The notes below the pieces were generated by a model, which was given only the letters and a program-made list of their open reading frames with translations, had not been told where the DNA came from and ran no database searches. Made by a program: the position numbers and the translations under genes. A stretch of DNA of 64,000 nt from Acidobacteriota bacterium (GTDB lineage: Bacteria; Actinomycetota; Actinomycetes; Actinomycetales; Microbacteriaceae). The stretch covers positions 104,120 to 168,119 of the forward strand of contig JABBOD010000001.1 of the NCBI GenBank assembly GCA_019351995.1, written 5' to 3'. Below, piece by piece: positions 1-64,000 of the stretch (position 1 is its first letter; each line of letters opens with the position of its first letter).

Positions 1-619
1 CTTCGGCGTCACGGCGAGCCAGAAGATCGACACGGCAACGGGCGTCGTGGTCCCTCCGTCACTGGTGGGCAAGAAAGGCGTCGCGGCCACCAACTACAAC
101 GCGGCCATTGTCCAGCTGGCGACGCTGAACTCGGTGAAGAACTCGATCGCCACCGCCCTGCAAGCAAAGGGGCTCGCATCGAACGTCTCCATGTCGATCA
201 CCAGCGACGGTCTGACCATCAGCCTGGTCGGCGCCTCGTCGTACTTCGCCGGAAACAGTGCGGTGCTGCAGCCCGCGACGGAGAGCATCCTGAACGTGAT
301 CGGGCCGGTGCTGACGACGATCCCCAACCAGGTCTCCATCCAGGGCCACGCCGACAACACGCCAAGCGAAGCGCCGTATCCGACGAACTGGGACCTTGCG
401 GCGGCCCGCTCGACGGGGGTGCTCAAGTATCTGGTGTCGGCCACGGCGGTCCCCGAGGCCAGGATCTACTCCTCCTCGTACGGCTCGGCGCGTCCCCTGA
501 CTCCCGGTATGCCCCCCGATCAGTGGCCGCTCAACCGACGGGTCGATATCGTCGTGCTCTCGTCCGCCACCAACGACGTCAAGTCGGTGATGGCCTCGAT
601 CCTCGCCGCACAGAAATAG
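1..619 (+). CDS. motB: Flagellar motor protein MotB, C-terminal part (5' truncated)
   Basis: The reading frame is open from base 2, so the N-terminal membrane segment and plug lie outside the window. The visible about 205 residues carry an OmpA/MotB peptidoglycan-binding domain: a beta start (SITSDGLTISLVG), the segment around SIQGHADNTP that matches the conserved GHTD-type peptidoglycan-binding loop, and a closing NRRVDIVVL motif. In the stator, MotB anchors the MotA4B2 proton channel to the cell wall. It is followed 38 nt later by fliM in the same direction, so it opens or continues the flagellar operon. The family assignment is firm; a general OmpA-family protein is unlikely in this context. 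Confidence 0.93.
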   Translation, partial: FGVTASQKIDTATGVVVPPSLVGKKGVAATNYNAAIVQLATLNSVKNSIATALQAKGLASNVSMSITSDGLTISLVGASSYFAGNSAVLQPATESILNVIGPVLTTIPNQVSIQGHADNTPSEAPYPTNWDLAAARSTGVLKYLVSATAVPEARIYSSSYGSARPLTPGMPPDQWPLNRRVDIVVLSSATNDVKSVMASILAAQK

Positions 620-656
620 CGATGCGCGCCTAACCGCCCGGCAGGTCGAGCCGATA

Positions 657-1562
657 GTGCTGGACATGACGGTTCAGGTTTCGGGCGATACGGATGTGCG
701 CCCCGGGGCGACGCCGACGATCGAGGTCTACGACTTCCAGCGTCCGACGACGCTCGGCCGTGAGCGCATGCAGGCTCTCACCCTGGGGCTCGACAACTTT
801 TCTCGGCAGTGGGGGACCCAACTCACCGCAATGACCCACTCCGTCGCTCACGTGCGGATGGAGTCCATCGGTGTCGAGCGCTACGGCGAATACGTCGAGA
901 GTCTTCCGGAACAAACCACGATGGTCATCGTGCAGGTTGCGGAGCAGAGCGGCCGCGCCGTGCTGCAGTTCGCGCAGGACACCGCCCTCGGGTGGGTCGG
1001 CCGGATGCTCGGCGGTACTGCCAAACTCGTGCCGCCGGCGCGCGCCTTCACCCCGATCGAAGGCACCGTCCTCGGGCGCATGCTCGGCTACCTCCTCGAA
1101 GACCTCTCGTACTCTCTCGACAAGCTCATCGACGGCCCGCTCAGCGTTGACAGCATCCAGTTCAGCTCGCAGACCGCGCAGGCGGCCGGAGCCGGTCAGT
1201 TCATGCTCGTGGCGCGCTTCGTGATCGCCCTGGGAGACACCGTGGCCCCGACCACGCTCGCGATCCCGCTCGACAGCCTGGCCGACTCCGAGGCAAGCAG
1301 CCGCAGGAGGTTCGCGTCGAGTCAGCGCACCACCGTGCAACTCGCGCCCGTTCCGGTGTCGGTCGCCCTGCGCCTCGCCCCCGCGGTGGTCGGCCCGTCC
1401 TACGTTCTCGGGCTCGCCGAGGGCGATCTGATCCGGCTCCCCCACCTGCAAAGCCGTCCCTTGGACGTCGTCGTCGACGACGTCATCATCGCAGGAGCGG
1501 CGGTGGGCGCGAACGCGTCCCGGTTGGCCTGCGTCATCGTCTCTCTGGAGGAGCACTCGTGA
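657..1562 (+). CDS. fliM: Flagellar motor switch protein FliM
   Basis: FliM forms the middle of the C-ring rotor that sets rotation direction. The 301-residue product has the family's YDFQRPTTLGRERMQAL entry motif near residues 25-42, a CheC-like middle domain, and a C-terminal SpoA domain (about residues 225-295). The start is GTG at 657, or ATG at 666; neither has a strong ribosome site. The stop overlaps the fliN GTG by 4 nt. Oddity: only about 25 residues precede the YDF motif, and the usual N-terminal CheY-P docking motif (LSQxEIDALL type) is not visible. FliM assignment is secure from sequence and context. Confidence 0.93.
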   Translation: MLDMTVQVSGDTDVRPGATPTIEVYDFQRPTTLGRERMQALTLGLDNFSRQWGTQLTAMTHSVAHVRMESIGVERYGEYVESLPEQTTMVIVQVAEQSGRAVLQFAQDTALGWVGRMLGGTAKLVPPARAFTPIEGTVLGRMLGYLLEDLSYSLDKLIDGPLSVDSIQFSSQTAQAAGAGQFMLVARFVIALGDTVAPTTLAIPLDSLADSEASSRRRFASSQRTTVQLAPVPVSVALRLAPAVVGPSYVLGLAEGDLIRLPHLQSRPLDVVVDDVIIAGAAVGANASRLACVIVSLEEHS

Positions 1563-2290
1563 CAACTGCAACCAAGACCCGTCGGCCGGCCGTGGTGGAC
1601 TTGCCGCAGAGCGCGGTCAAGGCGCTGATCCTGCACATGCCCGGAAGCGCCAAGCTGCGCGCGGTGGTCGTCGACGCGCCGTCGCCCCTGCCCCCGAGCG
1701 CACAGACCGCGATCATGGCGAGCTACGTCGGCGAGACCTCGGCTGACCTCGCTCTCGTGCTGTTGGACGCCGGCTTCCTGTCCAAGGCCTCGGGGTCTGA
1801 CAGCCGCGTCAAGCCCACCGACGTGATCGTGCCCGCCCTTCTCGAGAGCGCCTCCGTTCTGGGGGTCGGCGTGCTGAGCGACGCGCTCGAGGGCGATGCC
1901 TCCGCTCTCTTCGCGGACCCCGACTCCGGCATCTTCGAACTTCTCGCCGACGAGACGGTTCTGGGCTGGTACGTCATCCGCCTGCGCAGCAACGGTCTTC
2001 CCGGTGCCGAGCCATACACCGCGCCCCTGTCGACCGAGGGGCGGATGAGCCGTCTCAACGAGGTCGAGATGACCCTGACCGTGGAGATCGGACGCACCCG
2101 GATGCCGATCCGCACTGTCCTGAACCTCGAGGTCGGGGCGGTGGTCGAGCTCGATCGCGCGGTCGGAGCGCCCGCCGACATTCTGCTCAACGGCCGGCTG
2201 ATCGCGCACGGCGAGATCGTCGTGGTCGATCAGGAGTTCGCGGTGCGCGTCACCAGGATCCTCGACAACGCAGAGGTCACGGTCCGCTGA
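1559..2290 (+). CDS. fliN: Flagellar motor switch protein FliN, long form
   Basis: The last about 75 residues are a typical FliN SpoA domain (EMTLTVEIGRTRMPIR, then LNLEVGAVVELDRAVGAPADILLNG), the lower ring of the switch complex and the docking site for the FliH-FliI export ATPase. At 243 residues it is about twice a minimal FliN. The first about 160 residues look like a CheC/FliM-type regulatory fold, as in FliY, but I see no clear CheC catalytic motif, so phosphatase activity is not claimed. The GTG start overlaps the fliM stop by 4 nt, which implies translational coupling. Confidence 0.9.
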   Translation: MTTATKTRRPAVVDLPQSAVKALILHMPGSAKLRAVVVDAPSPLPPSAQTAIMASYVGETSADLALVLLDAGFLSKASGSDSRVKPTDVIVPALLESASVLGVGVLSDALEGDASALFADPDSGIFELLADETVLGWYVIRLRSNGLPGAEPYTAPLSTEGRMSRLNEVEMTLTVEIGRTRMPIRTVLNLEVGAVVELDRAVGAPADILLNGRLIAHGEIVVVDQEFAVRVTRILDNAEVTVR

Positions 2291-2794
2291 GTGGACTCGC
2301 TGCTGCTGGCGTTGCGCGCCCTTGTCGGACTGGGCGCGGTCATCGCCGTGATCTGGTTCCTGCGGCGACGCAACTCGAGCGCCGGCAAGGACCGTCGAGC
2401 GCGTAAGCCCCTCTCCGTCGTCGCGCGGCAGAACCTGGCCGCCAAGGTCAGCGTCGCCGTCGTCGACTTTGGCGGCAAGAGATTCCTCCTCGGCGTCAGC
2501 GAGCACGGGGTGACGGTCCTCCACGACTCCGAGCTGGAGCCAGTCGAGGAAACCGTGGACGAGCCGCTCGAGGGACGTCGGGCGATGCCGGACGGCTACA
2601 GCTCGGCGGAGTTTGCGCAGACACTGAGCGCCGCCGAGCAGGTCGCCGCCAGTGGCGTGCCGACTCCGGTGCGACTCGTGCGTGACCCGGCGATCGATGC
2701 CGCCTTCGCCGCCTCGTCGTCGCATCTGGCTGGCTCCTTGCTCTCCGCCGCGACCTGGAAGCAGGCCTGGTCGGCAATCCGGACGGGTCGCTGA
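2291..2794 (+). CDS. fliO: Flagellar biosynthetic protein FliO
   Basis: A 167-residue protein with one N-terminal membrane helix (about residues 4-23, ending in a basic stretch WFLRRRNSS) followed by a small cytoplasmic domain with the FliO-type pattern VSVAVVDFGGKRFLLGVSEHGVTVL. FliO is the poorly conserved chaperone for assembling the FliP ring of the export gate. The GTG start directly abuts the fliN stop and the gene end overlaps fliP by 1 nt. Position between fliN and fliP is as strong an argument as the sequence. Confidence 0.86.
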   Translation: MDSLLLALRALVGLGAVIAVIWFLRRRNSSAGKDRRARKPLSVVARQNLAAKVSVAVVDFGGKRFLLGVSEHGVTVLHDSELEPVEETVDEPLEGRRAMPDGYSSAEFAQTLSAAEQVAASGVPTPVRLVRDPAIDAAFAASSSHLAGSLLSAATWKQAWSAIRTGR

Positions 2795-3687
2795 TGTCGC
2801 ACACACTCGCCACCCGCCCGAACAGCCGAGGCAGCATCGGCCGCGGCTCAACCGGCACCGCGGGCGGTGGGAACAAGGTTGCTCGCCGCGTTGGCGTCGT
2901 GTCGGCGGTTGCGGTCGTCTCCGGTTTCGGGCTTGCGCTGCTCGGCCCCGCACTCTCCGCGTCGGCGATCACCGCACCGACGCCCGCACCGACGCCGACG
3001 TCTCCGTCGCTCAACGGGCTCATCCAGAGCACCCTCAACGGGCCGAACGGCACTCCGTCCGCCAGCGTCCTCGTCATCATCGGGATCACGCTGCTGTCGA
3101 TCGCGCCGTCCCTGATCCTCATGGTGTCCTCGTTCACGAAGATCTTCGTGGTGCTCGCGATGACGCGCAACGCGCTCGGCCTCCAGACCATTCCCCCCAA
3201 CCAGGTGCTCGCCGGGCTCGCACTCTTCATCTCGATCTTCATCATGTGGCCGGTCATCAGCAACATCAACGTCCACGCACTGCAGCCATACCTGAATGGT
3301 TCCCTCGACCTCCAGCACGCCATCACCCTCGCGGAGGTGCCGCTGCGGCACTTCATGGTCGCGAACACCCGCCAGGAGGATCTGGCCCTGATGACCCGCG
3401 CTGCCGGCCGCCCGAACCCCACGTCCCCTGAGACCGTGTCCCTGTCCACGCTGATCCCGGCCTTCATGATCTCCGAGCTGCGATCGGCCTTCATCATCGG
3501 TTTCGTCATCTTCATCCCCTTCCTGGTCGTCGACCTCGTGGTGTCGTCGTCCCTCATGGCGATGGGCATGATGATGCTCCCGCCGGTGATGGTGTCGTTG
3601 CCGTTCAAGATCCTGCTCTTCGTCCTCGTCGACGGATGGGGACTCCTCATCACCACGTTGGTCGGAAGTTACGGGGGGATCCATTGA
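2794..3687 (+). CDS. fliP: Flagellar export gate protein FliP
   Basis: FliP5 forms, with FliQ and FliR, the core channel of the flagellar type III secretion gate. The 297-residue product starts with an actinobacterial-type extended signal sequence (basic start, hydrophobic run to about residue 54), then four membrane segments with the family motifs TKIFVVLAMTRNALGLQ, PNQVLAGLALF and, near the end, a DGWGLL segment. ATG overlaps the fliO stop (TGATG). Length is longer than the usual about 245 because of the N-terminal extension. Confidence 0.95.
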   Translation: MSHTLATRPNSRGSIGRGSTGTAGGGNKVARRVGVVSAVAVVSGFGLALLGPALSASAITAPTPAPTPTSPSLNGLIQSTLNGPNGTPSASVLVIIGITLLSIAPSLILMVSSFTKIFVVLAMTRNALGLQTIPPNQVLAGLALFISIFIMWPVISNINVHALQPYLNGSLDLQHAITLAEVPLRHFMVANTRQEDLALMTRAAGRPNPTSPETVSLSTLIPAFMISELRSAFIIGFVIFIPFLVVDLVVSSSLMAMGMMMLPPVMVSLPFKILLFVLVDGWGLLITTLVGSYGGIH

Positions 3688-3956
3688 ACCCGTCCAGCAT
3701 CATCGACATCGGTGTTCAGGCGCTCTGGACCGCCGCCGAACTCGCCGCCCCCATCCTCATCACGGCGCTGGTGGTCGGCTTCACCATCTCGGTCTTCCAG
3801 TCGATCACGCAGATCCAGGAGACCAGCCTCTCCTTCGTCCCGAAAGCGGTGGCCGTCTCCATCGCGCTGATCATCTGCGGGCAGTGGATGATCGCGGTGC
3901 TCGTGCAGTTCACCACCAACCTGTTCCACCAGATCCCGAACCTGGTGGGCCACTGA
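3684..3956 (+). CDS. fliQ: Flagellar export gate protein FliQ
   Basis: A 90-residue protein with two membrane helices and the FliQ signature TISVFQSITQIQETSLSFVP. I chose the TTG at 3684 because it overlaps the fliP stop (TTGA), is preceded by the purine-rich site acgggggg, and gives the normal FliQ length. The in-frame ATG at 3636 would add 16 residues that are only shadow of fliP. FliQ packs four copies around the FliP-FliR core of the export gate. Confidence 0.94.
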   Translation: MNPSSIIDIGVQALWTAAELAAPILITALVVGFTISVFQSITQIQETSLSFVPKAVAVSIALIICGQWMIAVLVQFTTNLFHQIPNLVGH

Positions 3957-3957
3957 C

Positions 3958-4710
3958 ATGTCCCTGCTCGACTTCGGCTGGCTCGAGACGGTGCTCCTGG
4001 CGGGAGTCCGCATCGTCGCGTTCCTGATCGTCGCTCCGCCGTTTTCGCACGGCGCGCTCCCCACCCGGATCCGCGTCATGCTCGCTCTCGGACTCGCGAT
4101 CGCCGTCGCCCCGACGCTGCCAGGACAGCAGCCGCTCGACACCGGGGCATTCATCGAAACGATCGTCATGCAGGTGATCGTCGGACTCGCTCTCGGCTTC
4201 CTGATCCAGCTCGCTTTCGCGGCGCTGCAGTCGGCGGGCGGCCTGATCGACCTCTTCGGCGGATTCCAGCTGGCTCAGGGCTACGACCCGCAGTCGCTCG
4301 TCAACGGCGCGCAGTTCACCCGCCTCTTCCAGATCACCGCGATCGCGCTGCTGTTCACCACCAACGGGTATCAGATGGTCGTCGCCGGAATCACCCGCTC
4401 GTTCACCGCCATCCCGGTGGGCGGCATCCCCAACTTCTCGCTGACGGCGGAGGCGCTCATCCGAGGCTTCAGCCAGATGTTCCTCGCCTCGGTGCAGATC
4501 GCCGGACCGCTCATCCTGGTGCTCTTCCTCGCGGATGCCGGCCTGGGGCTGCTCACGCGGGTGGCGCCGGCACTCAACGCCTTCTCGCTCGGCTATCCGC
4601 TGAAGATCCTGATCACCATCTCCTTCGCCGGCGTCGTGTACGTGCTGCTTCCCGGTGTCGTCTCCTCTGTTCTGCAATCCGGAATGGGTCTGCTCGGGAG
4701 CGTTGGCTGA
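3958..4710 (+). CDS. fliR: Flagellar export gate protein FliR
   Basis: FliR is the single-copy closing subunit of the FliPQR export channel. The 250-residue product has five or six membrane helices and family-typical segments (RIVAFLIVAPPFSHGALP near the N-terminus; QSAGGLIDLFGGFQLAQGYDP near residue 90; GLLTRVAPALNAFSLGYPLK near residue 200). Its ATG lies 1 nt after the fliQ stop and its stop overlaps the flhB ATG by 1 nt, consistent with a single polycistronic unit. Confidence 0.95.
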   Translation: MSLLDFGWLETVLLAGVRIVAFLIVAPPFSHGALPTRIRVMLALGLAIAVAPTLPGQQPLDTGAFIETIVMQVIVGLALGFLIQLAFAALQSAGGLIDLFGGFQLAQGYDPQSLVNGAQFTRLFQITAIALLFTTNGYQMVVAGITRSFTAIPVGGIPNFSLTAEALIRGFSQMFLASVQIAGPLILVLFLADAGLGLLTRVAPALNAFSLGYPLKILITISFAGVVYVLLPGVVSSVLQSGMGLLGSVG

Positions 4711-5798
4711 TGGCCGATTCGCAGGAACGCACCGAGGATGCGACCGAGAAACGTCGCAAGGAGGTCCGCCGCAAGGGCGAGCTGTCCAGTTCGAAGGATC
4801 TGGGCGCGTGGCTGTCGGTGGCGGCCGCCGCCGCCGCGATGCCCGGGCTGATCCAGGCCGTTGAATCCAACGCGCGGACCCAGTTCGCGCTGGTGGCGCA
4901 CGTCATTGCCCATCCGACACCGGCGAGCGCCCTGCAGGTACTCGACACGGGCATGGGCAGCATCATCCCGACGCTGGGGCCGCTTCTCGCCTCGGTCGTG
5001 ATCGCCATCGTCGCCGGCGCCGTGTTGCAGGGCGGTCCGCACATCAAGACCTTCTCGGTCTCGTTCAAGAGCTTCGATCCGATCGCCGGCGTCAAGCGCA
5101 TCTTCGGCACCCAGGCGTTGTGGGAGGGGGCGAAAGCCCTGCTCAAGACCGCCGTGGTCGGCCTGGTGCTCTTCAGCGTCGTGCAGAGCGTCGTGCCCCA
5201 GCTGATCGGCAGTGGCTTTCTCCCGCTCGACGAGGTCGTCGGCATCGCGCAGAAGAGCCTGACCGTGCTGATCGAGACGGCCATTCTCGCCGGTCTCGTG
5301 GTGGCGGGCTTCGACGTCATGGTCGTGCGACGCCGCAACCTCCAACGCATGCGGATGTCGAAGCGCGAGGTGAAAGACGAGAACAAGACCTCGGACGGCG
5401 ACCCGCTGGTGAAGAGTCAGCGCCGGGCGCTGGCCTTCGCGATGAGCCGTCGGCGCATGATGGACGCGGTTCGCACCGCCGACGTCGTCGTGCTCAACCC
5501 GACGCACATCGCGGTGGCCTTGAAGTACGAACCCGGCAAGTCCGCGCCACGTGTCGTGGCGAAGGGCGCCGACGAGGTTGCCGCCCGCATCCGCGAGAAC
5601 GCGAAGGAGCATCGCATCCCGATGGTGCACGACATCCCACTCGCCCGCACCCTCAACAAGATGTGCGAGGTCGGCGACGAGATCCCGCAGGAGCTCTACA
5701 GCGCCGTCGCCCAGGTGCTCGCCTTCGTCTTCGCCCTCAAGTCCCGCGGCGCCGGACATGGCGTCCACAAGCTCGCCGCCTCCACCGTGTTGGTCTGA
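4710..5798 (+). CDS. flhB: Flagellar export switch protein FlhB
   Basis: FlhB is the substrate-specificity switch of the flagellar exporter. The 362-residue product starts with the typical ERTEDATEKRRKEVRRKGE, has four membrane segments, and carries the self-cleavage site N-P-T-H at residues 263-266 (context VVLNPTHIAVALKY). Cleavage between N and P is expected to change specificity from rod-hook to filament proteins. The C-terminal cytoplasmic tail follows. ATG overlaps the fliR stop; flhA follows after 16 nt. Confidence 0.96.
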   Translation: MADSQERTEDATEKRRKEVRRKGELSSSKDLGAWLSVAAAAAAMPGLIQAVESNARTQFALVAHVIAHPTPASALQVLDTGMGSIIPTLGPLLASVVIAIVAGAVLQGGPHIKTFSVSFKSFDPIAGVKRIFGTQALWEGAKALLKTAVVGLVLFSVVQSVVPQLIGSGFLPLDEVVGIAQKSLTVLIETAILAGLVVAGFDVMVVRRRNLQRMRMSKREVKDENKTSDGDPLVKSQRRALAFAMSRRRMMDAVRTADVVVLNPTHIAVALKYEPGKSAPRVVAKGADEVAARIRENAKEHRIPMVHDIPLARTLNKMCEVGDEIPQELYSAVAQVLAFVFALKSRGAGHGVHKLAASTVLV

Positions 5799-5814
5799 CA
5801 GCTAGGAATCCATC

Positions 5815-7860
5815 GTGAGAAAGAATCTGCCGACATACGCCGTCCCGGTCGGGGTGGTGGGCATCGTGCTGCTCCTGGTCGTTCCCGTCCCGGCCTGGAT
5901 GCTCGACATCCTGATCGTCGTCAACATCATGTTCGCGCTGCTCATCCTGCTGACCACGATGTTCGTCAAGAAGCCCCTCGACTTCTCGGTGTTCCCGTCG
6001 TTGCTCCTCGTCGCGACGCTGTTCCGACTCGGACTGAACGTGGCATCCACGCGGCTCGTGCTCAGCACCGGCTACGCGGGGCAGGTGATCGGCTCGCTCG
6101 GTCAGGTGGCGGTCGGCGGATCGTTGATCATCGGGGCGGTCATCTTCTTGATCCTCGTCGTCATTCAGTTCGTCGTGGTCACCAAGGGTGCCGAACGCGT
6201 GGCCGAGGTCGGCGCCCGCTTCACCCTGGATGCCATGCCGGGTAAGCAGATGGCGATCGACGCCGACCTGAACGCGGGCACCATCACGGAGGCCCAGGCA
6301 CGCCGACGCCGCGCCGAGGTCTCGGCCGAGGCCGACTTCTACGGCTCGATGGACGGCGCATCGAAGTTCGTCAAGGGTGATGCGATCGCGGGCATCGTGA
6401 TCATCATCATCAACATCATCGGCGGCATCGCGATCGGGATGTTCCAGAACGGCATGACCATCACGGACGCCGTCAACAAGTACACGTTGCTGACCATCGG
6501 TGACGGTCTGGTCAGCCAGATTCCCGCCCTTCTCATGGCGGTCTCCACGGGCATGATCGTGACCCGCTCGAACGTCGACGCCGACATGGGTTCCATGACA
6601 TCCGCCCAGTTGTCGCAGTCGCGAGTCGCGGTGCTGGTCGCGGGATGCGCGGCGATCGCGCTCGCCCTGATCCCCGGAATGCCGATTGTGCCGTTCATGG
6701 TCGTCGGTCTGAGCCTCATCGTGGCGTCGCGACGTATCGGCGCCCGGCAACGGCAGGAGGCCGCCGCCGGGGAGACCAGCAACACGGTGCCCGTTGCGAA
6801 CCCCGACAGCACCGAGAACCTGATCGAGCAGATGCGCGTGCACGCGCTCGAGGTGCAGCTCGCCCCCGACCTGGTGGAACTGGCGTCCGGGGCCGGCGAC
6901 GACCTGCTCTCGCGCGTGCGGGCGCTGCGCCGCCGGCTGGCGATGGAACTCGGCATGGTCGTCCCCCCGGTGCGCACCCGCGACAGCATCGATCTGCCGA
7001 TCTCCACCTATGTCATCAAGGTCGCCGGGACCGAGGTGGGCCGTGGCATCGCGCCCCCCGGCAAGGTCCTCGCCCTCGGCGACTCGCTCGACGCCCTGCC
7101 CGGCACTTCGACCGTCGACCCGGTGTTCGGCCTTCCCGGAAAGTGGATCCCGGCGGAGCTGCGCCACGGCGCCGAGCTCGGCGGCGCGACCGTGATCGAC
7201 CGGGCATCCGTGATCATCACCCACCTGTCGTCGGTGATCAGCAACAATGCGGCGCGCCTGCTGAGCCGTGAGGACGTACGCGTGCTCACGGACGGCGTCA
7301 AGTCGATCAACCCCTCGGCGGTGGACGAGCTGATCCCCTCGCTGCTGTCGCTCGCCGAGGTGCAGCGGGTGCTGCAGGGCCTGCTGTCAGAAGGCGTCCC
7401 GATCAACGACCTCTCGCGCATCTACGAGGCGCTTGCTCTGCGGGCCCGGACCTCCACCGACCCGGACGGCCTGATCGAGGCGGCTCGCGCGGCACTCGGT
7501 CCGGTGATCGCGGAGCGGCACCTCAAGGACTCCACCCTGCGGGTGATCATGATCGAGCCGCTGCTGGAGCAGGCGATGCTGGAAGGGCTTCGCGCCTCGG
7601 AGCAGGGACCGCAGATCGTGCTCGACCCCGATCGGCTGCAGGCGATGATGACGTCGCTCGCTCAGGCACGAACGGTCGCGGAGGCTGACGGCGATCCGGC
7701 CGTCATCGCGTGCGCCCCCGCGCTGCGCTCCGCCGTGCGCCGCCTGTTCGCGCCCAACCCGGGCGACCTGTCTGTGCTCTCCTACCTCGAGATCACCTCG
7801 GCGCGCCCGACGATCGAAACGGTGGGGGTGATCCGTGCCCTCGATCAGATTCCCGTTTGA
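5815..7860 (+). CDS. flhA: Flagellar export gate protein FlhA
   Basis: FlhA forms the nonameric proton-coupled ring of the export gate. The 681-residue product has eight membrane helices in the first about 310 residues, the highly conserved FHIPEP-like stretch DFSVFPSLLLVATLFRLGLN and TKGAERVAEVGARFTLDAMP, and a large cytoplasmic docking domain (about 340-681). The GTG start is preceded by the site aggaatcc. The 3' end overlaps the next gene by 26 nt, so expression of that gene is probably tied to flhA. Confidence 0.97.
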   Translation: MRKNLPTYAVPVGVVGIVLLLVVPVPAWMLDILIVVNIMFALLILLTTMFVKKPLDFSVFPSLLLVATLFRLGLNVASTRLVLSTGYAGQVIGSLGQVAVGGSLIIGAVIFLILVVIQFVVVTKGAERVAEVGARFTLDAMPGKQMAIDADLNAGTITEAQARRRRAEVSAEADFYGSMDGASKFVKGDAIAGIVIIIINIIGGIAIGMFQNGMTITDAVNKYTLLTIGDGLVSQIPALLMAVSTGMIVTRSNVDADMGSMTSAQLSQSRVAVLVAGCAAIALALIPGMPIVPFMVVGLSLIVASRRIGARQRQEAAAGETSNTVPVANPDSTENLIEQMRVHALEVQLAPDLVELASGAGDDLLSRVRALRRRLAMELGMVVPPVRTRDSIDLPISTYVIKVAGTEVGRGIAPPGKVLALGDSLDALPGTSTVDPVFGLPGKWIPAELRHGAELGGATVIDRASVIITHLSSVISNNAARLLSREDVRVLTDGVKSINPSAVDELIPSLLSLAEVQRVLQGLLSEGVPINDLSRIYEALALRARTSTDPDGLIEAARAALGPVIAERHLKDSTLRVIMIEPLLEQAMLEGLRASEQGPQIVLDPDRLQAMMTSLAQARTVAEADGDPAVIACAPALRSAVRRLFAPNPGDLSVLSYLEITSARPTIETVGVIRALDQIPV

Positions 7861-8689
7861 GGACCTGACACGGCAGGAACTCTCCGCTCGGATCCAGTCG
7901 AAGTTCGGGCCGTCCGCCCGTGTCGTTTCGGCGCAGGAAGTGCGGGTCGGCGGGGTGGGCGGCTTCTTCGCGCGCCGATACGTCGACGTCGTCGTGGATG
8001 TCCCCCCGGGCGCGGCGGCGATCGCGTCGGGCTCCGGCGCGGTGGGTCTCGCCGCCCTCCTCGAGGAAGCCGAACGGGCGGAACGAGCCGAGCGGAGGCC
8101 CTCCGGAGTACCCGTGATCCCCGTGGTGTCGACGCAAACCGAGGACTTCGCGCAGTTGATGGCGGAGTTGCGCTCGTATTCGGAGGTCCCCCGCGCCGGC
8201 CTTCTCCGAGGGGCCGGCGCCCCTGCGTTGCATGACACCGCCGGGGGAATCATCCTCTTCGTCGGACTCGGAGAGGACGCGCTGGTCGTTGCTCGATCGC
8301 TCGCCCGCACGGTGCCCTCCTCCGAGGTCCGGATGGGCGGCCGCATCCTCGGTGACGCGCTGCCCCGCGTCGACGACCGACGCCAGGCGGCCGCCTTCCG
8401 CGCGCAGTGCATCCAGAACGAATCCGTCGGGCTGCTGGCATGGGGGATCGGGCTCGGGGCAACGCAGGTTCAGTCCAGCCTCGCGATTTTGCATGCCATC
8501 GACGCGGATCAGATCTGGATCGTCGTCGACGTTTCCCGCAAACCCGCCGACACGGCGGCCTGGGTCGGCGCCGTGCGTGCGAGCGTGGCCGCCCAGGCGA
8601 TTGCGGTGCTGCACGGCGTCGAAACCGGAACCCCGGATACCGTCAACGAGCTCGGCCTGCCCGTCGGGTGGTCCGACACGGTGGGATAG
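7835..8689 (+). CDS. FlhF-like protein lacking the GTP-binding P-loop
   Basis: This 284-residue gene overlaps the flhA end by 26 nt, the usual place of flhF. The first about 60 residues resemble the FlhF N-terminal region, and residues 138-160 line up with the first strand and P-loop of the SRP-GTPase fold, but the glycine-lysine loop is replaced by G-L-G-E-D-A (144-149): no lysine, no Thr/Ser to bind GTP. The C-terminal part (VLHGVETGTPDTVNELGLPV) recalls the guanine-binding TKLDE region, also altered. I infer a GTPase-dead FlhF descendant retained for a structural role in flagellar placement or assembly; this is inference from distant similarity. GTG at 7835 has ggtgggggtg upstream. Confidence 0.6.
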   Translation: MPSIRFPFEDLTRQELSARIQSKFGPSARVVSAQEVRVGGVGGFFARRYVDVVVDVPPGAAAIASGSGAVGLAALLEEAERAERAERRPSGVPVIPVVSTQTEDFAQLMAELRSYSEVPRAGLLRGAGAPALHDTAGGIILFVGLGEDALVVARSLARTVPSSEVRMGGRILGDALPRVDDRRQAAAFRAQCIQNESVGLLAWGIGLGATQVQSSLAILHAIDADQIWIVVDVSRKPADTAAWVGAVRASVAAQAIAVLHGVETGTPDTVNELGLPVGWSDTVG

Positions 8690-8692
8690 GCT
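8687..8692 (+). promoter_or_regulatory. -10 box of a probable leaderless csrA promoter
   Basis: TAGGCT lies exactly 6 nt before the csrA GTG, placing the transcript start at or next to the start codon. No clear -35 box is seen. The same arrangement recurs at many genes in this window. Confidence 0.55.
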
Positions 8693-8698
8693 GACCGC

Positions 8699-8941
8699 GT
8701 GCTGGTCCTGACACGTAAGCGTGGGGAGCGGATCCTCGTCGGAGACGACATCGTCATCACCATTCTCGAGATCAAGGGTGACGCCATCCGCATTGGAGTC
8801 GACGCGCCCTCCGGGGTGCGCATCCAACGCCACGAGGTCGTCGAGGCCATCGCCGAGGCGAACGTCGCCGCCGCGGGAGCACATGACGAGGCGGCCGACC
8901 TCGCCGCCCTTCTCCCGGAGCGCGCTCAACCCGATAGTTGA
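8699..8941 (+). CDS. csrA: Carbon storage regulator CsrA
   Basis: CsrA is an mRNA-binding dimer that blocks ribosome sites, classically of flagellin mRNA. The 80-residue product opens with the invariant MLVLTRKRGERILVGDDI and contains GVDAPSGVRIQRHEV with the conserved RNA-contact arginine. The about 25-residue acidic/alanine tail is longer than in enteric CsrA. GTG at 8699 reads straight into the conserved start and has a -10 box 6 nt upstream, suggesting a leaderless transcript independent of flhA. Its usual antagonist FliW is not encoded in this window. Confidence 0.95.
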   Translation: MLVLTRKRGERILVGDDIVITILEIKGDAIRIGVDAPSGVRIQRHEVVEAIAEANVAAAGAHDEAADLAALLPERAQPDS

Positions 8942-8944
8942 TGG

Positions 8945-9340
8945 CTACCCGACGAGTGACGGTGACGCCTCGCGGACCGCATCGAGGACACGTTCGTTGA
9001 CGGTCCGCTCCGGGCAGCCTCGCGTGTCCACGTCGACGATCACATCGCGATAGTGCGCCAGCAGTTCGTCCTCCGCGGGGGTGGGCGCGGCATCCGTTCG
9101 CACCCACAGTGCCACGTCGATCGACGCCGCCCGCGCATCGAGGACGGCATCAATACCGACGGCCTGCGCGACGGTGAGCGCGGAGCCGTCGAGCACGAAG
9201 CCGTCGGTGGTCGCGGCGAGCGCGGTCTCCAGTTCGCGAGGGCCCGCCTGCGCGACGACGTGGGTCGCACGGATCGCCTCCGCCAGGCGCGCGCCCTGCC
9301 GCGCGGCGTCGGTGCCGATCAGCACGATCCTCACGCTCAT
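8945..9340 (-). CDS. Small adenylate-kinase-like protein without a P-loop (pseudokinase)
   Basis: A 131-residue product (ATG at 9340) coupled to malate synthase by a 4-nt ATGA overlap. The order of motifs mimics adenylate kinase: an N-terminal strand (RIVLIG) where GPPGAGKGT should follow but reads T-D-A-A-R-Q-G; then GFVLDGSALTVAQA, matching the kinase AMP-site signature GF(L/V)LDGFPRTVxQA but losing the PR; and a strand IDVALWV like the one after it. The LID domain is missing. I infer a catalytically dead relative, perhaps an effector-sensing partner of malate synthase. The similarity is my reading by eye and needs profile or structure comparison. Confidence 0.5.
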   Translation of the reverse strand: MSVRIVLIGTDAARQGARLAEAIRATHVVAQAGPRELETALAATTDGFVLDGSALTVAQAVGIDAVLDARAASIDVALWVRTDAAPTPAEDELLAHYRDVIVDVDTRGCPERTVNERVLDAVREASPSLVG

Positions 9341-10965
9341 GCGGCCACCGCGTCCAGTTCGCGAGCGGGCTCGATCAGGTAGCGGGAGTACGCCGCGATC
9401 GTCAGGAACGTCGGGAAGTCCTCGCCGAGCGTGACGGCACGGAAGATCTCCGCCGCCTCGTCGTAACGGTCGCCCTCGCGGCGCGGGGACTCGGCCATCA
9501 GCTCGTCGAGCACGGCGGTCACGTGCGCGCGATCGACCTTCGTGCCCTCCGCGGTGACGACGCGCTGATGCATCCACTGCCACAGCTGGGAGCGGCTGAT
9601 CTCGGCCGTTGCCGCGTCCTCCATGAGGTCGTCGATCGCCGCCGCGCCCACGCCGCGCAACCAGCTTTCGAGGTAGCGCAGCGTGATCGACACGTTGGCA
9701 CGCACGCCGGCGTCGGTCACGTCGCCGTCGATCCGCAGGTCGAGCAGGTCACTCGCCTCGACGTGCACATCGTCGCGGCGCCGGTCGACCTGGTTCGGCC
9801 GGTCGCCCAGCACCGCGTCGAACTCGGCACGCGCGGTCTCCACGAGGTCCGGATGCGCCACCCAGGTCCCGTCGAAACCATCGCCCGCCTCCCGGCGCTT
9901 GTCGGCCGTGACCTGGGCCAGCGCTCGCTCGGTCACCTCGGGATCGCGGCGGTTCGGAATGAACGCACTCATGCCGCCGATGGCATGTGCTCCGCGCTTG
10001 TGGCAGGTCTGAACGAGCAGCTCGGTGTACGCGCGCATGAACGGGACCGTCATGCTGATCTTCACGCGGTCGGGGAGCACGAAGCTCGCCCCGCGGCCGC
10101 GGAAGTTCTTGATGATCGAGAAGATGTAATCCCAGCGGCCGGCATTCAGCCCGGCGCAGTGGTCGCGCAGTTCGTACAGGATCTCGTCCATCTCGAAGGC
10201 GGCCGGGATCGTCTCGATCAGCACGGTGGCGCGGATCGTGCCGTGCTCGATCCCGAGCGCGTTCTCGCTGAAGGTGAAGATGTCGTCCCAGAGCCGGGCC
10301 TCGAGGTGATTCTCGGTCTTCGCCAAGTAGAAGTATGGGCCGCTGCCGCGCGCGATCAGCTCCCTCGCGTTGTGGAAGAGGTACAACCCGAAATCGACGA
10401 GGGATCCGGATGCCGGACTCGAGATCCCGGCCGGGTCCGTGTACCGCAGGTGCTTCTCCACGAGGTGCCAGCCGCGCGGGCGCATCACGATCGTCGGCGT
10501 CGTGTCGCCGAGCCTGTACTCCTTGCCGTCAGGACTGGTGAAGTCGATCTGCCGACGGATCGCGTCGAACAGGCTGATCTGGCCATTGATGACGTTGAAC
10601 CACGTAGGGCTGGTGGCATCCTCTTGGTCGGCCAGCCAGACCTTCGCACCCGAGTTCATCGCGTTGATCGTCATCTTGCGATCCGTCGGGCCAGTGATCT
10701 CGACCCGGCGGTCCTCGAGCCCGGGGCCGGGGCCCGCGACACGCCACGTGGTGTCATCGCGGATCGCGCGCGTCTCGGGCAGGAAGTGGAGGTCACGGCC
10801 GTTGTCGATCGCGGTGCGCCGCTGCATCCGGGCGTCGAGGCGTTCGTGGCGGCGTCCGGCGAACTGGTCGTGCAAACGGGTGAGGAAGGCGAGTGCCTCG
10901 GGGGTGAGGATCTCGTCGAATCGGCCCTCGAGCGGGCCGAGCACCTCGATACGTGGGGTCGTCAT
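9337..10965 (-). CDS. aceB: Malate synthase A
   Basis: Condenses glyoxylate with acetyl-CoA to malate, the second step of the glyoxylate shunt. At 542 residues it has the AceB (A-type) length and signatures: ITGPTDRKMTINAMNSGAKV, the catalytic-region stretch VMRPRGWHLVEKH, ENHLEARLW, and GRWDYIFSIIKNF. Same strand as aceA downstream in coordinate (upstream in transcription); the 121-nt gap between them holds a palindrome. ATG at 10965 has the site AGGAGACACCC before it. The stop overlaps the adenylate-kinase-like gene. Likely controlled by the RamB-type regulator next to aceA. Confidence 0.97.
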   Translation of the reverse strand: MTTPRIEVLGPLEGRFDEILTPEALAFLTRLHDQFAGRRHERLDARMQRRTAIDNGRDLHFLPETRAIRDDTTWRVAGPGPGLEDRRVEITGPTDRKMTINAMNSGAKVWLADQEDATSPTWFNVINGQISLFDAIRRQIDFTSPDGKEYRLGDTTPTIVMRPRGWHLVEKHLRYTDPAGISSPASGSLVDFGLYLFHNARELIARGSGPYFYLAKTENHLEARLWDDIFTFSENALGIEHGTIRATVLIETIPAAFEMDEILYELRDHCAGLNAGRWDYIFSIIKNFRGRGASFVLPDRVKISMTVPFMRAYTELLVQTCHKRGAHAIGGMSAFIPNRRDPEVTERALAQVTADKRREAGDGFDGTWVAHPDLVETARAEFDAVLGDRPNQVDRRRDDVHVEASDLLDLRIDGDVTDAGVRANVSITLRYLESWLRGVGAAAIDDLMEDAATAEISRSQLWQWMHQRVVTAEGTKVDRAHVTAVLDELMAESPRREGDRYDEAAEIFRAVTLGEDFPTFLTIAAYSRYLIEPARELDAVAA

Positions 10966-10987
10966 GGGTGTCTCCTAGGTCGGTTGA

Positions 10988-11031
10988 GCAAAATCCGCCA
11001 GTCGCGCGTGGGCTGGACTGGCAGTTTTTGC
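10988..11031. repeat. REP-like palindrome, copy 1 (aceB/aceA gap)
   Basis: Arms 10988-11002 (GCAAAATCCGCCAGT) and 11017-11031 (ACTGGCAGTTTTTGC) enclose a 14-nt loop. The inner 7 bp pair perfectly and the outer 6 bp pair as well, with a small internal mismatch. The same arm sequence and loop length occur at 52397-52440 between prpB and prpC. It could act as a partial terminator or an mRNA-processing or stability element between aceA and aceB. Confidence 0.7.
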
Positions 11032-11086
11032 CGAGTTGGTGGGTGCCGGGGGTGGGCGGCAGGCCGGGGGTGGGCGGGCGAGGCGG

Positions 11087-12427
11087 TTAGTGGAACTGGG
11101 CGGATTCGGTGGAGCCGACGAGCGCGAGCGTCGCGCTGTCGGGGTTGAGGGCGGTGGCGATCCGATCGAAGTAGCCGGTGCCCACCTCTCGCTGGTGCTT
11201 CGTCGCGGTGTAGCCGCGCGCCTCGGCCGCGAACTCGGCCTCCTGGAGCTCGACGTACGCGCTCATCTGGCGGTCGCGATATCCGGAGGCGAGTTCGAAC
11301 ATCCCGTGGTTGAGGGAATGGAACCCGGCCAGGGTGATGAACTGGAACGCGTAGCCCATCGCGCTCAGTTCGCGCTGGAATCGCGCGATCTGGTCGTCGT
11401 CGAGGTGGCGCTTCCAGTTGAAGCTGGGCGAGCAGTTGTATGCCAGTTTCTGGTCGGGGAACTCCGAATGGATGCTCTCCGCAAAGGTGCGCGCGAGCTC
11501 GATGTCCGGCTCGCTCGACTCCACCCAGAGCATGTCGGCGTATGGCGCGTACGCGTGGCCACGGGCGAGGACCGGGCCGAGGCCGTTCTCGACGTCGTAG
11601 AAGCCCTCGGCGGTGCGGGTTCCCGTCAGGAAGGGTCGGTCGCGCTCGTCGTGGTCACTGGTCAGCAGCGTGGCGGCCAGGGCATCCGTCCGCGCGATGA
11701 TGATGCTCGGCACGCCGGCGACGTCGGCGGCGAGCCGAGCGGCATTGAGGGTGCGGATGTGCTGGCCGGTTGGGATCAGCACCTTGCCGCCCATGTGCCC
11801 GCACTTCTTCTCGCTGGCGAGCTGGTCCTCCCAGTGCACGCCGGCCGCACCGGCCTCGATCATCGAGCCCATCAGCTCGTAGGCGTTGAGCGGGCCCCCG
11901 AAGCCCGCCTCGGCGTCCGCGACGATGGGTGCCATCCAGTCAACGGTTTCGCGGCCAGCCGCCCCCTCGAACGTCTCGGTGAACTCGATCTGAGCGGCAC
12001 GCAACAGCGCATTGTTGATGCGACGCACGACGCTCGGCACCGAGTTGACCGGGTACAGGCTCTGGTCCGGGTAGGTCTGGCCGCTGAGGTTGCCGTCGGC
12101 CGCGACCTGCCAGCCGCTCAGGTAGATCGCCTGGAGCCCCGCGCGAATCTGTTGCACAGCCTGGTTGCCGGTGATCGCCCCGAGCGCCGACACCCACTCG
12201 TCGGGGTTCTCGCTGTTGTTCTGGATGAGCTCCCAGAGCTTCTCGGATCCGCGCCGGGCGAGCGTGCGCTCCTCACGCACCGAACCGCGGAGGGCGATCA
12301 CGTCGGCAGCGGTGTAGTCGCGACGAACCCCGCTCCACCGCGGGTCGGCGGCCCATTCGGCTTCGAGTTCGACGGCGGTCTGCGTCTGGTCGCCGGCACG
12401 GGTGCCGGGGTTGCTGGTGTGTGTCAT
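11087..12427 (-). CDS. aceA: Isocitrate lyase
   Basis: Cleaves isocitrate to succinate and glyoxylate, first step of the glyoxylate shunt. The 446-residue product has the catalytic K-K-C-G-H motif at residues 207-211 (C209 nucleophile), and the substrate stretches [10 protein letters not shown] and [16 protein letters not shown] at 12427 is preceded by AAGGAGCACCCCG, an excellent ribosome site; a much longer open frame upstream is not coding. Divergent from the ramB-like gene, 138 nt apart, so the shared intergenic region is the likely control point for growth on acetate. Confidence 0.97.
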
Positions 12428-12565
12428 CGGGGTGCTCCTTCGCTGGGTCCTGGGGCGGTCTCCCTCGACTCTGCGGTCCGTACAGCCACATTTCGAGTGA
12501 ATACACGGCAGAATTTCGGCGATATTTCTATTCAACGGAAGAACCGGCGTGGCATCCTGGTTCCC
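12428..12565. promoter_or_regulatory. Divergent control region between aceA and ramB-like gene
   Basis: This 138-nt gap is AT-rich compared with its surroundings between 12488 and 12536. Two similar direct half-sites ending in ATTTCG (12490-12495 and 12513-12518) are spaced 23 nt, about two helical turns, and could bind the adjacent regulator. I did not find the corynebacterial RamB consensus, so the operator assignment is only a candidate. Confidence 0.4.
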
Positions 12566-14032
12566 ATGGCACAGAAGCTGAGCGAGTCGTTCGACGATGA
12601 AGAGGTGCTCGACTCCCTGACGATCGGTCGCCGCATCCGGCAACTCCGGGTGGACCGCGGCCTCACCCTCGACGCGCTCGCGACCGCGCTGGACCGCGCG
12701 CCCTCGCAGGTCTCCGTGATCGAGAACGGCAAGCGCGAGCTGAAGCTCGGCGAGCTGCAGAAGCTCGCGCGCGCGCTCGGGACGACCCTCGACGAGCTGC
12801 TCAGCCCGGAACCCCCGTCGAAACGCGCCGCTCTCGAGATCGCGCTGGAGCGAGCGCAGCGCGGACCCCTCTACGCCTCTCTGCCGCTGCCCGCCTTGCC
12901 GGTGCGCAAGACCTTGAGCGACGAGGCGATCGAGACCATCCTCGGCCTGCATCAGGAGTTGGAGCGCCTGCACCGCGAGCGCGCAGCGACCCCGGAGGAG
13001 GCGCGTCGCGCGAACGCCGAGTTGCGCGCTGAGCAGCGCAGGCGCGGCAACTACTTTCCCGAACTCGAAACCGCGGCGCGGGAGCTGCTGACGGCCGTCG
13101 GCCACCGGGGTGGACCGCTCTCGCAGCGCGTCGCATCCGACCTCGCCGCGCACCTCGGATTCACCCTGCACTACGTCGCCGACCTGCCGGGAACCACGCG
13201 CAGTGTCACCGACCAGGAGAACGGACGCATCTACCTGCCGGTGCGGGCCAGTGGGAGCGACCCGCGATCCGAACTGCTGCAGGCGCTCGCCGCCCACGTG
13301 CTCGGTCGCCCCGAGCCGCAGGACTTCGCCGAGTTCCTGCGCCAGCGGGTCGAGACCAACTATCTCGCCGGCGCGCTGATGCTGCCCGAACAGAGTGCGG
13401 TCGAGTTCCTCAGCGCCGCGAAGGCGAAGCGCGAACTCTCGGTGGAGGATCTGCGCGATGCCTTCGCGGTGAGCTACGAGACGGCCGCGCATCGCTTCAC
13501 GAACCTGGCGACCCAGCACCTCGGACTCCCCGTGCACTTCCTCAAGACGCACGAGAGCGGTGCGATCTCGAAGGCGTACGAGAACGACGGCGTGCAGTTC
13601 CCGACGGACACCCTGGGAGCCGTCGAGGGCCAACTCGTCTGCCGAAAATGGAGCGCCAGACAGGTGTTCGACGTCGAGGACCGCTTCAGCCCGTATCACC
13701 AGTACACCGACAAGCCGGCGGGGACGTCGTGGTGCACCTCCAGCATCCAGACCACCTCCACCGGTGTGTTCTCGGTCAGCGTCGGCACGCCGTTCGCGCA
13801 CGCGAAGTGGTTTCGCGGGCGGGACACGGTGCGACGCCTGGTCTCGACGTGCCCGGATCCCGCGTGCTGCCGGAAGCCACCTGCCGGGCTGGCGGCACGC
13901 TGGGCGGACAAGGCATGGCCGAGCGCCAGACTCGAGTCCTCGCTGCTGGCAGCGCTGCCGACCGGGACCTTCACGGGCGTCGACCTGACCGAGGTCTACC
14001 AGTTCCTCGAGACCCACGCGCCGAGCGCCTGA
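12566..14032 (+). CDS. RamB/ScfR-type regulator of acetate metabolism (XRE + ImmA/IrrE-like + DUF2083)
   Basis: A 488-residue regulator with an XRE helix-turn-helix at about residues 18-75 ([32 protein letters not shown]), a central IrrE/ImmA-like region (about 180-330; [15 protein letters not shown]) and a C-terminal cysteine-bearing domain ([13 protein letters not shown]). This architecture is that of RamB, which represses or tunes aceA/aceB in Corynebacterium and Mycobacterium and senses short-chain fatty acyl supply. The start is ATG 12566; the frame is open far upstream but that part is antisense to aceA. Located divergent from aceA; the stop overlaps the next gene by 1 nt. Confidence 0.88.
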
Positions 14033-14385
14033 TGTTCACGATCGATCCGGACGCCGCGACGCCGCCATTCGAACAGCTGCGGCTGCAGGTGCTCGAGGGG
14101 ATCGCGGACGGCTCGCTGCCGGCCGGCACCCGCCTGCCCACCGTGCGAGCGCTGGCCGAAACACTCGGTCTCGCCACGAACACGGTCGCGCGCAGCTACC
14201 GCGAGCTGGAGGCGGCGGGGGCGATCGAGACGCGCGGGCGCAACGGCACCCTGATCGCGCTGTCGACGGATGCCGCGGCGCACGCCGCGCAGGAGGCCGC
14301 CGCGGTCTACGCCGCGCGCGTCCGAGCCCTCGGCGTCGACCCGGATGACGCGATCGACTACGTGAGGACCGCGTTGGACCGGTGA
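14032..14385 (+). CDS. Short GntR-family (YtrA-type) transcriptional regulator
   Basis: A 117-residue protein that is mostly a winged helix ([21 protein letters not shown], then [17 protein letters not shown]) plus a short helical tail, the YtrA pattern with no ligand domain. It overlaps the ramB-like stop by 1 nt (TGATG) and so is co-translated. YtrA-type regulators often govern ABC transporters, but none is adjacent here; its target may be its own operon. The family is clear, the regulon unknown. Confidence 0.85.
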
Positions 14386-14422
14386 ACCCGGGTGCCGGAA
14401 GACCGGTGACGGCACCCCGCGG

Positions 14423-17400
14423 CTAGAGCTGCAGCCCGATCATCCCGCGGTCCGGATTTCCGAAGCGGTGCGCGGTGATCGAGACGGCCTGCTCGCGGAG
14501 GAACGGCAGCAGCTCGAGCCGTCCTGCGCTGGTGACGGGGCCGGCCCAGACGGCGACATCCGGGGTGCCCTCGATCTCGCAGGCCAGGTCGGCGGCCGTC
14601 GTCGAGCCGTCAGCGGCGATGAGCCGGATGCGACTGGGCAGTTCGCGCCGGACCCGAGCGGCGAATGCCGCATCCGCCTCGATCGTCACCGACTCGATCC
14701 CGAGCAGCAGTTCGCCGCCGAGGTCGGTCGCCCCGATCAACGGGAGCAGCCCAGACGGCAGCGGGACCGCCGAGCTGATGCGCAACGTCGCCCGCGCCAG
14801 CACCGCGGCAGCAACCACCCGCACCAGCTCGGCGAGCGAACCACCCTCGGCCAAGCGGATCGTGGTGGTTGCCGGGCGATAGCGGAACACGTTGCGTTCG
14901 ACGCCGAGCCCCGACACGTCGCGGGCGACCGAGAACTCGGACGCCCAGGCGGCAGCGTCCGAGAGCGCACCGCGGCGCACCATCTCGAACTCGGCGAAGT
15001 CGATCGCGGGCTGCGACGCCTCGATGACGGCGGTCACGCGGGCTTCGACGCCCTCCAGGTGCAGTTCACCGCTCGGAGCGGCGTCGTCAGGTGTCCATGA
15101 CCCGAGCACCAAGAGGGTGTTCGGACCGCCGGCTTTCACGCCGGGACCGACGGTGGAGCGCTTCCAGCCCCCGAACGGCTGGCGACGCACGATCGCGCCG
15201 GTGATGGGGCGATTCACATAGAGGTTGCCGGCCTGCACGCCGTTCATCCAGCGCGTGACCTCGTCCGGATCCAGGGAATGGATGCCGGCGGTCAGCCCGT
15301 AGGCCACCGCGTTCTGCAGCCGCATGGCCTCGTCGAGCGTTGCGGCCTCCATGATGCCGAGCACCGGACCGAAGTACTCGGTCAGGTGGAACTCGCTTCC
15401 CGGCGCCACCCCGTCACGCACTCCCGGCGACCACAGCCGCTCGCTCGCGTCGAGCTGACGGGGCTTGACGACCCAGTTCTCCCCGTCGGCGAGGGTGGTG
15501 AGCGCGCGCGCCAGCTTGCCCTGCACCGGCTCGATGACCGGGCCCATCTGCGTCGAGGGGTCGGCCGGGTAGCCGACGGCGAGGGTGGCGGTGGCGTCGG
15601 CGAGCTGACGGCGGAAGCGCTCCGAGGTGGCGACAGAGCCGACCAGGATCACCAACGAGGCCGCCGAGCACTTCTGTCCCGCGTTGCCGAAAGCGCTCTT
15701 GACGACGTCGTTGACGGCGAGGTCGAGGTCGGCGCTCGGCGTGACGATGATCGAGTTCTTGCCGCTCGTCTCGGCCAGCAGCGCCAGGTTCGGCTGCCAC
15801 GAGCGGAACAGCGCCGCCGTTTCGTAGCTGCCGGTGAGCACCACCCGGCCAACCTCCGGCGCGGTGACAAGCGCCCGACCGACCTCGTTCTCGGGCACGT
15901 CGACGAACTCGAAGACCTCACGCGGGATCCCGGCCTCCCAGATCGCATCGGCCAGCACCGCGCCGCTGCGCCGCGCCTGCGGGGCGGGCTTGAGGATGAC
16001 AGCGCTCCCCGCGGCGAGCGCCGACAGCACGCCCCCTGCCGGAATCGAGACGGGGAAGTTCCAGGGCGGGACGACGAGGGTCAGCGCGGTGGGGTGGAAT
16101 GTCGCGCCGTCGATGGTGTCGAGTTCCCGAGCACGTGCCGCGTAGTAGTGGGCGAAATCGACCGCCTCGCTGACCTCGACATCCGCCTCGGCGATGGTCT
16201 TGCCGGTCTCGGCTGCCATCACCTCGATGAGCCGCCCCCGGAAGACGGCGAGAACCTCGCCCACCCGGTCGAGCAGCTCGGCTCGATCGGACCCGCTGGT
16301 GCGTCCCCACTCGGCTCCCGCCTCCGCGACCGAGCGGACGCGCTGCTGCACGACATCGACGTCCGTCACGGTCGACGCCGCCAGGGTGGCCGTGCCGAGG
16401 TCGGTGTTGAGGCTGCGAGTCAGAATCGCGCGGCCCCAGGTGCGGTTGACGGCGATGGCCGGGTCGGTGTCCGGCTCGTTCTCGAAGCTGGTCGCCGTCT
16501 CGGGCAGCCCGGGATGCAGCCGGTCCTGCACGCGCGTCGCCGGAGGCACGCTGTCGTCCAGTTCGCGGAGCGATGCGGCGAAGCGATCGGCCTCGCGCCC
16601 GAAGATCTTCCCGTCGTCGAGCTCGAAAACCCCCGACATGAAGTTCTCGCTCGACGCGTTTTCCTCGAGGCGGCGGACCAGATAGCTGATGGCCGAGTCG
16701 AACTCGTCGGGCTTCACGACGGGCGTGTAGAGCAGGAGGCCACCGGTCTCGGCGCGCACCGCATCCGCTTGGGCCGTTGCCATGCCGAGCAGCATCTCGA
16801 TCTCGATGCGGTGCTGCACCCCCCGTCGCGTGGCCAGAAGCCAGGCGAAGGCGAGGTCGAAGAGGTTGTGACCGGCGACGCCCAGACGAACCGCATCCGT
16901 GTTCCGCGGGGTCATGGCGCGGATCAGCAGACGCTTGTAGTTGGTGTCGGTCTGCTGCTTGCTGGACCAGGTGGCGAGCGGCCAGCCGTGCACGGTGGCG
17001 TCGACGTGCTCCATGGCGAGGTTGGCGCCCTTGACGATCCGCACCTTGATCCCGGCGCCGCCGGTGGCGACTCGGTGTCGCGCCCAGTTCGTGAGGCGGT
17101 CGAGCGCCGCCACGGAGTCCGGCAGGTATGCCTGCAGCACGATTCCCGCCTCGAGGCGGCGAAGCGACGGCTGCTCGAGCAGGGTCGTGAACACCGCGAT
17201 GGTGAGATCGAGGTCGCGGTACTCCTCCATGTCGAGGTTGATGAACTTGGTGCTCGCGGATGCCGCCGCCTGCTCGTAGAGCGGGGTCAACCGTTCCACC
17301 ACGCGCGTCACCGTCTCGTCGAAGCCCCACATCGAGAGCTGGCTGACGACCGAGGAGACCTTCACCGAGACATAATCGACGTCGTCCCTGGCCAGCAATT

Positions 17401-17920
17401 CCTGCGTGCCGGCCAGTCGGTCACGGGCTTCACGATCCCCGAGCACCGCCTCGCCAAGCAAGTTGACATTGAGCCGGATGCCGCGGGTGCGCAGCTTGCG
17501 CAGCGTCGCACCCAGCGCCTTCGGGTCGGCGTCGATCACCAGGTGGGCGACCATGCGCCGCAGCACGCCGCGAGAGATCGGGATGATCGGCCACGGCAGA
17601 AGGCGCGCGAACCCTCCGCCGACGGCGATCGCGGTCCGCAGGTACCAGGGCAGAAAACGCGGAATCCGGTGGGCGAGCAGTTCCAGGTTCTTCGCGGCAA
17701 CCCGGATGTCCTCGGGGCGTACCACTTTGTCGACGAAGCCGAGGGTGAACTCGAGCCCACGAGGATCCTTGAGAACACCGGCGAGGCGCTGTGCGCTCGG
17801 GTCCGGCTTGACGTCGGCACTTGCCGCGAGCCAACGGCGCACGAGCGCGACGGTCTCGTCGGCGGTCGGGATTCCACCGGTCACGGGGATGCTCGGGCTC
17901 GGGTTCGCGTCGCGGATCAC
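14423..17920 (-). CDS. putA: Bifunctional proline dehydrogenase / glutamate-semialdehyde dehydrogenase
   Basis: Oxidises proline to glutamate with FAD then NAD. The 1165-residue product has a proline dehydrogenase barrel (about residues 60-430; LARDDVDYVSVKVSSV, KFINLDMEEYRDLDL, RRLEENASSENFM) and an aldehyde dehydrogenase module (about 520-1000; VVPPWNFPVSIPAGG, LLAETSGKNSII with the general-base Glu, GQKCSA with the catalytic Cys), then a degenerate C-terminal ALDH-like tail of about 170 residues. There is no N-terminal ribbon-helix-helix, so it does not repress itself. GTG at 17920 follows the site AGAGAGG. Divergent from the LysR regulator, which is the likely activator. Confidence 0.96.
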   Translation of the reverse strand: MIRDANPSPSIPVTGGIPTADETVALVRRWLAASADVKPDPSAQRLAGVLKDPRGLEFTLGFVDKVVRPEDIRVAAKNLELLAHRIPRFLPWYLRTAIAVGGGFARLLPWPIIPISRGVLRRMVAHLVIDADPKALGATLRKLRTRGIRLNVNLLGEAVLGDREARDRLAGTQELLARDDVDYVSVKVSSVVSQLSMWGFDETVTRVVERLTPLYEQAAASASTKFINLDMEEYRDLDLTIAVFTTLLEQPSLRRLEAGIVLQAYLPDSVAALDRLTNWARHRVATGGAGIKVRIVKGANLAMEHVDATVHGWPLATWSSKQQTDTNYKRLLIRAMTPRNTDAVRLGVAGHNLFDLAFAWLLATRRGVQHRIEIEMLLGMATAQADAVRAETGGLLLYTPVVKPDEFDSAISYLVRRLEENASSENFMSGVFELDDGKIFGREADRFAASLRELDDSVPPATRVQDRLHPGLPETATSFENEPDTDPAIAVNRTWGRAILTRSLNTDLGTATLAASTVTDVDVVQQRVRSVAEAGAEWGRTSGSDRAELLDRVGEVLAVFRGRLIEVMAAETGKTIAEADVEVSEAVDFAHYYAARARELDTIDGATFHPTALTLVVPPWNFPVSIPAGGVLSALAAGSAVILKPAPQARRSGAVLADAIWEAGIPREVFEFVDVPENEVGRALVTAPEVGRVVLTGSYETAALFRSWQPNLALLAETSGKNSIIVTPSADLDLAVNDVVKSAFGNAGQKCSAASLVILVGSVATSERFRRQLADATATLAVGYPADPSTQMGPVIEPVQGKLARALTTLADGENWVVKPRQLDASERLWSPGVRDGVAPGSEFHLTEYFGPVLGIMEAATLDEAMRLQNAVAYGLTAGIHSLDPDEVTRWMNGVQAGNLYVNRPITGAIVRRQPFGGWKRSTVGPGVKAGGPNTLLVLGSWTPDDAAPSGELHLEGVEARVTAVIEASQPAIDFAEFEMVRRGALSDAAAWASEFSVARDVSGLGVERNVFRYRPATTTIRLAEGGSLAELVRVVAAAVLARATLRISSAVPLPSGLLPLIGATDLGGELLLGIESVTIEADAAFAARVRRELPSRIRLIAADGSTTAADLACEIEGTPDVAVWAGPVTSAGRLELLPFLREQAVSITAHRFGNPDRGMIGLQL

Positions 17921-17971
17921 CTCTCTAGTGTCCTCTCGATCGAACGGGAGGCAACAGCGATGTTTTCCCTC

Positions 17972-17992
17972 CAGTATTGTTCGGAAATGCTG
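17972..17992. promoter_or_regulatory. LysR-type operator between putA and its divergent regulator
   Basis: Interrupted inverted repeat CAGTATT-N7-AATGCTG (one arm mismatch) 52 nt upstream of putA and 21 nt upstream of the LysR start. It has the T-N11-A spacing typical of LysR-type boxes. Position and shape suggest binding by the adjacent regulator, controlling putA and itself. Confidence 0.6.
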
Positions 17993-18012
17993 ATCATTTG
18001 GGTGGAGCGCAC

Positions 18013-18936
18013 ATGATCGATCTCCGCCGGCTCACACTCCTGCGCGAACTGCACTTTCGCGGCACCATCTCGGCCGTCGCCGCGGCCATGGCATACAGTC
18101 CGTCATCCGTCTCCCAACAGCTCTCGCAGCTCGAACGCGAGGTCGGCACCGCGCTGCTGGTCAAGTCGGGACGACGCGTGCGACTCACCGCCGCGGCCGA
18201 GACCCTGGTGGAGCACACCCATCAACTGCTGGCCAGGATGGATGCGCTCGAAGCGGCACTCGCGGCGTCCGGCGCCGAGGTGGCGGGCACGGTCAGACTT
18301 GCGGTCTTCCAGTCGTCGGCGCTCTCCATCGTTCCGCGCGCCCTGACCATGTTCGCCGAGCGACATCCCCTCCTTCGGGTCGAGATCACCCAGCGCGAGC
18401 CCGAAAGCGCGCTCGCCGCCGTCTGGGCGCGCGAGTTCGACCTGGTCATTGCGGAGCAGTATCCGGGACACGCCGCGCCGCGCATCCCGGAGCTCGATCG
18501 CGAACCGCTCTGCAGCGATCGACTGCGGCTGGGGGCACTGGACTCGACCGTCACGTCGATCTCGACCGCTCGCCATTCGAGTTGGGTGATGGAGCCGCGG
18601 GGCACCGCGTCCCGCCACTGGGCCGAACAGCTCTGCCGCGTCGCCGGGTTCGAACCCGACGTCCGTTTCGAGACCGCTGACCTGCAGGCGCACATCCGCC
18701 TGGTGGAGTCCAACCACGCCGTCGCGCTTCTCCCCGATCTGATCTGGGCGGGTGATGCGCCGAGCGTTCGCCTGGTCGAACTGCCCGGTGAGCCTCGGCG
18801 AGAGGTCTTCACCTCCGCGCGCCTCGGCCCGCCCAGTGTGGCGGGAGCCGCGGGAGCCGCTGGGAACATCGGGACAACGATCGCGGCCTGCCGCACCGTG
18901 CTCGCGGACGCGGTGGACGCCCTGCAGCTCCCGTAG
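18013..18936 (+). CDS. LysR-family regulator, probable putA activator
   Basis: The 307-residue product starts with a LysR helix-turn-helix (MIDLRRLTLLRELHFRGT, YSPSSVSQQLSQLEREVG) and continues with the two-lobed effector-binding domain (EVAGTVRLAVFQSS through about residue 280). ATG at 18013 was chosen over an ATG at 17977 because ggtggagc sits 5 nt before it and the longer form would run through the operator-like palindrome. The divergent placement next to putA, about 90 nt apart, points to proline-responsive control. It resembles the ArgP/Lrp-like LysR group in size only; the ligand is inferred. Confidence 0.88.
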   Translation: MIDLRRLTLLRELHFRGTISAVAAAMAYSPSSVSQQLSQLEREVGTALLVKSGRRVRLTAAAETLVEHTHQLLARMDALEAALAASGAEVAGTVRLAVFQSSALSIVPRALTMFAERHPLLRVEITQREPESALAAVWAREFDLVIAEQYPGHAAPRIPELDREPLCSDRLRLGALDSTVTSISTARHSSWVMEPRGTASRHWAEQLCRVAGFEPDVRFETADLQAHIRLVESNHAVALLPDLIWAGDAPSVRLVELPGEPRREVFTSARLGPPSVAGAAGAAGNIGTTIAACRTVLADAVDALQLP

Positions 18937-18970
18937 CTGGCAATACCCTGCCCCGGTGCGGGCCGCCGAG

Positions 18971-18976
18971 TAATAT
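18971..18976 (+). promoter_or_regulatory. -10 box of leaderless promoter for MarR-type regulator
   Basis: A perfect-looking TAATAT ends 7 nt before the ATG at 18984. It overlaps an alternative ATG at 18975, which therefore cannot be the start if this promoter is used. Confidence 0.55.
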
Positions 18977-18983
18977 GCCCGGC

Positions 18984-19523
18984 ATGGCGACCGACGAGCA
19001 ACTGAGCGATCAGGACTGGGCGGTCTGGCGCGACTTCATGGCGATGAGCAGTCAGCTCGCCCGCGAACTGGACCGTCGACTGCAGAGCGACGCCGCCATC
19101 TCGCATGCCGACTACTCGGTGCTGCTGATGCTTCAGCAGGCATCCGGCCAGCACGTGAGAACGGGCGAGCTGGCCGAGTTGCTGGCGTGGGAGAAGAGTC
19201 GGGTGTCCCATCAGGTCGCTCGCATGGAGGCGCGCGATCTCGTCGAGCGCACCGAGTGCGACACCGATGGCCGCGGCACGTGGATCTCGCCGACCGCCGA
19301 GGGCTGCCGCGTGCTCGCGGGCGCGATGCCGAACCACAACCGGACGATCCGCGAGCTGTTCTTCGACGTCATCCCCGAGGAGCAGCGTGCGGCGATCAGC
19401 ACGGCCGCCGGGAGAGTGCTCGACACCTTGAGCCCGGAAAGCTGCACCCTGGCCGAAGAGAACGGCTTGCCGACGCATCGCTCGGCCAACCCGGTGTCGA
19501 CCAACTCGACGGCGGCGGTCTAG
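18984..19523 (+). CDS. MarR-family transcriptional regulator
   Basis: A 179-residue winged-helix regulator: SQLARELDRRLQSDAAISHADYSVL dimer and helix region, then RTGELAELLAWEKSRVSHQV recognition helix and the wing CDTDGRGTWISPTAEG. The ATG at 18984 is preferred to 18975 because a TAATAT -10 box lies 7 nt upstream. Its stop overlaps or abuts the flavoprotein gene that follows, so they are probably co-expressed and the regulator may control it. The ligand is unknown. Confidence 0.88.
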   Translation: MATDEQLSDQDWAVWRDFMAMSSQLARELDRRLQSDAAISHADYSVLLMLQQASGQHVRTGELAELLAWEKSRVSHQVARMEARDLVERTECDTDGRGTWISPTAEGCRVLAGAMPNHNRTIRELFFDVIPEEQRAAISTAAGRVLDTLSPESCTLAEENGLPTHRSANPVSTNSTAAV

Positions 19524-19525
19524 CC

Positions 19526-21082
19526 ATCTCCCGCGCGACGGAGTACGACGTCGCCGTGATCGGCGGGGGCCACAACGGACTGACGGCCGCCGCCTATCTG
19601 GCGTCGGCCGGCAAGCGGGTCATCGTGCTCGAGCGGCTCGACGAAATGGGCGGAGCCGCGGTCTCGGCGGAGGCTTTCCCCGGGGTCGAAGCGCGGCTTT
19701 CGCGCTACTCGTACCTGGTGAGCCTGCTCCCCCGGCGCATCGTGGACGATCTGCGCCTGGATATCAGGCTGGCACGGCGTCGCTATTCCTCCTACACACC
19801 GCTTCCCGGAACCGACACCGGGCTGCTGATCGACACGGCAGACGCCGCGGCGACCGCCGCATCCTTCGCCGCGATCGGGGCGGCAGCGGATGCCGCGGCC
19901 TGGACCACCTTCTCCGACGACACCGCGCGGCTCGCCCGCGTCCTCTTCCCGACCGTGACCGAACCGCTGCCCACCCGCTCGGAGGCCCGGCGGATGCTGG
20001 GTGACGATGCGCTCTGGTCGGAGCTGATCGAGACGCCCATCGGCACGACCATCGAGCGCCGTTTCGCGAACGACCTGGTGCGCGGCGTCGTCCTCACCGA
20101 CGGGCTGATCGGCACCTTCGCCCCGCCGATCGACGAAACGCTGGCGGCCAATCGCTGTCTGCTGTACCACGTGATCGGGGGCGGCACGGGCGACTGGGAT
20201 GTCCCGGTCGGCGGCATGGGGGCGGTCTCGGGCGAGCTCTACCGCGCCGCGCTCGCCGCGGGAGCGACCATGCTGACCGGAGCAGAGGTGACCGGCCTGA
20301 CCCCCGATGGAGAGGTGAGCTACCGTCACGGTGACGGCGAGCACCGACTGGCCGCGGCCACCGTGCTCGCGAATGTCGCCCCGCAGGAGCTCGCCCGATT
20401 GCTCGGGGAGGAGGCGCCGAGACCCGAGGGCGCACAGGGCAAGGTCAACCTGCTGCTGACGCGCCTCCCGCAGCTGCGGGATGCCCGGCTCGACCCGGCC
20501 GCCGCCTTCGGTGGCACCTTCCACGCCCATGAGGGCTTTCGTGAGCTCGGCGCCGCATACGCCGCCGCGATCTCGGGCCGGCTGCCGGATCCGCTCCCCG
20601 TCGAGATCTACTGCCACTCGCTCACCGACCCGACCATCCTGTCGCCGGAACTTCGTGCGGCCGGTGTGCACACGCTCACGGTCTTCGCTCTGCAGACGCC
20701 GGACCGGCTGATGACAGAAGCCACCAATGACGCGCGGCGCGCCGAGCTCCAGGCTGCCGTGCTCCGATCCCTCGATTCGGTGCTCGCCGAACCGATCTCC
20801 GAACTGCTGCTGCCGGATGCCACCGGCCGCCCCTGCATCGAGACGAAGACGACGCTCGACGTCGAGCACTCGCTCCGGATGCCCGGTGGCAACATCTTCC
20901 ACGGTCCGCTCAGCTGGCCGTGGGCCGAGGACGCCGCACCACTCGAGACTCCCGCAGAGCGCTGGGGCGTCGCCACCGCACACCCCCGCATCCTGCTCGC
21001 CGGTTCCGGCGCCCGGCGCGGAGGAGCAGTCAGCGGGATTGGTGGCCACAACGCGGCAATGGCGGTTCTCGAAGCCGGCTGA
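19526..21082 (+). CDS. Phytoene-desaturase-like FAD oxidoreductase (PYROXD2-like), start uncertain
   Basis: About 518 residues with an N-terminal dinucleotide-binding fold (EYDVAVIGGGHNGLTAAAYL, then VIVLERLDEMGGAA) and a C-terminal FAD motif (ILLAGSGARRGGAVSGIGGHNAA), the pattern of CrtI/PYROXD2 flavoproteins. The substrate is unknown; no carotenoid genes are nearby. The start is a problem: no ATG, GTG or TTG lies in frame near the required N-terminus. The frame begins at the regulator's stop codon (TAG at 19521-19523). I placed the start at the ATC at 19526 as a near-cognate initiator used by coupled reinitiation; CTA at 19520 or a CTG further upstream are alternatives. The body of the gene is secure. 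Confidence 0.8.
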   Translation: MSRATEYDVAVIGGGHNGLTAAAYLASAGKRVIVLERLDEMGGAAVSAEAFPGVEARLSRYSYLVSLLPRRIVDDLRLDIRLARRRYSSYTPLPGTDTGLLIDTADAAATAASFAAIGAAADAAAWTTFSDDTARLARVLFPTVTEPLPTRSEARRMLGDDALWSELIETPIGTTIERRFANDLVRGVVLTDGLIGTFAPPIDETLAANRCLLYHVIGGGTGDWDVPVGGMGAVSGELYRAALAAGATMLTGAEVTGLTPDGEVSYRHGDGEHRLAAATVLANVAPQELARLLGEEAPRPEGAQGKVNLLLTRLPQLRDARLDPAAAFGGTFHAHEGFRELGAAYAAAISGRLPDPLPVEIYCHSLTDPTILSPELRAAGVHTLTVFALQTPDRLMTEATNDARRAELQAAVLRSLDSVLAEPISELLLPDATGRPCIETKTTLDVEHSLRMPGGNIFHGPLSWPWAEDAAPLETPAERWGVATAHPRILLAGSGARRGGAVSGIGGHNAAMAVLEAG

Positions 21083-21102
21083 ACCTCCCCCGGATTCGGC
21101 CC

Positions 21103-21675
21103 CTAGGAGTTCTCCGGCCCGTCCCACTCGCTGGGCGCCTCGACGCGGGTCGAGGGCAGCGCGACCTCGTCGGCCCAGCGCTGCACCCATGCTTCGAGCG
21201 GAAGATCGCGCAGGTCAACACCCGCCAGCTCGTTCAGCTCGGCGACCGAGACCGTGCCGCCCGAGCGCTTGAGAAAGCGCGCCTTGACGAACGCGCGCGC
21301 GAAGATCTCCCCGTCGACGACAAAGCGTTGCTCGACGAACACCGCCTTCTGATGGAATCCCGCCATGCGCGTCTCGAGCACGAATCGCTGCCGCCAGCGG
21401 AGCGACTTGCGGTACGTGATCGTCTGACTCGCGACCACCGGATACCAGCCGACCTGCGTCAGCTTCTGCCAGAACCCGCTTCGCCACAGCAGATCGACGC
21501 GGCCGAGATCCATCATCGAGAGGTACACGCCGTTGTTGACGTGCCCGATCTGGTCGAGATCGGTGAGTCGGGCCCGCATGCGAAGGCGACTGATATCGAA
21601 CATGCCCAGCGGAGAGCGGCGGCCGACGGTGAGTCGCAACCAGAGCAGACGGAAGACGAGATTCACGGTCCCCAT
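21103..21675 (-). CDS. Acyl-CoA thioesterase-like (hot-dog fold) protein
   Basis: A 190-residue protein with the 4-hydroxybenzoyl-CoA thioesterase/THEM6-like pattern: short N-terminal hydrophobic stretch (VNLVFRLLWLRL), then DLDQIGHVNNGVYLSMMDLGRVDLL, with the D/HVNN catalytic-region motif, and later SQTITYRKSLRWRQRF. The start is ATG 21675; upstream open frame is non-coding shadow. Probably hydrolyses or binds acyl-thioesters; the exact substrate is unknown. Transcribed with, and 44 nt after, the DNA glycosylase gene. Confidence 0.78.
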   Translation of the reverse strand: MGTVNLVFRLLWLRLTVGRRSPLGMFDISRLRMRARLTDLDQIGHVNNGVYLSMMDLGRVDLLWRSGFWQKLTQVGWYPVVASQTITYRKSLRWRQRFVLETRMAGFHQKAVFVEQRFVVDGEIFARAFVKARFLKRSGGTVSVAELNELAGVDLRDLPLEAWVQRWADEVALPSTRVEAPSEWDGPENS

Positions 21676-21719
21676 TGTGCCGCGCTGCCGACCGGGGTCA
21701 GCGCCTGCCGAGACGGCGC

Positions 21720-22628
21720 TCAGCGATGACGGTTGTCGACGATCGTCATCCGGGGGCCGTGGCGCTCGTAGCCGACCCCGGCCGCCTCGATGAGACGCAC
21801 GACGCGCTGCCGGTGCCCACGCCACGGCTCGAGCAACTCCATCATCCCGTCGTCGTCGACCCGCTCGCCGATGAGGGCCCAGCCCACCCTTTTGCAGACG
21901 TGGAAGTCACCGATGCTCACGGCATCGGGGTCGCCATGCGAGCGCTGCACCACTTCGTGGGCCGTCCAGACGCCGATGCCGGGGATGCTGCGGAGTTTTC
22001 GCAGTGCGGCCGGGACCGCGTCATCAGCAGCCCGTTCGAGTGACTCGCCGACACGAGCCGCGCGCATGATCGTGTCGGAGCGCTGAGGGCCAACCCCGGC
22101 TCGATGCCACTCCCACGACGGCACGGTGCGCCAGACCGCCGGTGTGGGGGCGACTCGCATCCCGAGCGGCGCGGGACCGGGTGCCGCCTCGCCATAGCGT
22201 CGCACCAACTCGCGCCAGGCCCGCTTGGCCTCGATGCCGGTGACCTTCTGCGCCAGAATCGTGGGGATCAGAAACGGAAGGATGCGCGCGGCGCGCGTCA
22301 GCCGCAGCCCGCGCGCGCGGTGATGCAGCGCGGCGACCACGGGATGCGTGCTCGGGTCGAAGCCGCTGTCATCGTCGTCGGCCCCGAGCAGGGCGGGGAC
22401 GCCGGCGATCGCCTGCTCGGCGCCGACGCCCCACGCCGCCGCATCCACGCCGCCCGCGCGGGCTGTGAGGTGCAGCGTCGCGCTGCCGTCCGTGGTCGCC
22501 ACGGTGAGCCAGAAGCCCGCGGCATCGCGCTGGATCGTCGGATCGGTGCTGCCCTGCGCAAGCGGTCCCAGCGTCAGCCGCAGCGACACCTCGCGGTGCG
22601 GCTCATAGCGGGTGCGCATCGGCTCCAT
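21720..22628 (-). CDS. DNA-3-methyladenine glycosylase, AlkA/HhH-GPD type
   Basis: Removes alkylated bases in base-excision repair. The 302-residue product contains the helix-hairpin-helix and catalytic stretch LRSIPGIGVWTAHEVVQRSH followed by D-P-D-A-V-S-I-G-D, the second aspartate being the expected catalytic residue of the HhH-GPD family, and an upstream LIPTILAQKVTGIEAKRAW helix typical of AlkA-like enzymes. ATG at 22628 gives a normal length; a GTG at 22649 would add 7 residues. Substrate range (3-mA or broader) is not visible. Confidence 0.88.
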   Translation of the reverse strand: MEPMRTRYEPHREVSLRLTLGPLAQGSTDPTIQRDAAGFWLTVATTDGSATLHLTARAGGVDAAAWGVGAEQAIAGVPALLGADDDDSGFDPSTHPVVAALHHRARGLRLTRAARILPFLIPTILAQKVTGIEAKRAWRELVRRYGEAAPGPAPLGMRVAPTPAVWRTVPSWEWHRAGVGPQRSDTIMRAARVGESLERAADDAVPAALRKLRSIPGIGVWTAHEVVQRSHGDPDAVSIGDFHVCKRVGWALIGERVDDDGMMELLEPWRGHRQRVVRLIEAAGVGYERHGPRMTIVDNRHR

Positions 22629-22741
22629 CGCTGCGAGCCTAACCGGCACGGACGACGAGGGAACGCGTCAGGGGCCGGGATGTCGCCGCCCCGGCCCACC
22701 ATGCACCTCGACCTCCCGGAAACACGGCAGGATGGTGATCC

Positions 22742-23764
22742 ATGAGCATCGGAATCCTCACCAGCGGCGGCGACTGCCCCGGCCTGAATGCCGTCATCCG
22801 GGCGGCCGTCTTCACCGGGATCCGGCTGCACGACATGGAGTTCGTCGGCTTCCGCAACGGCTGGAAGGGCGTCATCGACGGCGACATCATGCCGCTGGCC
22901 AACCCGCAGGTGATGGGCATCTCGAAGCAGGGTGGGACGATCCTCGGGACCTCCCGCACCAACCCCTTCGAGGGCGGCGGGGCCGAGCGGGTCGCCGAGG
23001 TGATGGAGCAGAACGGCATCGATTCCCTCATCGCGATCGGCGGCGAAGGCACGCTGGCGGCCGCCAAGCGGTTGACGGATGCCGGCATCAAGATCGTGGG
23101 CGTTCCCAAGACGATCGACAACGACCTCTCCGCCACCGACTACACCTTCGGTTTCGACACCGCGGTGCAGATCGCCACCGACGCCATGGACCGCTTGCGC
23201 ACGACCGGCGACTCCCACGGTCGCTGCATGGTGGCCGAGGTGATGGGCCGCCATGTCGGCTGGATCGCCCTGCACTCGGGCATGGCAGCCGGCGCTCACG
23301 CGATCCTCATCCCCGAGCAGCGCACCAGCATCGAGCAGATCTGCGAGTGGGTCGAGTCCGCTCACCATCGCGGTCGGGCTCCCCTGATCGCGGTCGCCGA
23401 GGGGTTCAAGCTCGACACCATGGACGACGCGCACTCCGAGCGCGGACTCGATGCCTTCGGCCGCCCGCGGCTCGGTGGCATCGGCGACCAGTTGGCGCCG
23501 GAGATCGAGGCGCGCACCGGCATGGAGACGCGCGCAACAACGCTCGGCCACATCCAACGCGGAGGCACGCCGACCGCGTACGACCGCGTCCTCGCGACCC
23601 GGTACGGGATGGCCGCGGTCGAGTCGATCCGCAACAAGAACTGGGGCCGCATGGTCGCTCTGCGGGGCACCCAGATCGTGCATGTGCCGTTCGAGGATGC
23701 GCTGGGCCGTCTCAAAGTCGTGCCGCAGGCACGGTACAACGAGGCCGCCGTTCTCTTCGGATAG
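22742..23764 (+). CDS. pfkA: 6-phosphofructokinase
   Basis: Phosphorylates fructose 6-phosphate, the committing step of glycolysis. The 340-residue product opens with ILTSGGDCPGLNAVIR and has IGGEGTLAAA and GVPKTIDNDLSATD, with catalytic Asp in TIDND. The residue equivalent to E. coli position 104 is Gly (GGEG), which predicts ATP rather than pyrophosphate as donor, while Lys at position 124 marks the actinobacterial subgroup. ATG at 22742 has aggatgg 8 nt before it. Confidence 0.96.
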   Translation: MSIGILTSGGDCPGLNAVIRAAVFTGIRLHDMEFVGFRNGWKGVIDGDIMPLANPQVMGISKQGGTILGTSRTNPFEGGGAERVAEVMEQNGIDSLIAIGGEGTLAAAKRLTDAGIKIVGVPKTIDNDLSATDYTFGFDTAVQIATDAMDRLRTTGDSHGRCMVAEVMGRHVGWIALHSGMAAGAHAILIPEQRTSIEQICEWVESAHHRGRAPLIAVAEGFKLDTMDDAHSERGLDAFGRPRLGGIGDQLAPEIEARTGMETRATTLGHIQRGGTPTAYDRVLATRYGMAAVESIRNKNWGRMVALRGTQIVHVPFEDALGRLKVVPQARYNEAAVLFG

Positions 23765-23790
23765 GGCGCCGCGAGTGCAAGACTGACGGG

Positions 23791-24195
23791 ATGAGCGCAC
23801 TCTTCCTGGTGATCGGCGCAGTCTTCGTGGGTGTCGCAGCTGCGATCCATGTGCTGATCTTCGCGCTCGAAAGTGTGCTGTGGACCCGACCCACCACCTG
23901 GAAACGCTTCGGGCTGCGATCGCAGCAGGATGCCGACACGGTGCGCCCCATGGCATACAACCAGGGCTTCTACAACGCGTTCCTCGCACTCGGGGGTGCT
24001 GCCAGCCTGGTCATGATCGCCTCGGCGAACGTCGAGCGCGAAGGCTTCACACTCGCGATCTTCGTGTGCCTCAGCATGCTGCTGGCATCCATTGTGCTAA
24101 TCACCTCGAACCCCCGGCTCGCTCGAGCCGCCGCAACCCAAGGGGTCGCACCACTCCTGGCTCTGGTGTTCCTGGTGCTGTCGCTGACGTCCTGA
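23791..24195 (+). CDS. DUF1304 family membrane protein
   Basis: A 134-residue protein with four predicted membrane helices and the DUF1304 features IHVLIFALESVLWT and YNQGFYNAFLALGG. The function of the family is unknown. It follows pfkA by 26 nt in the same direction. A possible -10-like AAGACT 6 nt before the ATG could give it its own leaderless transcript, but this is weaker than other examples here. Confidence 0.85.
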   Translation: MSALFLVIGAVFVGVAAAIHVLIFALESVLWTRPTTWKRFGLRSQQDADTVRPMAYNQGFYNAFLALGGAASLVMIASANVEREGFTLAIFVCLSMLLASIVLITSNPRLARAAATQGVAPLLALVFLVLSLTS

Positions 24196-24318
24196 TCGCC
24201 CGCGAGCCTGGGCACGCCGGTCTCGTCACCGCGCCCGCGCCCCCCATTCGGGGTGCAGTGGACACCCGCAGGCTCACCTAGGGTGGGAGCACTGTCTCGG
24301 GGGGAGACGGGGGTTGCG

Positions 24319-25149
24319 ATGCGGGGGCAGCAAGCGGTGAACGGCACACCTGGAATCTCCTGGCATCGGCGAATCCTCGGTGCGGCGATCGCGGCAGCCG
24401 TGATCGCCGGCGGTGCGCTGCTCGGGCCGTCAGCAGCCAACGCGGCGACCCCCCTTTCGACCGCGGTGGCACGGATTCTGGCCGACACCAACGCACTGCG
24501 CGCGGCCGGTGGCCTCGCCCCCCTCGTCGAGAACTCGGCCATGGATGCCGTTGCCCAGAACTGGTCAGCCCAGATGGACGCGAACGGCGCCCTGACGCAC
24601 AACCCGAGCTACTCGAGCCAGATCCCATCCGGCTGGACATCGGCGGGTGAGAACATCGCCAGCGGCTACAGCTACGACACGGTCGTGGCGGCCTGGCACG
24701 GCTCCGCCGGTCACTACGCCAACATCATGGGCAACTACACCGATATCGGGATCGGCTTCGTCGAACTGAACGGCGCGACATACATCACCCAGGACTTCGG
24801 CAGGTATCCCGGGCACGTCACGAGCCCGACGCCGGCCGCTCCACCGCCAGCGGCAGCACCGGCCGCTCCAGCATCGCCGGCCGCACGACCCGCCGCGCCA
24901 CCCGCCGCGGCACCGTCCTCGGTCGCTCCGCAGACCCCCGTCCCGCCCGCAGGATCGATGCCCGTGGGTGCCGCCCCTCACGACGCGACGCCCCCACCGC
25001 ACGCGGCGGTCGCCGTGCCGTCGGAGAGTTGCCTGCGCTGTGGACTGCACCAGCGCCGCATCGCCAAGGGCTTCGCGCGGATGTTCCGGACGGTCAGCCC
25101 GATGTCGCCGCCGCAGCGGCACGTGCCGCCGCGGGCAGCGCCGCGATGA
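24319..25149 (+). CDS. Secreted CAP/SCP-domain protein with Pro-Ala-rich tail
   Basis: The 276-residue product starts at ATG 24319 (purine-rich ggggggagacggggg upstream), with a signal peptide ([20 protein letters not shown], cleavage after A-N-A near residue 42). The CAP domain covers about residues 48-175: [58 protein letters not shown]. Then comes a roughly 60-residue Ala/Pro linker and an odd basic tail with C-L-R-C-G. Bacterial CAP proteins are extracellular with unclear substrates. Its last 56 nt overlap the end of hemL on the opposite strand. Confidence 0.85.
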
Positions 25150-26461
25150 CACGATCGAGCACGCGATCATCGAACGCCGCCGACAGGAACCACGCCTCGA
25201 ACACGCTGGGCGGCAGGCTGACGCCGGCGTCGAGCATGGCGTGGAAGAACGCCCGGTAGCGGAAGACATCCTGCGCCTGTGCATCCGCGTAGTTGCGCAC
25301 CGGCTCGGCACGGAAGGCGATCGAGAACAGACTGCCCGCGCGCGGGATGACGTGGGCGACCCCCTCGGCGTCGAGGGCGTCGTGCAGGGCGCTCGCCAGG
25401 GCATCCGCTGCCCGATCGACGCGTGCGTAGACCTCGGCGGTGGCATTCGTCAGGGTGGCGATCCCGGCGGCGACGGCCAGCGGGTTCCCGCTCAAGGTGC
25501 CGGCCTGGTAGACGGGACCGAGGGGCGCGAGTTGGTCCATGATCTCGGCGCGGCCGCCCAGAGCGGCCAGGGGGAGACCACCGCCCAGCACTTTGCCGAA
25601 GGTGAGGATGTCGGGTGTCCAGCCGGCACCGTCCGGCACGACGCGCGCGGCCTCGAGACCCCACCAGCCGGCGGGACCAACCCGGAAGCCGGTGAGCACC
25701 TCATCCACGATCAGCAGCGCGCCGTTCTCGTGGGCGAGTGTCGACAGCGATCGATTGAAGCCTCGAGCAGGAGCCAGCACTCCCGCGTTGGCACCGGCGG
25801 CCTCGGTGATGATGGCGGCAATGCGTCCGGGGTGCAGGGCGAAGGCCTCCCGCACCGCCTCCAGATCGTTGTACGGCAACACGAGGGTCAGCGCGGCGAT
25901 CGGCTCTGGCACCCCGGCGGAACCGGGCAGCCCGAGGGTCGCGACCCCGGACCCGGCCTGGGCCAGCAGCCCGTCGGAGTGCCCGTGGTAGTGCCCGGCG
26001 AACTTGATCAGCAGGTCGCGTCCGGTCGCGCCACGCGCCAGCCGGATCGCGGTCATGGTGGCCTCGGTGCCGGTCGAGACGAGCCGCAGCTTCTCGATGC
26101 CCTTGGTCCCGTCGACGGTGAGCCGGCTGCGCACCAGCTCGGCCAACTCCGTCTCGCCCGGTGTCGAGGCGCCGAACGACAGCCCGCGGCTCGCCGCCTC
26201 CTGCACGGCCCGGACGACCGCAGGGTGCGCGTGTCCGAGCAGTGCGGGTCCCCACGAGCTCACCAGGTCGATGTACTCGCGGCCCTCGACGTCGGTGACG
26301 GTCGCGCCACGCGCTGACACCAGGAAGCGCGGCGTCCCGCCCACCGAGCCGTACGCCCGGACCGGCGAGTTGACGCCGCCGGGGATGGCGATCTTCGCCC
26401 GGGCGAACGCGGCGTCGTTGCCGACGGCGCGCAGCGAACCCGTTGCGCCTTCCGTGGTCAT
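25094..26461 (-). CDS. hemL: Glutamate-1-semialdehyde 2,1-aminomutase
   Basis: PLP enzyme that makes 5-aminolevulinate in the C5 pathway. The 455-residue product has [32 protein letters not shown], the PLP-lysine motif [15 protein letters not shown] and [19 protein letters not shown] at 26461 overlaps the hemB stop by 4 nt (ATGA); upstream open frame is not used. It is the last gene of the heme operon, and its tail runs 56 nt into the CAP gene on the other strand. Confidence 0.97.
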
Positions 26462-27486
26462 GAACGGGCCCATCGCTCGGCGGCTTCGACCGCCCAATAC
26501 GTCAAGACCGCCTCCGCGCCGGCACGCCGGATGCTGGTGAGAGTCTCGTCGATGGCCCGCTCCCGATCGATCCACCCGTGCGCGGCAGCGGCCTCGACCA
26601 TCGCATACTCGCCACTCACCTGGTAGGCCCAGACCGGCACGGGGCTGGATGCCGCGGCATCCGCCAGCACGTCGAGGTAGGACATCGCCGGCTTGACCAT
26701 GACGACGTCTGCCCCCTCCTCGACGTCGAGCAGCACCTCGCGCGCGCCCTCGCGGCGGTTGGCGGGATCGAGCTGATAGCTGCGCCGATCGCCCTGCAGC
26801 GAGGAGCCGACCGCTTCGCGGAACGGGCCGTAGAACGCGGAGGCGTACTTGGCCGCATACCCGAGGATCGCGGTCTCGGTGTGCCCGGCGGCGTCGAGGG
26901 CGTCGCGCACGGCGGCGACCTGGCCATCCATCATGCCGCTGAGCCCCAGCAGGGCCGATCCGGACTCCGCCTGGGCGATGCCCATGTCGCGGTACCGCAC
27001 CAGGCTCGCGTCGTTATCGACGCGGCCCGCGGCATCCAGCACTCCGCAGTGACCGTGGTCGGTGAACTCGTCGAGGCAGAGGTCGGTCTGCACCACGAGC
27101 GCATCACCCACCTCCGCGACGGCGAGACGGGTTGCGACATTCAGGATGCCATCGGGGTCGGTCGCGCCGGTTCCGGTCGCGTCCTTGTGCTCGGGCACAC
27201 CGAACAGCATCACGCCGCCGATGCCGGCGCGGGCGGCGCGGCTCAGTTCCGCGCGGAACGAGTCGAGCGAGTGCTGCACGACTCCCGGCATCGAGCCGAT
27301 CGGGACCGGCTCGCTCACACCCTCGCGGACGAACATCGGCAGGATCAACTCGGCAGGGTGCACGCGCGTCTGCTGGGTCAGGCGACGCAGCGCGGGAGTC
27401 GCTCGAAGCCGGCGAGGGCGGATCACGGGCCGAGTCCCGGCACGGAGATCAGCGGAGCGGAGCGGGTCGGGCAGGGTGTCGGTCAT
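26458..27486 (-). CDS. hemB: Porphobilinogen synthase (ALA dehydratase)
   Basis: Condenses two 5-aminolevulinates to porphobilinogen. The 342-residue product has both Schiff-base lysines: K213 ([17 protein letters not shown]) and K265 ([11 protein letters not shown]). The metal site reads [14 protein letters not shown] at 135-148, with cysteines at 137 and 147 but aspartate at 139, so it is a mix of the Zn (three Cys) and Mg (no Cys) types. Overlaps hemD and hemL by 4 nt each. Confidence 0.97.
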
Positions 27487-28247
27487 TCGTTCTCCGCATA
27501 GTCGACAAGCGCCTCGATCAGCGAGTCAGCCGAACGCTCTTCGGCGATGACATGCACCGGCAGCCCGGCGGCGCGCGCGTCGAAGGCGGTGCGCGGTCCG
27601 ATGCAGGCGACAACGGTGTCATCGGGCAGCGGCGCGAGTTGGGTGGCGAGCTGACGGGCGACACTGCCCGAGGTGACGAGCACCGCACGAATGCGGCCGG
27701 ATGCGACATCCGCCGCCACGTCCGGGGTGACCGGGACGCCGACCGTCCGATACGCGGTCACGAACTCGACCGCAAACCCGAGCTTCGACAGTCCGGCGAC
27801 GAGCGTCGGCTCGGCGATGTCCGACTGCGGAATCAGCACCCGACCGCGGATGTCGCTGGCGGGCCACTCCTTCACCAGACCGCGGGCCGAGTTGTCGGAG
27901 GCCGGGATGAAATCGACGCGATACCCCGCGAGCGCCAGTGCCGCCGCCGTGGTCTCACCGACTGCGGCGATCCTGGTGGTATCCGGCACCCGAGTTCCCT
28001 GGCTGGTCAGCACGTCGACCGTCGTCGCGCTGGTGATGACGATCCAGTCGAACTGACCGTCCTGCAACTCGAACAGCGCGTTACTCAGCGCCGACGGATC
28101 TTCGGTGCTCGCGAAGTTGATCAGCGGCGCAATCACCGGAATCGCCCCGACCCGACGCAGCGTGGCGGACACTCCGTCTCCCCATTTGCCGCCGCGAGGC
28201 ACCAGGACACGCCACCCTGTGAGCGGCTTCTCCGACACGGCGCTCAC
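27483..28247 (-). CDS. hemD: Uroporphyrinogen-III synthase
   Basis: Closes and inverts ring D of hydroxymethylbilane to give uroporphyrinogen III. The family is weakly conserved; the 254-residue product shows the two-domain pattern with LTGWRVLVPRGGKWG at the start, DWIVITSATTVDVL in the middle and VLVTSGSVARQLATQL near the end, matching HemD strand-loop motifs. Four-nt overlaps with hemC and hemB fix the assignment. It is a stand-alone enzyme, not fused to a methyltransferase. Confidence 0.93.
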   Translation of the reverse strand: MSAVSEKPLTGWRVLVPRGGKWGDGVSATLRRVGAIPVIAPLINFASTEDPSALSNALFELQDGQFDWIVITSATTVDVLTSQGTRVPDTTRIAAVGETTAAALALAGYRVDFIPASDNSARGLVKEWPASDIRGRVLIPQSDIAEPTLVAGLSKLGFAVEFVTAYRTVGVPVTPDVAADVASGRIRAVLVTSGSVARQLATQLAPLPDDTVVACIGPRTAFDARAAGLPVHVIAEERSADSLIEALVDYAENE

Positions 28248-29188
28248 TCGCTCGCACCCGGTCCACGGATGTCGCGGCTCGCGGCCAAGGGCGCCAAATC
28301 CGCAGCCCCCGCCGCCAGCAGTTCATCGGTCACACGTTTCGCGAGTTCGCCGACCGGGTCGGACGAATCCTCGGGATAGAGCGCGTGCGAACTTGTCACG
28401 TACTCGGATCCGTCTTCGCGATACACCCTCGCGCTCACGAACAGCAGACCGTCATCGTGGAGCGCATGCACGCCGACCGGCGCCGCGCAGCCGGCTTCCA
28501 GCAGAGCCAGCACAGCACGCTCCGCCTCGGCGGTGAGACGGGATGGCGTGTGGTCGACCTTCGCCACCTGCTTCTCGTGGCCCAGTCGCACCTCGACGGC
28601 AAGCGCCCCCTGAGCGGGAGCGGTCGGCCAGCCGTCGATGCCGAAGTACTCGGTGATCGCGTCGAGGCGGTGGATGCGATCCAGGCCGGCGGCGGCCAGC
28701 ACCACGGCGTCGAGGCGGTGGTCGGCATCAACGTCGCCAGCCTCGGCGCCCACGCGGCCCAGTCGGGTGTCGATGTTTCCGCGCACGTCGACCACGTCCA
28801 GGTCGGGGCGACGCGAGAGAAGTTGAGCGCGGCGGCGGGGTGAGCCGGTACCGATCCGCGCCCCGACCGGCAATTCGGCAAGGGTGAGCCCATCGCGGGC
28901 GCACAGCGCGTCCCGCGCATCGGCGCGCTTCGGCACGGCCCCGATCGAGAGACCGGGAGTTAGCACGGTCGGAAGATCTTTGAAGGAATGGATCACGGCA
29001 TCCACCTCATCGGCCAGGAGCGCGTCCCGCAGCGCGGAGGCAAAGACGCCGGTCCCGCCGAGCGACGAGAGCGACTCGGTCGATCGGTCGCCCTCCGAGT
29101 GGATGACGACGAGCTCGGCACCCAGCCTCTCGGCGACGGTCTGCGCCTGGGCGAGCGCGAGGGCGCTGCCGCGGGTGCCGATCCTCAC
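28244..29188 (-). CDS. hemC: Hydroxymethylbilane synthase (porphobilinogen deaminase)
   Basis: Polymerises four porphobilinogens. The 314-residue product begins RIGTRGSALALAQAQ, has SFKDLPT and GTGSPRRRAQL, and keeps the cofactor-binding cysteine in LLEAGCAAPVGVHA that holds the dipyrromethane primer. The true start is the GTG at 29188, which overlaps the hemH stop by 4 nt; a longer open frame upstream is shadow of hemH. Confidence 0.96.
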   Translation of the reverse strand: MRIGTRGSALALAQAQTVAERLGAELVVIHSEGDRSTESLSSLGGTGVFASALRDALLADEVDAVIHSFKDLPTVLTPGLSIGAVPKRADARDALCARDGLTLAELPVGARIGTGSPRRRAQLLSRRPDLDVVDVRGNIDTRLGRVGAEAGDVDADHRLDAVVLAAAGLDRIHRLDAITEYFGIDGWPTAPAQGALAVEVRLGHEKQVAKVDHTPSRLTAEAERAVLALLEAGCAAPVGVHALHDDGLLFVSARVYREDGSEYVTSSHALYPEDSSDPVGELAKRVTDELLAAGAADLAPLAASRDIRGPGASE

Positions 29189-30357
29189 GGAACAACCCCG
29201 GAGATCGCCGGTTTGAAGCCGAGTCGAGCGTTCTCGCAACAGCCGGGACGGCACACGTCGTACCAGGGTCCGAGCTCGGTCTTCGCCGGACGTTCGGCCG
29301 CCGGTGTGCCGTTCACGCGCTCGAGCACCAAGTCGACAAGGCCGCGCACGTATGCCGGGTGCGTGCCGGGGGTCGGAGTGCGCACGGCGATCATCCCGTG
29401 CTCCTCGGCGGTCTCGGTGGCCTCGGTGTCGAGATCCCAGAGCACCTCCATGTGGTCGCTCACGAAACCGAGCGGCACGATGACGACCGCCTCGACCCCC
29501 TCGCTCGCGAAGCCCCGGATGACGTCGTTGACATCGGGTTCCAGCCACGGCTGGGTCGGTGGCCCGGAGCGGCTCTGGTAGACGAGTTGCCACGGGATGT
29601 CGGTGCCCGCCTCACGCATGACGACCTCGGCCACCGCGCGGTGCTGGGTCGCATACGCGCCACCCGCATCGAAGGTCCGCGCCGGGGGACCAGAACGCTC
29701 CGCGTCGGAGGAGGGGATGCTGTGGGTGGAGAAGAGGATGCGGATCGCGCCCTCGGCAACCCCGCGCTCGACCAGCTCGGCGATCGCGGTGCGCAGGCCG
29801 TCCACGAACGGCTCGACGAATCCCGGGTGGTCGAAGAACTGGCGCACCTTGTCGATCTGCAGCTTCTCGCCGAGCCCGGTCTGCTCGAGAGCCATCGCGA
29901 AGTCCTCGCGATACTGCCGGCAGCTCGAATACGAACTGTATGCGCTGGTCGCCAAGCCGATGAGCTTCGTGAATCCGCGCTGATCGGCCTCGGTGAGCGC
30001 GTCGCGCAGGTACGGGTCCCAGTTGCGGTTGCCCCAGAGCACCGGGAGGTCGATGCCCCGGGAGGCGAGCTCGGTCTCCAGTGCGGCCTTCAGCACGCGA
30101 TTCTGCTCGTTGATCGGGCTGATGCCGCCGAAGTGCCGGTAGTGGTGCGCGACCTCCTCGAGACGCTCGTCGGGGATGCCACGCCCTCGCGTGACGTTGC
30201 GCAGGAACGGGATGACGTCGTCCTGCCCCTCGGGGCCGCCGAACCCGGCCAGGACGATCGCGTCGTAGGCCGTGGGCGTTGTGACGTGTTCGGGGCCGCC
30301 GGCCGCGGCATCCGTTGCCGCCAGGATTCCGCCATTGTTGGTGATGGCGCCGGTCAC
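29185..30357 (-). CDS. hemH: Coproporphyrin III ferrochelatase
   Basis: Inserts iron; together with HemQ next to it, the substrate should be coproporphyrin III (gene also called cpfC). The 390-residue product has LAGFGGPEGQDDVIPFL, FGGISPINEQ, the invariant His in FSTHSIP and the Glu region of the C-terminal half. The C-terminus has a C-x3-C-C motif (VCRPGCCEN) and an earlier SSC, consistent with the [2Fe-2S] cluster known in actinobacterial ferrochelatases. GTG at 30357 overlaps the hemQ stop by 4 nt. Confidence 0.95.
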   Translation of the reverse strand: MTGAITNNGGILAATDAAAGGPEHVTTPTAYDAIVLAGFGGPEGQDDVIPFLRNVTRGRGIPDERLEEVAHHYRHFGGISPINEQNRVLKAALETELASRGIDLPVLWGNRNWDPYLRDALTEADQRGFTKLIGLATSAYSSYSSCRQYREDFAMALEQTGLGEKLQIDKVRQFFDHPGFVEPFVDGLRTAIAELVERGVAEGAIRILFSTHSIPSSDAERSGPPARTFDAGGAYATQHRAVAEVVMREAGTDIPWQLVYQSRSGPPTQPWLEPDVNDVIRGFASEGVEAVVIVPLGFVSDHMEVLWDLDTEATETAEEHGMIAVRTPTPGTHPAYVRGLVDLVLERVNGTPAAERPAKTELGPWYDVCRPGCCENARLGFKPAISGVVP

Positions 30358-31064
30358 GCCAGCACCTCGGGGACCTCGTCGACCGAGATGCGGCGCCCGG
30401 TGAAGAACGGAATCTCCTCGCGTACGTGCCGACGGGCTTCGGTGTTGCGCAGGTGACGCATCAGGTCGACCAGGTGGATCGGATCGGCCGCTTCCAGCGC
30501 AAGGATCCACTCGTAGTCTCCCAGCGCGAACGACGCGACCGTGTTGGCCTGCACCTGCGGGTACTCCGAACCCTTTCGGCCGTGGTCGCCAAGCATTGCC
30601 GCCCGTTCCGCCTCGGGCAGCAGGTACCAGTCATAGCTGCGCACGAAGGGGTACACGGTGACCCATTCGAGCGGCGGCAACCCGCGCATGAACGAGGGGG
30701 AGTGGCTGCGGCTGAATTCGGCTTCGCGGTGGACGCCCATCGCGTTCCAACTGGGCAGCAGCGCGGCGATCGAGGGACTGCGCCGAAGAGTGCGCAGCGC
30801 CTGCTGCAGGCCATCGGCGGTGGAACCGGTGATCCAGAACATCAGATCAGCATCGGCGCGGAGGCCCGACACGTCGTAGATCCCCCTGACGGTCACGCCG
30901 TCTCGCTCGACGGCGGCGACCGCCTCCCCCAGGGGAAGGCCACGCACCACCTGGGCCGGCGCCGACGCCGGCGCCGGCGCGGCAGGGTTGCGACGAAAGA
31001 CCGCCCAGAGTGTGTATGCGGTCTCGTCGGGGGTGTCGGAAAGGGAATTCGAGCCAGTGCTCAC
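30354..31064 (-). CDS. hemQ: Coproheme decarboxylase HemQ (ChdC)
   Basis: Decarboxylates coproheme to heme b with peroxide, the last step of the Gram-positive route. The 236-residue product belongs to the chlorite-dismutase-like family and shows the actinobacterial motif YPFVRSYDWYLLP with the catalytic tyrosine, and MRHLRNTEARRHV with an expected axial-ligand region. It starts the densely overlapping part of the operon (hemQ-hemH-hemC-hemD-hemB-hemL) and sits 47 nt after the DUF3618 gene. Confidence 0.95.
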   Translation of the reverse strand: MSTGSNSLSDTPDETAYTLWAVFRRNPAAPAPASAPAQVVRGLPLGEAVAAVERDGVTVRGIYDVSGLRADADLMFWITGSTADGLQQALRTLRRSPSIAALLPSWNAMGVHREAEFSRSHSPSFMRGLPPLEWVTVYPFVRSYDWYLLPEAERAAMLGDHGRKGSEYPQVQANTVASFALGDYEWILALEAADPIHLVDLMRHLRNTEARRHVREEIPFFTGRRISVDEVPEVLA

Positions 31065-31111
31065 CCTTCCATTGTCTCCCGAGTCCCGCCGAGGCGCGAA
31101 TCGACGGACGC

Positions 31112-31354
31112 TCAGTCGTCGCTGAAGATGGCCCAGGCGACCAGTCCGACGGTGACGGCCGCCGCGATGGCACCTCCGATGAGGAACGGCATCGGGTGCT
31201 GCCGGTAGGAAATGGCTGCGCGGTCGCTCAACTCGCCCACCCGCTTGGCGATATTCAGCTTGTCCTCGATCGCGTCGAGCGTGTCGGCGAGGTCAGCGCG
31301 TGCCTTCGCCGCCCCGGCCTTCGCTTCCTGCGTCGCGCTGTCGATGATGCTCAT
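31112..31354 (-). CDS. DUF3618 domain membrane protein
   Basis: An 80-residue protein with an N-terminal amphipathic helix (KARADLADTLDAIEDKLNIAKR, DUF3618 pattern) and one membrane helix near the C-terminus (FLIGGAIAAAVTVGLVAWAI). Its ATG overlaps the preceding holin-like gene's stop by 4 nt. DUF3618 proteins occur next to holin-like and YtxH-like genes in many actinobacteria; the role is unknown but probably envelope-related. Confidence 0.85.
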   Translation of the reverse strand: MSIIDSATQEAKAGAAKARADLADTLDAIEDKLNIAKRVGELSDRAAISYRQHPMPFLIGGAIAAAVTVGLVAWAIFSDD

Positions 31355-31779
31355 GCTCGTGCCTTCTTTCCGATTCCCCTGATCGCCCGGTAGTCCTTCT
31401 GCAGACTGTCGATCGACTCCGTCGGCACCGGGGGAATCCCGCGTTTCAGGATGCGAGAGCCGATGAGCGCCAAGATGCCGGCGACGATCACCAGGAATAC
31501 CGCGACAACCAGAGCCGCCAGCCAGCCCGGCATGACCTGCGCGAGGGCGAGGATCGCGGCGGTGAGCAGGGTGCCGACCATGAACAGGAGCACAACGGCA
31601 GCTCCCGCGAGCAATCCCGCGCCGATGCCGAGTGCCTTCAGCTTCCCGATCAGCTCCGCCTTGAGCAGTTCGACCTCGCGGTGGAACAACTCCTGGATCA
31701 GAGCCGGAATGTCGGTCACCAGCGAGAGAAGCGAACGCTTGGGTGCCGGCTTCGAGCTCGTGGTGTCTGTCGCCGCCAT
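31351..31779 (-). CDS. Phage-holin-family (DUF1469-type) membrane protein
   Basis: A 142-residue protein with a cytoplasmic start, an amphipathic segment (IPALIQELFHREVELLKAELIGK) and two strong membrane helices (about 55-80 and 85-110), the DUF1469/holin 3_6 pattern. Despite the name, such chromosomal genes are not lysis genes; no phage genes are nearby. It is 12 nt after the YtxH-like gene and overlaps the DUF3618 gene, so the three form a unit within the heme operon. Confidence 0.85.
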   Translation of the reverse strand: MAATDTTSSKPAPKRSLLSLVTDIPALIQELFHREVELLKAELIGKLKALGIGAGLLAGAAVVLLFMVGTLLTAAILALAQVMPGWLAALVVAVFLVIVAGILALIGSRILKRGIPPVPTESIDSLQKDYRAIRGIGKKARA

Positions 31780-31791
31780 GAGATCAGCCGA

Positions 31792-32106
31792 TCAGGACTT
31801 CGCCGCGCTCGACGACCCGGTGCTCGACGACCCGGTCGACTTTCGCGTCGACCGGCGTGTCGCGGGCTTCGTCGTGCCGGTGACTTGCGCGACCACCTTC
31901 TTGGCCCCGTCTGCCACGAACTCCGCGACGTCGGGCGCCTTGTCTTTGACGAAGGCCTCCGCGGTGTCCACCTGCTGTTGAACTCGGGGGTCGTTCCAGA
32001 ACTTCAGCGCGGTCTTCTTGATCAACTGGTACCGCTCCCGACCCGCGCGAGCGCCCAGCACATAACCGACCCCGAGGCCGGTGACGAAAAGGATCTTGCC
32101 TTTCAT
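31792..32106 (-). CDS. YtxH-like small membrane protein
   Basis: A 104-residue protein with a short glycine-rich membrane segment at the very N-terminus (KILFVTGLGVGYVLGARAGRE) followed by a helical region and a Lys/Ser/Thr-rich tail. ATG at 32106 is preceded by GGAGTGTTCC. A start 4 codons earlier at 32118 is less likely. It opens the three-gene envelope block 36 nt after hemY. Confidence 0.8.
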   Translation of the reverse strand: MKGKILFVTGLGVGYVLGARAGRERYQLIKKTALKFWNDPRVQQQVDTAEAFVKDKAPDVAEFVADGAKKVVAQVTGTTKPATRRSTRKSTGSSSTGSSSAAKS

Positions 32107-32142
32107 GGAACACTCCATTCCTTGATGGCTGATCGTTTCAGC

Positions 32143-33405
32143 CTAACGCTCGCGCTCCGAGTCGGCGTCGAGAAGGCTCTCAGCCTGGGCCTCGGCCTGC
32201 GCGACGACGGACGCCAATCCGGTGCCAGCACCAGCCTCCCCGACGTAGCGCATTCCGTCAACGGCATGCGATCGAGGTGCAGCCCGTTCCCAGGTGATCG
32301 AGGCCGCATCCACGATTCTCCCGATCGGCATTCCGAGAAGAGCGACCGCGTCGTCGCGCGCGCGCTCGATCGCGTCGGGCCGGTCTCCGTCGTAGGAAAG
32401 TCGCAGCGCATGCAGACCGCCCCGTGTCTCGTCAAGCCATGGCCATTTCGCCGTGACGTGCGTGAGCGCGCGAGCCGTGACGCCGCTGGCGCCTTCCGCG
32501 ACCAGGACGCCCGTGCCGCGCGGGGCGGCATCCAGTTCCGGCTCATCGACCACCAGCGTGGCAAGAGTGATCTTCCGTCCCGGTGTGCGATCGGCCGCGA
32601 CGCCCGGCGCGGCAACCAGCACCTGACCGCTGAGCGACTCGCCATTGGCATTCAGCCCCTCGGGCGTGACGTCGCTGACCTCCGTATTCATCCGCACCTC
32701 GACGCCGAATCGCTCCAGGTCGGACATCAATGCGTCGATCAGTCGGGCGAGACCGCCGCGGATGCCGCTGACCTGCGATCCGGCCGGCGCGTTCTTGCGC
32801 ATCCCGCGCACGGCGTGCGTGAGCGATCCGTCGCGCAACAGCGCGGAGCGGAGGCCGGGAACCGCTCGCTCGACCGACAGCTCGTCCGGGCTCATCGAAT
32901 GCACACCGCGCACGATCGGCGCGACGAGCTGATCGACGACAGCCGACCCCATTCGGCGTCGCACCAGTTCGCCGATGGTCGCCGCTTTCGCGCCCACGAC
33001 CGAAGGAAGAAGCAGCTCGAGCTGTGCACGCATCGCCGCCCGGAGCCCGATCGCGTCGACGACGTCCGGAGCGAGAGAGATGCCAGGGATGCCGAGCACG
33101 CTCGTCGCGGGCAGCGGTTTCGCCGTGCCATCGGCGCGATACAGCCACGCGGGCAGGGCGGCAGGCGCGACGATCTCGTCCCCGAGGCCGAGCCGGGTGG
33201 CGAGCGCTGCGACCGTCCCGCCGCGGGTCGCGAAGGACTCGGCCCCGGCATCCAAATCAATGCCGCCGACGGAATGTCGTGCGAGCTGGCCGCCGACACG
33301 ATCCGAGGATTCGAGGACGACGACCTCGCGGCCGCCCAGCACCAGCCGGCGCGCAGCCACCAGGCCGGCGATGCCGCCGCCCACCACGAGAACGCGTCCG
33401 GTCAT
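32143..33405 (-). CDS. hemY: Coproporphyrinogen III oxidase, HemY/CgoX type
   Basis: FAD-dependent oxidation of coproporphyrinogen III to coproporphyrin III before iron insertion. The 420-residue product starts with the FAD motif VLVVGGGIAGLVAARRL, has DLDAGAESFATRGG and the C-terminal FAD region GMRYVGEAGAGTGLASVV. The presence of hemQ and absence of hemN/hemF-type genes in this locus support the coproporphyrin-dependent route. It is 16 nt after hemE on the same strand. Confidence 0.94.
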   Translation of the reverse strand: MTGRVLVVGGGIAGLVAARRLVLGGREVVVLESSDRVGGQLARHSVGGIDLDAGAESFATRGGTVAALATRLGLGDEIVAPAALPAWLYRADGTAKPLPATSVLGIPGISLAPDVVDAIGLRAAMRAQLELLLPSVVGAKAATIGELVRRRMGSAVVDQLVAPIVRGVHSMSPDELSVERAVPGLRSALLRDGSLTHAVRGMRKNAPAGSQVSGIRGGLARLIDALMSDLERFGVEVRMNTEVSDVTPEGLNANGESLSGQVLVAAPGVAADRTPGRKITLATLVVDEPELDAAPRGTGVLVAEGASGVTARALTHVTAKWPWLDETRGGLHALRLSYDGDRPDAIERARDDAVALLGMPIGRIVDAASITWERAAPRSHAVDGMRYVGEAGAGTGLASVVAQAEAQAESLLDADSERER

Positions 33406-33421
33406 GCGCAGGGACCCATGA

Positions 33422-34492
33422 TCAGCCGTGCTCGTGCACGAGTTCGACGATCCGCGTCAAGACGTCAGGGTCGGTGTCCGGTGGCACGCCGTGCCCGAGG
33501 TTGACGATGTGCGCCGGCGCCTTCGCGCCGCGCTCGAGCACGTCGCGTACGTGCGCCTCGAGCGTCGGCCACGGCGCCGACAGCAGCGCCGGATCGATGT
33601 TCCCCTGCAACGGGACGCGGCCCTCGAGTTTCTCGTTGGCTTCGTCGAGCGGCAGCCGCCAGTCGACACCGACGGCGTCGGCCATGCCTGCCATCAGGTC
33701 GAGCACTGCCGCGCTGTCGACACCGAAGTGGATCCGAGGAACAGCCGTGCCGCGCAGGGTGCTGAACGCGCGCTCCGAGTGCGGCGCAACGCGGCGCTGA
33801 TAGTCGCGCCGCGACAGCGATCCGACCCACGAGTCGAAGAGCTGCGCCGCGCTGGCCCCCGCGTCGACCTGCGCCCGGATGAATGCGCCCGTGACATCGG
33901 CGCACCAGTTGAGCAGCGTCGCCCAGCTGTGCGGGTCGGAGTACATCATCGTGCGGGCGCGCAGTTGGTCTTTCGATGGACCGCCCTCGACGAGATAGGA
34001 GGCAAGGGTGAAAGGTGCGCCGCCGAAGGCGATCAGGGGCGTGCTCCCCAGCTCCGCCACCGTCATCGCGACGGCTTCGCGAATCGGATCGAGGGACGCC
34101 GGGTCGAGCGGCGGCAGGCGCAGCACGTCCGACGCCGTGCGGATCGGGCTGTCGAGCACGGGCCCTCGCCCGGCGACGATCCGCACGTCGAGCCCCGCCA
34201 GCTTGACCGGCACGACGATGTCGCTGAAGAAGATGGCGGCATCCACGCCGTGTCGACGAACCGGCTGCAGGGTGATCTCGCTGGCGAGTGCGGGAGTCAG
34301 GCAGGCATCCAGCATCTCGGTGCCCACCCGCAGTGCACGGTATTCCGGCAACGAACGACCGGCCTGCCGCATGAACCAGACCGGTCGAGTGTCCGGCGCG
34401 TCGCCGCGCAACGCGCGCACCAGCGCCGACGAGGACGTCCGACCATCAATCAGCGGGTGCTCGGCGCTCAGAGCCGAATCGGGAGGGGTCAC
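33422..34492 (-). CDS. hemE: Uroporphyrinogen decarboxylase
   Basis: Removes four carboxyl groups to yield coproporphyrinogen III. The 356-residue product has the signature PVWFMRQAGRSLPEYR, FFSDIVVPVKL and, near the C-terminus, GNIDPALL and NLGHGVPPDTDPD. First gene of the long (-) heme operon; 88 nt separate it from the divergent hemA, where the promoters of both must lie. Confidence 0.97.
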   Translation of the reverse strand: MTPPDSALSAEHPLIDGRTSSSALVRALRGDAPDTRPVWFMRQAGRSLPEYRALRVGTEMLDACLTPALASEITLQPVRRHGVDAAIFFSDIVVPVKLAGLDVRIVAGRGPVLDSPIRTASDVLRLPPLDPASLDPIREAVAMTVAELGSTPLIAFGGAPFTLASYLVEGGPSKDQLRARTMMYSDPHSWATLLNWCADVTGAFIRAQVDAGASAAQLFDSWVGSLSRRDYQRRVAPHSERAFSTLRGTAVPRIHFGVDSAAVLDLMAGMADAVGVDWRLPLDEANEKLEGRVPLQGNIDPALLSAPWPTLEAHVRDVLERGAKAPAHIVNLGHGVPPDTDPDVLTRIVELVHEHG

Positions 34493-34580
34493 CCGTCAAG
34501 GTTAAGCGTGTCACCCGGCTCCGCATGCCCCTCCCGCGGCTCTCGGCACTTTCCCCGGCGATCCGTGCGTACCATGAGGG

Positions 34581-35846
34581 GTGCTTCTGTGCGTGACGGC
34601 GAGTCACCGCACCACTGACTTCGCCCTTCTTGATCGTGTCTCCCGCGAGGTTTCGTCGACCGCCGTCGACCTGGTGGCCTCCAGTGAGTCCGTGCACGGA
34701 GCCGTCGTGCTGGCGACCTGCAACCGTTTCGAGGCCTACCTCGATGTGGATGACGCCCTCGCTCATCAGCCGGCTGTCGCGGCCGACCTCGTCTTCTCCG
34801 CCCTCGCAGAATCCGTCGGAGAGGATGCCGCCACCCTCCGCTCCTCCTCCGAGCTCCTGCGTGGCGAGGAGGCGATCCGCCACCTCTTCGCGGTGAGCGC
34901 GGGACTGGAGTCCGTTGTCGTCGGCGAAGACGAGATCAGCGGCCAGGTGCAGCGCGCGTTGACCACCGCGCGTGCGGAGCACACCACGAGCAGTCCATTG
35001 GAACGTGCCTTCCAGCGAGCCGCGCGCACCTCCCGCGAGGTGCGGCATGCCACAGACCTCGGCGGTGCCGGACGTTCACTCGTCCGGCTCGCGCTCGACC
35101 TGGCGTCGTCGCGCTTTTCCGACTGGGGCGAGATGCGCGTGCTGATCCTCGGCACGGGGCACTACGCGGCCACCTCGATTGCCGCGTTACGGGCGCGGGG
35201 GGCCACCGACATCCGCGTGTTCTCGGCCACCGGCCGTGCCGACATCTTTGCCACCCGCTATGGGGTGCGTGCCGAGTACGAACTCACCCCGGCCATCATC
35301 GACGCCGACGTCGTGATCACGTGCACGACCCGGTACACGGTGACGGCGGCGGACATCCCGGATGCCGGTGCCGGTGCCCCCGAACGGCGCCTCATCATCG
35401 ACCTGGGTCTGCCCCGCAACGTCGACCCCGAGGTCGGCACCCTCTCCGGGATCGAGCTGATCGATCTGGAGCTCCTGGCGCTCCACGCGCCGCTGTCGGA
35501 ACTCGGCGCAGGCGCACAGCAGCTGGTTGCCTCGGCTGCCGCCCAGTTCGGAGCCGAGGCCGATGCGGTCCCCGGCATTGTGGCGTTCCGCGAGCACATC
35601 TTCACCACGCTCGACGCCGAGCTCACCCGGGTACGCGCGCGCGGCGGCGACCAGCAGGACACCGAGCGCATCGAGGAAGCCCTCCGCCATTTGGCGGGGA
35701 TGCTCGTGCACGGTCCGTCGGTCAGGGCACGTGAACTGGCAGCCGAGAATCGCGCGGCCGAGTTCGAGGCCGCACTTGCCCTGATCTACCAACTTCCGGT
35801 CGAGCGGCCAGCTCGCGATCTGCGCGCGGGCGACGCCACCGCCTGA
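34581..35846 (+). CDS. hemA: Glutamyl-tRNA reductase
   Basis: Reduces glutamyl-tRNA to glutamate-1-semialdehyde, the entry and control step of the C5 heme pathway. The 421-residue product has the catalytic-cysteine motif AVVLATCNRFEAYL, FAVSAGLESVVVGEDEISGQV and the NADPH domain VLILGTGHYAATSIAAL. GTG at 34581 could be leaderless (TACCAT box ends 5 nt earlier). Divergent from hemE and followed by a very strong hairpin. Confidence 0.96.
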   Translation: MLLCVTASHRTTDFALLDRVSREVSSTAVDLVASSESVHGAVVLATCNRFEAYLDVDDALAHQPAVAADLVFSALAESVGEDAATLRSSSELLRGEEAIRHLFAVSAGLESVVVGEDEISGQVQRALTTARAEHTTSSPLERAFQRAARTSREVRHATDLGGAGRSLVRLALDLASSRFSDWGEMRVLILGTGHYAATSIAALRARGATDIRVFSATGRADIFATRYGVRAEYELTPAIIDADVVITCTTRYTVTAADIPDAGAGAPERRLIIDLGLPRNVDPEVGTLSGIELIDLELLALHAPLSELGAGAQQLVASAAAQFGAEADAVPGIVAFREHIFTTLDAELTRVRARGGDQQDTERIEEALRHLAGMLVHGPSVRARELAAENRAAEFEAALALIYQLPVERPARDLRAGDATA

Positions 35847-35900
35847 GCACGCCGAGACCGGAGGATGCGGCGTCACGCCGCCTGCCCGGGCTCCCGGTTC

Positions 35901-35947
35901 ACCGCAGTGCCCCGCCCGCGAGGCGGGTTGGGGCGGGGCACTGCGGT
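35901..35947 (+). terminator. Long GC-rich hairpin after hemA
   Basis: Seventeen base pairs match perfectly (arms 35901-35917 and 35931-35947, loop 13 nt), starting 54 nt after the hemA stop. There is no long T-run, as usual in high-GC actinobacteria. It should end hemA transcription. Confidence 0.75.
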
Positions 35948-36015
35948 TGCCATCGATTCCCCCGGTTCTCAGCGCCGGGTGAGTCGAATCTTGTGGGGCC
36001 GTGGCAGGAAGACGC

Positions 36016-36054
36016 CACCCCGCCCCTCGTGTCTCAGCACACGGGGGCGGGGTG
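36016..36054 (-). terminator. GC-rich hairpin at the end of the decayed surface-protein gene
   Basis: Arms 36016-36032 and 36039-36054 pair over 16 bp with a single bulged T and a 6-nt loop. It lies directly after the sortase-signal remnant read on the (-) strand, where that gene's terminator should be, and may also stop read-through from hemA. Confidence 0.65.
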
Positions 36055-36258
36055 ACGCCGTTGAGCGGCTCCCCGACTGCCTCGCGACGACGCGCGGAGC
36101 GCCGTGCGAGGAGCGCCGGCCAGGAGACCAGCAGGAGAGAGCCAAGTACGAGCCGGCCAGGAGAGCACGAGCCGGTGAAAGCCAGCGTCGTCTGCTCGCA
36201 GGCCGTATGGGGAGACAACAGCGGCGGAGCCCCGTCCGGCGCGGACTTTCTGAAGCAT
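36055..36258 (-). pseudogene. Decayed LAFTG surface-protein gene (start and sorting signal left)
   Basis: On the (-) strand an ATG at 36258 with a good site GAAGGAATC (36264-36272) starts a frame that soon loses sense. In another frame, 36171-36185 encodes L-A-F-T-G, followed by a hydrophobic stretch (GRLVLGSLLLVSWPALLA) and a basic end (RRSARRR): a complete cell-wall sorting signal like that of the gene at 37608-39626. The sorting frame has no stop codon where it should end. The simplest reading is a large internal deletion plus frameshift of a second anchored-protein gene. It is flanked by its own promoter-like palindrome (36531-36548) and terminator-like hairpin. Confidence 0.6.
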
Positions 36259-36332
36259 GGGGTGATTCCTTCGGCTGAGGTCAGGAACGTACGCACCAGG
36301 GTGCGCGCAGGGCAGGGATTGCTCTCACCACA

Positions 36333-36351
36333 GGGACCTCGGGAAGGTCCC
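36333..36351 (-). other. Small leader hairpin in the decayed gene's 5' region
   Basis: GGGACCT (36333-36339) and AGGTCCC (36345-36351) pair perfectly around a 5-nt loop, between the promoter palindrome and the remnant ATG. I see no gene in the 270 nt between 36259 and 36530. Confidence 0.45.
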
Positions 36352-36520
36352 GACCGGCGGTGCCGGAAACTGAGAGGGGCAAGATCGGGCGCGCAGACTT
36401 CGGATTCGCGTCGCCCGTCGGTGGGGGTAGTCGAAATAACAGGGTGGGTGGGGGACCGCAATCTGCCGCGGCTGAGGGGATGCGACGTGCGGGGGACACG
36501 CCGCTCACGCGACAACCGTC

Positions 36521-36550
36521 AAGTTAGCACGTCCCCTCTTATGGGGACAA
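36521..36550 (-). promoter_or_regulatory. Promoter with GTCCCC-N6-GGGGAC operator, copy 1
   Basis: Read on the (-) strand: -35 TTGTCC (36550-36545), 18-nt spacer, -10 TAACTT (36526-36521). The spacer and -35 contain the palindrome GTCCCC-N6-GGGGAC (36531-36548). The same arrangement stands before the intact LAFTG gene (39778-39806). Overlap of palindrome and promoter suggests a repressor site. Confidence 0.6.
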
Positions 36551-36559
36551 GAGCGAACC

Positions 36560-37468
36560 TCAGTGCACGTACTCGAGGACATCGAATCCAACCGTGCGCA
36601 TCGCCTCCAGCACGCGAAGTCGCGCCGCGATCCCGTCATCTCGGAACTGCACGGACACCGCGTAGGAGACGGCGCTTCGTGGGCCGCGAACAACTCCAGC
36701 TTCGGATCGCACCCCGGCATCGGTGCCGGTCTTATTGACCAGAAGCATCCCGTGATCGACTCCACGATGCGAGAGCGGGTCCAGGCCGAAGGCGCTCGCC
36801 ACCATCGACAGGTCGGCGTTCAGCGACAGCCAGCCCAGCACTCGACTGCTCGTGAGGTTGTCGACGATCTCGCCCCGAGTGAGTGCCGCGAAGAGCCAGC
36901 CGAGTTCAGCAGTCGAACCCACCGACAGTTGCGGAGCATCGTCCGGTCCCCTGCTTTCGCGCACCAGATCGAGGAGCGCGGTTCGCATCAAGCCGAGGGA
37001 CTCGGTGCGGTCCCGTACCGCCTGCAGCCCCACCTCCCGAAGCAGCACGTTGGTGGCGAGGTTGTCGCTGGTGGCCCCCACGAGCGACGCAAGGTCCGCG
37101 ATCGGCAACGACGGCGCCTGCAGATGCTGCCAGATCCCGGCGTCACCCACGGCATCCCGTGAGGTCTTGTCGAGGATGCCGTAGCCCGAGACATCGCGCG
37201 CGCTCAGACGCGCCGACACTTCGATGAGCAAGAGGATCTTGCCGATGCTGGCGGTCGGAAGAACGATCCGCTCGTCGATGCCCAGCAACGAGCGTCCGGT
37301 CTCGAGATCCATCACCGAGGCCGACACCTGGGCACCCTCGTAGGCGAGCTCCCCGAGCGCCGTGAAACTGGTCGCGAAGCTGGCCAGCGGATCGGGGCTT
37401 CGGTGTCGCGGGACTCGCGGCGCGCGCATCCGTTCGCGACGCTCGCGGATATGCGTGACTTCGGTCAC
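36560..37468 (-). CDS. Cytoplasmic class A beta-lactamase-fold serine hydrolase
   Basis: The 302-residue product has the three penicillin-recognising motifs in order and spacing: S-I-G-K at 74-77, S-D-N at 134-136 and K-T-G at 246-248. It lacks a signal peptide (the N-terminus is strongly basic) and I cannot find the omega-loop Glu-x-x-x-Asn of true class A beta-lactamases. So a role in penicillin resistance is doubtful; it is more likely an intracellular serine hydrolase or peptidase of this fold. The start at ATG 37468 is taken because it gives the longest reasonable frame. Confidence 0.75.
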   Translation of the reverse strand: MTEVTHIRERRERMRAPRVPRHRSPDPLASFATSFTALGELAYEGAQVSASVMDLETGRSLLGIDERIVLPTASIGKILLLIEVSARLSARDVSGYGILDKTSRDAVGDAGIWQHLQAPSLPIADLASLVGATSDNLATNVLLREVGLQAVRDRTESLGLMRTALLDLVRESRGPDDAPQLSVGSTAELGWLFAALTRGEIVDNLTSSRVLGWLSLNADLSMVASAFGLDPLSHRGVDHGMLLVNKTGTDAGVRSEAGVVRGPRSAVSYAVSVQFRDDGIAARLRVLEAMRTVGFDVLEYVH

Positions 37469-37545
37469 CGGTCAGCCTTCTCGGGGTGCCTGGGGGTGCG
37501 GCCTATCGTACGCACCCAGCCCCTCGCGCCGCACACCGACCGCGA

Positions 37546-37592
37546 CCCGAGCGACCTCACGCGTGAATCTCAGGGGCGTGAGGTCGCTCGGG
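37546..37592 (-). terminator. Terminator hairpin of the LAFTG surface-protein gene
   Basis: Seventeen perfect base pairs (arms 37546-37562 and 37576-37592, 13-nt loop) begin 16 nt after the stop of the (-) strand gene at 37608. The same arm length and loop length as the hairpin after hemA. Confidence 0.75.
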
Positions 37593-37607
37593 TAAGGGAT
37601 GGACCGT

Positions 37608-39626
37608 TTACCGCAGCGCGAGCGCCCGCCGCACCAGCACCAGCACCAGGCCGAACAGGGCCAGGAACACGGCAAGCACGAGCAGCCCGGTCGGGTTGGA
37701 CCCGGTGAAGGCCAGCGTGCCGTCGTGCAGGGCCAGCGTCGGGAGAGTGCTGCACAGCGCGGCCGTCGCGAAGGTCAGCGTCCAATCCTGCTGTTGACCG
37801 AAGCTGAACCCGAAGTTAGGTCCGTTCGGATCTGCATGGATCGTCACGGTGCGCGCCGACGTCACCGAGTAGGTGCCGGGAGCCACCGGTGAACCGTCAA
37901 CCGTCCAGATCACGCCGTTGGGGGCGTTCAGGTCGTTCGACAGGGTGTAGCTGCCATCTGCGGTACAGCCGAGCTGGGAGGACGTGACAACCGGCGTGAC
38001 GATCGGGTGAGAGACGAGCTGGCCACACACCCCGTCATAGGCGGCGATCGTCAGCGGGAAACTCGCCGGCGACGTCAGCTTGTACCCGGTATCGGCCGCC
38101 ACGGCCACCGTGTACGCCCCCGGAGCCAGCGACGAGGTGGTGCCCGTCGTCCCGTTGAACGGCACCACGCCGTTCGGGCCCGTGATCTGGTAACCGACGT
38201 GCGGGGTGATGACCACCGTGATCACGCCACCCACCAACTGGGAATCCGTGCAGAGCTGATTGGTGTTGCTCGGGTCACCCGCCGCCACGTCGAGCAGCGA
38301 TGGTGTGCCGACGAACGTGTAGTTGACGCAGCCGAGGGTGATCCGCTTCACGATGCCGTCCGCGTGGACGCCTGAACCGAGAGAGAACCCGACGGCCAGA
38401 ACGTGAGCGTTCGGGTACAGCGCGAGCCAGTCGTTCAGCGTGCCGTGGCGAGCGGAGCCGAAGCCGCCGGTCGTCATCGAGGCCGGGAGCGTCGGCGATC
38501 CGGGCAGAGTGCCCGAGTTGCTCAGCCACCAGTCGGTGCCGCCATAGACCGCTTCGCCGACCAGGATGCCGTCCGGCGTTCCATCGTTGTTGAAGTCGAC
38601 GACCTGCTGCAGTCCCGGCGCAATGCCAGTAGTTGCCGTGTAGTCGAGCGAGGCACCCACCGTCTCGGTCCCGGCATGAGCCAGAGCGAAGTCAGTCGGG
38701 TAATAGGCAGCAACCTTGTCGGTTGATGTCGCACCCTCGGTCCAGATGTGCAGACCGTCGGCGGTCACCGCGTAGTGGCCGGTTGCTCGAGTGTCGCTGG
38801 TGTTCCAGCCGGTCAGGTCATGAGAGACGACCGACCCGTAGGTGGTGCACGCCTGCACCGTCGGCGGCGGTGTCACGCAGTCGGCGTTCTTGACGAACTT
38901 CCATGCCTGTCCGAGGCCACCTGGGGCGAGGTACTTCCCGTCTTGAGCCGCGTTCGGGCCGGCGAGTCCCGTCGCGAACAGCGCGTCGAGGGCGGCGGTG
39001 TTGTCGACCTTGCCGTTGATCTGCACATAAACATCAACCTGATACTGAGTGCCGCAGGTGGTGGGAACCGTGACATCGAGTGTCGGCGTAGCCTCACCCT
39101 TGTACTGCGCGACTCCATGCTGAGGGTAGGTGGCCACCGTGCCGTTGTTCGGCGATGGCATCGACCACACGATGGTCTCGTAGCTCACGCTGGCCGCCAC
39201 GACGGGCGCGCACGCCGCTGTCTGGATGTGCTTGGAGAACGAGGACTTGTACGCCCCACCCGGCCATGACTGGCCACTCCCGTTCAGGACCTTCCCGCTG
39301 AGCAGACTCGCGGTCGTGCTGTCGTTCGCGTAGAGGTCGACCTGATAGCTGGTTCCACAGCTCGTGGCTTTGCCGTCGAGCTGGTCGAGGCTTGTGCTGT
39401 TGGTGGGGCCGGTATCCGCCACGTAGCTCTGCGGGAACTTCGGGGTGAAGTTCGGCGAAGCCTGCCACAACACGAGCACGTAGTTCTTCGCCGAATCCGT
39501 GTTTTTCGAATCCGTGTTTTTCGAATCGGAGTTGTTGGTGTCTGCATTCGCGGCACCTGCGCCGACGAGGGCCAAAGCCACGCCGAGAGAGAGCGCCACG
39601 AAGGCAGCGATGAGTCGCTTGATCAT
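37608..39626 (-). CDS. LAFTG-anchored secreted surface protein (class E sortase substrate)
   Basis: The 672-residue product starts at ATG 39626 (site AAGGA 8 nt upstream) with a signal peptide (LIAAFVALSLGVALALVGAG, cleavage after A-N-A near residue 28). Next is a short Ser/Asp/Asn repeat segment, two similar Cys-containing modules of about 110 residues (QYQVDVYV-type repeats), and a region with one calcium-binding-like DFNNDGTPDG. Ig-like stretches follow (ITGPNGVVPFNGTTG). The C-terminus is a sorting signal: L-A-F-T-G at 638-642, a membrane helix and RRALALR. LAxTG is the class E sortase motif of actinobacteria; no sortase gene lies in the window. The function is unknown, perhaps adhesion. 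Slightly lower GC than its neighbours. Confidence 0.82.
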   Translation of the reverse strand: MIKRLIAAFVALSLGVALALVGAGAANADTNNSDSKNTDSKNTDSAKNYVLVLWQASPNFTPKFPQSYVADTGPTNSTSLDQLDGKATSCGTSYQVDLYANDSTTASLLSGKVLNGSGQSWPGGAYKSSFSKHIQTAACAPVVAASVSYETIVWSMPSPNNGTVATYPQHGVAQYKGEATPTLDVTVPTTCGTQYQVDVYVQINGKVDNTAALDALFATGLAGPNAAQDGKYLAPGGLGQAWKFVKNADCVTPPPTVQACTTYGSVVSHDLTGWNTSDTRATGHYAVTADGLHIWTEGATSTDKVAAYYPTDFALAHAGTETVGASLDYTATTGIAPGLQQVVDFNNDGTPDGILVGEAVYGGTDWWLSNSGTLPGSPTLPASMTTGGFGSARHGTLNDWLALYPNAHVLAVGFSLGSGVHADGIVKRITLGCVNYTFVGTPSLLDVAAGDPSNTNQLCTDSQLVGGVITVVITPHVGYQITGPNGVVPFNGTTGTTSSLAPGAYTVAVAADTGYKLTSPASFPLTIAAYDGVCGQLVSHPIVTPVVTSSQLGCTADGSYTLSNDLNAPNGVIWTVDGSPVAPGTYSVTSARTVTIHADPNGPNFGFSFGQQQDWTLTFATAALCSTLPTLALHDGTLAFTGSNPTGLLVLAVFLALFGLVLVLVRRALALR
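39493..39522. repeat. Two tandem 15-bp units in the surface-protein gene
   Basis: A 15-bp unit (GAATCCGTGTTTTTC) occurs twice in direct succession, encoding the duplicated N-T-D-S-K segment just after the signal peptide. Such units can change copy number by slippage without altering the frame. Confidence 0.6.
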
Positions 39627-39740
39627 GGGTAAGCATCCTTGCTGAGAGGAACGTCGCCACGACGTCAGCGCCCGGGGGGACGGGCGCAGAGGTGTCGGGC
39701 TCCCGGTCGACACGGGGGTGAGCCGATCGGGCTAAGGCCG

Positions 39741-39764
39741 CCCTCCCAAGGTTCGGGAGGAGGG
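39741..39764 (-). other. Leader hairpin upstream of the LAFTG gene
   Basis: CCCTCCC and GGGAGG(AGGG) can pair in the about 150-nt 5' leader between the promoter at 39778-39806 and the ATG at 39626. The decayed copy also has a long leader with a hairpin. I see no gene in 39627-39829. Confidence 0.4.
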
Positions 39765-39777
39765 CGCCTCAACATGA

Positions 39778-39806
39778 AACATAGTCGTCCCCCTTGTTGG
39801 GGACAA
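39778..39806 (-). promoter_or_regulatory. Promoter with GTCCCC-N6-GGGGAC operator, copy 2
   Basis: On the (-) strand: -35 TTGTCC (39806-39801), 17-nt spacer, -10 TATGTT (39783-39778). The palindrome GTCCCC-N6-GGGGAC at 39787-39804 overlaps the -35 and fills the spacer. It matches copy 1 at 36531-36548 in arms, spacing and the following AAG. Confidence 0.65.
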
Positions 39807-39829
39807 GGGGCACAGGCGATTGCCCCGAA

Positions 39830-41812
39830 CTACCAGATGCGCACGCGCTCCGCGGGGTCAAGCCACAGCGCGTCGGAATCACTCAGCCCGAAGGCGTCCG
39901 CGAACTCGTCGATGTTGCGCACGATCTGGTTGCACCGGAACTCGTTGGGTGAGTGCGGGTCGATCGAGAGCAGACGCAGCGCCTCCTCATCGCGCAGCTT
40001 GATCTGCCACGCCTGCGCCCAACTGAGGAAGAAGCGCTCGGCACCCGTCATCCCGTCGATGACGGGCGGAATGCCCCCCTCCAGCGACAGAAGATAGGCC
40101 TTCCAGGCGATCGCCAGGCCGCCGAGGTCACCGATGTTCTCGCCGATCGTGAGGGCGCCGTTGACGTGGTGGCCTGGCAGCGCCTGCGGCTCGAGTGCGT
40201 CGTACTGCGCGATGAGTGCGGCGGTGCGCGCCTCGAAGGCGGCGCGGTCCGCATCGGTCCACCAGTTGGTCAGCCTGCCGTCTCCGTCGTACTGCGAGCC
40301 CTGGTCGTCGAAGCCGTGGCCGATCTCGTGGCCGATCACGGCACCGATCGCGCCGAAGTTGGCCGCCGCATCCCGGTGCTCGTCAAAGAACGGATACTGC
40401 AAGATCGCCGCCGGGAACACGATCTCGTTGAACCCGGGGTTGTAATACGCGTTGATCGTCTGCGGCAACATGAACCACTCGTTGCGGTCGATCGGCTTGC
40501 CGATCTTGCCGAGCTCCCGCTGGAACTCGAACTCGGTCGTCGCTCGCACGTTCGCGAGCAGGTCGTCCGGCACGATCACGAGGCTCGAGTAGTCGCGCCA
40601 CTCGGCCGGATAGCCGATCTTGGGCGTGAACTTCGAGAGCTTCTCGAGCGCGCGCGCCCGGGTCTCCTCGGTCATCCACTCGAGGTTCTGGATGCTGCCA
40701 CGGTACGCGTCGATCAGGTGGCCCACCAGGGCATCCATCTCCGTCTTCGCGGTGGGACTGAAGTGCCGCTCGACATAGATGCGACCGACGGCCTCCCCCA
40801 TCGAGCCCTCGACGACCGAGACGGCGCGCTTCCACCGGGCGCGCAGCTCGGGGGTGCCGGTCAGTGTCCTGCCGTAGAACTCGAAGTTGGCCTCGACGAT
40901 CGCCTTCGTCAGGTAGGGGGCGCTCGAGCGGATGAGCTGCCAGCGCAGCCAATCCGTCCAGCTGTCGAGGCGGTCGGCCGTCAGCAGCGTGCCGAGGCCT
41001 TCGACGAAGCTGGGCTCGCGCACGACGACCTCGGCGAATGCGTCGTCGGGTGCGTCGAGAGCTGTGAGCCAGCCGGCGAGCGGCGCCTGTCCCGCCAGCG
41101 TCTCGACCTCGGCCCACGGCATCAGGTTGTATGTCGCCTGGCTGTCACGGGTGCGCACGTTGTCCCAGTGCTGCGCGGCGATCTCGGTCTCCAGCGCGAA
41201 CACCCGTGCTGCACGGTCGGCTGCGGCATCCAGGCCGACGAGAGCGAACATCTTCTCGAGGAACGCCCGGTATGAGATGCGGATGTCGGCGAACTTCTCC
41301 TCGCGGAAGTACGACTCGTCTGGCAGGCCGACGCCGCCCTGCTCGAGGAAGACGAGATACCGCTCCGGGTCTCCGGGGTCGTTGTCGACGAACGCCTGCA
41401 GAAAGCCGCTGGTTCCGAGCCGCTCGACACGGCCGAGTTCGCCGACGAACGCCGGAATGGTGTCCACGGCGTCGACCGCCGCGAGGTCAGCCGCGAGTGC
41501 CGTCAGCCCGAGCTGTTCGATGCGCTCCTCGTCGAGGAAGCTGGCATAGAGGTCGCCGACCTTGCGCGCCTCGGTGCCGGGTTCGGCCGTCTGCGATTCC
41601 TCGATGATGGCGCGGACGGCGCGCTCCGCCTCTTCGGCGAGCACCGAGAACGAGCCGTAGCGAGCTTTGTCGCTGGGAATCTCGGTGCGGGCGATCCACC
41701 TGCCGTTGACATGACGGAAGAGGTCGTCCTGCGGCCGGATCGACGGATCGAGTTCCTCGGTGGCGATCCCGGAGCTCACGGGCTGGTCGGGCGTTTGCGG
41801 CGCGGACGTCAT
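39830..41812 (-). CDS. pepO: M13-family zinc metallopeptidase (PepO/neprilysin type)
   Basis: The 660-residue product has the zinc motif H-E-I-G-H near residues 495-499 (AVIGHEIGHGFDDQGS), the third-ligand motif ENIGDLGGLA, the substrate loop NAYYNPGFNEIVFPAA, and a C-terminal VRIW typical of the family. No signal peptide is visible, so it is probably cytoplasmic, like most actinobacterial PepO proteins, acting as an oligopeptidase. Transcribed away from the divergent epimerase gene. Confidence 0.93.
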   Translation of the reverse strand: MTSAPQTPDQPVSSGIATEELDPSIRPQDDLFRHVNGRWIARTEIPSDKARYGSFSVLAEEAERAVRAIIEESQTAEPGTEARKVGDLYASFLDEERIEQLGLTALAADLAAVDAVDTIPAFVGELGRVERLGTSGFLQAFVDNDPGDPERYLVFLEQGGVGLPDESYFREEKFADIRISYRAFLEKMFALVGLDAAADRAARVFALETEIAAQHWDNVRTRDSQATYNLMPWAEVETLAGQAPLAGWLTALDAPDDAFAEVVVREPSFVEGLGTLLTADRLDSWTDWLRWQLIRSSAPYLTKAIVEANFEFYGRTLTGTPELRARWKRAVSVVEGSMGEAVGRIYVERHFSPTAKTEMDALVGHLIDAYRGSIQNLEWMTEETRARALEKLSKFTPKIGYPAEWRDYSSLVIVPDDLLANVRATTEFEFQRELGKIGKPIDRNEWFMLPQTINAYYNPGFNEIVFPAAILQYPFFDEHRDAAANFGAIGAVIGHEIGHGFDDQGSQYDGDGRLTNWWTDADRAAFEARTAALIAQYDALEPQALPGHHVNGALTIGENIGDLGGLAIAWKAYLLSLEGGIPPVIDGMTGAERFFLSWAQAWQIKLRDEEALRLLSIDPHSPNEFRCNQIVRNIDEFADAFGLSDSDALWLDPAERVRIW

Positions 41813-41831
41813 GGTGGAAGCCTAAGAGACT

Positions 41832-42812
41832 ATGGCTCAACGCGTCCTGATCATCGGCGGCAACGGCATCATCAGCGGGTCGGTCACCCGTCTGGCCCTC
41901 GAGCGCGGCATGGCGGTGACTCTGCTCAACCGCGGCACCTCGACGACGCGGCACGCGATCGCCGGCGTCGAGTCCCTGATCGGCGACGCGGGGGATGCTG
42001 CCTCGTTGCGTGCCGCCGTCGGCGATCGCGAGTTCGACGTTGTCGCCAACTTCCGCGCCTTCACTCCCGACCAGGTCGCGGCCGACATCGAACTCTTCTC
42101 CGGCCGCACCGGGCAGTACGTCTTCATCTCCTCCGCCTCGGCGTATCAGAAGCCGATCGCGCATCTGCCGATCGTCGAGTCGACGCCGCTGCGCAATCCG
42201 TTCTGGGAGTATTCGCGCAACAAGATCGCCTGCGAGGATCTGCTGGTGAGCGCGTACCGCGCGAGCGGTTTCCCGATGACGATCGTCAGGCCGTCGCACA
42301 CCTACGACGCGACGCTCGTCCCCCTTGACGGTGGATGGACCGCGCTCGACCGACTGCGGAGAGGGGTGCCGATCGTGCTGCACGGCGACGGCACGTCGCT
42401 GTGGACCCTGACCAACTCCCGCGACTTCGCCGGCGCGTTCGTGGGGCTGCTCGGCAATCCCCACGCGATCGGCTCCGCCGTCCAGATCACCTCCGACGAG
42501 TCGCTCACCTGGGACGCGATCGCGGAACTGCTGGCGAACGCCATGGGGGTCGCACCCAGCATCGTGCACGTCGCCAGTGAAACGCTGGCCAGGTACGTTC
42601 CCTACGGCGACGGGTTGCTCGGCGACAAGGCGCACAGCGTCGTCTTCGACAACTCACGGGTGAAATCGCTTGTCCCGGGATGGCACGCCGTGATCCCCTT
42701 CCACGACGGGGCTCGCGAGATCGTCGACTGGTACCTCGCGGATCCGGCCCGGCAACAGGTGGACGGGGAACTCGATGCCGCGTACGACCGTCTGGTCGAG
42801 CGGTTCGGCTGA
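41832..42812 (+). CDS. NAD-dependent epimerase/dehydratase (extended SDR)
   Basis: A 326-residue extended short-chain dehydrogenase: N-terminal nucleotide-binding fold (RVLIIGGNGIISGSVTRLAL), a VFISSASAY strand with the catalytic Ser region, a later YSRNKIACE in the position of the Y-x-x-x-K pair, and RPSHTYD. The nucleotide sugar or other substrate is unknown. The ATG is only 19 nt from the divergent pepO start, with a TAAGAG box just upstream, so its mRNA leader must be very short. Confidence 0.85.
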   Translation: MAQRVLIIGGNGIISGSVTRLALERGMAVTLLNRGTSTTRHAIAGVESLIGDAGDAASLRAAVGDREFDVVANFRAFTPDQVAADIELFSGRTGQYVFISSASAYQKPIAHLPIVESTPLRNPFWEYSRNKIACEDLLVSAYRASGFPMTIVRPSHTYDATLVPLDGGWTALDRLRRGVPIVLHGDGTSLWTLTNSRDFAGAFVGLLGNPHAIGSAVQITSDESLTWDAIAELLANAMGVAPSIVHVASETLARYVPYGDGLLGDKAHSVVFDNSRVKSLVPGWHAVIPFHDGAREIVDWYLADPARQQVDGELDAAYDRLVERFG

Positions 42813-42815
42813 TCG

Positions 42816-43304
42816 CTACTCGGCGTGCCCGGGCGCGCCGCGCTCCGCCTCCCACTCCGCGAGGAGCGCCGGCATCCGCCTCTCCAGGAACTCGAAGAAG
42901 GCACCGAGCTCGGCGACCCGCGCCTGCGCGACCGGCCGGTCGCCGAGCCTCTGAGCGGCGTCGGTGATCATCTCGGCCAGGTGCCGGTAGCGGCCGTGGA
43001 CCTGCAGCGATCCGGTGTACCACGGTGTCTCGCCGAGGGCGTAGACGTGTTTGCGACTTCCCGGCTGGGTGACGACGCGCACGAAGCGCAGGGCCTGCAG
43101 GTAGCGGACCGCGACGGAGATCGCAGCGGGGCTCACCCCGAGTTGCTCACTCAGTTCGGCCGCGGTCAGCCGCCCCGATTCGGTGACCGTGATCGCCATG
43201 ATCACGAAGGCGGGGATCCGCGGGAAACCCTGGCTCGCGAGATCCGCGCCGACGCGTGCGACGAAGTCGGCGGCAGCTCCATCGGCCGCACCGCCCTGGC
43301 TCAC
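42816..43304 (-). CDS. GbsR/MarR-type repressor of the adjacent ABC exporter
   Basis: A 162-residue winged-helix protein (RIPAFVIMAITVTESGRLTAAELSE; VSPAAISVAVRYLQALRFV) with a C-terminal dimer helix region ending GAFFEFLERRMPALLAEWE. The GTG start at 43304 overlaps the permease stop by 4 nt, so it is the third gene of ABC-ATPase-permease-regulator. Probably binds the TTCACAA palindrome at the operon promoter and answers to a drug or metabolite. Confidence 0.86.
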   Translation of the reverse strand: MSQGGAADGAAADFVARVGADLASQGFPRIPAFVIMAITVTESGRLTAAELSEQLGVSPAAISVAVRYLQALRFVRVVTQPGSRKHVYALGETPWYTGSLQVHGRYRHLAEMITDAAQRLGDRPVAQARVAELGAFFEFLERRMPALLAEWEAERGAPGHAE

Positions 43305-44899
43305 GAGCTGAGTTCCCGCCGCCGCACCAGCACCAAGGCCAGCGCGACGAGCGCGGCATCCACCACCAGGAGAACGACCGTCGGACCCCAGTCGGTGAAC
43401 GGTACCGAGGGCACGTGACTGAAGGGGCTCGTGTCGAGCACGCCGGTCGGAAGCGTCAGCAGCGGACCGAACAGCCCGATCACGATCGCCGCCGCGAACA
43501 CCAGCCAGGCGAGCAGGATCGACGCGCGCGGCACGATCGCGATCAGCACGGCTGCGGCGGCGACGATGGTGAACGCGGCCGGGAGTTCTGCGAGCGCCTG
43601 TTCGACGGCGCGCCAGCTGTCCGATAGACGTCCGGATGCCGCCAAGCCCGCGAAAGCCGCAATTCCCGCGAGCACAAGCACCACCGCCACGGCCGCCAGT
43701 CCGACGGCGAGCGCCGACCCGAGCCAACGCGCTCGGCTCACCGCCAGGGCGAGCAGCGGCTCGGCCCGGCCGTCGGTCTCGTCGCCGCGAACCCGAAGGA
43801 CGGCCTGGATTCCGGCCGCGGCCGCCATCATCCCGGTCATGAGCATGATCGCCCCGATCAGGAGCCCGACGGTGTCCTGCCTGTTCGGCGCGAACGCCTT
43901 CAGCACCTGCGTGATCTGGGGATTGCTGGCGGCAACTCCCGCCACGGCGTTCGTCAGTGTGCCGATCAACGCGCCGAGGAGCACACCGCCGACCGCCCAC
44001 GCGATCAGGGCGCCCCGCGCCAGCCGAGCCGCGAGTCCGAGCATCGAGCGGAGTCCCACTCCCGCATGCGCCGGACCCGAACGCTCGGGCAGCAGGCTCG
44101 CCCCGAGGTCACGGCGGGCGTGCACGGCGAAGGCGATCCCGCCGGCGAGCGCGGCGAGCGCGAGGGGGAGCAGCGCGGGTCCAACCCGATTCTCGGTGAA
44201 GGCGAAGCTCTGCTGGGCCCAGCCGATCGGCGAGAGCCACGATGGCCAGGAGGGCGTGAGGGTGAGTTTCTCGAAGTGGGGCGTACCGAGCGCATCGCCG
44301 GCACCCCGGAGCGCATACGCGAGCAACACGGCCACCACGCCGATCGAGTTGGCTGAGCGGGAGGTCGCGGCCAGCTCCCCGGCCAGCATTCCGACGCCGA
44401 GGAAGGCGAGTCCGCAGCTCGTCAACCCCGTGGCAGCGACGAGAGCGCCGGTGCCGTCGTATCCGGCGACGAGAAAGCCGAGCGCGCTCAACACCCCAAG
44501 CACCAGGTTCGCCAGGAGCCCGAGCATCGCTGTCGCCACGAGCGGGGCGAGCCGCCCGATCGCGCCGGCGGCGAGGAGTTCTCGGCGCCCCTGCTCTTCG
44601 TCGGCGCGGCCATGCCGGGTGGCGAAGAAGGTGTTCATGAGTCCCCCCGCGACGGCGAGGAAGGCAAACACCTGGAACCACAGCAACGATCCCGCGGAAT
44701 CGCCGTTCGGAATCCCGCGCAACGCAAGCAGCGACGGCGTCGCCAGCCCCAGCTGCAGCACCGCCGCGCGCGCGGCAGCACCCGTGAACTCGGACGACAC
44801 CGCGGCTGCGCTGCCCGCCAGCAGGACGGCGATCGCGACGATCCAGATCGACAGGACCACGCGATCCCGGCGCAGCTGTTGCCCCAGCACCGCCATCAC
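43301..44899 (-). CDS. ABC exporter permease (polyketide/antibiotic exporter type)
   Basis: A 532-residue membrane protein with about 12 helices in two similar halves, the pattern of actinobacterial exporters annotated as polyketide-antibiotic (tetronasin-resistance) permeases. NTFFATRHGRADEEQGRRELL and VRGDETDGRAEPLLALAV are equivalent motifs in each half (D-E-E/T-G-R). The GTG at 44899 overlaps the ATPase stop. Works with the adjacent ATPase to export a compound not identified. Confidence 0.85.
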   Translation of the reverse strand: MMAVLGQQLRRDRVVLSIWIVAIAVLLAGSAAAVSSEFTGAAARAAVLQLGLATPSLLALRGIPNGDSAGSLLWFQVFAFLAVAGGLMNTFFATRHGRADEEQGRRELLAAGAIGRLAPLVATAMLGLLANLVLGVLSALGFLVAGYDGTGALVAATGLTSCGLAFLGVGMLAGELAATSRSANSIGVVAVLLAYALRGAGDALGTPHFEKLTLTPSWPSWLSPIGWAQQSFAFTENRVGPALLPLALAALAGGIAFAVHARRDLGASLLPERSGPAHAGVGLRSMLGLAARLARGALIAWAVGGVLLGALIGTLTNAVAGVAASNPQITQVLKAFAPNRQDTVGLLIGAIMLMTGMMAAAAGIQAVLRVRGDETDGRAEPLLALAVSRARWLGSALAVGLAAVAVVLVLAGIAAFAGLAASGRLSDSWRAVEQALAELPAAFTIVAAAAVLIAIVPRASILLAWLVFAAAIVIGLFGPLLTLPTGVLDTSPFSHVPSVPFTDWGPTVVLLVVDAALVALALVLVRRRELSS

Positions 44900-45789
44900 G
44901 ACTCGACCCGATCGCCGTAGTGCCGCAAGAACAGCTCCTCGAGCGACGGCGGCGCCACCGTCATGGCCGAGACGCCCGCGGCCGTCAGAGCCGTGAGCAC
45001 GGGGCCGATGGCATCCGTGTCGACGTCGAAGGCGAGCCGGTCGGCCTCGCGATGGACGTCATGGACCCCCGGCAGCGCGGCGAGTTCCGCGGGCGTCGCG
45101 CCCGTGGCGACATGGAAGCTCGTGCGCGTCAGGTGTCGGAGTTCACTGAGCGAGCCGGATTCGACCGCCTTGCCCGCCCGCACGATGGTGACCTTCTCGC
45201 ACAGTTGCTCGACCTCGCTCAGGATGTGACTGGACAGCAGCACGGTCGCTCCCTCGCCACGCACCCGCTCCACTTCGCGACGAAACACCTCCTCCATCAC
45301 GGGATCGAGACCGCTGGTCGGCTCATCGAACAGGTACAGTTCGGCGCGGCGGGCGAATGCCGCCACCAGGGCGACCTTCTGGCGGTTGCCCTTGGAGTAC
45401 GCCCGTCCGCGCGTCGTGGGGTCGAGTTCGAAGTCGCTCAGGAGCCGCGCTCGCAGCCCGGGGTCGGCTCCGCCGCGGAGCGAGGTCAGCAGATCGATGG
45501 TCTCGCCGCCGCTGAGGTTCGGCCACAGACTGACGTCGCCGGGAACGTAGGCCAGCCGTCGGTGGATGGCGACGGCATCCCGCCACGGATCGAGGCCGAG
45601 CACCATCGCCGAGCCGCCGCTGGCTCGCAGCAGACCGAGCAGCACGCGGATCGTCGTGGATTTGCCCGAGCCGTTGGGACCGAGGAAACCGTGCACTTCT
45701 CCCGGCTCCACCGTGAGGTCGAGACCGTCAAGGGCCCGGACGCGTCCGAAGGTCTTGACGAGCCCGCGGGTGTGGATGGCGATGGTCAC
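44896..45789 (-). CDS. ABC transporter ATP-binding protein
   Basis: The 297-residue ATPase has Walker A FLGPNGSGKSTTI, a signature region YSKGNRQKVALVAAF, Walker B LYLFDEPTSGLDP and the switch His in SSHILSE. The signature is degenerate (SKGNRQK rather than LSGGQ), typical of this exporter subgroup. The C-terminal about 80 residues form the DrrA-like extension. GTG at 45789 has no ribosome site but lies 7 nt after a -10 box, so the message is probably leaderless. Confidence 0.93.
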   Translation of the reverse strand: MTIAIHTRGLVKTFGRVRALDGLDLTVEPGEVHGFLGPNGSGKSTTIRVLLGLLRASGGSAMVLGLDPWRDAVAIHRRLAYVPGDVSLWPNLSGGETIDLLTSLRGGADPGLRARLLSDFELDPTTRGRAYSKGNRQKVALVAAFARRAELYLFDEPTSGLDPVMEEVFRREVERVRGEGATVLLSSHILSEVEQLCEKVTIVRAGKAVESGSLSELRHLTRTSFHVATGATPAELAALPGVHDVHREADRLAFDVDTDAIGPVLTALTAAGVSAMTVAPPSLEELFLRHYGDRVES

Positions 45790-45796
45790 GGGGGTG

Positions 45797-45825
45797 AGGC
45801 TACGCTTTTTTCACAACTTTGTGAA
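45797..45825 (-). promoter_or_regulatory. ABC operon promoter and palindromic operator
   Basis: On the (-) strand: -35 TTCACA (45825-45820), 17-nt spacer, -10 TAGCCT (45802-45797), then 7 nt to the GTG. The perfect palindrome TTCACAA-CT-TTGTGAA (45810-45825) covers the -35 and part of the spacer, an ideal repressor site for the operon's own GbsR/MarR-type protein. Confidence 0.72.
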
Positions 45826-45841
45826 TGTTGAAGAACAACTC

Positions 45842-45861
45842 GCCGACGGCCGAAAGTCGGC
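45842..45861. promoter_or_regulatory. Inverted repeat before the MFS gene
   Basis: GCCGAC (45842-45847) and GTCGGC (45856-45861) form a small inverted repeat 18 nt before the MFS start, at the position of a -35 region. It may be an operator; evidence is limited to position and symmetry. Confidence 0.4.
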
Positions 45862-45867
45862 GGACGC

Positions 45868-45873
45868 TAGCGT
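45868..45873 (+). promoter_or_regulatory. -10 box of leaderless promoter for the MFS transporter
   Basis: TAGCGT ends 6 nt before the GTG start at 45880. No ribosome-binding site is seen. Confidence 0.5.
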
Positions 45874-45879
45874 TGAACG

Positions 45880-47085
45880 GTGAGCACCTCCGTCCGAACA
45901 CGCGCCACCGCCTGGCGAAACGCCGTGTTCGCGATCTTTGCCCTGAACGGTTTCGGCATTTCGGCCTGGGTCGCGCGCATCCCGAGCGTGCGCGACCGCC
46001 TCGAGATCACGACGGCCCAGGTGGGGATCCTCATCTTCGGGCTCGCGGCCGGCTCCCTCATCGGCCTCATCCTGGCGAGTCATGTCGTGCACTGGCTCGG
46101 CGGGCGGCAGTCCATTCGACTCGCGCTGATCGGCGCCGGGGTGGCGCTGGCGGGTATCGGCTTCGGCACCACCGTGCTCTCCAACTTCGGCGTCGTGCTC
46201 GCCGCATTGCTCCTGTACGGGTTCTGCAGCTCGATCTGCGACGTGGCCATGAACGTGGAGGGGGCAGCCGTCGAGCGCACGACGGGTCGCACGATCATGC
46301 CGCTCTTCCATGCCAGCTGGAGCCTCGGCACGGTCGCAGGTGCCGGGCTCGGCTCGCTCGCCGCATTCAGCGGGATCGACCCGGTCTGGCACCTCAGCGC
46401 CATCGGACTGCTGCTGATCGTCGTCACCCCGATCGTGGTCCGGTTCATCCCGGATGACGAGCACCTCGCGGCGGACGGCACCCCGACGGTCCCGCTCACC
46501 TTCGGTCAACGGATGTCGATCTGGATCGAGCCCCGCACACTGCTGATCGGGCTGATCGTTCTGGGGATGGCTTTCACCGAGGGGTCGGCCAACGATTGGC
46601 TGGCGCTTGCCATGGTCGACGACCGTGGCGTTGACAACGGGCAGGCGGCGCTCTTGTTCGGGGTCTTCACCGTCTCGATGACGCTCGGGCGCATCATCGG
46701 CGGGCCACTGATCGATCGCGTCGGCCGCGTGAGCGCGCTGCGGGCTTCGGGGCTGGCTGCCGCCGTCGGTCTGGCGATCGTCATCCTGGTGCCCTCGGTT
46801 CCGGTCACGGTGGTCGGCATCGTGCTCTGGGGTATCGGAGCATCGCTCGGCTTTCCGATGGGCATGTCGGCCGCGGGCGACGACCAGACCCGAGCCGCCG
46901 CTCGCGTGAGCGCGGTCGCCACCATCGGGTATCTGGCCTTCCTCGGCGGACCCCCGCTGATCGGCTTCGTGGGAGACCGGATCGGCCTGCTCAACGCCCT
47001 CTGGATCGTGATGGGGCTGATCCTGCTGGCGATCGTCGCCGCCCCCGCCGCGCGCGAGCGCAGCGGGAAGTTCTCCCGCGGCTAG
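45880..47085 (+). CDS. MFS transporter (YbjJ-like)
   Basis: A 401-residue protein with 12 predicted membrane helices; the loop between helices 2 and 3 (HVVHWLGGRQSIRL) and the equivalent in the second half (GGPLIDRVGRVSALR) are major-facilitator motif A variants. FNGFGISAWVARIP near the start resembles the YbjJ/FucP-like group. The substrate is unknown. Divergent from the ABC operon; GTG at 45880 with a TAGCGT box 6 nt upstream. Confidence 0.87.
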   Translation: MSTSVRTRATAWRNAVFAIFALNGFGISAWVARIPSVRDRLEITTAQVGILIFGLAAGSLIGLILASHVVHWLGGRQSIRLALIGAGVALAGIGFGTTVLSNFGVVLAALLLYGFCSSICDVAMNVEGAAVERTTGRTIMPLFHASWSLGTVAGAGLGSLAAFSGIDPVWHLSAIGLLLIVVTPIVVRFIPDDEHLAADGTPTVPLTFGQRMSIWIEPRTLLIGLIVLGMAFTEGSANDWLALAMVDDRGVDNGQAALLFGVFTVSMTLGRIIGGPLIDRVGRVSALRASGLAAAVGLAIVILVPSVPVTVVGIVLWGIGASLGFPMGMSAAGDDQTRAAARVSAVATIGYLAFLGGPPLIGFVGDRIGLLNALWIVMGLILLAIVAAPAARERSGKFSRG

Positions 47086-47088
47086 GCT
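47083..47088 (+). promoter_or_regulatory. -10 box of leaderless nucS promoter
   Basis: TAGGCT, overlapping the MFS stop codon, ends 6 nt before the nucS GTG at 47095, the same geometry as csrA. Confidence 0.5.
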
Positions 47089-47094
47089 CGCGAC

Positions 47095-47790
47095 GTGCGT
47101 CTCGTCGTTGCCCGGTGTTCCGTTGACTACGCCGGCCGTCTCAGTGCGCACTTGCCGCTGGCGACCCGGCTTCTGGTCGTCAAGGCAGACGGCAGCGTCC
47201 TGGTGCACTCGGATTCACTCAGCTACAAGCCCCTGAACTGGATGAGCCCGCCCGCCACCCTCGTCGCCGACGAGGTCGACGAGGAGCGCGCTGCGGCCGG
47301 GGTCACCCAGCTCTGGCGCGTCACCAATGCGAAGACGGCCGACATGCTGGTCATCTCGATCCACGAGGTTCTGCACGACTCGGCACACGATCTCGGCATC
47401 GACCCCGGGCTGCAAAAAGACGGTGTCGAGGCCGACCTCCAGCGCCTGTTGGCTGAGCAGATCGAGCTTCTCGGCGACGGATACACCCTGGTGCGCCGGG
47501 AATACATGACCGCGATCGGCCCGGTCGACATCCTGGCTCGGGATGCTGCCGGTGCCAGCGTCGCCGTCGAGATCAAGCGGCGCGGCGACATCGACGGGGT
47601 CGAGCAGTTGACCAGGTACCTCGAGCTGATGAACCGCGATCCGCTGCTCGCGCCGGTGAGCGGCGTCTTCGCGGCGCAGGAGATCAAACCGCAGGCGCGC
47701 ACGCTGGCGACGGATCGCGGCATCCGGTGTCTGCTGCTCGACTACGACGCGATGCGAGGGCTTGAAACGGGTCACTCGCGCCTGTTCTGA
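47095..47790 (+). CDS. nucS: Mismatch-specific endonuclease NucS/EndoMS
   Basis: Actinobacterial replacement for MutS/MutL: cuts both strands at base mismatches. The 231-residue product has the N-terminal dimer/DNA domain ([26 protein letters not shown]) and a RecB-like nuclease core with GPVDILARD and VAVEIKRRG (catalytic D, E, K). It ends exactly in R-L-F (229-231), the sliding-clamp binding tail known for NucS. GTG at 47095 is preceded by a -10 box 6 nt upstream. Confidence 0.96.
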
Positions 47791-47839
47791 ACCACGGGCG
47801 AGTCCATTCCCGGTGCGGCAGGGCACTGGCCGGCGCCCC

Positions 47840-47845
47840 TAGGCT
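47840..47845 (+). promoter_or_regulatory. -10 box of leaderless promoter for the HAD phosphatase
   Basis: TAGGCT ends 7 nt before the ATG at 47853. Confidence 0.5.
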
Positions 47846-47852
47846 GGGGACA

Positions 47853-48521
47853 ATGTCGCACCCGTACTCCGCCGTGCTGTTCGACCTCGACGGAACGATC
47901 GTCGACTCGGCACCCGGCATCACCGCAACCCTCGCGTACACCTTCGAGCGCCTCGGACTGCCGGTCCCGACGCCGGCCGCGTTGCTCGCCTGGGTGGGAC
48001 CACCGATCATGGACTCGTTCCGCGATCTGGCGGGCCTCGACCTCGCGGACGCGCACCGCGCCCTCGACATCTACCGCGAGAAGTATCTGGCCGGTGGGGC
48101 ATACGACGCGACCGTGTACCCGGGAGTCGGCGAGGCGCTGCGGGCGATCCACGCAGCCGGCATCCCGCTCTCCCTCGCGACCTCCAAACCCGAGACACCC
48201 GCACGCGCGGTACTCGAGCATTTTCACCTCATCGAGCCCTTCGACCACCTCACGGGCGCCAGCGATGACGAAGTCCGCAGCGCCAAGAAAGACGTCGTCG
48301 AAGAGGCACTGCGCCGCCTCGCCGGGAGCGGAGCCGACCTCTCGACCCCGGTCTTGGTCGGTGACCGGCACCACGATGTCGAGGGCGCAGCCTCCCATGG
48401 CGTCCCGACGATCTTCGTCACGTGGGGCTACGGCTCTCCCGGCGAAGCAGCCGGGGCCTTCGCCGTCGTCGACACCCCGGAGCAGTTGCTCGGCGTGCTC
48501 GGTCTCGTCCAGCGGCGCTAG
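47853..48521 (+). CDS. HAD-family phosphatase (phosphoglycolate phosphatase-like)
   Basis: The 222-residue hydrolase has all HAD motifs: motif I VLFDLDGTIVDS (nucleophile Asp), motif II SLATSKP, motif III Lys in SAKKD, and motif IV LVGDRHHDVEGA. The cap domain between motif I and II is the helical Gph type. The best guess is 2-phosphoglycolate or a similar small phosphate ester; specificity cannot be read from sequence. Ends with a 4-nt tail-to-tail overlap with the flavin monooxygenase gene. Confidence 0.88.
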   Translation: MSHPYSAVLFDLDGTIVDSAPGITATLAYTFERLGLPVPTPAALLAWVGPPIMDSFRDLAGLDLADAHRALDIYREKYLAGGAYDATVYPGVGEALRAIHAAGIPLSLATSKPETPARAVLEHFHLIEPFDHLTGASDDEVRSAKKDVVEEALRRLAGSGADLSTPVLVGDRHHDVEGAASHGVPTIFVTWGYGSPGEAAGAFAVVDTPEQLLGVLGLVQRR

Positions 48522-49546
48522 CGCGCGAGGCGCTCCACGGCCGCGCCGAACAACACGGGAGCCGCGTGGGCCAGTGGCACGACCACCCGCCGAGCCGGTG
48601 AGTCCGCGACCCGCACCAACGCGCCGGTGAGCTGCCGGAAGTCGCGGGTCACCTCGCGCCAGGCCGACTCGTAGGCCGCCGTGGCCCCGTGCGCAATGGC
48701 ATCGACGGCGGCGTGCGCCTGCGCCAACCCGATCCGGATGCCCTCCCCGGTGAGCGCATCCACGTACCCGGAGGCATCCCCGACCAGCAGCACGCGGCCC
48801 CGCGTGCGAGCTCGGGTGCGCTGGCGTAGCGGTCCCGCCCCGCGCAATTCGCTCATCGGTTCGGCGTCGCGCACGCGAGCGGCGAGCTCGGGAGCGGCGG
48901 CGAGCGCCTCCTCGAATCGCACGCCGCGTCGCGCCAGCAGGGCAAGCCCGACCGTGTCATCGCCATTGGGCGTGACGTAGAGCTCGCCGAGTGGCGTCCA
49001 ATGCACCTCGATCAGCTCAGACCACGGCTCGACCGAGTAGTGCCGGCGCAACCCGAAGCGGCGCCGCGCTGCCGGTGTCTGGCGGTGCAGTCCGCTGAGT
49101 CTGGCCACGTCGGAATGCAAGCCGTCGGCCGCGAGCAGCCACCGCGCGCGGATGCCGGCCGCGCTGACCCCGTCGGCATCCTGCTCGACGGCCTCGACGC
49201 GATCGGTCACGCGCGTCACACCGAGTGCCTCGGCCCGCTCGAGGAGCGCGCGGTGCAGGGTCGTGCGCCGCACCCCGAGGCCCGACTCCCGGGCGAAGCG
49301 GTGCTGTGCGCTTCGCCGTCCGTCGCGATAGTCGACACCGCGCAGGGCGAACCCGCGCGGCTGGACCCCGAGCCGGTCCAGCGCCGCCACCGCGCCGGGC
49401 ATCAGCCCCTCGCCGCACGCCTTGTCGATGACGCCCTCACGCGGTTCCACGATCGTCGCCTCGAACCCGGCCAAGCGCGCCTCAATCGCGGCGGCGAGCC
49501 CGATCGGCCCGCCTCCCACGACGAGGACGTCGGTGGCCCACGTCAC
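48518..49546 (-). CDS. FAD-dependent monooxygenase of the phenolic-lipid cassette (SrsC-like)
   Basis: A 342-residue flavoprotein with DVLVVGGGPIGLAAAIEARLAG and EPREGVIDKACGEGLMP at the N-terminus, a D-G motif (LLAADGLHSDVARLSG) and the second FAD motif GRVLLVGDASGYVDALTGEGI: the aromatic hydroxylase/geranylgeranyl-reductase-like group. GTG at 49546 overlaps the methyltransferase stop by 4 nt. In Streptomyces griseus the srs operon pairs a type III PKS, a methyltransferase and a flavoprotein hydroxylase to turn alkylresorcinols into methylated quinone lipids; I infer the same role here. Confidence 0.8.
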   Translation of the reverse strand: MTWATDVLVVGGGPIGLAAAIEARLAGFEATIVEPREGVIDKACGEGLMPGAVAALDRLGVQPRGFALRGVDYRDGRRSAQHRFARESGLGVRRTTLHRALLERAEALGVTRVTDRVEAVEQDADGVSAAGIRARWLLAADGLHSDVARLSGLHRQTPAARRRFGLRRHYSVEPWSELIEVHWTPLGELYVTPNGDDTVGLALLARRGVRFEEALAAAPELAARVRDAEPMSELRGAGPLRQRTRARTRGRVLLVGDASGYVDALTGEGIRIGLAQAHAAVDAIAHGATAAYESAWREVTRDFRQLTGALVRVADSPARRVVVPLAHAAPVLFGAAVERLAR

Positions 49547-50106
49547 GTCCGCACCCCTGTCGTGATCTCGGCGGCGCCCGACAGCGCGCGATTCTCGGCC
49601 GGGATCCGGAACCCCAGCAACAGGACCGCGTTCAGCACCGTGAAGGTCAGCGCGGTGATCCAGGCGGTATGCACGAGTGGCAGGGCGACGCCCTCGATCG
49701 CCACGATCAGATAGTTCGGATGCCGCAGCCGCTCCCAGCGATAGAGCCCGCGCCGCACCAAGGCGAGCCCCGGGACGACGATGACGCGCGTGTTCCACTG
49801 CCGACCCAGGGACCCGATGACCACGTACCTCCCCACCTGACATGCCAACGCGATGACCAGCATCGGCCAGCCGAGCCAGGGCAGAAACGGTCGCCCGAGC
49901 AGCCACACCTCGGCGAGCGCGCCCAGCAGCAGACCGATGTGGAGGGCGAACATCCAGGGCATCTGCCGGCGATTGGTCTCGATCCCGCCGCGCGCGAACG
50001 CCCAGTGCGCGTGCCGTGTCGAGAGCACGAGCTCGAAGATCCGCTCCCCGCCGGTCAGCAGCACGAGGACGGTGAACAGCATCAGGCTGAGCGTCGGCAC
50101 CGCCAT
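49543..50106 (-). CDS. ICMT-like membrane methyltransferase (SrsB/YpbQ type)
   Basis: A 187-residue membrane protein with four or five helices and the isoprenylcysteine-carboxyl-methyltransferase core: QWNTRVIVVPGLALVRRGLY and RHPNYLIVAIEGVALPLV (the R-H-P-N-Y SAM-binding motif). The start is ATG 50106, overlapping the PKS stop by 1 nt. Family members next to type III PKSs O-methylate alkylpyrones or alkylresorcinols, as known for Bacillus BpsB and Streptomyces SrsB. Confidence 0.83.
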   Translation of the reverse strand: MAVPTLSLMLFTVLVLLTGGERIFELVLSTRHAHWAFARGGIETNRRQMPWMFALHIGLLLGALAEVWLLGRPFLPWLGWPMLVIALACQVGRYVVIGSLGRQWNTRVIVVPGLALVRRGLYRWERLRHPNYLIVAIEGVALPLVHTAWITALTFTVLNAVLLLGFRIPAENRALSGAAEITTGVRT

Positions 50107-51167
50107 CAGGCGGCCCACCGCAACAGCACGTACTCGCTGGTCACCCCGGGACCGAGCGCGAACAGCAATCCGTTCGTGCCGATCGGCTGGTGCAGCATGT
50201 CGCTGAGCACGTGCAAGACGGACGACGACGAGAGGTTGCCGACGGCATCCAGTGAGCGCCAGCTGGCCGCCAACTCGGCGTTCTCGAGGTGCAGGCCGTG
50301 CTCGAAGGCCTCCAACACCTTCGGACCGCCCGGATGCGCGATCCAGGCACCCACGTCATCCGGAACCAGCTCGTGCTCGGCCAGCAGTCCCCGCACATCC
50401 GCGTCGATGTTCGCGTCGATCGTGTCGGAGACGGCGGCGGTGAGCATGATGCGGAACCCGGTGCCCCCGATATCCCAGCCGATGACGCTCTCGCTGTCCG
50501 GGTACAGGTTGGCGCGCGTCCCGAGGATCTCGGGGCCTGGCAGGCCCAGCTCTGCTGCTCGCCGCGCACCCGCCACCACGACCGCGGCGGCGCCATCGCC
50601 GAACAGCCCGCTCGCGACGAAATTGGCCGTCGAGTCGTCGTCGCGCTGCAACGTCAGGGAGCAGAGTTCCACCGAGACCAGCACGGCGATCTCGTCGGGA
50701 TGCCCGAGCAGGTAGTCGTGGATTCTCGCCAAACCGGCGGCGCCAGCCACGCACCCGAGGCCGAAGGACGGCATCCGCTTGATGTTCTGGCGCAGCCCGA
50801 GCACGGGAACCAGTCGCGCATCGATCGAGGGGGCGGCCATGCCGGTCACCGAGGTGAAGAGCAGGTAGTCGACCTGATCGGCGTCGAGCCCGCAGGTGGC
50901 GAGCGCGGCCGTCACGGCGCGAGCGGCGAGCGCCGTGCCCTCGCTGATCCACAGGTCGTTCGCCTGCTGGAAGCTGCGCAGATCGCGGTACTCCTCGAGC
51001 GGGAGCACCGTATGCCGGTGGCCGATCCCGCTCGCCTGATGAAACCGCGACATCACCGCTCGCTTGACGCGGTCATCCGTGATGATGTCTGACAGCTCGG
51101 CGGTGATCTCCGACTGCGCGTACACGTGCTCCGGCAGCGCCGGGGCGACCGCCAGGATTCGGGACAT
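50106..51167 (-). CDS. Type III polyketide synthase (alkylresorcinol/alkylpyrone type)
   Basis: A 353-residue chalcone-synthase-fold enzyme with the complete catalytic triad: C139 (PSFGLGCVAGAAG), H278 (WIAHPGGPKVLEA) and N311 (AVGNLSSSSVLHVL), and the closing GPGVTSEYVLLRW. It condenses a fatty acyl starter with malonyl-CoA. Genomic pairing with a methyltransferase and a flavin hydroxylase suggests membrane phenolic lipids. ATG at 51167 has CCGGAG 4 nt before it. It starts 18 nt after prpC, but own promoter sequences could lie in the prpC end. Confidence 0.92.
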   Translation of the reverse strand: MSRILAVAPALPEHVYAQSEITAELSDIITDDRVKRAVMSRFHQASGIGHRHTVLPLEEYRDLRSFQQANDLWISEGTALAARAVTAALATCGLDADQVDYLLFTSVTGMAAPSIDARLVPVLGLRQNIKRMPSFGLGCVAGAAGLARIHDYLLGHPDEIAVLVSVELCSLTLQRDDDSTANFVASGLFGDGAAAVVVAGARRAAELGLPGPEILGTRANLYPDSESVIGWDIGGTGFRIMLTAAVSDTIDANIDADVRGLLAEHELVPDDVGAWIAHPGGPKVLEAFEHGLHLENAELAASWRSLDAVGNLSSSSVLHVLSDMLHQPIGTNGLLFALGPGVTSEYVLLRWAA

Positions 51168-51185
51168 CTCCGGAACGTAACACGC

Positions 51186-52301
51186 TTACGGGAGGTGGCG
51201 CTCCTCGGGTCCGACGTACTCAGACAATGGTCGGATCAGCGCGTTGCTCGCCACCTGCTCCATGATGTGCGCCGTCCAGCCCGTGACGCGGCTGGCGACG
51301 AAGAGCGGGGTGAACATGACGGTGTCGAAGCCGAGGAGGTTGTATGCCGGACCGCTCGGGTAGTCGAGGTTCGGCTTGATGTTCTTGCGCTCATTCATCG
51401 CCTTTTCGAGGGTCTCGTAGAGCGCGAGCATGTCGTCCGCATTGTGCTCGTCGATGAGCCGTCTCATCGCGGCCTCCATGGTGGGGACGCGGGAATCACC
51501 GTTCTTGTACACCCGGTGTCCGAATCCCATGATCTTGCGCTTCTCGACCAGCGCTGTCTCGAGCCATGCCACCGCGTTGTCGGCCGAGCCGATCTCGTCG
51601 AAGACGTGCATCACGGCCTCGTTCGCCCCGCCGTGCAATGGACCCTTGAGGGCACCGATCGCCGCAACGACCGCCGAATGCAGATCGCTCAGCGTGCTCG
51701 TCACGACACGCGCCGTGAAGGTGGAGGCGTTGAAGGAGTGCTCCGCGTAGAGCACCATCGAGATGCGGAAGACGTCGGCGGCGATGTCGCTCGGCTCCTC
51801 GCCGAAGGTCATCCAGAGGAAGTTCCGCGAGTAGTCGAGATCGTCGCGCGGCTCGATGGGGCCCTGTCCACGGCGGCGGCGCTGGTCGTAGGCGACCATG
51901 GCGGGCACCGCGGCGAACAGCCGCACGGCCTTGGCGAGGTTGGCTTCCCGGCTGGAGTCCTCGGCCTGCGGGTCGCTGGCACCGAGCACGCTGACCGCGG
52001 TGCGGACGACATCCATCGGATGCGCCGTGGTCGGCGTGAGGTCGATGGCGGCTTTCACCTGGGGCGCGAGGGCGCGCCCGGCCCGTTCGACCCTCTCGAA
52101 ATCGGCCAACTCGGCCTCCGATGGCAGCTCGCCGTGCCACAGCAGCCAGGCCACCTGTTCGAAGGAGCACTTCTCGGCGAGTTCCTGCACCGGGTAGCCG
52201 CGATACAGCAGCGAGTTGGTCGCGGGGTTGACCTTGGAGACCGCCGTCACATCGACGACGACTCCGGCCAGGCCCTTTTTGATGTCGATGGTGTCCGTCA
52301 T
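51186..52301 (-). CDS. prpC: 2-methylcitrate synthase / citrate synthase
   Basis: Condenses propionyl-CoA with oxaloacetate. The 371-residue product has the citrate-synthase motifs LLYRGYPVQELAE, ALKGPLHGGANEAV (His), KIMGFGHRVYKNGDSR (His) and the catalytic Asp region NLDYPSGPAYNLLG. The short (type II-like) form and position after prpD-prpB point to the methylcitrate enzyme; some activity with acetyl-CoA is usual. A 147-nt gap with a strong palindrome separates it from prpB. Confidence 0.93.
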   Translation of the reverse strand: MTDTIDIKKGLAGVVVDVTAVSKVNPATNSLLYRGYPVQELAEKCSFEQVAWLLWHGELPSEAELADFERVERAGRALAPQVKAAIDLTPTTAHPMDVVRTAVSVLGASDPQAEDSSREANLAKAVRLFAAVPAMVAYDQRRRRGQGPIEPRDDLDYSRNFLWMTFGEEPSDIAADVFRISMVLYAEHSFNASTFTARVVTSTLSDLHSAVVAAIGALKGPLHGGANEAVMHVFDEIGSADNAVAWLETALVEKRKIMGFGHRVYKNGDSRVPTMEAAMRRLIDEHNADDMLALYETLEKAMNERKNIKPNLDYPSGPAYNLLGFDTVMFTPLFVASRVTGWTAHIMEQVASNALIRPLSEYVGPEERHLP

Positions 52302-52390
52302 GCGTGCACTCCCTTGTGTCGTCGGTGGTCACTGCAGTCCGCGGCCGGCAGCCCGCAGCCCGCGGCTGGCAGCTGGTAGCCCGCGTGGCC

Positions 52391-52446
52391 CACTCCGCAG
52401 AATCCGCCAGTTGGCTCACCATCCCACTGGCGGATTCTGCGGAGTG
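52391..52446. repeat. REP-like palindrome, copy 2 (prpB/prpC gap)
   Basis: Arms of 21 bp pair perfectly (52391-52411 and 52426-52446) around a 14-nt loop. The inner 15 nt of each arm (GCAGAATCCGCCAGT / ACTGGCGGATTCTGC) match the palindrome in the aceB/aceA gap at 10988-11031, with the same loop length but an unrelated loop sequence. It may attenuate prpC relative to prpD and prpB. Upstream at 52336-52383 lies a short GC-rich stretch with imperfect repeats of cagcccgcgg; I see nothing else in the gap. Confidence 0.8.
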
Positions 52447-52448
52447 AG

Positions 52449-53360
52449 CTAGCTCCCGCGGTTGTTGCTGAGGTCGAAGGTGAAGATGCCGTCGTCGAAG
52501 TTCGAGTATCCGGCGTAATCCACCAGTTCGTATAGTCGTGCGCGAGTCTGCATCTCGCCGACCGTCGACGTCAGCGAACCCTCGGCGATGATCATCTCGA
52601 GTCCGCGTTCGGCCGCGCCCATCGCCAGGCGCAGCAGTGAGACCGGGAAGATCACGATGTTGACGCCGACATCCGCGAGTTGCTGTGTGGTGAACAGCTC
52701 GCTCTTGCCGAACTCGGTCATGTTGGCGAGGATCGGCACGTCGACCGCGGCACGGATCGCCGCGAACTCCTCGAGGCTGCCCATGGCCTCCGGGAAGATC
52801 GCGTCGGCTCCGGCATCCACGAGCTTCTTGGCTCGGTCGATCGCGGCGTCCATGCCCTCAACGCCGCGGATGTCTGTGCGCGCCATGATGAGGAAGTTCG
52901 AGTCCCGGCGTCCCGAGACCGCCGCGCGAATGCGCTTCAGCGCGGTGTTCTCGTCGACGACCTCTTTGCCGTCGAGGTGGCCGCACCGCTTCGGATTGAC
53001 CTGGTCCTCGATGTGCAATCCGGCGAGCCCGGCATCCTCGATCAGCTGCACCGTTCTGGCCACATTCATCGGCTCCCCGAATCCGGTATCGGCATCGACG
53101 ATCGCCGGCAGGTCGGTGACGCGGGCGATCTGCCCGGCCCGTTGCGACACCTCCGTCAGTGTGGTGAGGCCGATGTCGGGGAGTCCGAGATCCGCCGCGA
53201 GCACGGCACCGGAGACGTAAACCCCCTCGAAGCCCTTGTCCTGGATGAGCTGAGCGCTCAGCGGATTGAAGGCCCCCGGCATCCTGAGCAGTCGCCCGCT
53301 CGCGAGCGCGGCGCGGAAGTTGGCACGCTTCTCGTGGGCCGGAATGGTGGTTTCCAACAT
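52449..53360 (-). CDS. prpB: Methylisocitrate lyase
   Basis: Splits 2-methylisocitrate to pyruvate and succinate. The 303-residue product has VDADTGFGEPMNVARTV, the catalytic motif K-R-C-G-H (QVNPKRCGHLDGK), and NMTEFGKS with the specificity region of PrpB rather than isocitrate lyase. ATG overlaps the prpD stop (TGATG), so translation is coupled. Confidence 0.96.
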   Translation of the reverse strand: MLETTIPAHEKRANFRAALASGRLLRMPGAFNPLSAQLIQDKGFEGVYVSGAVLAADLGLPDIGLTTLTEVSQRAGQIARVTDLPAIVDADTGFGEPMNVARTVQLIEDAGLAGLHIEDQVNPKRCGHLDGKEVVDENTALKRIRAAVSGRRDSNFLIMARTDIRGVEGMDAAIDRAKKLVDAGADAIFPEAMGSLEEFAAIRAAVDVPILANMTEFGKSELFTTQQLADVGVNIVIFPVSLLRLAMGAAERGLEMIIAEGSLTSTVGEMQTRARLYELVDYAGYSNFDDGIFTFDLSNNRGS

Positions 53361-54856
53361 CAGAACAGTCCCTTCGGCGGCGTCGGCAGGCCTGGCGCCC
53401 AGACGGTGAGGCCACCGAGTTCGGCGGCGGTGAGCTCGGGCAGGCGCTGCGCGAGCTCGAGGAAGCGCTCGATCTCGTCAGCGGGCAGCACGCCCCCCGC
53501 CAGCAGGCGGAACTTCTCAACGTAGTTCTCCCGGACGAACGGACGCGCGCCCAGCGGGTGGGCATCGGCGACGGCGATCTCGTCGACGATCGTCGTGCCG
53601 TCGCTGAGCCTGATCTCGACGCGGCCGCCGAAGGCCTTCTCGGCCGGGTCGTTCGAGTGGTACCGACGGGTCCACTCCGGGTCTTGGACCGTCGTGATCT
53701 TGTGCCACAGTTCCACCGTGTCCGGCCGGGCCGCGCGCTCCGGTGCGTAGGAGTCAACATGGTGCCAACGGCCGTCCTGCAAAGCGACCGCGAAGATGTA
53801 CGGCACCGAGTGGTCGAGGGTCTCGCGGCTGGCTGTCGGGTCGTACTTCTGGGGGTCGCCAGACCCGGAGCCGATGACGAAGTGGGTGTGGTGACTGGTG
53901 GCCAAGACGATCGACTCGATGTTCGCGGGATCCTTCAGCTCCGGATGCTGCGCGCCGAGCCTGCGCGCCAGGTCGATCCAGGCCTGCGCCTGGTACTCCG
54001 CGGAGTGCTCCTTCGTGTAGCTGTCGAGGATCGCGCGCTTGGCTTCTCCCGCATCGGGCAGCGCCACCACGTAGCGACCCTCTGGCCCGTCGAGCAGCCA
54101 GGCGATGACGCCATCCTCACCCTCCCAGATCGGCGAGGGGCTGGTCTGACCGCGCATCGCCCGGTCGACTGCTTCGATCGCCATCTTGCCCGCGAAGGCG
54201 GGTGCGTAGGCCTTCCAGGTCGAGATCTCGCCCTTGCGCGACTGCCGCGTGGCGGTCGTGGTGTGCAGCGCCTGCCCGATGGCCTGGTAGATCGTCTCGA
54301 CCGGAAGCCCCAGCAGTGTCCCGATCCCGGCAGCGGCACTCGGGCCGAGGTGGGCGACGTGATCGATCTTGTGGGCGTGCAGGCTGATCGACTTCGCCAG
54401 ATCGATCTGGATCTCGTAGCCGGTGGCGATGCCCCGCACCACCGCCGCGCCATCCATGCCGGTGTGCTGGGCGACCGCGAGAACCGGCGGGATGTTGTCA
54501 CCCGGGTGCGAGTACTCGGCGGCGAGGAAGGTGTCGTGGAAGTCGAGCTCGCGCACGGCGACTCCGTTGGCGAAGGCGGCCCACTCCGGGCTCGAGCGCA
54601 CCATCGAGCCGAACACCGTGGCGCCCGGTTCGGACGGGTGGGCCTCGGACTGTCCCCGCGCGGCCACGACCGGCGCTCGACCGAGCGACGCCGTCGCGAC
54701 CGCGGCGTTGTCGATCACGCGGTTGATGATCATCTCGGTGACCTCGGGCGTCACCGCGACCGGGTCGGCAGCGACCTCGGCGATCCGCCAGGCCAGCTGC
54801 CGTTCGCGGGGCAGGGTCTCGTCGCTGCGGAAGGTACGGACGGTGTGGCTGATCAT
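53360..54856 (-). CDS. prpD: 2-methylcitrate dehydratase
   Basis: Dehydrates 2-methylcitrate in the methylcitrate cycle. The 498-residue product has the PrpD/MmgE pattern: [51 protein letters not shown] and [18 protein letters not shown] at 54856 lies 1 nt after the regulator's TAA stop; the open frame further upstream is the shadow of that regulator. A cysteine-free iron-independent dehydratase as known for the family. Confidence 0.95.
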
Positions 54857-54857
54857 G

Positions 54858-55547
54858 TTAGGCGCCTTCCTGGCCAGGGGTGGTCGGGTCTTCGGTGAGT
54901 TGGCCAGCCGCGGCGCGGACACGCAGCGTCGCGGTGATGGTGGTGAGCGAGCCGCGCAGGTGGACGGCGGTCGCGGATGCGGCGAGTTCGGCATCCCCGT
55001 CGCGCACGGCCTCGCAGATCAGGCGATGTTCGGCGGCGGCTCGCAGCAGACGCTCTGGGTTGTCATGACCGAGGCGGCGGGCCCGGACGAGATGGATACG
55101 CACGCTCGCGAGAGCCGCCCGCATCGCCGGGTTGCCGACCGCGTCATCCATCGCCGCATCGAAGCGGGCCACGACGGCGTAGTACGCGTCGGTTCCGCCG
55201 TCGGCGAGCGTGGTGCTCGCGTGGGCGAAGCTCTCGACCAGTTCGTGGAAAATGGCGGGATCGCGGCGCCGGGCCGCGAGACGCGCGGACTGCAACTCGA
55301 GCGCTTCGCGCACCTCGAACTGCTGCGCGATGCTCTCGGCCGACACGTCGGGGACGACGCCGGTGCGGCCGCGACTGGTATCGACGAGCCCCTCGAGGGC
55401 GAGCCGCGCGAGGGCGGACCGCAGGGGGGTCCGTGAGATGCCCAGCCGCAACGCCAACTCGGTCTCGCTGAGCGCGGTCCCGGGGGCGATCCGCCAGTTC
55501 AGGATGTCGTCACGCAGCGACGCGTACGCACGATCGCTGGCCAGCAC
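54858..55547 (-). CDS. GntR/FadR-family regulator of the methylcitrate operon
   Basis: A 229-residue protein with a winged helix ([38 protein letters not shown]) and an FCD ligand domain ([18 protein letters not shown], ending helices with the conserved metal/ligand histidine in [11 protein letters not shown]). It is the first gene of the operon with prpD 1 nt behind. GTG at 55547 lies 6 nt after a TAGCAT box, so it is probably leaderless. Likely responds to a methylcitrate-cycle intermediate or organic acid. Confidence 0.9.
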
Positions 55548-55553
55548 ACGGCG

Positions 55554-55559
55554 ATGCTA
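55554..55559 (-). promoter_or_regulatory. -10 box of the leaderless prp operon promoter
   Basis: TAGCAT on the (-) strand ends 6 nt before the GTG at 55547. Confidence 0.55.
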
Positions 55560-55576
55560 CGCCCGGACGGCCCTCT

Positions 55577-55584
55577 TGTATACA
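55577..55584. promoter_or_regulatory. GntR-type operator of the prp operon
   Basis: The palindrome TGTATACA, in the longer context cttgtatacagaa, lies at the expected -35 position of the prp promoter. A related half-site CTGTATCCAG occurs at 55628-55637. FadR-subfamily regulators often bind TTGTATACAA-like sites, so autorepression is likely. Confidence 0.65.
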
Positions 55585-55640
55585 GAATGGCCTCCACTCG
55601 GCCCGGTGTGTGCTCCTGAGCGAGCTTCTGTATCCAGTCC

Positions 55641-56114
55641 TCAGCAGTCGCAGCTGATGACGCCGCCCGATGCCGGGCGCGGGCTCGTCAGCTCGTCGAC
55701 CGTTCGCACCACCGGGCCGTCATCGTCGACGACCGGGTGCCCTTCGCGCGCCCAGTACTCGAAGCCTCCCATCAGCTCGCGCACCTCGTAGCCCAGTCGG
55801 CTGAAGTGGAGCGCCGCCCTCGTCGAGCCGTTGCATCCCGGCCCCCAGCAGTAGACGACCACCGGAACGCCTGGCGGGATCTCGGATGCGGCGCGCTCGG
55901 CGATCTCCGCCGTTGGCAGGTGGATCGCGCCGACCGCTCGCCCCTGATGCCACGCCGCGTGCCCGCGGGTGTCGACCAGCACGAACCGTTCGCCGGCGGA
56001 CTGGGCCGCGGCGACATCCGACGGATCCGTCTCGTAGCGTAGCTTCGCGGCGAAGTGCTCGATCGCAGCCAACGTCGCGGGACTCGCGATGGGGTCGCTC
56101 GTGGTCAATGTCAT
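55641..56114 (-). CDS. Single-domain rhodanese with extra C-terminal tail
   Basis: A 157-residue sulfurtransferase-like protein: FVLVDTRGHAAWHQGRAVGAIHLP, the active loop C-N-G-S-T-R starting with C94 (context VYCWGPGCNGSTRAAL), and ELMGGFEYWAREGHPV. It has a C-terminal extension with C-D-C at its end. Handles sulfane sulfur or phosphate esters. ATG at 56114 is 6 nt after a TAGCGT box. It follows the prp regulator region but is transcribed separately. Confidence 0.9.
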   Translation of the reverse strand: MTLTTSDPIASPATLAAIEHFAAKLRYETDPSDVAAAQSAGERFVLVDTRGHAAWHQGRAVGAIHLPTAEIAERAASEIPPGVPVVVYCWGPGCNGSTRAALHFSRLGYEVRELMGGFEYWAREGHPVVDDDGPVVRTVDELTSPRPASGGVISCDC

Positions 56115-56120
56115 GGCTCG

Positions 56121-56126
56121 ACGCTA
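56121..56126 (-). promoter_or_regulatory. -10 box of leaderless rhodanese promoter
   Basis: TAGCGT on the (-) strand ends 6 nt before the ATG at 56114. Confidence 0.5.
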
Positions 56127-56213
56127 GCCGCGCATCCTCCCTGCGCCGAGCTCGCAACCGCCACGCCTCACCAATTCTCTGCCATCTCGCCGGCCCACCC
56201 CCTCATCGCGCCT

Positions 56214-56296
56214 CCCAAATCAAGGCTGGCGGACCGCGGTCGCCCCGGCTCGACGGATGCCACGGTGCGGGTGAGGCCCCTCAGCCTTGATTTGGG
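56214..56296. repeat. Inverted repeat of 15 bp flanking 53 nt
   Basis: CCCAAATCAAGGCTG (56214-56228) and its exact reverse complement (56282-56296) flank a GC-rich 53-nt segment, in the gap between the divergent rhodanese and MFS genes. It could be a small mobile-element relic or a long-looped hairpin. No open frame lies inside. Confidence 0.6.
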
Positions 56297-56339
56297 GGCG
56301 GGGCGGGGGCAGCGCGAGGAGGCGGGGGCGAGCGAACGG

Positions 56340-56345
56340 TAACCT
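56340..56345 (+). promoter_or_regulatory. -10 box before the MFS gene
   Basis: TAACCT ends 7 nt before the GTG at 56353. The GGGGG in between could also be a ribosome site, so leaderless use is less certain here. Confidence 0.45.
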
Positions 56346-56352
56346 GGGGGCA

Positions 56353-57708
56353 GTGAGCGACCCCGACGATCCTCTGCATCCCCGGTCGGCGGGCACCCCG
56401 AAGAGGCGGCGCCTCGTCGACCTGTCGCCGCTTCGCGCGTCACCCGCCTTCGCGCGACTCTGGATCGGCTCCGCCGTGTCGGGCATCGGCGCCCAGCTCA
56501 CCCTGGTCGCGGTCGGCCTGCAGATCTACGACATCACGGCGTCCACCTTCGCGGTCGCTCTCGTCGGCGGCATCTCGCTGATCCCAATGATCATCGCGGG
56601 TCTCTGGGGCGGCGTTCTCGCGGACACCTTCGACCGCCGGGCCGTCCTCATCATCAGCGCCATCGCCGGGTGGCTCACCACGCTCGGCCTGATCGCGCTC
56701 GCGGGGGTTGAGCTCGCGACGCGCTCTGCTCCGGTCTGGCCGTTCTACCTGCTCACCACCGTCAACGCGGTCGCGGCCACGATCACCCAGACGACCAGAG
56801 GGTCGGTGACTCCGCGAATATTGCCGAAACACCTGATCGCCCCGGCGAGTGCCCTCAACGGAATCGCCTTCGGCATCATGCTGACTCTCGGCCCTGCCCT
56901 CGCCGGCGTTCTCGTGGCGAGCGTCGGCTTCGCCTGGACATACACCGTGGATGCCGTGCTCTTCTTCGCCGGGTTCCTGGGCATCTTCTCGCTGCCGAAG
57001 CTGCCTCCCCTTGAAGAAACAGCCGGTGCCGGATTGCGATCGCTGCGAGACGGTCTCGCGTTCCTGGTGAACGCACCCAACATCCGAGCCGGCTTCGTGA
57101 TCGACCTGCTGGCCATGGGCCTCGGGCGCCCGTTCGTGATCCTGCCGGCTGTTGGTGCGCTCGTGATCGGAGGGGGGCCGGTGACCGTCGGCATCCTGAC
57201 CGCGTCGGCCGCGATCGGGACCTTCCTCACCAGCCTTTTCAGCGGTCCGGTCGGGCATGTGCGCCACTACGGTCTGGCCATCGGCCGGAGTGTGATGCTT
57301 TACGGCGGGTTCATCCTGCTTTTCGGAGTCGTAATCGGAGCGATGGAGACTGGCTGGTTCGGCGCCGTCGGCCCGACGCTCCCACATGCCAATGTGGTGG
57401 CCCTGATCTTCGCGGCCGTCGCCTTGGCCGGCACGGGCGCGTCGGACGAGGTGAGCGCGATCTTCCGCTCGACGATGATGCTCACCGCCGCGCCCGACGG
57501 GATGCGCGGCCGGTTGCAAGGCATCTTCACCGTCGCCGTCACGGGCGGACCGCGCCTCGGCGACCTTTACATGGGCGTCTTCACGACGCTCGTGGCGCTG
57601 TGGTTCCCTCCGGTGCTCGGCGGATTGCTGATCATCGGCGGGGTCGGGTTGGTGCTTCGGCTACTGAAGGGCTTCCGCGAGTACGACGCGGCGAGTCCCT
57701 CTCCCTGA
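56353..57708 (+). CDS. MFS transporter (EntS/MFS_3-like exporter)
   Basis: A 451-residue protein with 12 membrane helices and the MFS_3/EntS pattern (FARLWIGSAVSGIGAQLTLVA; GGVLADTFDRRAVLIIS; QTTRGSVTPRILPKHLIAPASALNG). Members export siderophores, macrolides or other drugs. The start is GTG 56353; a frame extension to 56287 would cross the inverted repeat and promoter. Starts with about 40 hydrophilic residues. Confidence 0.87.
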   Translation: MSDPDDPLHPRSAGTPKRRRLVDLSPLRASPAFARLWIGSAVSGIGAQLTLVAVGLQIYDITASTFAVALVGGISLIPMIIAGLWGGVLADTFDRRAVLIISAIAGWLTTLGLIALAGVELATRSAPVWPFYLLTTVNAVAATITQTTRGSVTPRILPKHLIAPASALNGIAFGIMLTLGPALAGVLVASVGFAWTYTVDAVLFFAGFLGIFSLPKLPPLEETAGAGLRSLRDGLAFLVNAPNIRAGFVIDLLAMGLGRPFVILPAVGALVIGGGPVTVGILTASAAIGTFLTSLFSGPVGHVRHYGLAIGRSVMLYGGFILLFGVVIGAMETGWFGAVGPTLPHANVVALIFAAVALAGTGASDEVSAIFRSTMMLTAAPDGMRGRLQGIFTVAVTGGPRLGDLYMGVFTTLVALWFPPVLGGLLIIGGVGLVLRLLKGFREYDAASPSP

Positions 57709-57772
57709 CGCGGCGAGGAGGACCCGCGTTGAGCGGATGCCGCCCCTCAGCCGATCAGGAAGCTCGTGAACG

Positions 57773-57778
57773 TAGGCT
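57773..57778 (+). promoter_or_regulatory. -10 box of leaderless promoter for the molybdopterin oxidoreductase
   Basis: TAGGCT ends 6 nt before the ATG at 57785. Confidence 0.5.
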
Positions 57779-57784
57779 GACTCC

Positions 57785-59434
57785 ATGTCCACGCGCGGCG
57801 AGAAGCCCACCTGGCGCGCCCGCCTGCGTGGCTGGCTCCCGGCCGCGTGTGTCGGCCTGGCGTCCGTCATCCTCGGCCTTGGTGTCTCGGAACTGGTCGC
57901 CGCAGTGGTCGCGCCGGCGGCGAGCCCGGTGCTTGTTGTCGGGTCTCTCATGATCGACCTGGCACCCGGGTGGGCCAAGGAGACGGCGATCGCGCTGTTC
58001 GGCACGGGCGACAAGGCAGCACTGCTCACCGGTCTCGGCATCGTGCTGGCGCTGGTCTCTGCCACTGCGGGGGTTCTTGAGCGCGGGAAGCCTCCCCTCG
58101 GTCGCGTGATCATCGGGGCTGCGGGCCTCTTCGGCGTCGGGGCCGCGCTCACCAGGAGCGGCTCGGCGCCCTTCGACATCGTGCCCGCCGCGGCGGCGAC
58201 GGTGGTCGCGCTGATCGCGCTCGGCTTCCTGCTGCGAGCGATGGACGAACCGACGAGACCCCAGCCGCCGAATCCGGCCGAGCTGCGCACCACGGGCGGT
58301 CGGCCGCCGAACGAGCTCGAACGGGAGCGGGCAGCGGATGCTCGGCGGCGCGAGGCGGCCCGGCTGACCCGCCGCCGGTTCTTCGGCATGACCGGCGCAG
58401 CCGTTGCGCTCGGAGCCGTCACCGCCCTCGGTGGTTACGCGCTGCAGGCTGGATCGCGCGCCGCCACCGCGGCCCGTAACGCCCTCCGACTGCCCGCGCC
58501 CGCCGTCACCGCCGCCCCGGTCCCGGCCGGCGCCGATTTCGGGATCTCCGGCGTGCCATCCGTCGTCGTCAGCAATGCGGAGTTCTACCGGATCGACACC
58601 GCGTTGCAGATCCCGCAGATCGACGCGTCACAGTGGGAACTGAAGATCACCGGAATGGTCGCGAAGCCCCTGACGATCAACTTCGCCGAGCTGCTGAAGC
58701 GGCCGCTCGAAGAGAGCTACACGACACTGATGTGCGTCTCGAACGAGGTCGGCGGCAACCTGATCGGCAATGCGAAGTGGCTCGGCTACCCGATCAGACA
58801 CCTGCTCGCTGAGGCTGCGCCGACGGCGGGCGCCGACATGGTTTTCTCGAGGAGTTCCGACGGATTCACGGCCAGCACGCCCCTGACCACCCTGCAGGAG
58901 AGCGACCGCAACGCGATCCTCGCCGTCGGCATGAACGGGGACCCGCTGCCACCCGAGCACGGCTACCCGGTGCGGATGGTGGTCCCCGGCCTCTACGGTT
59001 ATGTCTCGGCCACCAAATGGGTTGTCGAACTCGAGGTCACCACCTTCGCCGCGCACTCGGCGTACTGGACGCAGCGCGGCTGGAGCGCGCGCGGCCCGGT
59101 CAAGATCGAGTCCGAAATCAACGTGCCGCAGACCGGTGCGACGGTCAAGGCGGGCAGCCAGACCGTCGCAGGAGTGGCCTGGTATCAGCACACCGGCATC
59201 CAGAAAGTCGAGGTGCAGGTGGATGAGGGGGCCTGGCACGAAGCAACCCTCGCCACCGCGATCTCCGCAGACACCTGGGTGCAGTGGAAGTACGACTGGA
59301 CAGCCACGTCCGGTCAACACACCCTGCGAGTACGGGCGACCGGCACCGACGGCACCGTGCAGACGTCCGCCGTTGCCGGCACGGTCCCCGACGGCGCGAC
59401 CGGCTACCACGAGATCCAGGTTCAGGTCGGCTAG
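57785..59434 (+). CDS. Membrane-tethered sulfite-oxidase-family molybdopterin oxidoreductase
   Basis: The 549-residue product has four N-terminal membrane helices (about residues 18-155), a basic linker, then a twin-arginine-like motif and fifth helix (TRRRFFGMTGAAVALGAV, about 195-215), and a sulfite-oxidase-type Mo domain (about 260-430) with the Mo-binding cysteine C317 (TLMCVSNEVGGNLIGN). A Mo-co dimerisation-like Ig domain (VPQTGATVKAGSQTVAGVAWYQHTG is split over about 445-545) closes it. The twin-arginine motif sits inside the protein rather than at its start. It probably oxidises sulfite or reduces an oxidised thio-compound outside the cell. Confidence 0.85.
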   Translation: MSTRGEKPTWRARLRGWLPAACVGLASVILGLGVSELVAAVVAPAASPVLVVGSLMIDLAPGWAKETAIALFGTGDKAALLTGLGIVLALVSATAGVLERGKPPLGRVIIGAAGLFGVGAALTRSGSAPFDIVPAAAATVVALIALGFLLRAMDEPTRPQPPNPAELRTTGGRPPNELERERAADARRREAARLTRRRFFGMTGAAVALGAVTALGGYALQAGSRAATAARNALRLPAPAVTAAPVPAGADFGISGVPSVVVSNAEFYRIDTALQIPQIDASQWELKITGMVAKPLTINFAELLKRPLEESYTTLMCVSNEVGGNLIGNAKWLGYPIRHLLAEAAPTAGADMVFSRSSDGFTASTPLTTLQESDRNAILAVGMNGDPLPPEHGYPVRMVVPGLYGYVSATKWVVELEVTTFAAHSAYWTQRGWSARGPVKIESEINVPQTGATVKAGSQTVAGVAWYQHTGIQKVEVQVDEGAWHEATLATAISADTWVQWKYDWTATSGQHTLRVRATGTDGTVQTSAVAGTVPDGATGYHEIQVQVG

Positions 59435-59441
59435 TTCCCGC

Positions 59442-60077
59442 TCAGCTCTTCAGGCCCGTGATCGCGAGCGTGCCGCCGAGCCCGATCATCATCACGCCGC
59501 CCACGGCACCCAGTCGTGAGAGGCGGCGGGGCGAGCGCGCGAACCAGAGCCGCGCGGCACCGGCAGTGAAGACCCATGTGCTGTCCATCACGAGGGCGAG
59601 CACGACGAAGACCAGCCCGAGTTCGGCCAGCTGCAGCGGGATCGCCCCCGCCGTGGCATCCACGAACTGGGGCAGGATCGCGACGAAGAACACGATCGAC
59701 TTCGGATTGGTGATGCCCACCACGAAGCCCTCCCCGAGCAGCCGCAGCGTCGACCGCGGAGCCCCGCGCTCGATGGGTGCCTGCACATCGCCTCGATGCC
59801 TGATCGCCTGGATGCCGAGGTAGATCAGGTAGGCGGCTCCGGCCAGCTTGACGATGGTGAGCACCACGATCGATCCGGCGACGATCGCACCAACACCCAA
59901 CGCCACGGCGGCGGTCTGGATGAGCATGCCGCTCGCATTGCCGATGACGCTCAGCAGCCCGGCACGACGCCCGAGCGCGAGGGTACGCCCGATGACGAAC
60001 AGCACGCTCGGACCGGGGAGCGCGATCAGCAACGCGGACGCAATCGCGAAGGTGAGCAGGTGCGAGAGCGGAACCAT
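59442..60077 (-). CDS. LysE-family amino acid exporter
   Basis: A 211-residue protein with six membrane helices and the RhtB/LysE pattern (FAIASALLIALPGPSVLFVI; GRRAGLLSVIGNASGMLIQT; LLGEGFVVGITNPKSIVFFV). ATG at 60077 lies 6 nt after a TACGAT box on its strand; a longer frame exists but no better start. The substrate is an amino acid or derivative, not predictable. Ends 7 nt from the Mo oxidoreductase stop (convergent). Confidence 0.9.
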   Translation of the reverse strand: MVPLSHLLTFAIASALLIALPGPSVLFVIGRTLALGRRAGLLSVIGNASGMLIQTAAVALGVGAIVAGSIVVLTIVKLAGAAYLIYLGIQAIRHRGDVQAPIERGAPRSTLRLLGEGFVVGITNPKSIVFFVAILPQFVDATAGAIPLQLAELGLVFVVLALVMDSTWVFTAGAARLWFARSPRRLSRLGAVGGVMMIGLGGTLAITGLKS

Positions 60078-60083
60078 GACGAG

Positions 60084-60089
60084 ATCGTA
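60084..60089 (-). promoter_or_regulatory. -10 box of leaderless LysE-family promoter
   Basis: TACGAT on the (-) strand ends 6 nt before the ATG at 60077. Confidence 0.5.
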
Positions 60090-60131
60090 GCGAGCACGCG
60101 ATCGTCGGGACGAAAGGCCCTGGCCCCGACA

Positions 60132-60145
60132 TACCCCAGGGGGTA
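60132..60145. promoter_or_regulatory. CsoR/CstR-like operator of the sulfide operon
   Basis: TACCCC-AG-GGGGTA is a perfect palindrome 35 nt before the first gene. It matches the C-tract/G-tract operators of CsoR-family repressors; the persulfide sensor CstR binds such sites in front of rhodanese, CoA-disulfide reductase and SQR genes. The gene content downstream fits CstR better than a copper-sensing CsoR. No CsoR-family gene is in the window. Confidence 0.75.
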
Positions 60146-60180
60146 ACTTCCGAGAAAAGTACACGAAGGAGAAGGTTCTC

Positions 60181-60399
60181 ATGGGCATCATCAAGTTCCT
60201 CGGTTCCACCCCCGGTCGCTGGACGCGCGGCATCGTCGGGATCGCCATCGCCGCCATCGGCATCGTCCTCGGCGGATGGTGGTTCATCCTCGCCGCCGTC
60301 GGCGTCGTGGTCTTCCTGGCCGGCGCATTGGACTTCTGCCTCTTCGCCCCGCTGCTCGGCAAGCCGTTCCGCGGGTCCGAACTCCGCGCCTCGTTCTAG
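60181..60399 (+). CDS. YgaP-type (DUF2892) small membrane protein
   Basis: A 72-residue protein with two helices (RWTRGIVGIAIAAIGIVLGG and FILAAVGVVVFLAGALDFCLF) and the DUF2892 motif DFCLFAPLLG with its cysteine. In YgaP this domain follows a rhodanese and is linked to sulfur transport at the membrane. ATG at 60181 has the strong site GAAGGAG (60165-60171). First gene of the sulfide operon, 18 nt ahead of the fusion gene. Confidence 0.88.
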   Translation: MGIIKFLGSTPGRWTRGIVGIAIAAIGIVLGGWWFILAAVGVVVFLAGALDFCLFAPLLGKPFRGSELRASF

Positions 60400-60417
60400 G
60401 CGGAGGGCGACGCACGC

Positions 60418-62937
60418 GTGAAGATCGTCGTTGTCGGTGGGGTCGCCGGCGGTGCCTCCGTCGCGGCCCGGGCCCGAAGGCTCGATGAGAGCGCGGACAT
60501 CCTGGTGCTTGAGCGGGGCCACCATGTGTCGTTCGCGAACTGCGGCCTGCCGTACCACATCGGCGAGGTCATCGCCGATCGCAGCAGACTGCTGCTGCAG
60601 ACACCCGAGAGCCTGCACGAGTCACTCGACATCGAGGTTCGGGTCGGCCATGAGGTGCTCTCCATCGACCGGCCGACGCGCACGGTCACCGTTCGCGAGC
60701 TGTCGACGGGACGTGAATACTCCGAGAGCTACGATGCCCTCGCGCTCTGCGCCGGTGCCGAGCCCGCCCGTCCGCCGCTGCCCGGGATCGACCTGCCCGG
60801 CATTCACGTGTTGCGTCGCATCGGCGACATGGATGCCATCAAGTCCGAGCTCGATGCGGCCCTCGCTGCCGCCGGGGCCGGCACGCGGGCTGCCGTGCAC
60901 TGCGTCGTCATCGGAGCCGGATACATCGGGCTCGAGATGGCGGAGAACCTGATCCATCGCGGTGCGATCGTCGATGTCGTGGAGATGGCCGACCAGATCC
61001 TGCCGCCGCTCGATCACGAGATCTCGGTCCCGGTGGAGCGGCACCTGCGGAGTCGTGGCGTCGCCCTGCACCTCGCCACCGCGGCCGCCGCCTTCACTCC
61101 GCGTTCCGGCGGCGGGCTCACGGTCGAACTCACCAACTCGACCTTCCTCGACGCCGATCTGGTCATCCTCTCCGCCGGCGTACGCCCATCGGTGGAGCTT
61201 GCTCGCGCCGCGGGAATCGAGCTGGGGCCGCACGGCGGCATCAAGGTCGACACCCACATGCAGACCTCCGACTCGCGGATCTGGGCCGCTGGCGACTCGG
61301 TCGAGACCGCGAACACCGTGCTGGCGGGCACGTGGATCGCCCCGCTCGCCGGACCAGCAAACCGCGAGGCACGGGTTGCCGCCGAGAACATCTGTGGCAG
61401 GTCGACCGAGTATCGCTCGACCCAGGGCACGTCGATCGTCAAGGTGTTCGACATGGTCGCGGGCGGCACCGGGGCCACGGAGCGCCAGCTTCTCGCCGCC
61501 GGACAGGAGTACCGCGCGGTGCACGTGCACCCATCCGGCCATGCCGGCTACTACCCCGGCACCGCGATGATGCACATCAAGCTGCTGTTCGCGCCCGACA
61601 CCGGCCGCATCCTCGGCGCCCAGGTCGCCGGGTTCGACGGAGTCGACAAGCGCCTCGACGTCTTCGCCACCGCGCTCCGCGCCGAGTTGACGGTGTGGGA
61701 CCTCGAGGAGTTGGAACTCGCATACGCGCCGCCGTTCGGCTCGGCGAAGGACCCCGTGAACATGGCCGGCTTCGTCGCGAGCAACGTGCTGCTCGGCGAC
61801 CTCGTGCTCTGGTACGCCCAGGACTATCCGCACGCCATCGACGGTGCCCGCATCATCGACGTCCGCACGTCAGAGGAGTTCACGCTGTGGCATCTCCCCG
61901 GCGCCGAGAACGTGCCGATCGACACCATCCGTGAGGTGAGCGCCGAGTGGGACCGGGCCGCACCCCTCCGGCTCTACTGCACGGTCGGGTTCCGGAGCTA
62001 CCTCGTCTACCGCTCACTCGTGCAGCGCGGATTCACCGATGTCGCCACCCTCTCGGGAGGTTCGGAGACATTCAGAGCCTGGCACGAACTCGAGCCAGAT
62101 AGCGCCGAACCCACTCCCGCGGTGATGCCGTACGCCGAAGCCGTCGACGTGATCGCCGAGGCCGGCCATCGCCTCGCCATCGCGGAGGGAACAGGCGTCT
62201 CCGTCGACTTGGATTGCTCGGGCCTGGCCTGCCCCGGCCCGATCATGAAGCTCGCCCAGACGATGAAGCCGCTCAGCGCGGGGGACGAGATCGTGGTCCA
62301 TGTCTCCGATCCCGGCTTCGCGCTCGATGGTCCCGCCTGGGCCAAGCGCAACGGTCACCAGTTGATCGGAATCACTCCGGAGGGTCCCGGCTACGTCGCG
62401 ACCCTGCGCAAGGGCGGTGCGGCGCCGGCGCCGAGCGGTCACGCGCTCGCCGCAGCTGCGCCCGCACCCCCCAAGCTGTCGTTCGTCATCTTCGATGGCG
62501 ACCTCGACAAGCTCATCGCGGCATTCATCATCGCCAATGGCGCGATCGCCATGGGGGAAGAGGTCTCGATGTTCTTCACCTTCTGGGGGCTCAACGCCCT
62601 CCGCCGCTCTGACCCGCCCAGGCGCAAGCGCAGCGCGCTCGACACCGTGTTCGGGGCGATGATGCCCCGGGGCGCCGAGAAGCTCTCGCTCTCGCAGCTG
62701 AACATGATGGGTGCCGGCGCGGCGATGATCAAGGGCGTCATGAAGAAGAACGGGGTGCATTCGCTCCCGGAACTGATCGCCTCGGCTCAAGCAGGTGGCG
62801 CCCGCATCATCGGCTGCACCATGACCATGGACCTGCTGGGCATCGCCGAATCCGATCTGATCGATGGGATCGAACTGGGCGGCGTCGCCACCTTCCTCGG
62901 CGAGGCCGCGGAGTCGACGTCCACTCTCTTCATTTAG
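60418..62937 (+). CDS. Four-domain persulfide enzyme: CoA-disulfide reductase-rhodanese-TusA-DsrE
   Basis: The 839-residue product joins four sulfur modules. First, an FAD/NAD CoA-disulfide (persulfide) reductase (about 1-450; IVVVGGVAGGASVAARAR, active C42 in VSFANCGLPYHIG, VIGAGYIGLEMAENL). Second, a rhodanese (about 465-560) with C521 in LYCTVGFRSYL. Third, a TusA domain (about 597-670) with C600 and the C605-P motif (DCSGLACPGPIMKL). Fourth, a DsrE-like domain (about 685-839) with C800 in IIGCTMTMDLLG. It likely passes persulfide sulfur between its cysteines and reduces CoA-persulfide. GTG at 60418. Confidence 0.93.
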   Translation: MKIVVVGGVAGGASVAARARRLDESADILVLERGHHVSFANCGLPYHIGEVIADRSRLLLQTPESLHESLDIEVRVGHEVLSIDRPTRTVTVRELSTGREYSESYDALALCAGAEPARPPLPGIDLPGIHVLRRIGDMDAIKSELDAALAAAGAGTRAAVHCVVIGAGYIGLEMAENLIHRGAIVDVVEMADQILPPLDHEISVPVERHLRSRGVALHLATAAAAFTPRSGGGLTVELTNSTFLDADLVILSAGVRPSVELARAAGIELGPHGGIKVDTHMQTSDSRIWAAGDSVETANTVLAGTWIAPLAGPANREARVAAENICGRSTEYRSTQGTSIVKVFDMVAGGTGATERQLLAAGQEYRAVHVHPSGHAGYYPGTAMMHIKLLFAPDTGRILGAQVAGFDGVDKRLDVFATALRAELTVWDLEELELAYAPPFGSAKDPVNMAGFVASNVLLGDLVLWYAQDYPHAIDGARIIDVRTSEEFTLWHLPGAENVPIDTIREVSAEWDRAAPLRLYCTVGFRSYLVYRSLVQRGFTDVATLSGGSETFRAWHELEPDSAEPTPAVMPYAEAVDVIAEAGHRLAIAEGTGVSVDLDCSGLACPGPIMKLAQTMKPLSAGDEIVVHVSDPGFALDGPAWAKRNGHQLIGITPEGPGYVATLRKGGAAPAPSGHALAAAAPAPPKLSFVIFDGDLDKLIAAFIIANGAIAMGEEVSMFFTFWGLNALRRSDPPRRKRSALDTVFGAMMPRGAEKLSLSQLNMMGAGAAMIKGVMKKNGVHSLPELIASAQAGGARIIGCTMTMDLLGIAESDLIDGIELGGVATFLGEAAESTSTLFI

Positions 62938-63006
62938 CACCAACCCGCGCCCGGCAGCCGCCGAACGCGTTCACCGAAATCACTCACTGGATGGGCGGAT
63001 GTCACC

Positions 63007-64000
63007 ATGACGCGAGTCGTCGTGCTGGGAGCTGGGGTCTCGGGTCACACCGCAGCGCTCTACCTCAAGAAGAAGCTGGGCCGAGCGCACGAGGTGGTGG
63101 TCGTCTCCCCGAACTCGAAGTGGAACTGGATCCCCTCCAACATCTGGGTGGGCGTCGGTCGGATGTCTGCCACGAAGGTCGTCTTCCCGCTTGCTCCGAT
63201 CTACCGCCGTACGGGCATCGACTTCCGGCAGGCCAAAGCCGTCGGGATCCTGCCCGAGGGTGATGCCGACGACCCACGTGGCGCTGTCGATGTGGTGTCC
63301 ACCGCACCGGGGACCGTCGGCCGCACCGAGCGCATCCGCTACGACTACCTCATCAACGCCACCGGCCCGAAGCTGAACTTCGCCGCGACCCCTGGCCTTG
63401 GACCGGACGGCGGATTTACGGCGTCGGTGTGCACCCCCGGGCACGCCGTCGACGCTGCCGGGCGCTTGGCCGCGACGATCGAGAAGCTGAAGGCCGGCAT
63501 CCGCCAGACCCTCGTGATCGGGGTCGGGCACGGCAGCTGCACCTGCGAGGGCGCCGCCTTCGAGTACGCCTTCAACGTCGAGCATGAGCTGCGCGCGGCG
63601 GGAGTGCGCGACCGGGCCGACGTGCTGTATCTCAGCAATGAGCACGAGCTCGGCGATTTCGGGGTCGGCGGAATGACCTTCAGCACGCGGGACGGGCAGG
63701 TCACCAGCGAGAAATGGATGGCGTCCCTGTTCCGCGAGCGCGGCATTCGGGCAATCGTCCAGGCGGCCCCCACCGAGATCGACGCTGACACCATCACCTA
63801 CCGGCAGATCGACGGCAGCACGAGCACGCAGCACTACGATTTCGCGATGCTGCTTCCACCCTTCGGCGGGGTCGGACTGACCGCGACCGACCGCGCGGGC
63901 GTCGACATCACCTCGAAGATCTTCGCGCCATCGGGCTTCATGCGGGTCGACGCGGACTACCGCCCGCGGCCGTTCGAGGAGTGGACCGCCGCGGACTGGC
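63007..64000 (+). CDS. SQR-like FAD oxidoreductase (3' truncated by window end)
   Basis: The frame is open from ATG 63007 to the window end (331 codons visible). N-terminal FAD fold VVVLGAGVSGHTAALYLKKK, then VVSPNSKWNWIPSNIWVGVG (sulfide:quinone oxidoreductase pattern), and a cysteine pair in GVGHGSCTCEGAAFEYAFN around residue 180, a place where SQR-group enzymes hold a redox cysteine. Its position after the CoA-disulfide reductase fusion supports oxidation of sulfide to persulfide with quinone as acceptor. The missing C-terminus would show the membrane-attachment helix. A 69-nt gap with cacc(atg) precedes it; it is likely in the same operon. Confidence 0.85.
   Translation, partial: MTRVVVLGAGVSGHTAALYLKKKLGRAHEVVVVSPNSKWNWIPSNIWVGVGRMSATKVVFPLAPIYRRTGIDFRQAKAVGILPEGDADDPRGAVDVVSTAPGTVGRTERIRYDYLINATGPKLNFAATPGLGPDGGFTASVCTPGHAVDAAGRLAATIEKLKAGIRQTLVIGVGHGSCTCEGAAFEYAFNVEHELRAAGVRDRADVLYLSNEHELGDFGVGGMTFSTRDGQVTSEKWMASLFRERGIRAIVQAAPTEIDADTITYRQIDGSTSTQHYDFAMLLPPFGGVGLTATDRAGVDITSKIFAPSGFMRVDADYRPRPFEEWTAADW

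Follow-up and report, generated by a model that had tools for sequence, protein, structure and literature searches.

The analysed window, a 64-kb stretch of DNA, ends within an operon in which a palindromic site is followed by genes for a YgaP-like transmembrane protein, a four-module fusion enzyme, and a flavoprotein resembling sulfide-quinone reductase (SQR), an arrangement that had been proposed in the initial annotation and is confirmed in the sequence (Table 1). The SQR-like gene is cut by the window end; its full extent and that of a small-protein gene behind it are given in the coordinates of locus L007. The operator-like site is located 35 nt upstream of the first start codon and represents the sole instance of the core ACCCCnnGGGGT in the window. 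Compared with ATACCn6GGTAT, the binding site of the sulfane-sulfur repressor ScCsoR of Streptomyces coelicolor (PMC7533328), ATACCCCAGGGGGTAA agrees at nine of ten fixed bases and is predicted to be a binding site as well. Scans of the window for tRNAs and Rfam families gave no match.

Table 1. Coordinates of the operon features and of the modules within the fusion protein
Feature	Position	Strand	Remarks
Candidate CstR/CsoR-type operator ATACCCCAGGGGGTA	60131-60145	.	arms TACCCC / GGGGTA, spacer AG
YgaP-like transmembrane protein, 72 aa	60181-60399	+	PF11127, 28.2 bits vs cut-off 25.3
Four-module fusion, 839 aa	60418-62937	+	Pfam, NCBIfam, PDB relatives
CoADR-type flavoprotein module	fusion residues 1-451		C42
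Pyr_redox_2	fusion residues 1-295		Pfam
Pyr_redox_dim	fusion residues 340-441		Pfam
Rhodanese module	fusion residues 476-552		C521
TusA module	fusion residues 597-665		C605; 61.0 bits
DsrE2 module (DrsE_2)	fusion residues 686-838		C800; 176.4 bits
SQR-like flavoprotein, 486 aa	from 63007, cut by window end (64000)	+	PDB match
SQR gene in full	L007:7127-8587 = window-equivalent 63007-64467	+
Small-protein gene, 47 aa, past window end	L007:8617-8760 = window-equivalent 64497-64640		29 nt after SQR

Modules of the fusion enzyme

Profile searches recovered all four modules that had been announced for the fusion, i.e., CoA-disulfide reductase (CoADR), rhodanese (Rhd), TusA, and DrsE_2, and the four cysteines highlighted with them occupy the named positions and are invariant in 44 aligned sequences, comprising the fusion and 43 relatives chosen from 120 among the matches listed. 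The signature of CoADR-Rhd proteins is present with its flavoprotein domains, the active-site cysteine in SFANCGLPY, the rhodanese, and the rhodanese cysteine, as is the four-module order, with the cysteines of the TusA CPGP motif and of DsrE2. The protein is named CoADR-type here and not filed as a CoA-disulfide reductase, because its score of 442.7 bits against TIGR03385, the NCBIfam equivalog of that enzyme, is under the curated cut-off of 578.8. PDB relatives of 571-588 residues (3nta, 3icr, 8a56) match the fusion only to residue 555. An AlphaFold2 model based on the 44-row alignment (pLDDT 73.5, pTM 0.54) has low-confidence stretches between the modules (561-591 and 668-682) and does not give module placement.

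The novelty first ascribed to this chain is ruled out, since CoA-disulfide reductase, rhodanese, TusA, and DsrE/DsrF/DrsH-like domains are already in print as a single chain for BF638R_0572 of Bacteroides fragilis (PMC6158253), and a search with fusion residues 580-839 scored 7543 related proteins. Four further loci of the family that encode such a fusion, each covered by 15-16 kb, had no operator-like site, and no SQR was called beside the fusion. A role of the fusion as a regular CstR target was rejected on account of these relatives; judging from their sequences, operator control is not a class property of four-module fusions. The same four loci speak for a fusion whose principal task is to maintain thiol/disulfide redox balance (CoA disulfide, oxidative stress) or to supply sulfur to biosynthesis, with sulfide detoxification as a secondary function, and so does the B. 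fragilis protein, which is under the MarR-type regulator BmoR and whose absence increases sensitivity to diamide (PMC6158253). For the present operon, we nevertheless regard such a role as unlikely, because SQR is the next gene in the same orientation, the site ahead of them has copies before other sulfur genes, and the C-terminal part of the fusion is encoded directly upstream of SQR in a related locus (L058).

Operator copies and CsoR-family genes in the genome

A repressor gene had been expected either just downstream of the operon or elsewhere. The first option is rejected for this contig (C28), since the genome's six PF02583 matches all lie on other contigs; inspection of the translations revealed no CsoR-like product among the called genes in the 11.4 kb after SQR (L007). 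The second option stood, since six CsoR-family genes are present in the genome. Repressors of the CstR type have two cysteines and no copper-site histidine, and three of the six proteins (C16, C17, C60) are CstR-like, i.e., they have the cysteine pair and are without the histidine of the other three. Two of these three match best in the PDB to 7mq3/7mq1, deposited as "csoR," which we take to be CstR of Enterococcus faecalis; copper CsoRs are the best matches of the C82 protein.

The exact sequence ATACCCCnnGGGGTA occurs at eight places in the whole genome, and a search allowing up to two mismatches yielded 16 + 19 strand hits, compared with 6 + 6 for a control read backwards. Six of the eight exact sites adjoin sulfur-relay or thioredoxin genes. 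Apart from the site of the operon itself, one copy lies by a CoADR-Rhd gene (565 aa), one by a CoADR-Rhd-Rhd gene that is accompanied by genes for a rhodanese and a CstR-like protein, two by thioredoxin genes that likewise have a CstR-like neighbor, and one about 230 nt from a DsrE-like gene. Each of the three CstR-like genes thus neighbors sulfur or thioredoxin genes that have this operator. A different assignment is suggested by the likeness of the operators of copper and sulfur members of the CsoR family (PMC7533328), by near-copies with two mismatches beside two of the other CsoR-family genes, which are not CstR-like, and by one of the eight exact sites, which adjoins a multicopper oxidase gene and because of which a copper CsoR could compete for the operator. 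That the site answers to a copper CsoR and not to a CstR-like sulfur sensor is still quite improbable in view of the predominance of sulfur-relay and thioredoxin genes at the exact copies, three of which share the same or a divergent unit with a CstR-like gene.

As a separate observation, the three CoADR fusions in this genome, each beside a copy of one operator, increase stepwise in length and form a natural series for testing the contribution of the TusA and DsrE2 modules.

The SQR-like protein and the small protein encoded behind it

SQR is an entry enzyme of bacterial sulfide oxidation and, to our knowledge, is treated as needing no further subunit. It has been described as a monotopic membrane-bound flavoprotein (PMC9666304). 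The SQR-like protein of the operon is predicted to be a sulfide:quinone oxidoreductase: its best sequence match in the PDB is a sulfide-quinone reductase (E 5.5e-33), with whose cysteines C142 and C180 align, and these two positions are invariant in 81 sequences, as is C414, which would be the third active-site cysteine; C178 is conserved in 79/81. None of the models for named SQR types was matched above its cut-off, the only hit being NF049943 (type III selenoprotein) with 39.9-41.8 bits vs 525. Of 80 related loci, 49 have the motif ATACCn6GGTA in the 250 nt upstream of SQR and 31 do not; the background in the remainder of these loci is 0.011 occurrences per 250 nt.

The four-module chain being already known, the new element of the operon is the small-protein gene past the window end. 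A recognizable small-protein gene is located 3' of SQR in all 80 loci, which were kept from 301 relatives chosen by SQR similarity; HMM matches, one per locus and adjoining SQR, account for 77 of them, and in the remaining three the protein is visible on reading the frames. The hosts are mostly Actinomycetota but include a Campylobacterales contig with 31% GC. In one locus (L051) the small protein is fused in frame to SQR, and in another (L052) the copy is frame-broken. Two genome draws, both partly overlapping the 80 loci, gave the same picture. In the family draw (299 genomes), the small protein is present in 10/10 SQR-bearing genomes, a count that includes our genome and the copies of G000 and G070, which were already part of the profile used; the worst true hit had an E value of 3.7e-10 and the next best 0.28. 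In the phylum draw, the profile matched in 4/396 genomes, among them all three SQR-bearing ones, again counting our own. One partial match (G516; E 2.7e-4, positions 15-46) lies right behind SQR, so that the linkage persists down to 46% SQR identity, and another (G472; E 1.6e-4, positions 9-34), whose fetched stretch lacks an SQR, is either a chance match or an orphan. Single-sequence searches found the small protein in only 3/150 family genomes and, in a separate search, in eight proteins, which reflects low sensitivity, since G082 and G145 of the same family draw carry diverged copies.

The small gene is under purifying selection. Pooled over pairs binned by SQR identity, pN/pS was 0.31 at 90-100% (27 pairs), 0.41 at 80-90% (76 pairs), and 0.48 at 70-80% (47 pairs), whereas the two other frames, used as the control, gave 0.98-1.73 in these bins; among distant pairs (60-70%, 285 pairs) the contrast was nearly gone (0.79 vs 0.88 and 1.12). 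The protein has 32-58 residues across the clade, is basic, and consists of a variable N-terminus and a predicted helix (residues 25-46, pLDDT 82-94) with a Q-x-x-basic-F core. No match above cut-off was obtained in Pfam-A (five members) or NCBIfam (four members), the best one below it being PF07359 with E 0.12 for one member, and the best E value of a PDB profile search was 0.23. An amphipathic surface helix was rejected for the protein of our genome, as 1005/2000 shuffles reached the same hydrophobic moment. Literature listings, which covered openly licensed PMC papers, gave no entry on a small protein beside SQR.

From its constant position, the small protein is likely a working partner of SQR. 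Fixed linkage argues for a joint function and not for a complex, and together with a basic, predicted helical protein for which the searched libraries gave no enzyme domain, it would also suit a separate regulator or assembly factor in the operon, e.g., for stability or insertion of SQR, that is no subunit. This has a real, if minority, chance of being correct; it is countered by the persistence of the linkage at low SQR identity and by an in-frame SQR-small protein fusion of Cryobacterium (P0152; 544 aa, eight member sequences on four contigs), which argues for physical proximity. We infer that the SQR of this clade may be a two-gene enzyme with the small protein as membrane-side subunit or anchor. 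The furthest-reaching version, to which we assign slightly less than even odds, would have a two-component SQR clade from Actinomycetota to Campylobacterota, with the small helical protein as an obligatory membrane subunit and, in the present genome, a CstR-type operator wiring the pair to the four-module fusion.

Proposed sulfur route and related systems

Overall, the operon probably represents a sulfide/persulfide detoxification unit under the control of a CstR-like repressor, in which SQR and the 47-residue protein feed the four-module fusion (probability about 60%). This proposal is derived from the palindromic site, the domains and invariant cysteines, the CstR-like genes by copies of the site, and the fixed SQR-small protein pair. 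Reactive sulfur would release the repressor from the operator-like site and switch the operon on. The predicted SQR, likely with the small protein as membrane-side subunit, anchor, or assembly factor, would oxidize sulfide at the membrane, with a thiol (e.g., CoA) as the acceptor of the sulfane sulfur. The fusion would take up this sulfur, which might pass along the rhodanese, TusA, and DsrE2 cysteines of its tethered domains; CoA persulfide would then be reduced with NAD(P)H by the CoADR module at the N-terminus, or, alternatively, sulfur might leave through TusA/DsrE2 to another acceptor. A persulfide reductase acting after SQR could create a futile cycle. If a tiny partner is indispensable throughout a large SQR clade, SQR activities measured without it may reflect an incomplete enzyme, and family-based annotation overlooks a small gene diagnostic of this clade.

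With respect to known systems, the PDB sulfide-quinone reductase 3sx6/3t2y, presumably SQR of Acidithiobacillus ferrooxidans, is homologous to our SQR over residues 1-325 and has 434-437 aa compared with 486. The CoADR-Rhd chains in the PDB (3nta, 3icr, 8a56) differ from the fusion by having no TusA or DsrE2 module. The ScCsoR circuit of S. coelicolor shares a CsoR-family sulfane-sulfur repressor and a similar site, but it controls a persulfide dioxygenase, a rhodanese, and a sulfite transporter, with no SQR plus small protein mentioned in the excerpted source (PMC7533328). In BF638R_0572, domain content and order are those of the fusion, but regulation is by BmoR, and the available part of the report mentions no SQR partner (PMC6158253). 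CstA of Staphylococcus aureus, for which the excerpt mentions no CoADR module, resembles the fusion in uniting DsrE-, rhodanese-, and TusA-type modules in one chain, and its gene is clustered with sqr (PMC9918477). The CoAPR of E. faecalis shares with the fusion the N-terminal flavoprotein, the C-terminal rhodanese, and the control by CstR (PMC9405070).

A small protein encoded behind SQR

The operator-like site, the YgaP-like protein, the 839-aa fusion and the SQR-like gene described in the initial annotation were all confirmed (see table), and its interpretation was partly supported. Our main addition is not the fusion, but a putative SQR partner that had been overlooked, i.e., the product of a 47-codon open reading frame that lies 0.5 kb beyond the window end, separated by 29 bases from the complete SQR gene. 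A contig scan yielded 301 SQR relatives, 80 of which, chosen by similarity, were retained with their flanks. A profile built from ten copies of the small protein matched 77 of these 80 loci (E <= 0.01; one match per locus), and in loci L095, L111 and L119 the protein became visible when the frames behind SQR were read. Its frame is broken in L052; apart from this locus and L051, the script-chosen starts lie 2-79 nt past the SQR stop. By their record labels, the loci come from Cryobacterium, Agromyces, Demequina, Propionibacteriaceae, Kineosporia, Nocardioides, Acidimicrobiaceae, Nanopelagicaceae, Boudabousia, Thermoleophilia, MAGs labelled Acidobacteria and one Campylobacterales MAG contig (31% GC). 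In Cryobacterium, SQR and the small protein are naturally fused in frame (P0152 and L051; 544 aa, 8 member sequences, 4 contigs).

Since the 80 loci had been picked by similarity, two even genome draws were made. Among 396 genomes of the phylum, SQR (E <= 1e-40) was found in three, including the window's own, with the small protein behind all three; one of these SQRs is only 45-46% identical. Among 299 genomes of the family, SQR (E <= 1e-60) was found in 10, again including the window's own, and the small protein in 10 of 10 (weakest match E 3.7e-10, next best 0.28), with a profile that contained copies from the window genome and G070 and with some overlap with the 80-locus set (G078 is apparently the genome of L057).

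The motif Q-x-x-(R/K/H)-F is kept in 74 of the 76 copies of 46-58 aa, and the helix with the Q-x-x-R-F core is retained in L170 (G549) and L173 (G586), where the protein has only 32 residues. No Pfam or NCBIfam model scored above its cut-off. AlphaFold2 (50-row alignment) predicted helices at residues 3-9, 16-23 and 25-46 (mean pLDDT 81.8). For 30 copies of 47 aa, pairs were binned by SQR identity and compared with two shifted frames. Pooled pN/pS was 0.31 versus 1.17/1.73 at 90-100% identity, 0.41 versus 0.98/1.50 at 80-90%, 0.48 versus 1.00/1.39 at 70-80% and, near saturation, 0.79 versus 0.88/1.12 at 60-70%, indicating that the small protein is under purifying selection. Linkage and the natural fusion suggest a partner of SQR, which may serve as a subunit, an anchor or an assembly factor.

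Gene order and operator copies

In 49 of the 80 loci, SQR is preceded within 250 nt by the site ATACCn6GGTA, against a background of 44 sites in the 1,000,873 other bases of these loci (0.011 per 250 nt). Of the nine family-draw loci with enough upstream sequence, six have the site at this distance from SQR; the window locus is among the other three, since its site is located two genes further upstream. A CsoR-family gene follows within 1.2 kb in 22 of the 80 loci, a CoADR-type gene does so in 22, and both do in 19; in 21 of the 22 loci with a CoADR-type gene, the match extends into the rhodanese part of the model, and the remaining one is truncated by its contig end. On these counts, operator, SQR, small protein, CsoR family and CoADR-Rhd form a recurrent gene order. 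The window operon combines the pair of SQR and small protein with the four-module version; in L058 (84% SQR identity), the C-terminal part of the fusion, truncated by the contig end, directly precedes SQR.

The genome-wide operator set is a further addition: ATACCCCnnGGGGTA has eight exact occurrences in the genome (2.88 Mb in 91 contigs; the window is C28:104120-168119), and their neighboring genes were identified via translations and Pfam.

Features of the window operon and exact operator copies in the window genome (C, contig; L, fetched locus)
Feature	Position	Remark
Stand-alone rhodanese	window 55641-56114	<5 kb upstream of operon
Molybdopterin-binding oxidoreductase, 549 aa	window 57785-59434	<5 kb upstream of operon; PF00174, the fold of sulfite oxidases
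Operator-like site	window 60131-60145	candidate, from sequence
YgaP-like protein	window 60181-60399	
Four-module fusion, 839 aa	window 60418-62937	Pfam domains
SQR-like gene	window 63007, past window end	
Exact site	C16:49094	between CstR-like gene and thioredoxin + rhodanese
Exact site	C16:52301	precedes CoADR-Rhd, 565 aa
Exact site	C17:46372	precedes thioredoxin, then CstR-like gene
Exact site	C20:14617 (L031:14618)	~0.4 kb from multicopper oxidase
Exact site	C28:164250	window operon
Exact site	C28:185429	flanked by two divergent genes, the DsrE-like one ~230 nt off
Exact site	C60:5223	precedes CoADR-Rhd-Rhd (657 aa), rhodanese, CstR-like gene
Exact site	C61:12546 (L034:7548)	precedes 44-aa cysteine-rich ORF

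Six CsoR-family genes are present. The proteins encoded on C16, C17 and C60 have two cysteines and lack a histidine of the other three, whose genes adjoin apparent copper genes (read from translations only). Given the location of the three CstR-like genes, the repressor, expected by the initial annotation just downstream or elsewhere, is likely one of these, encoded in trans; none of the six CsoR-family genes lies on C28, which speaks against the downstream option. The C20 copy raises the possibility of sites that copper and sulfur sensors have in common or compete for. The 44-aa ORF (L034:7385-7519; MCYRITCDVCGLETWGGCGAHVEE...), starting 29 nt from its operator copy and without a Pfam match at E <= 0.001, is possibly a small member of the same regulon.

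The four-module fusion

TusA and DsrE domains, previously claimed for the C-terminal half, were recovered by profile search (61.0 bits; DrsE_2, 176.4), alongside Pyr_redox_2 (195.5) and rhodanese (42.9). In the PDB, residues 2-555 come closest to CoADR-Rhd-type chains, and residues 686-839 to a putative sulfurtransferase DsrE. Cysteines 42, 521, 605 and 800 do not vary among 44 aligned sequences, namely the fusion and 43 of the 120 listed relatives. The proposed novelty of the chain could not be upheld: residues 580-839 found 7543 proteins at E <= 0.001 (7985 scored), and by our own reading PF07992, PF00581, PF01206 and PF13686 occur in all of the best 120 of the 7543 (589-871 aa). The architecture is already known: the four domains are described for Bacteroides fragilis BF638R_0572 (PMC6158253).

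DrsE_2 was detected in 5 of 150 family genomes, always within open frames of 845-898 aa, was absent from both sampled congeners (n = 2; one 87% complete), and occurred in 145 of 396 phylum genomes, where the window's own is the sole frame >800 aa among the matches listed. The window genome encodes three CoADR fusions of rising length, with Rhd (L028:6590-8287), Rhd-Rhd (L033:5287-7260) and Rhd-TusA-DsrE2 (window), each in a unit starting behind an exact operator copy.

A putative sulfide/persulfide scheme

SQR chemistry has sulfane sulfur as a product. In the window operon, SQR would make sulfane sulfur, the rhodanese, TusA and DsrE modules would carry it as persulfide, the CoADR-type flavoprotein would reduce CoA persulfide, and a CstR-type repressor would release the operator once modified by sulfane sulfur. 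A tethered relay inside the fusion would fit the invariant cysteines and the linkers, which AlphaFold2 modeled with low confidence. We infer this scheme from sequence; its steps other than that of SQR are modeled on published work on the CoA-persulfide reductase CoAPR of Enterococcus faecalis (PMC9405070), CstA of Staphylococcus aureus (PMC9918477) and the sulfane-sulfur repressor ScCsoR of Streptomyces coelicolor (PMC7533328).
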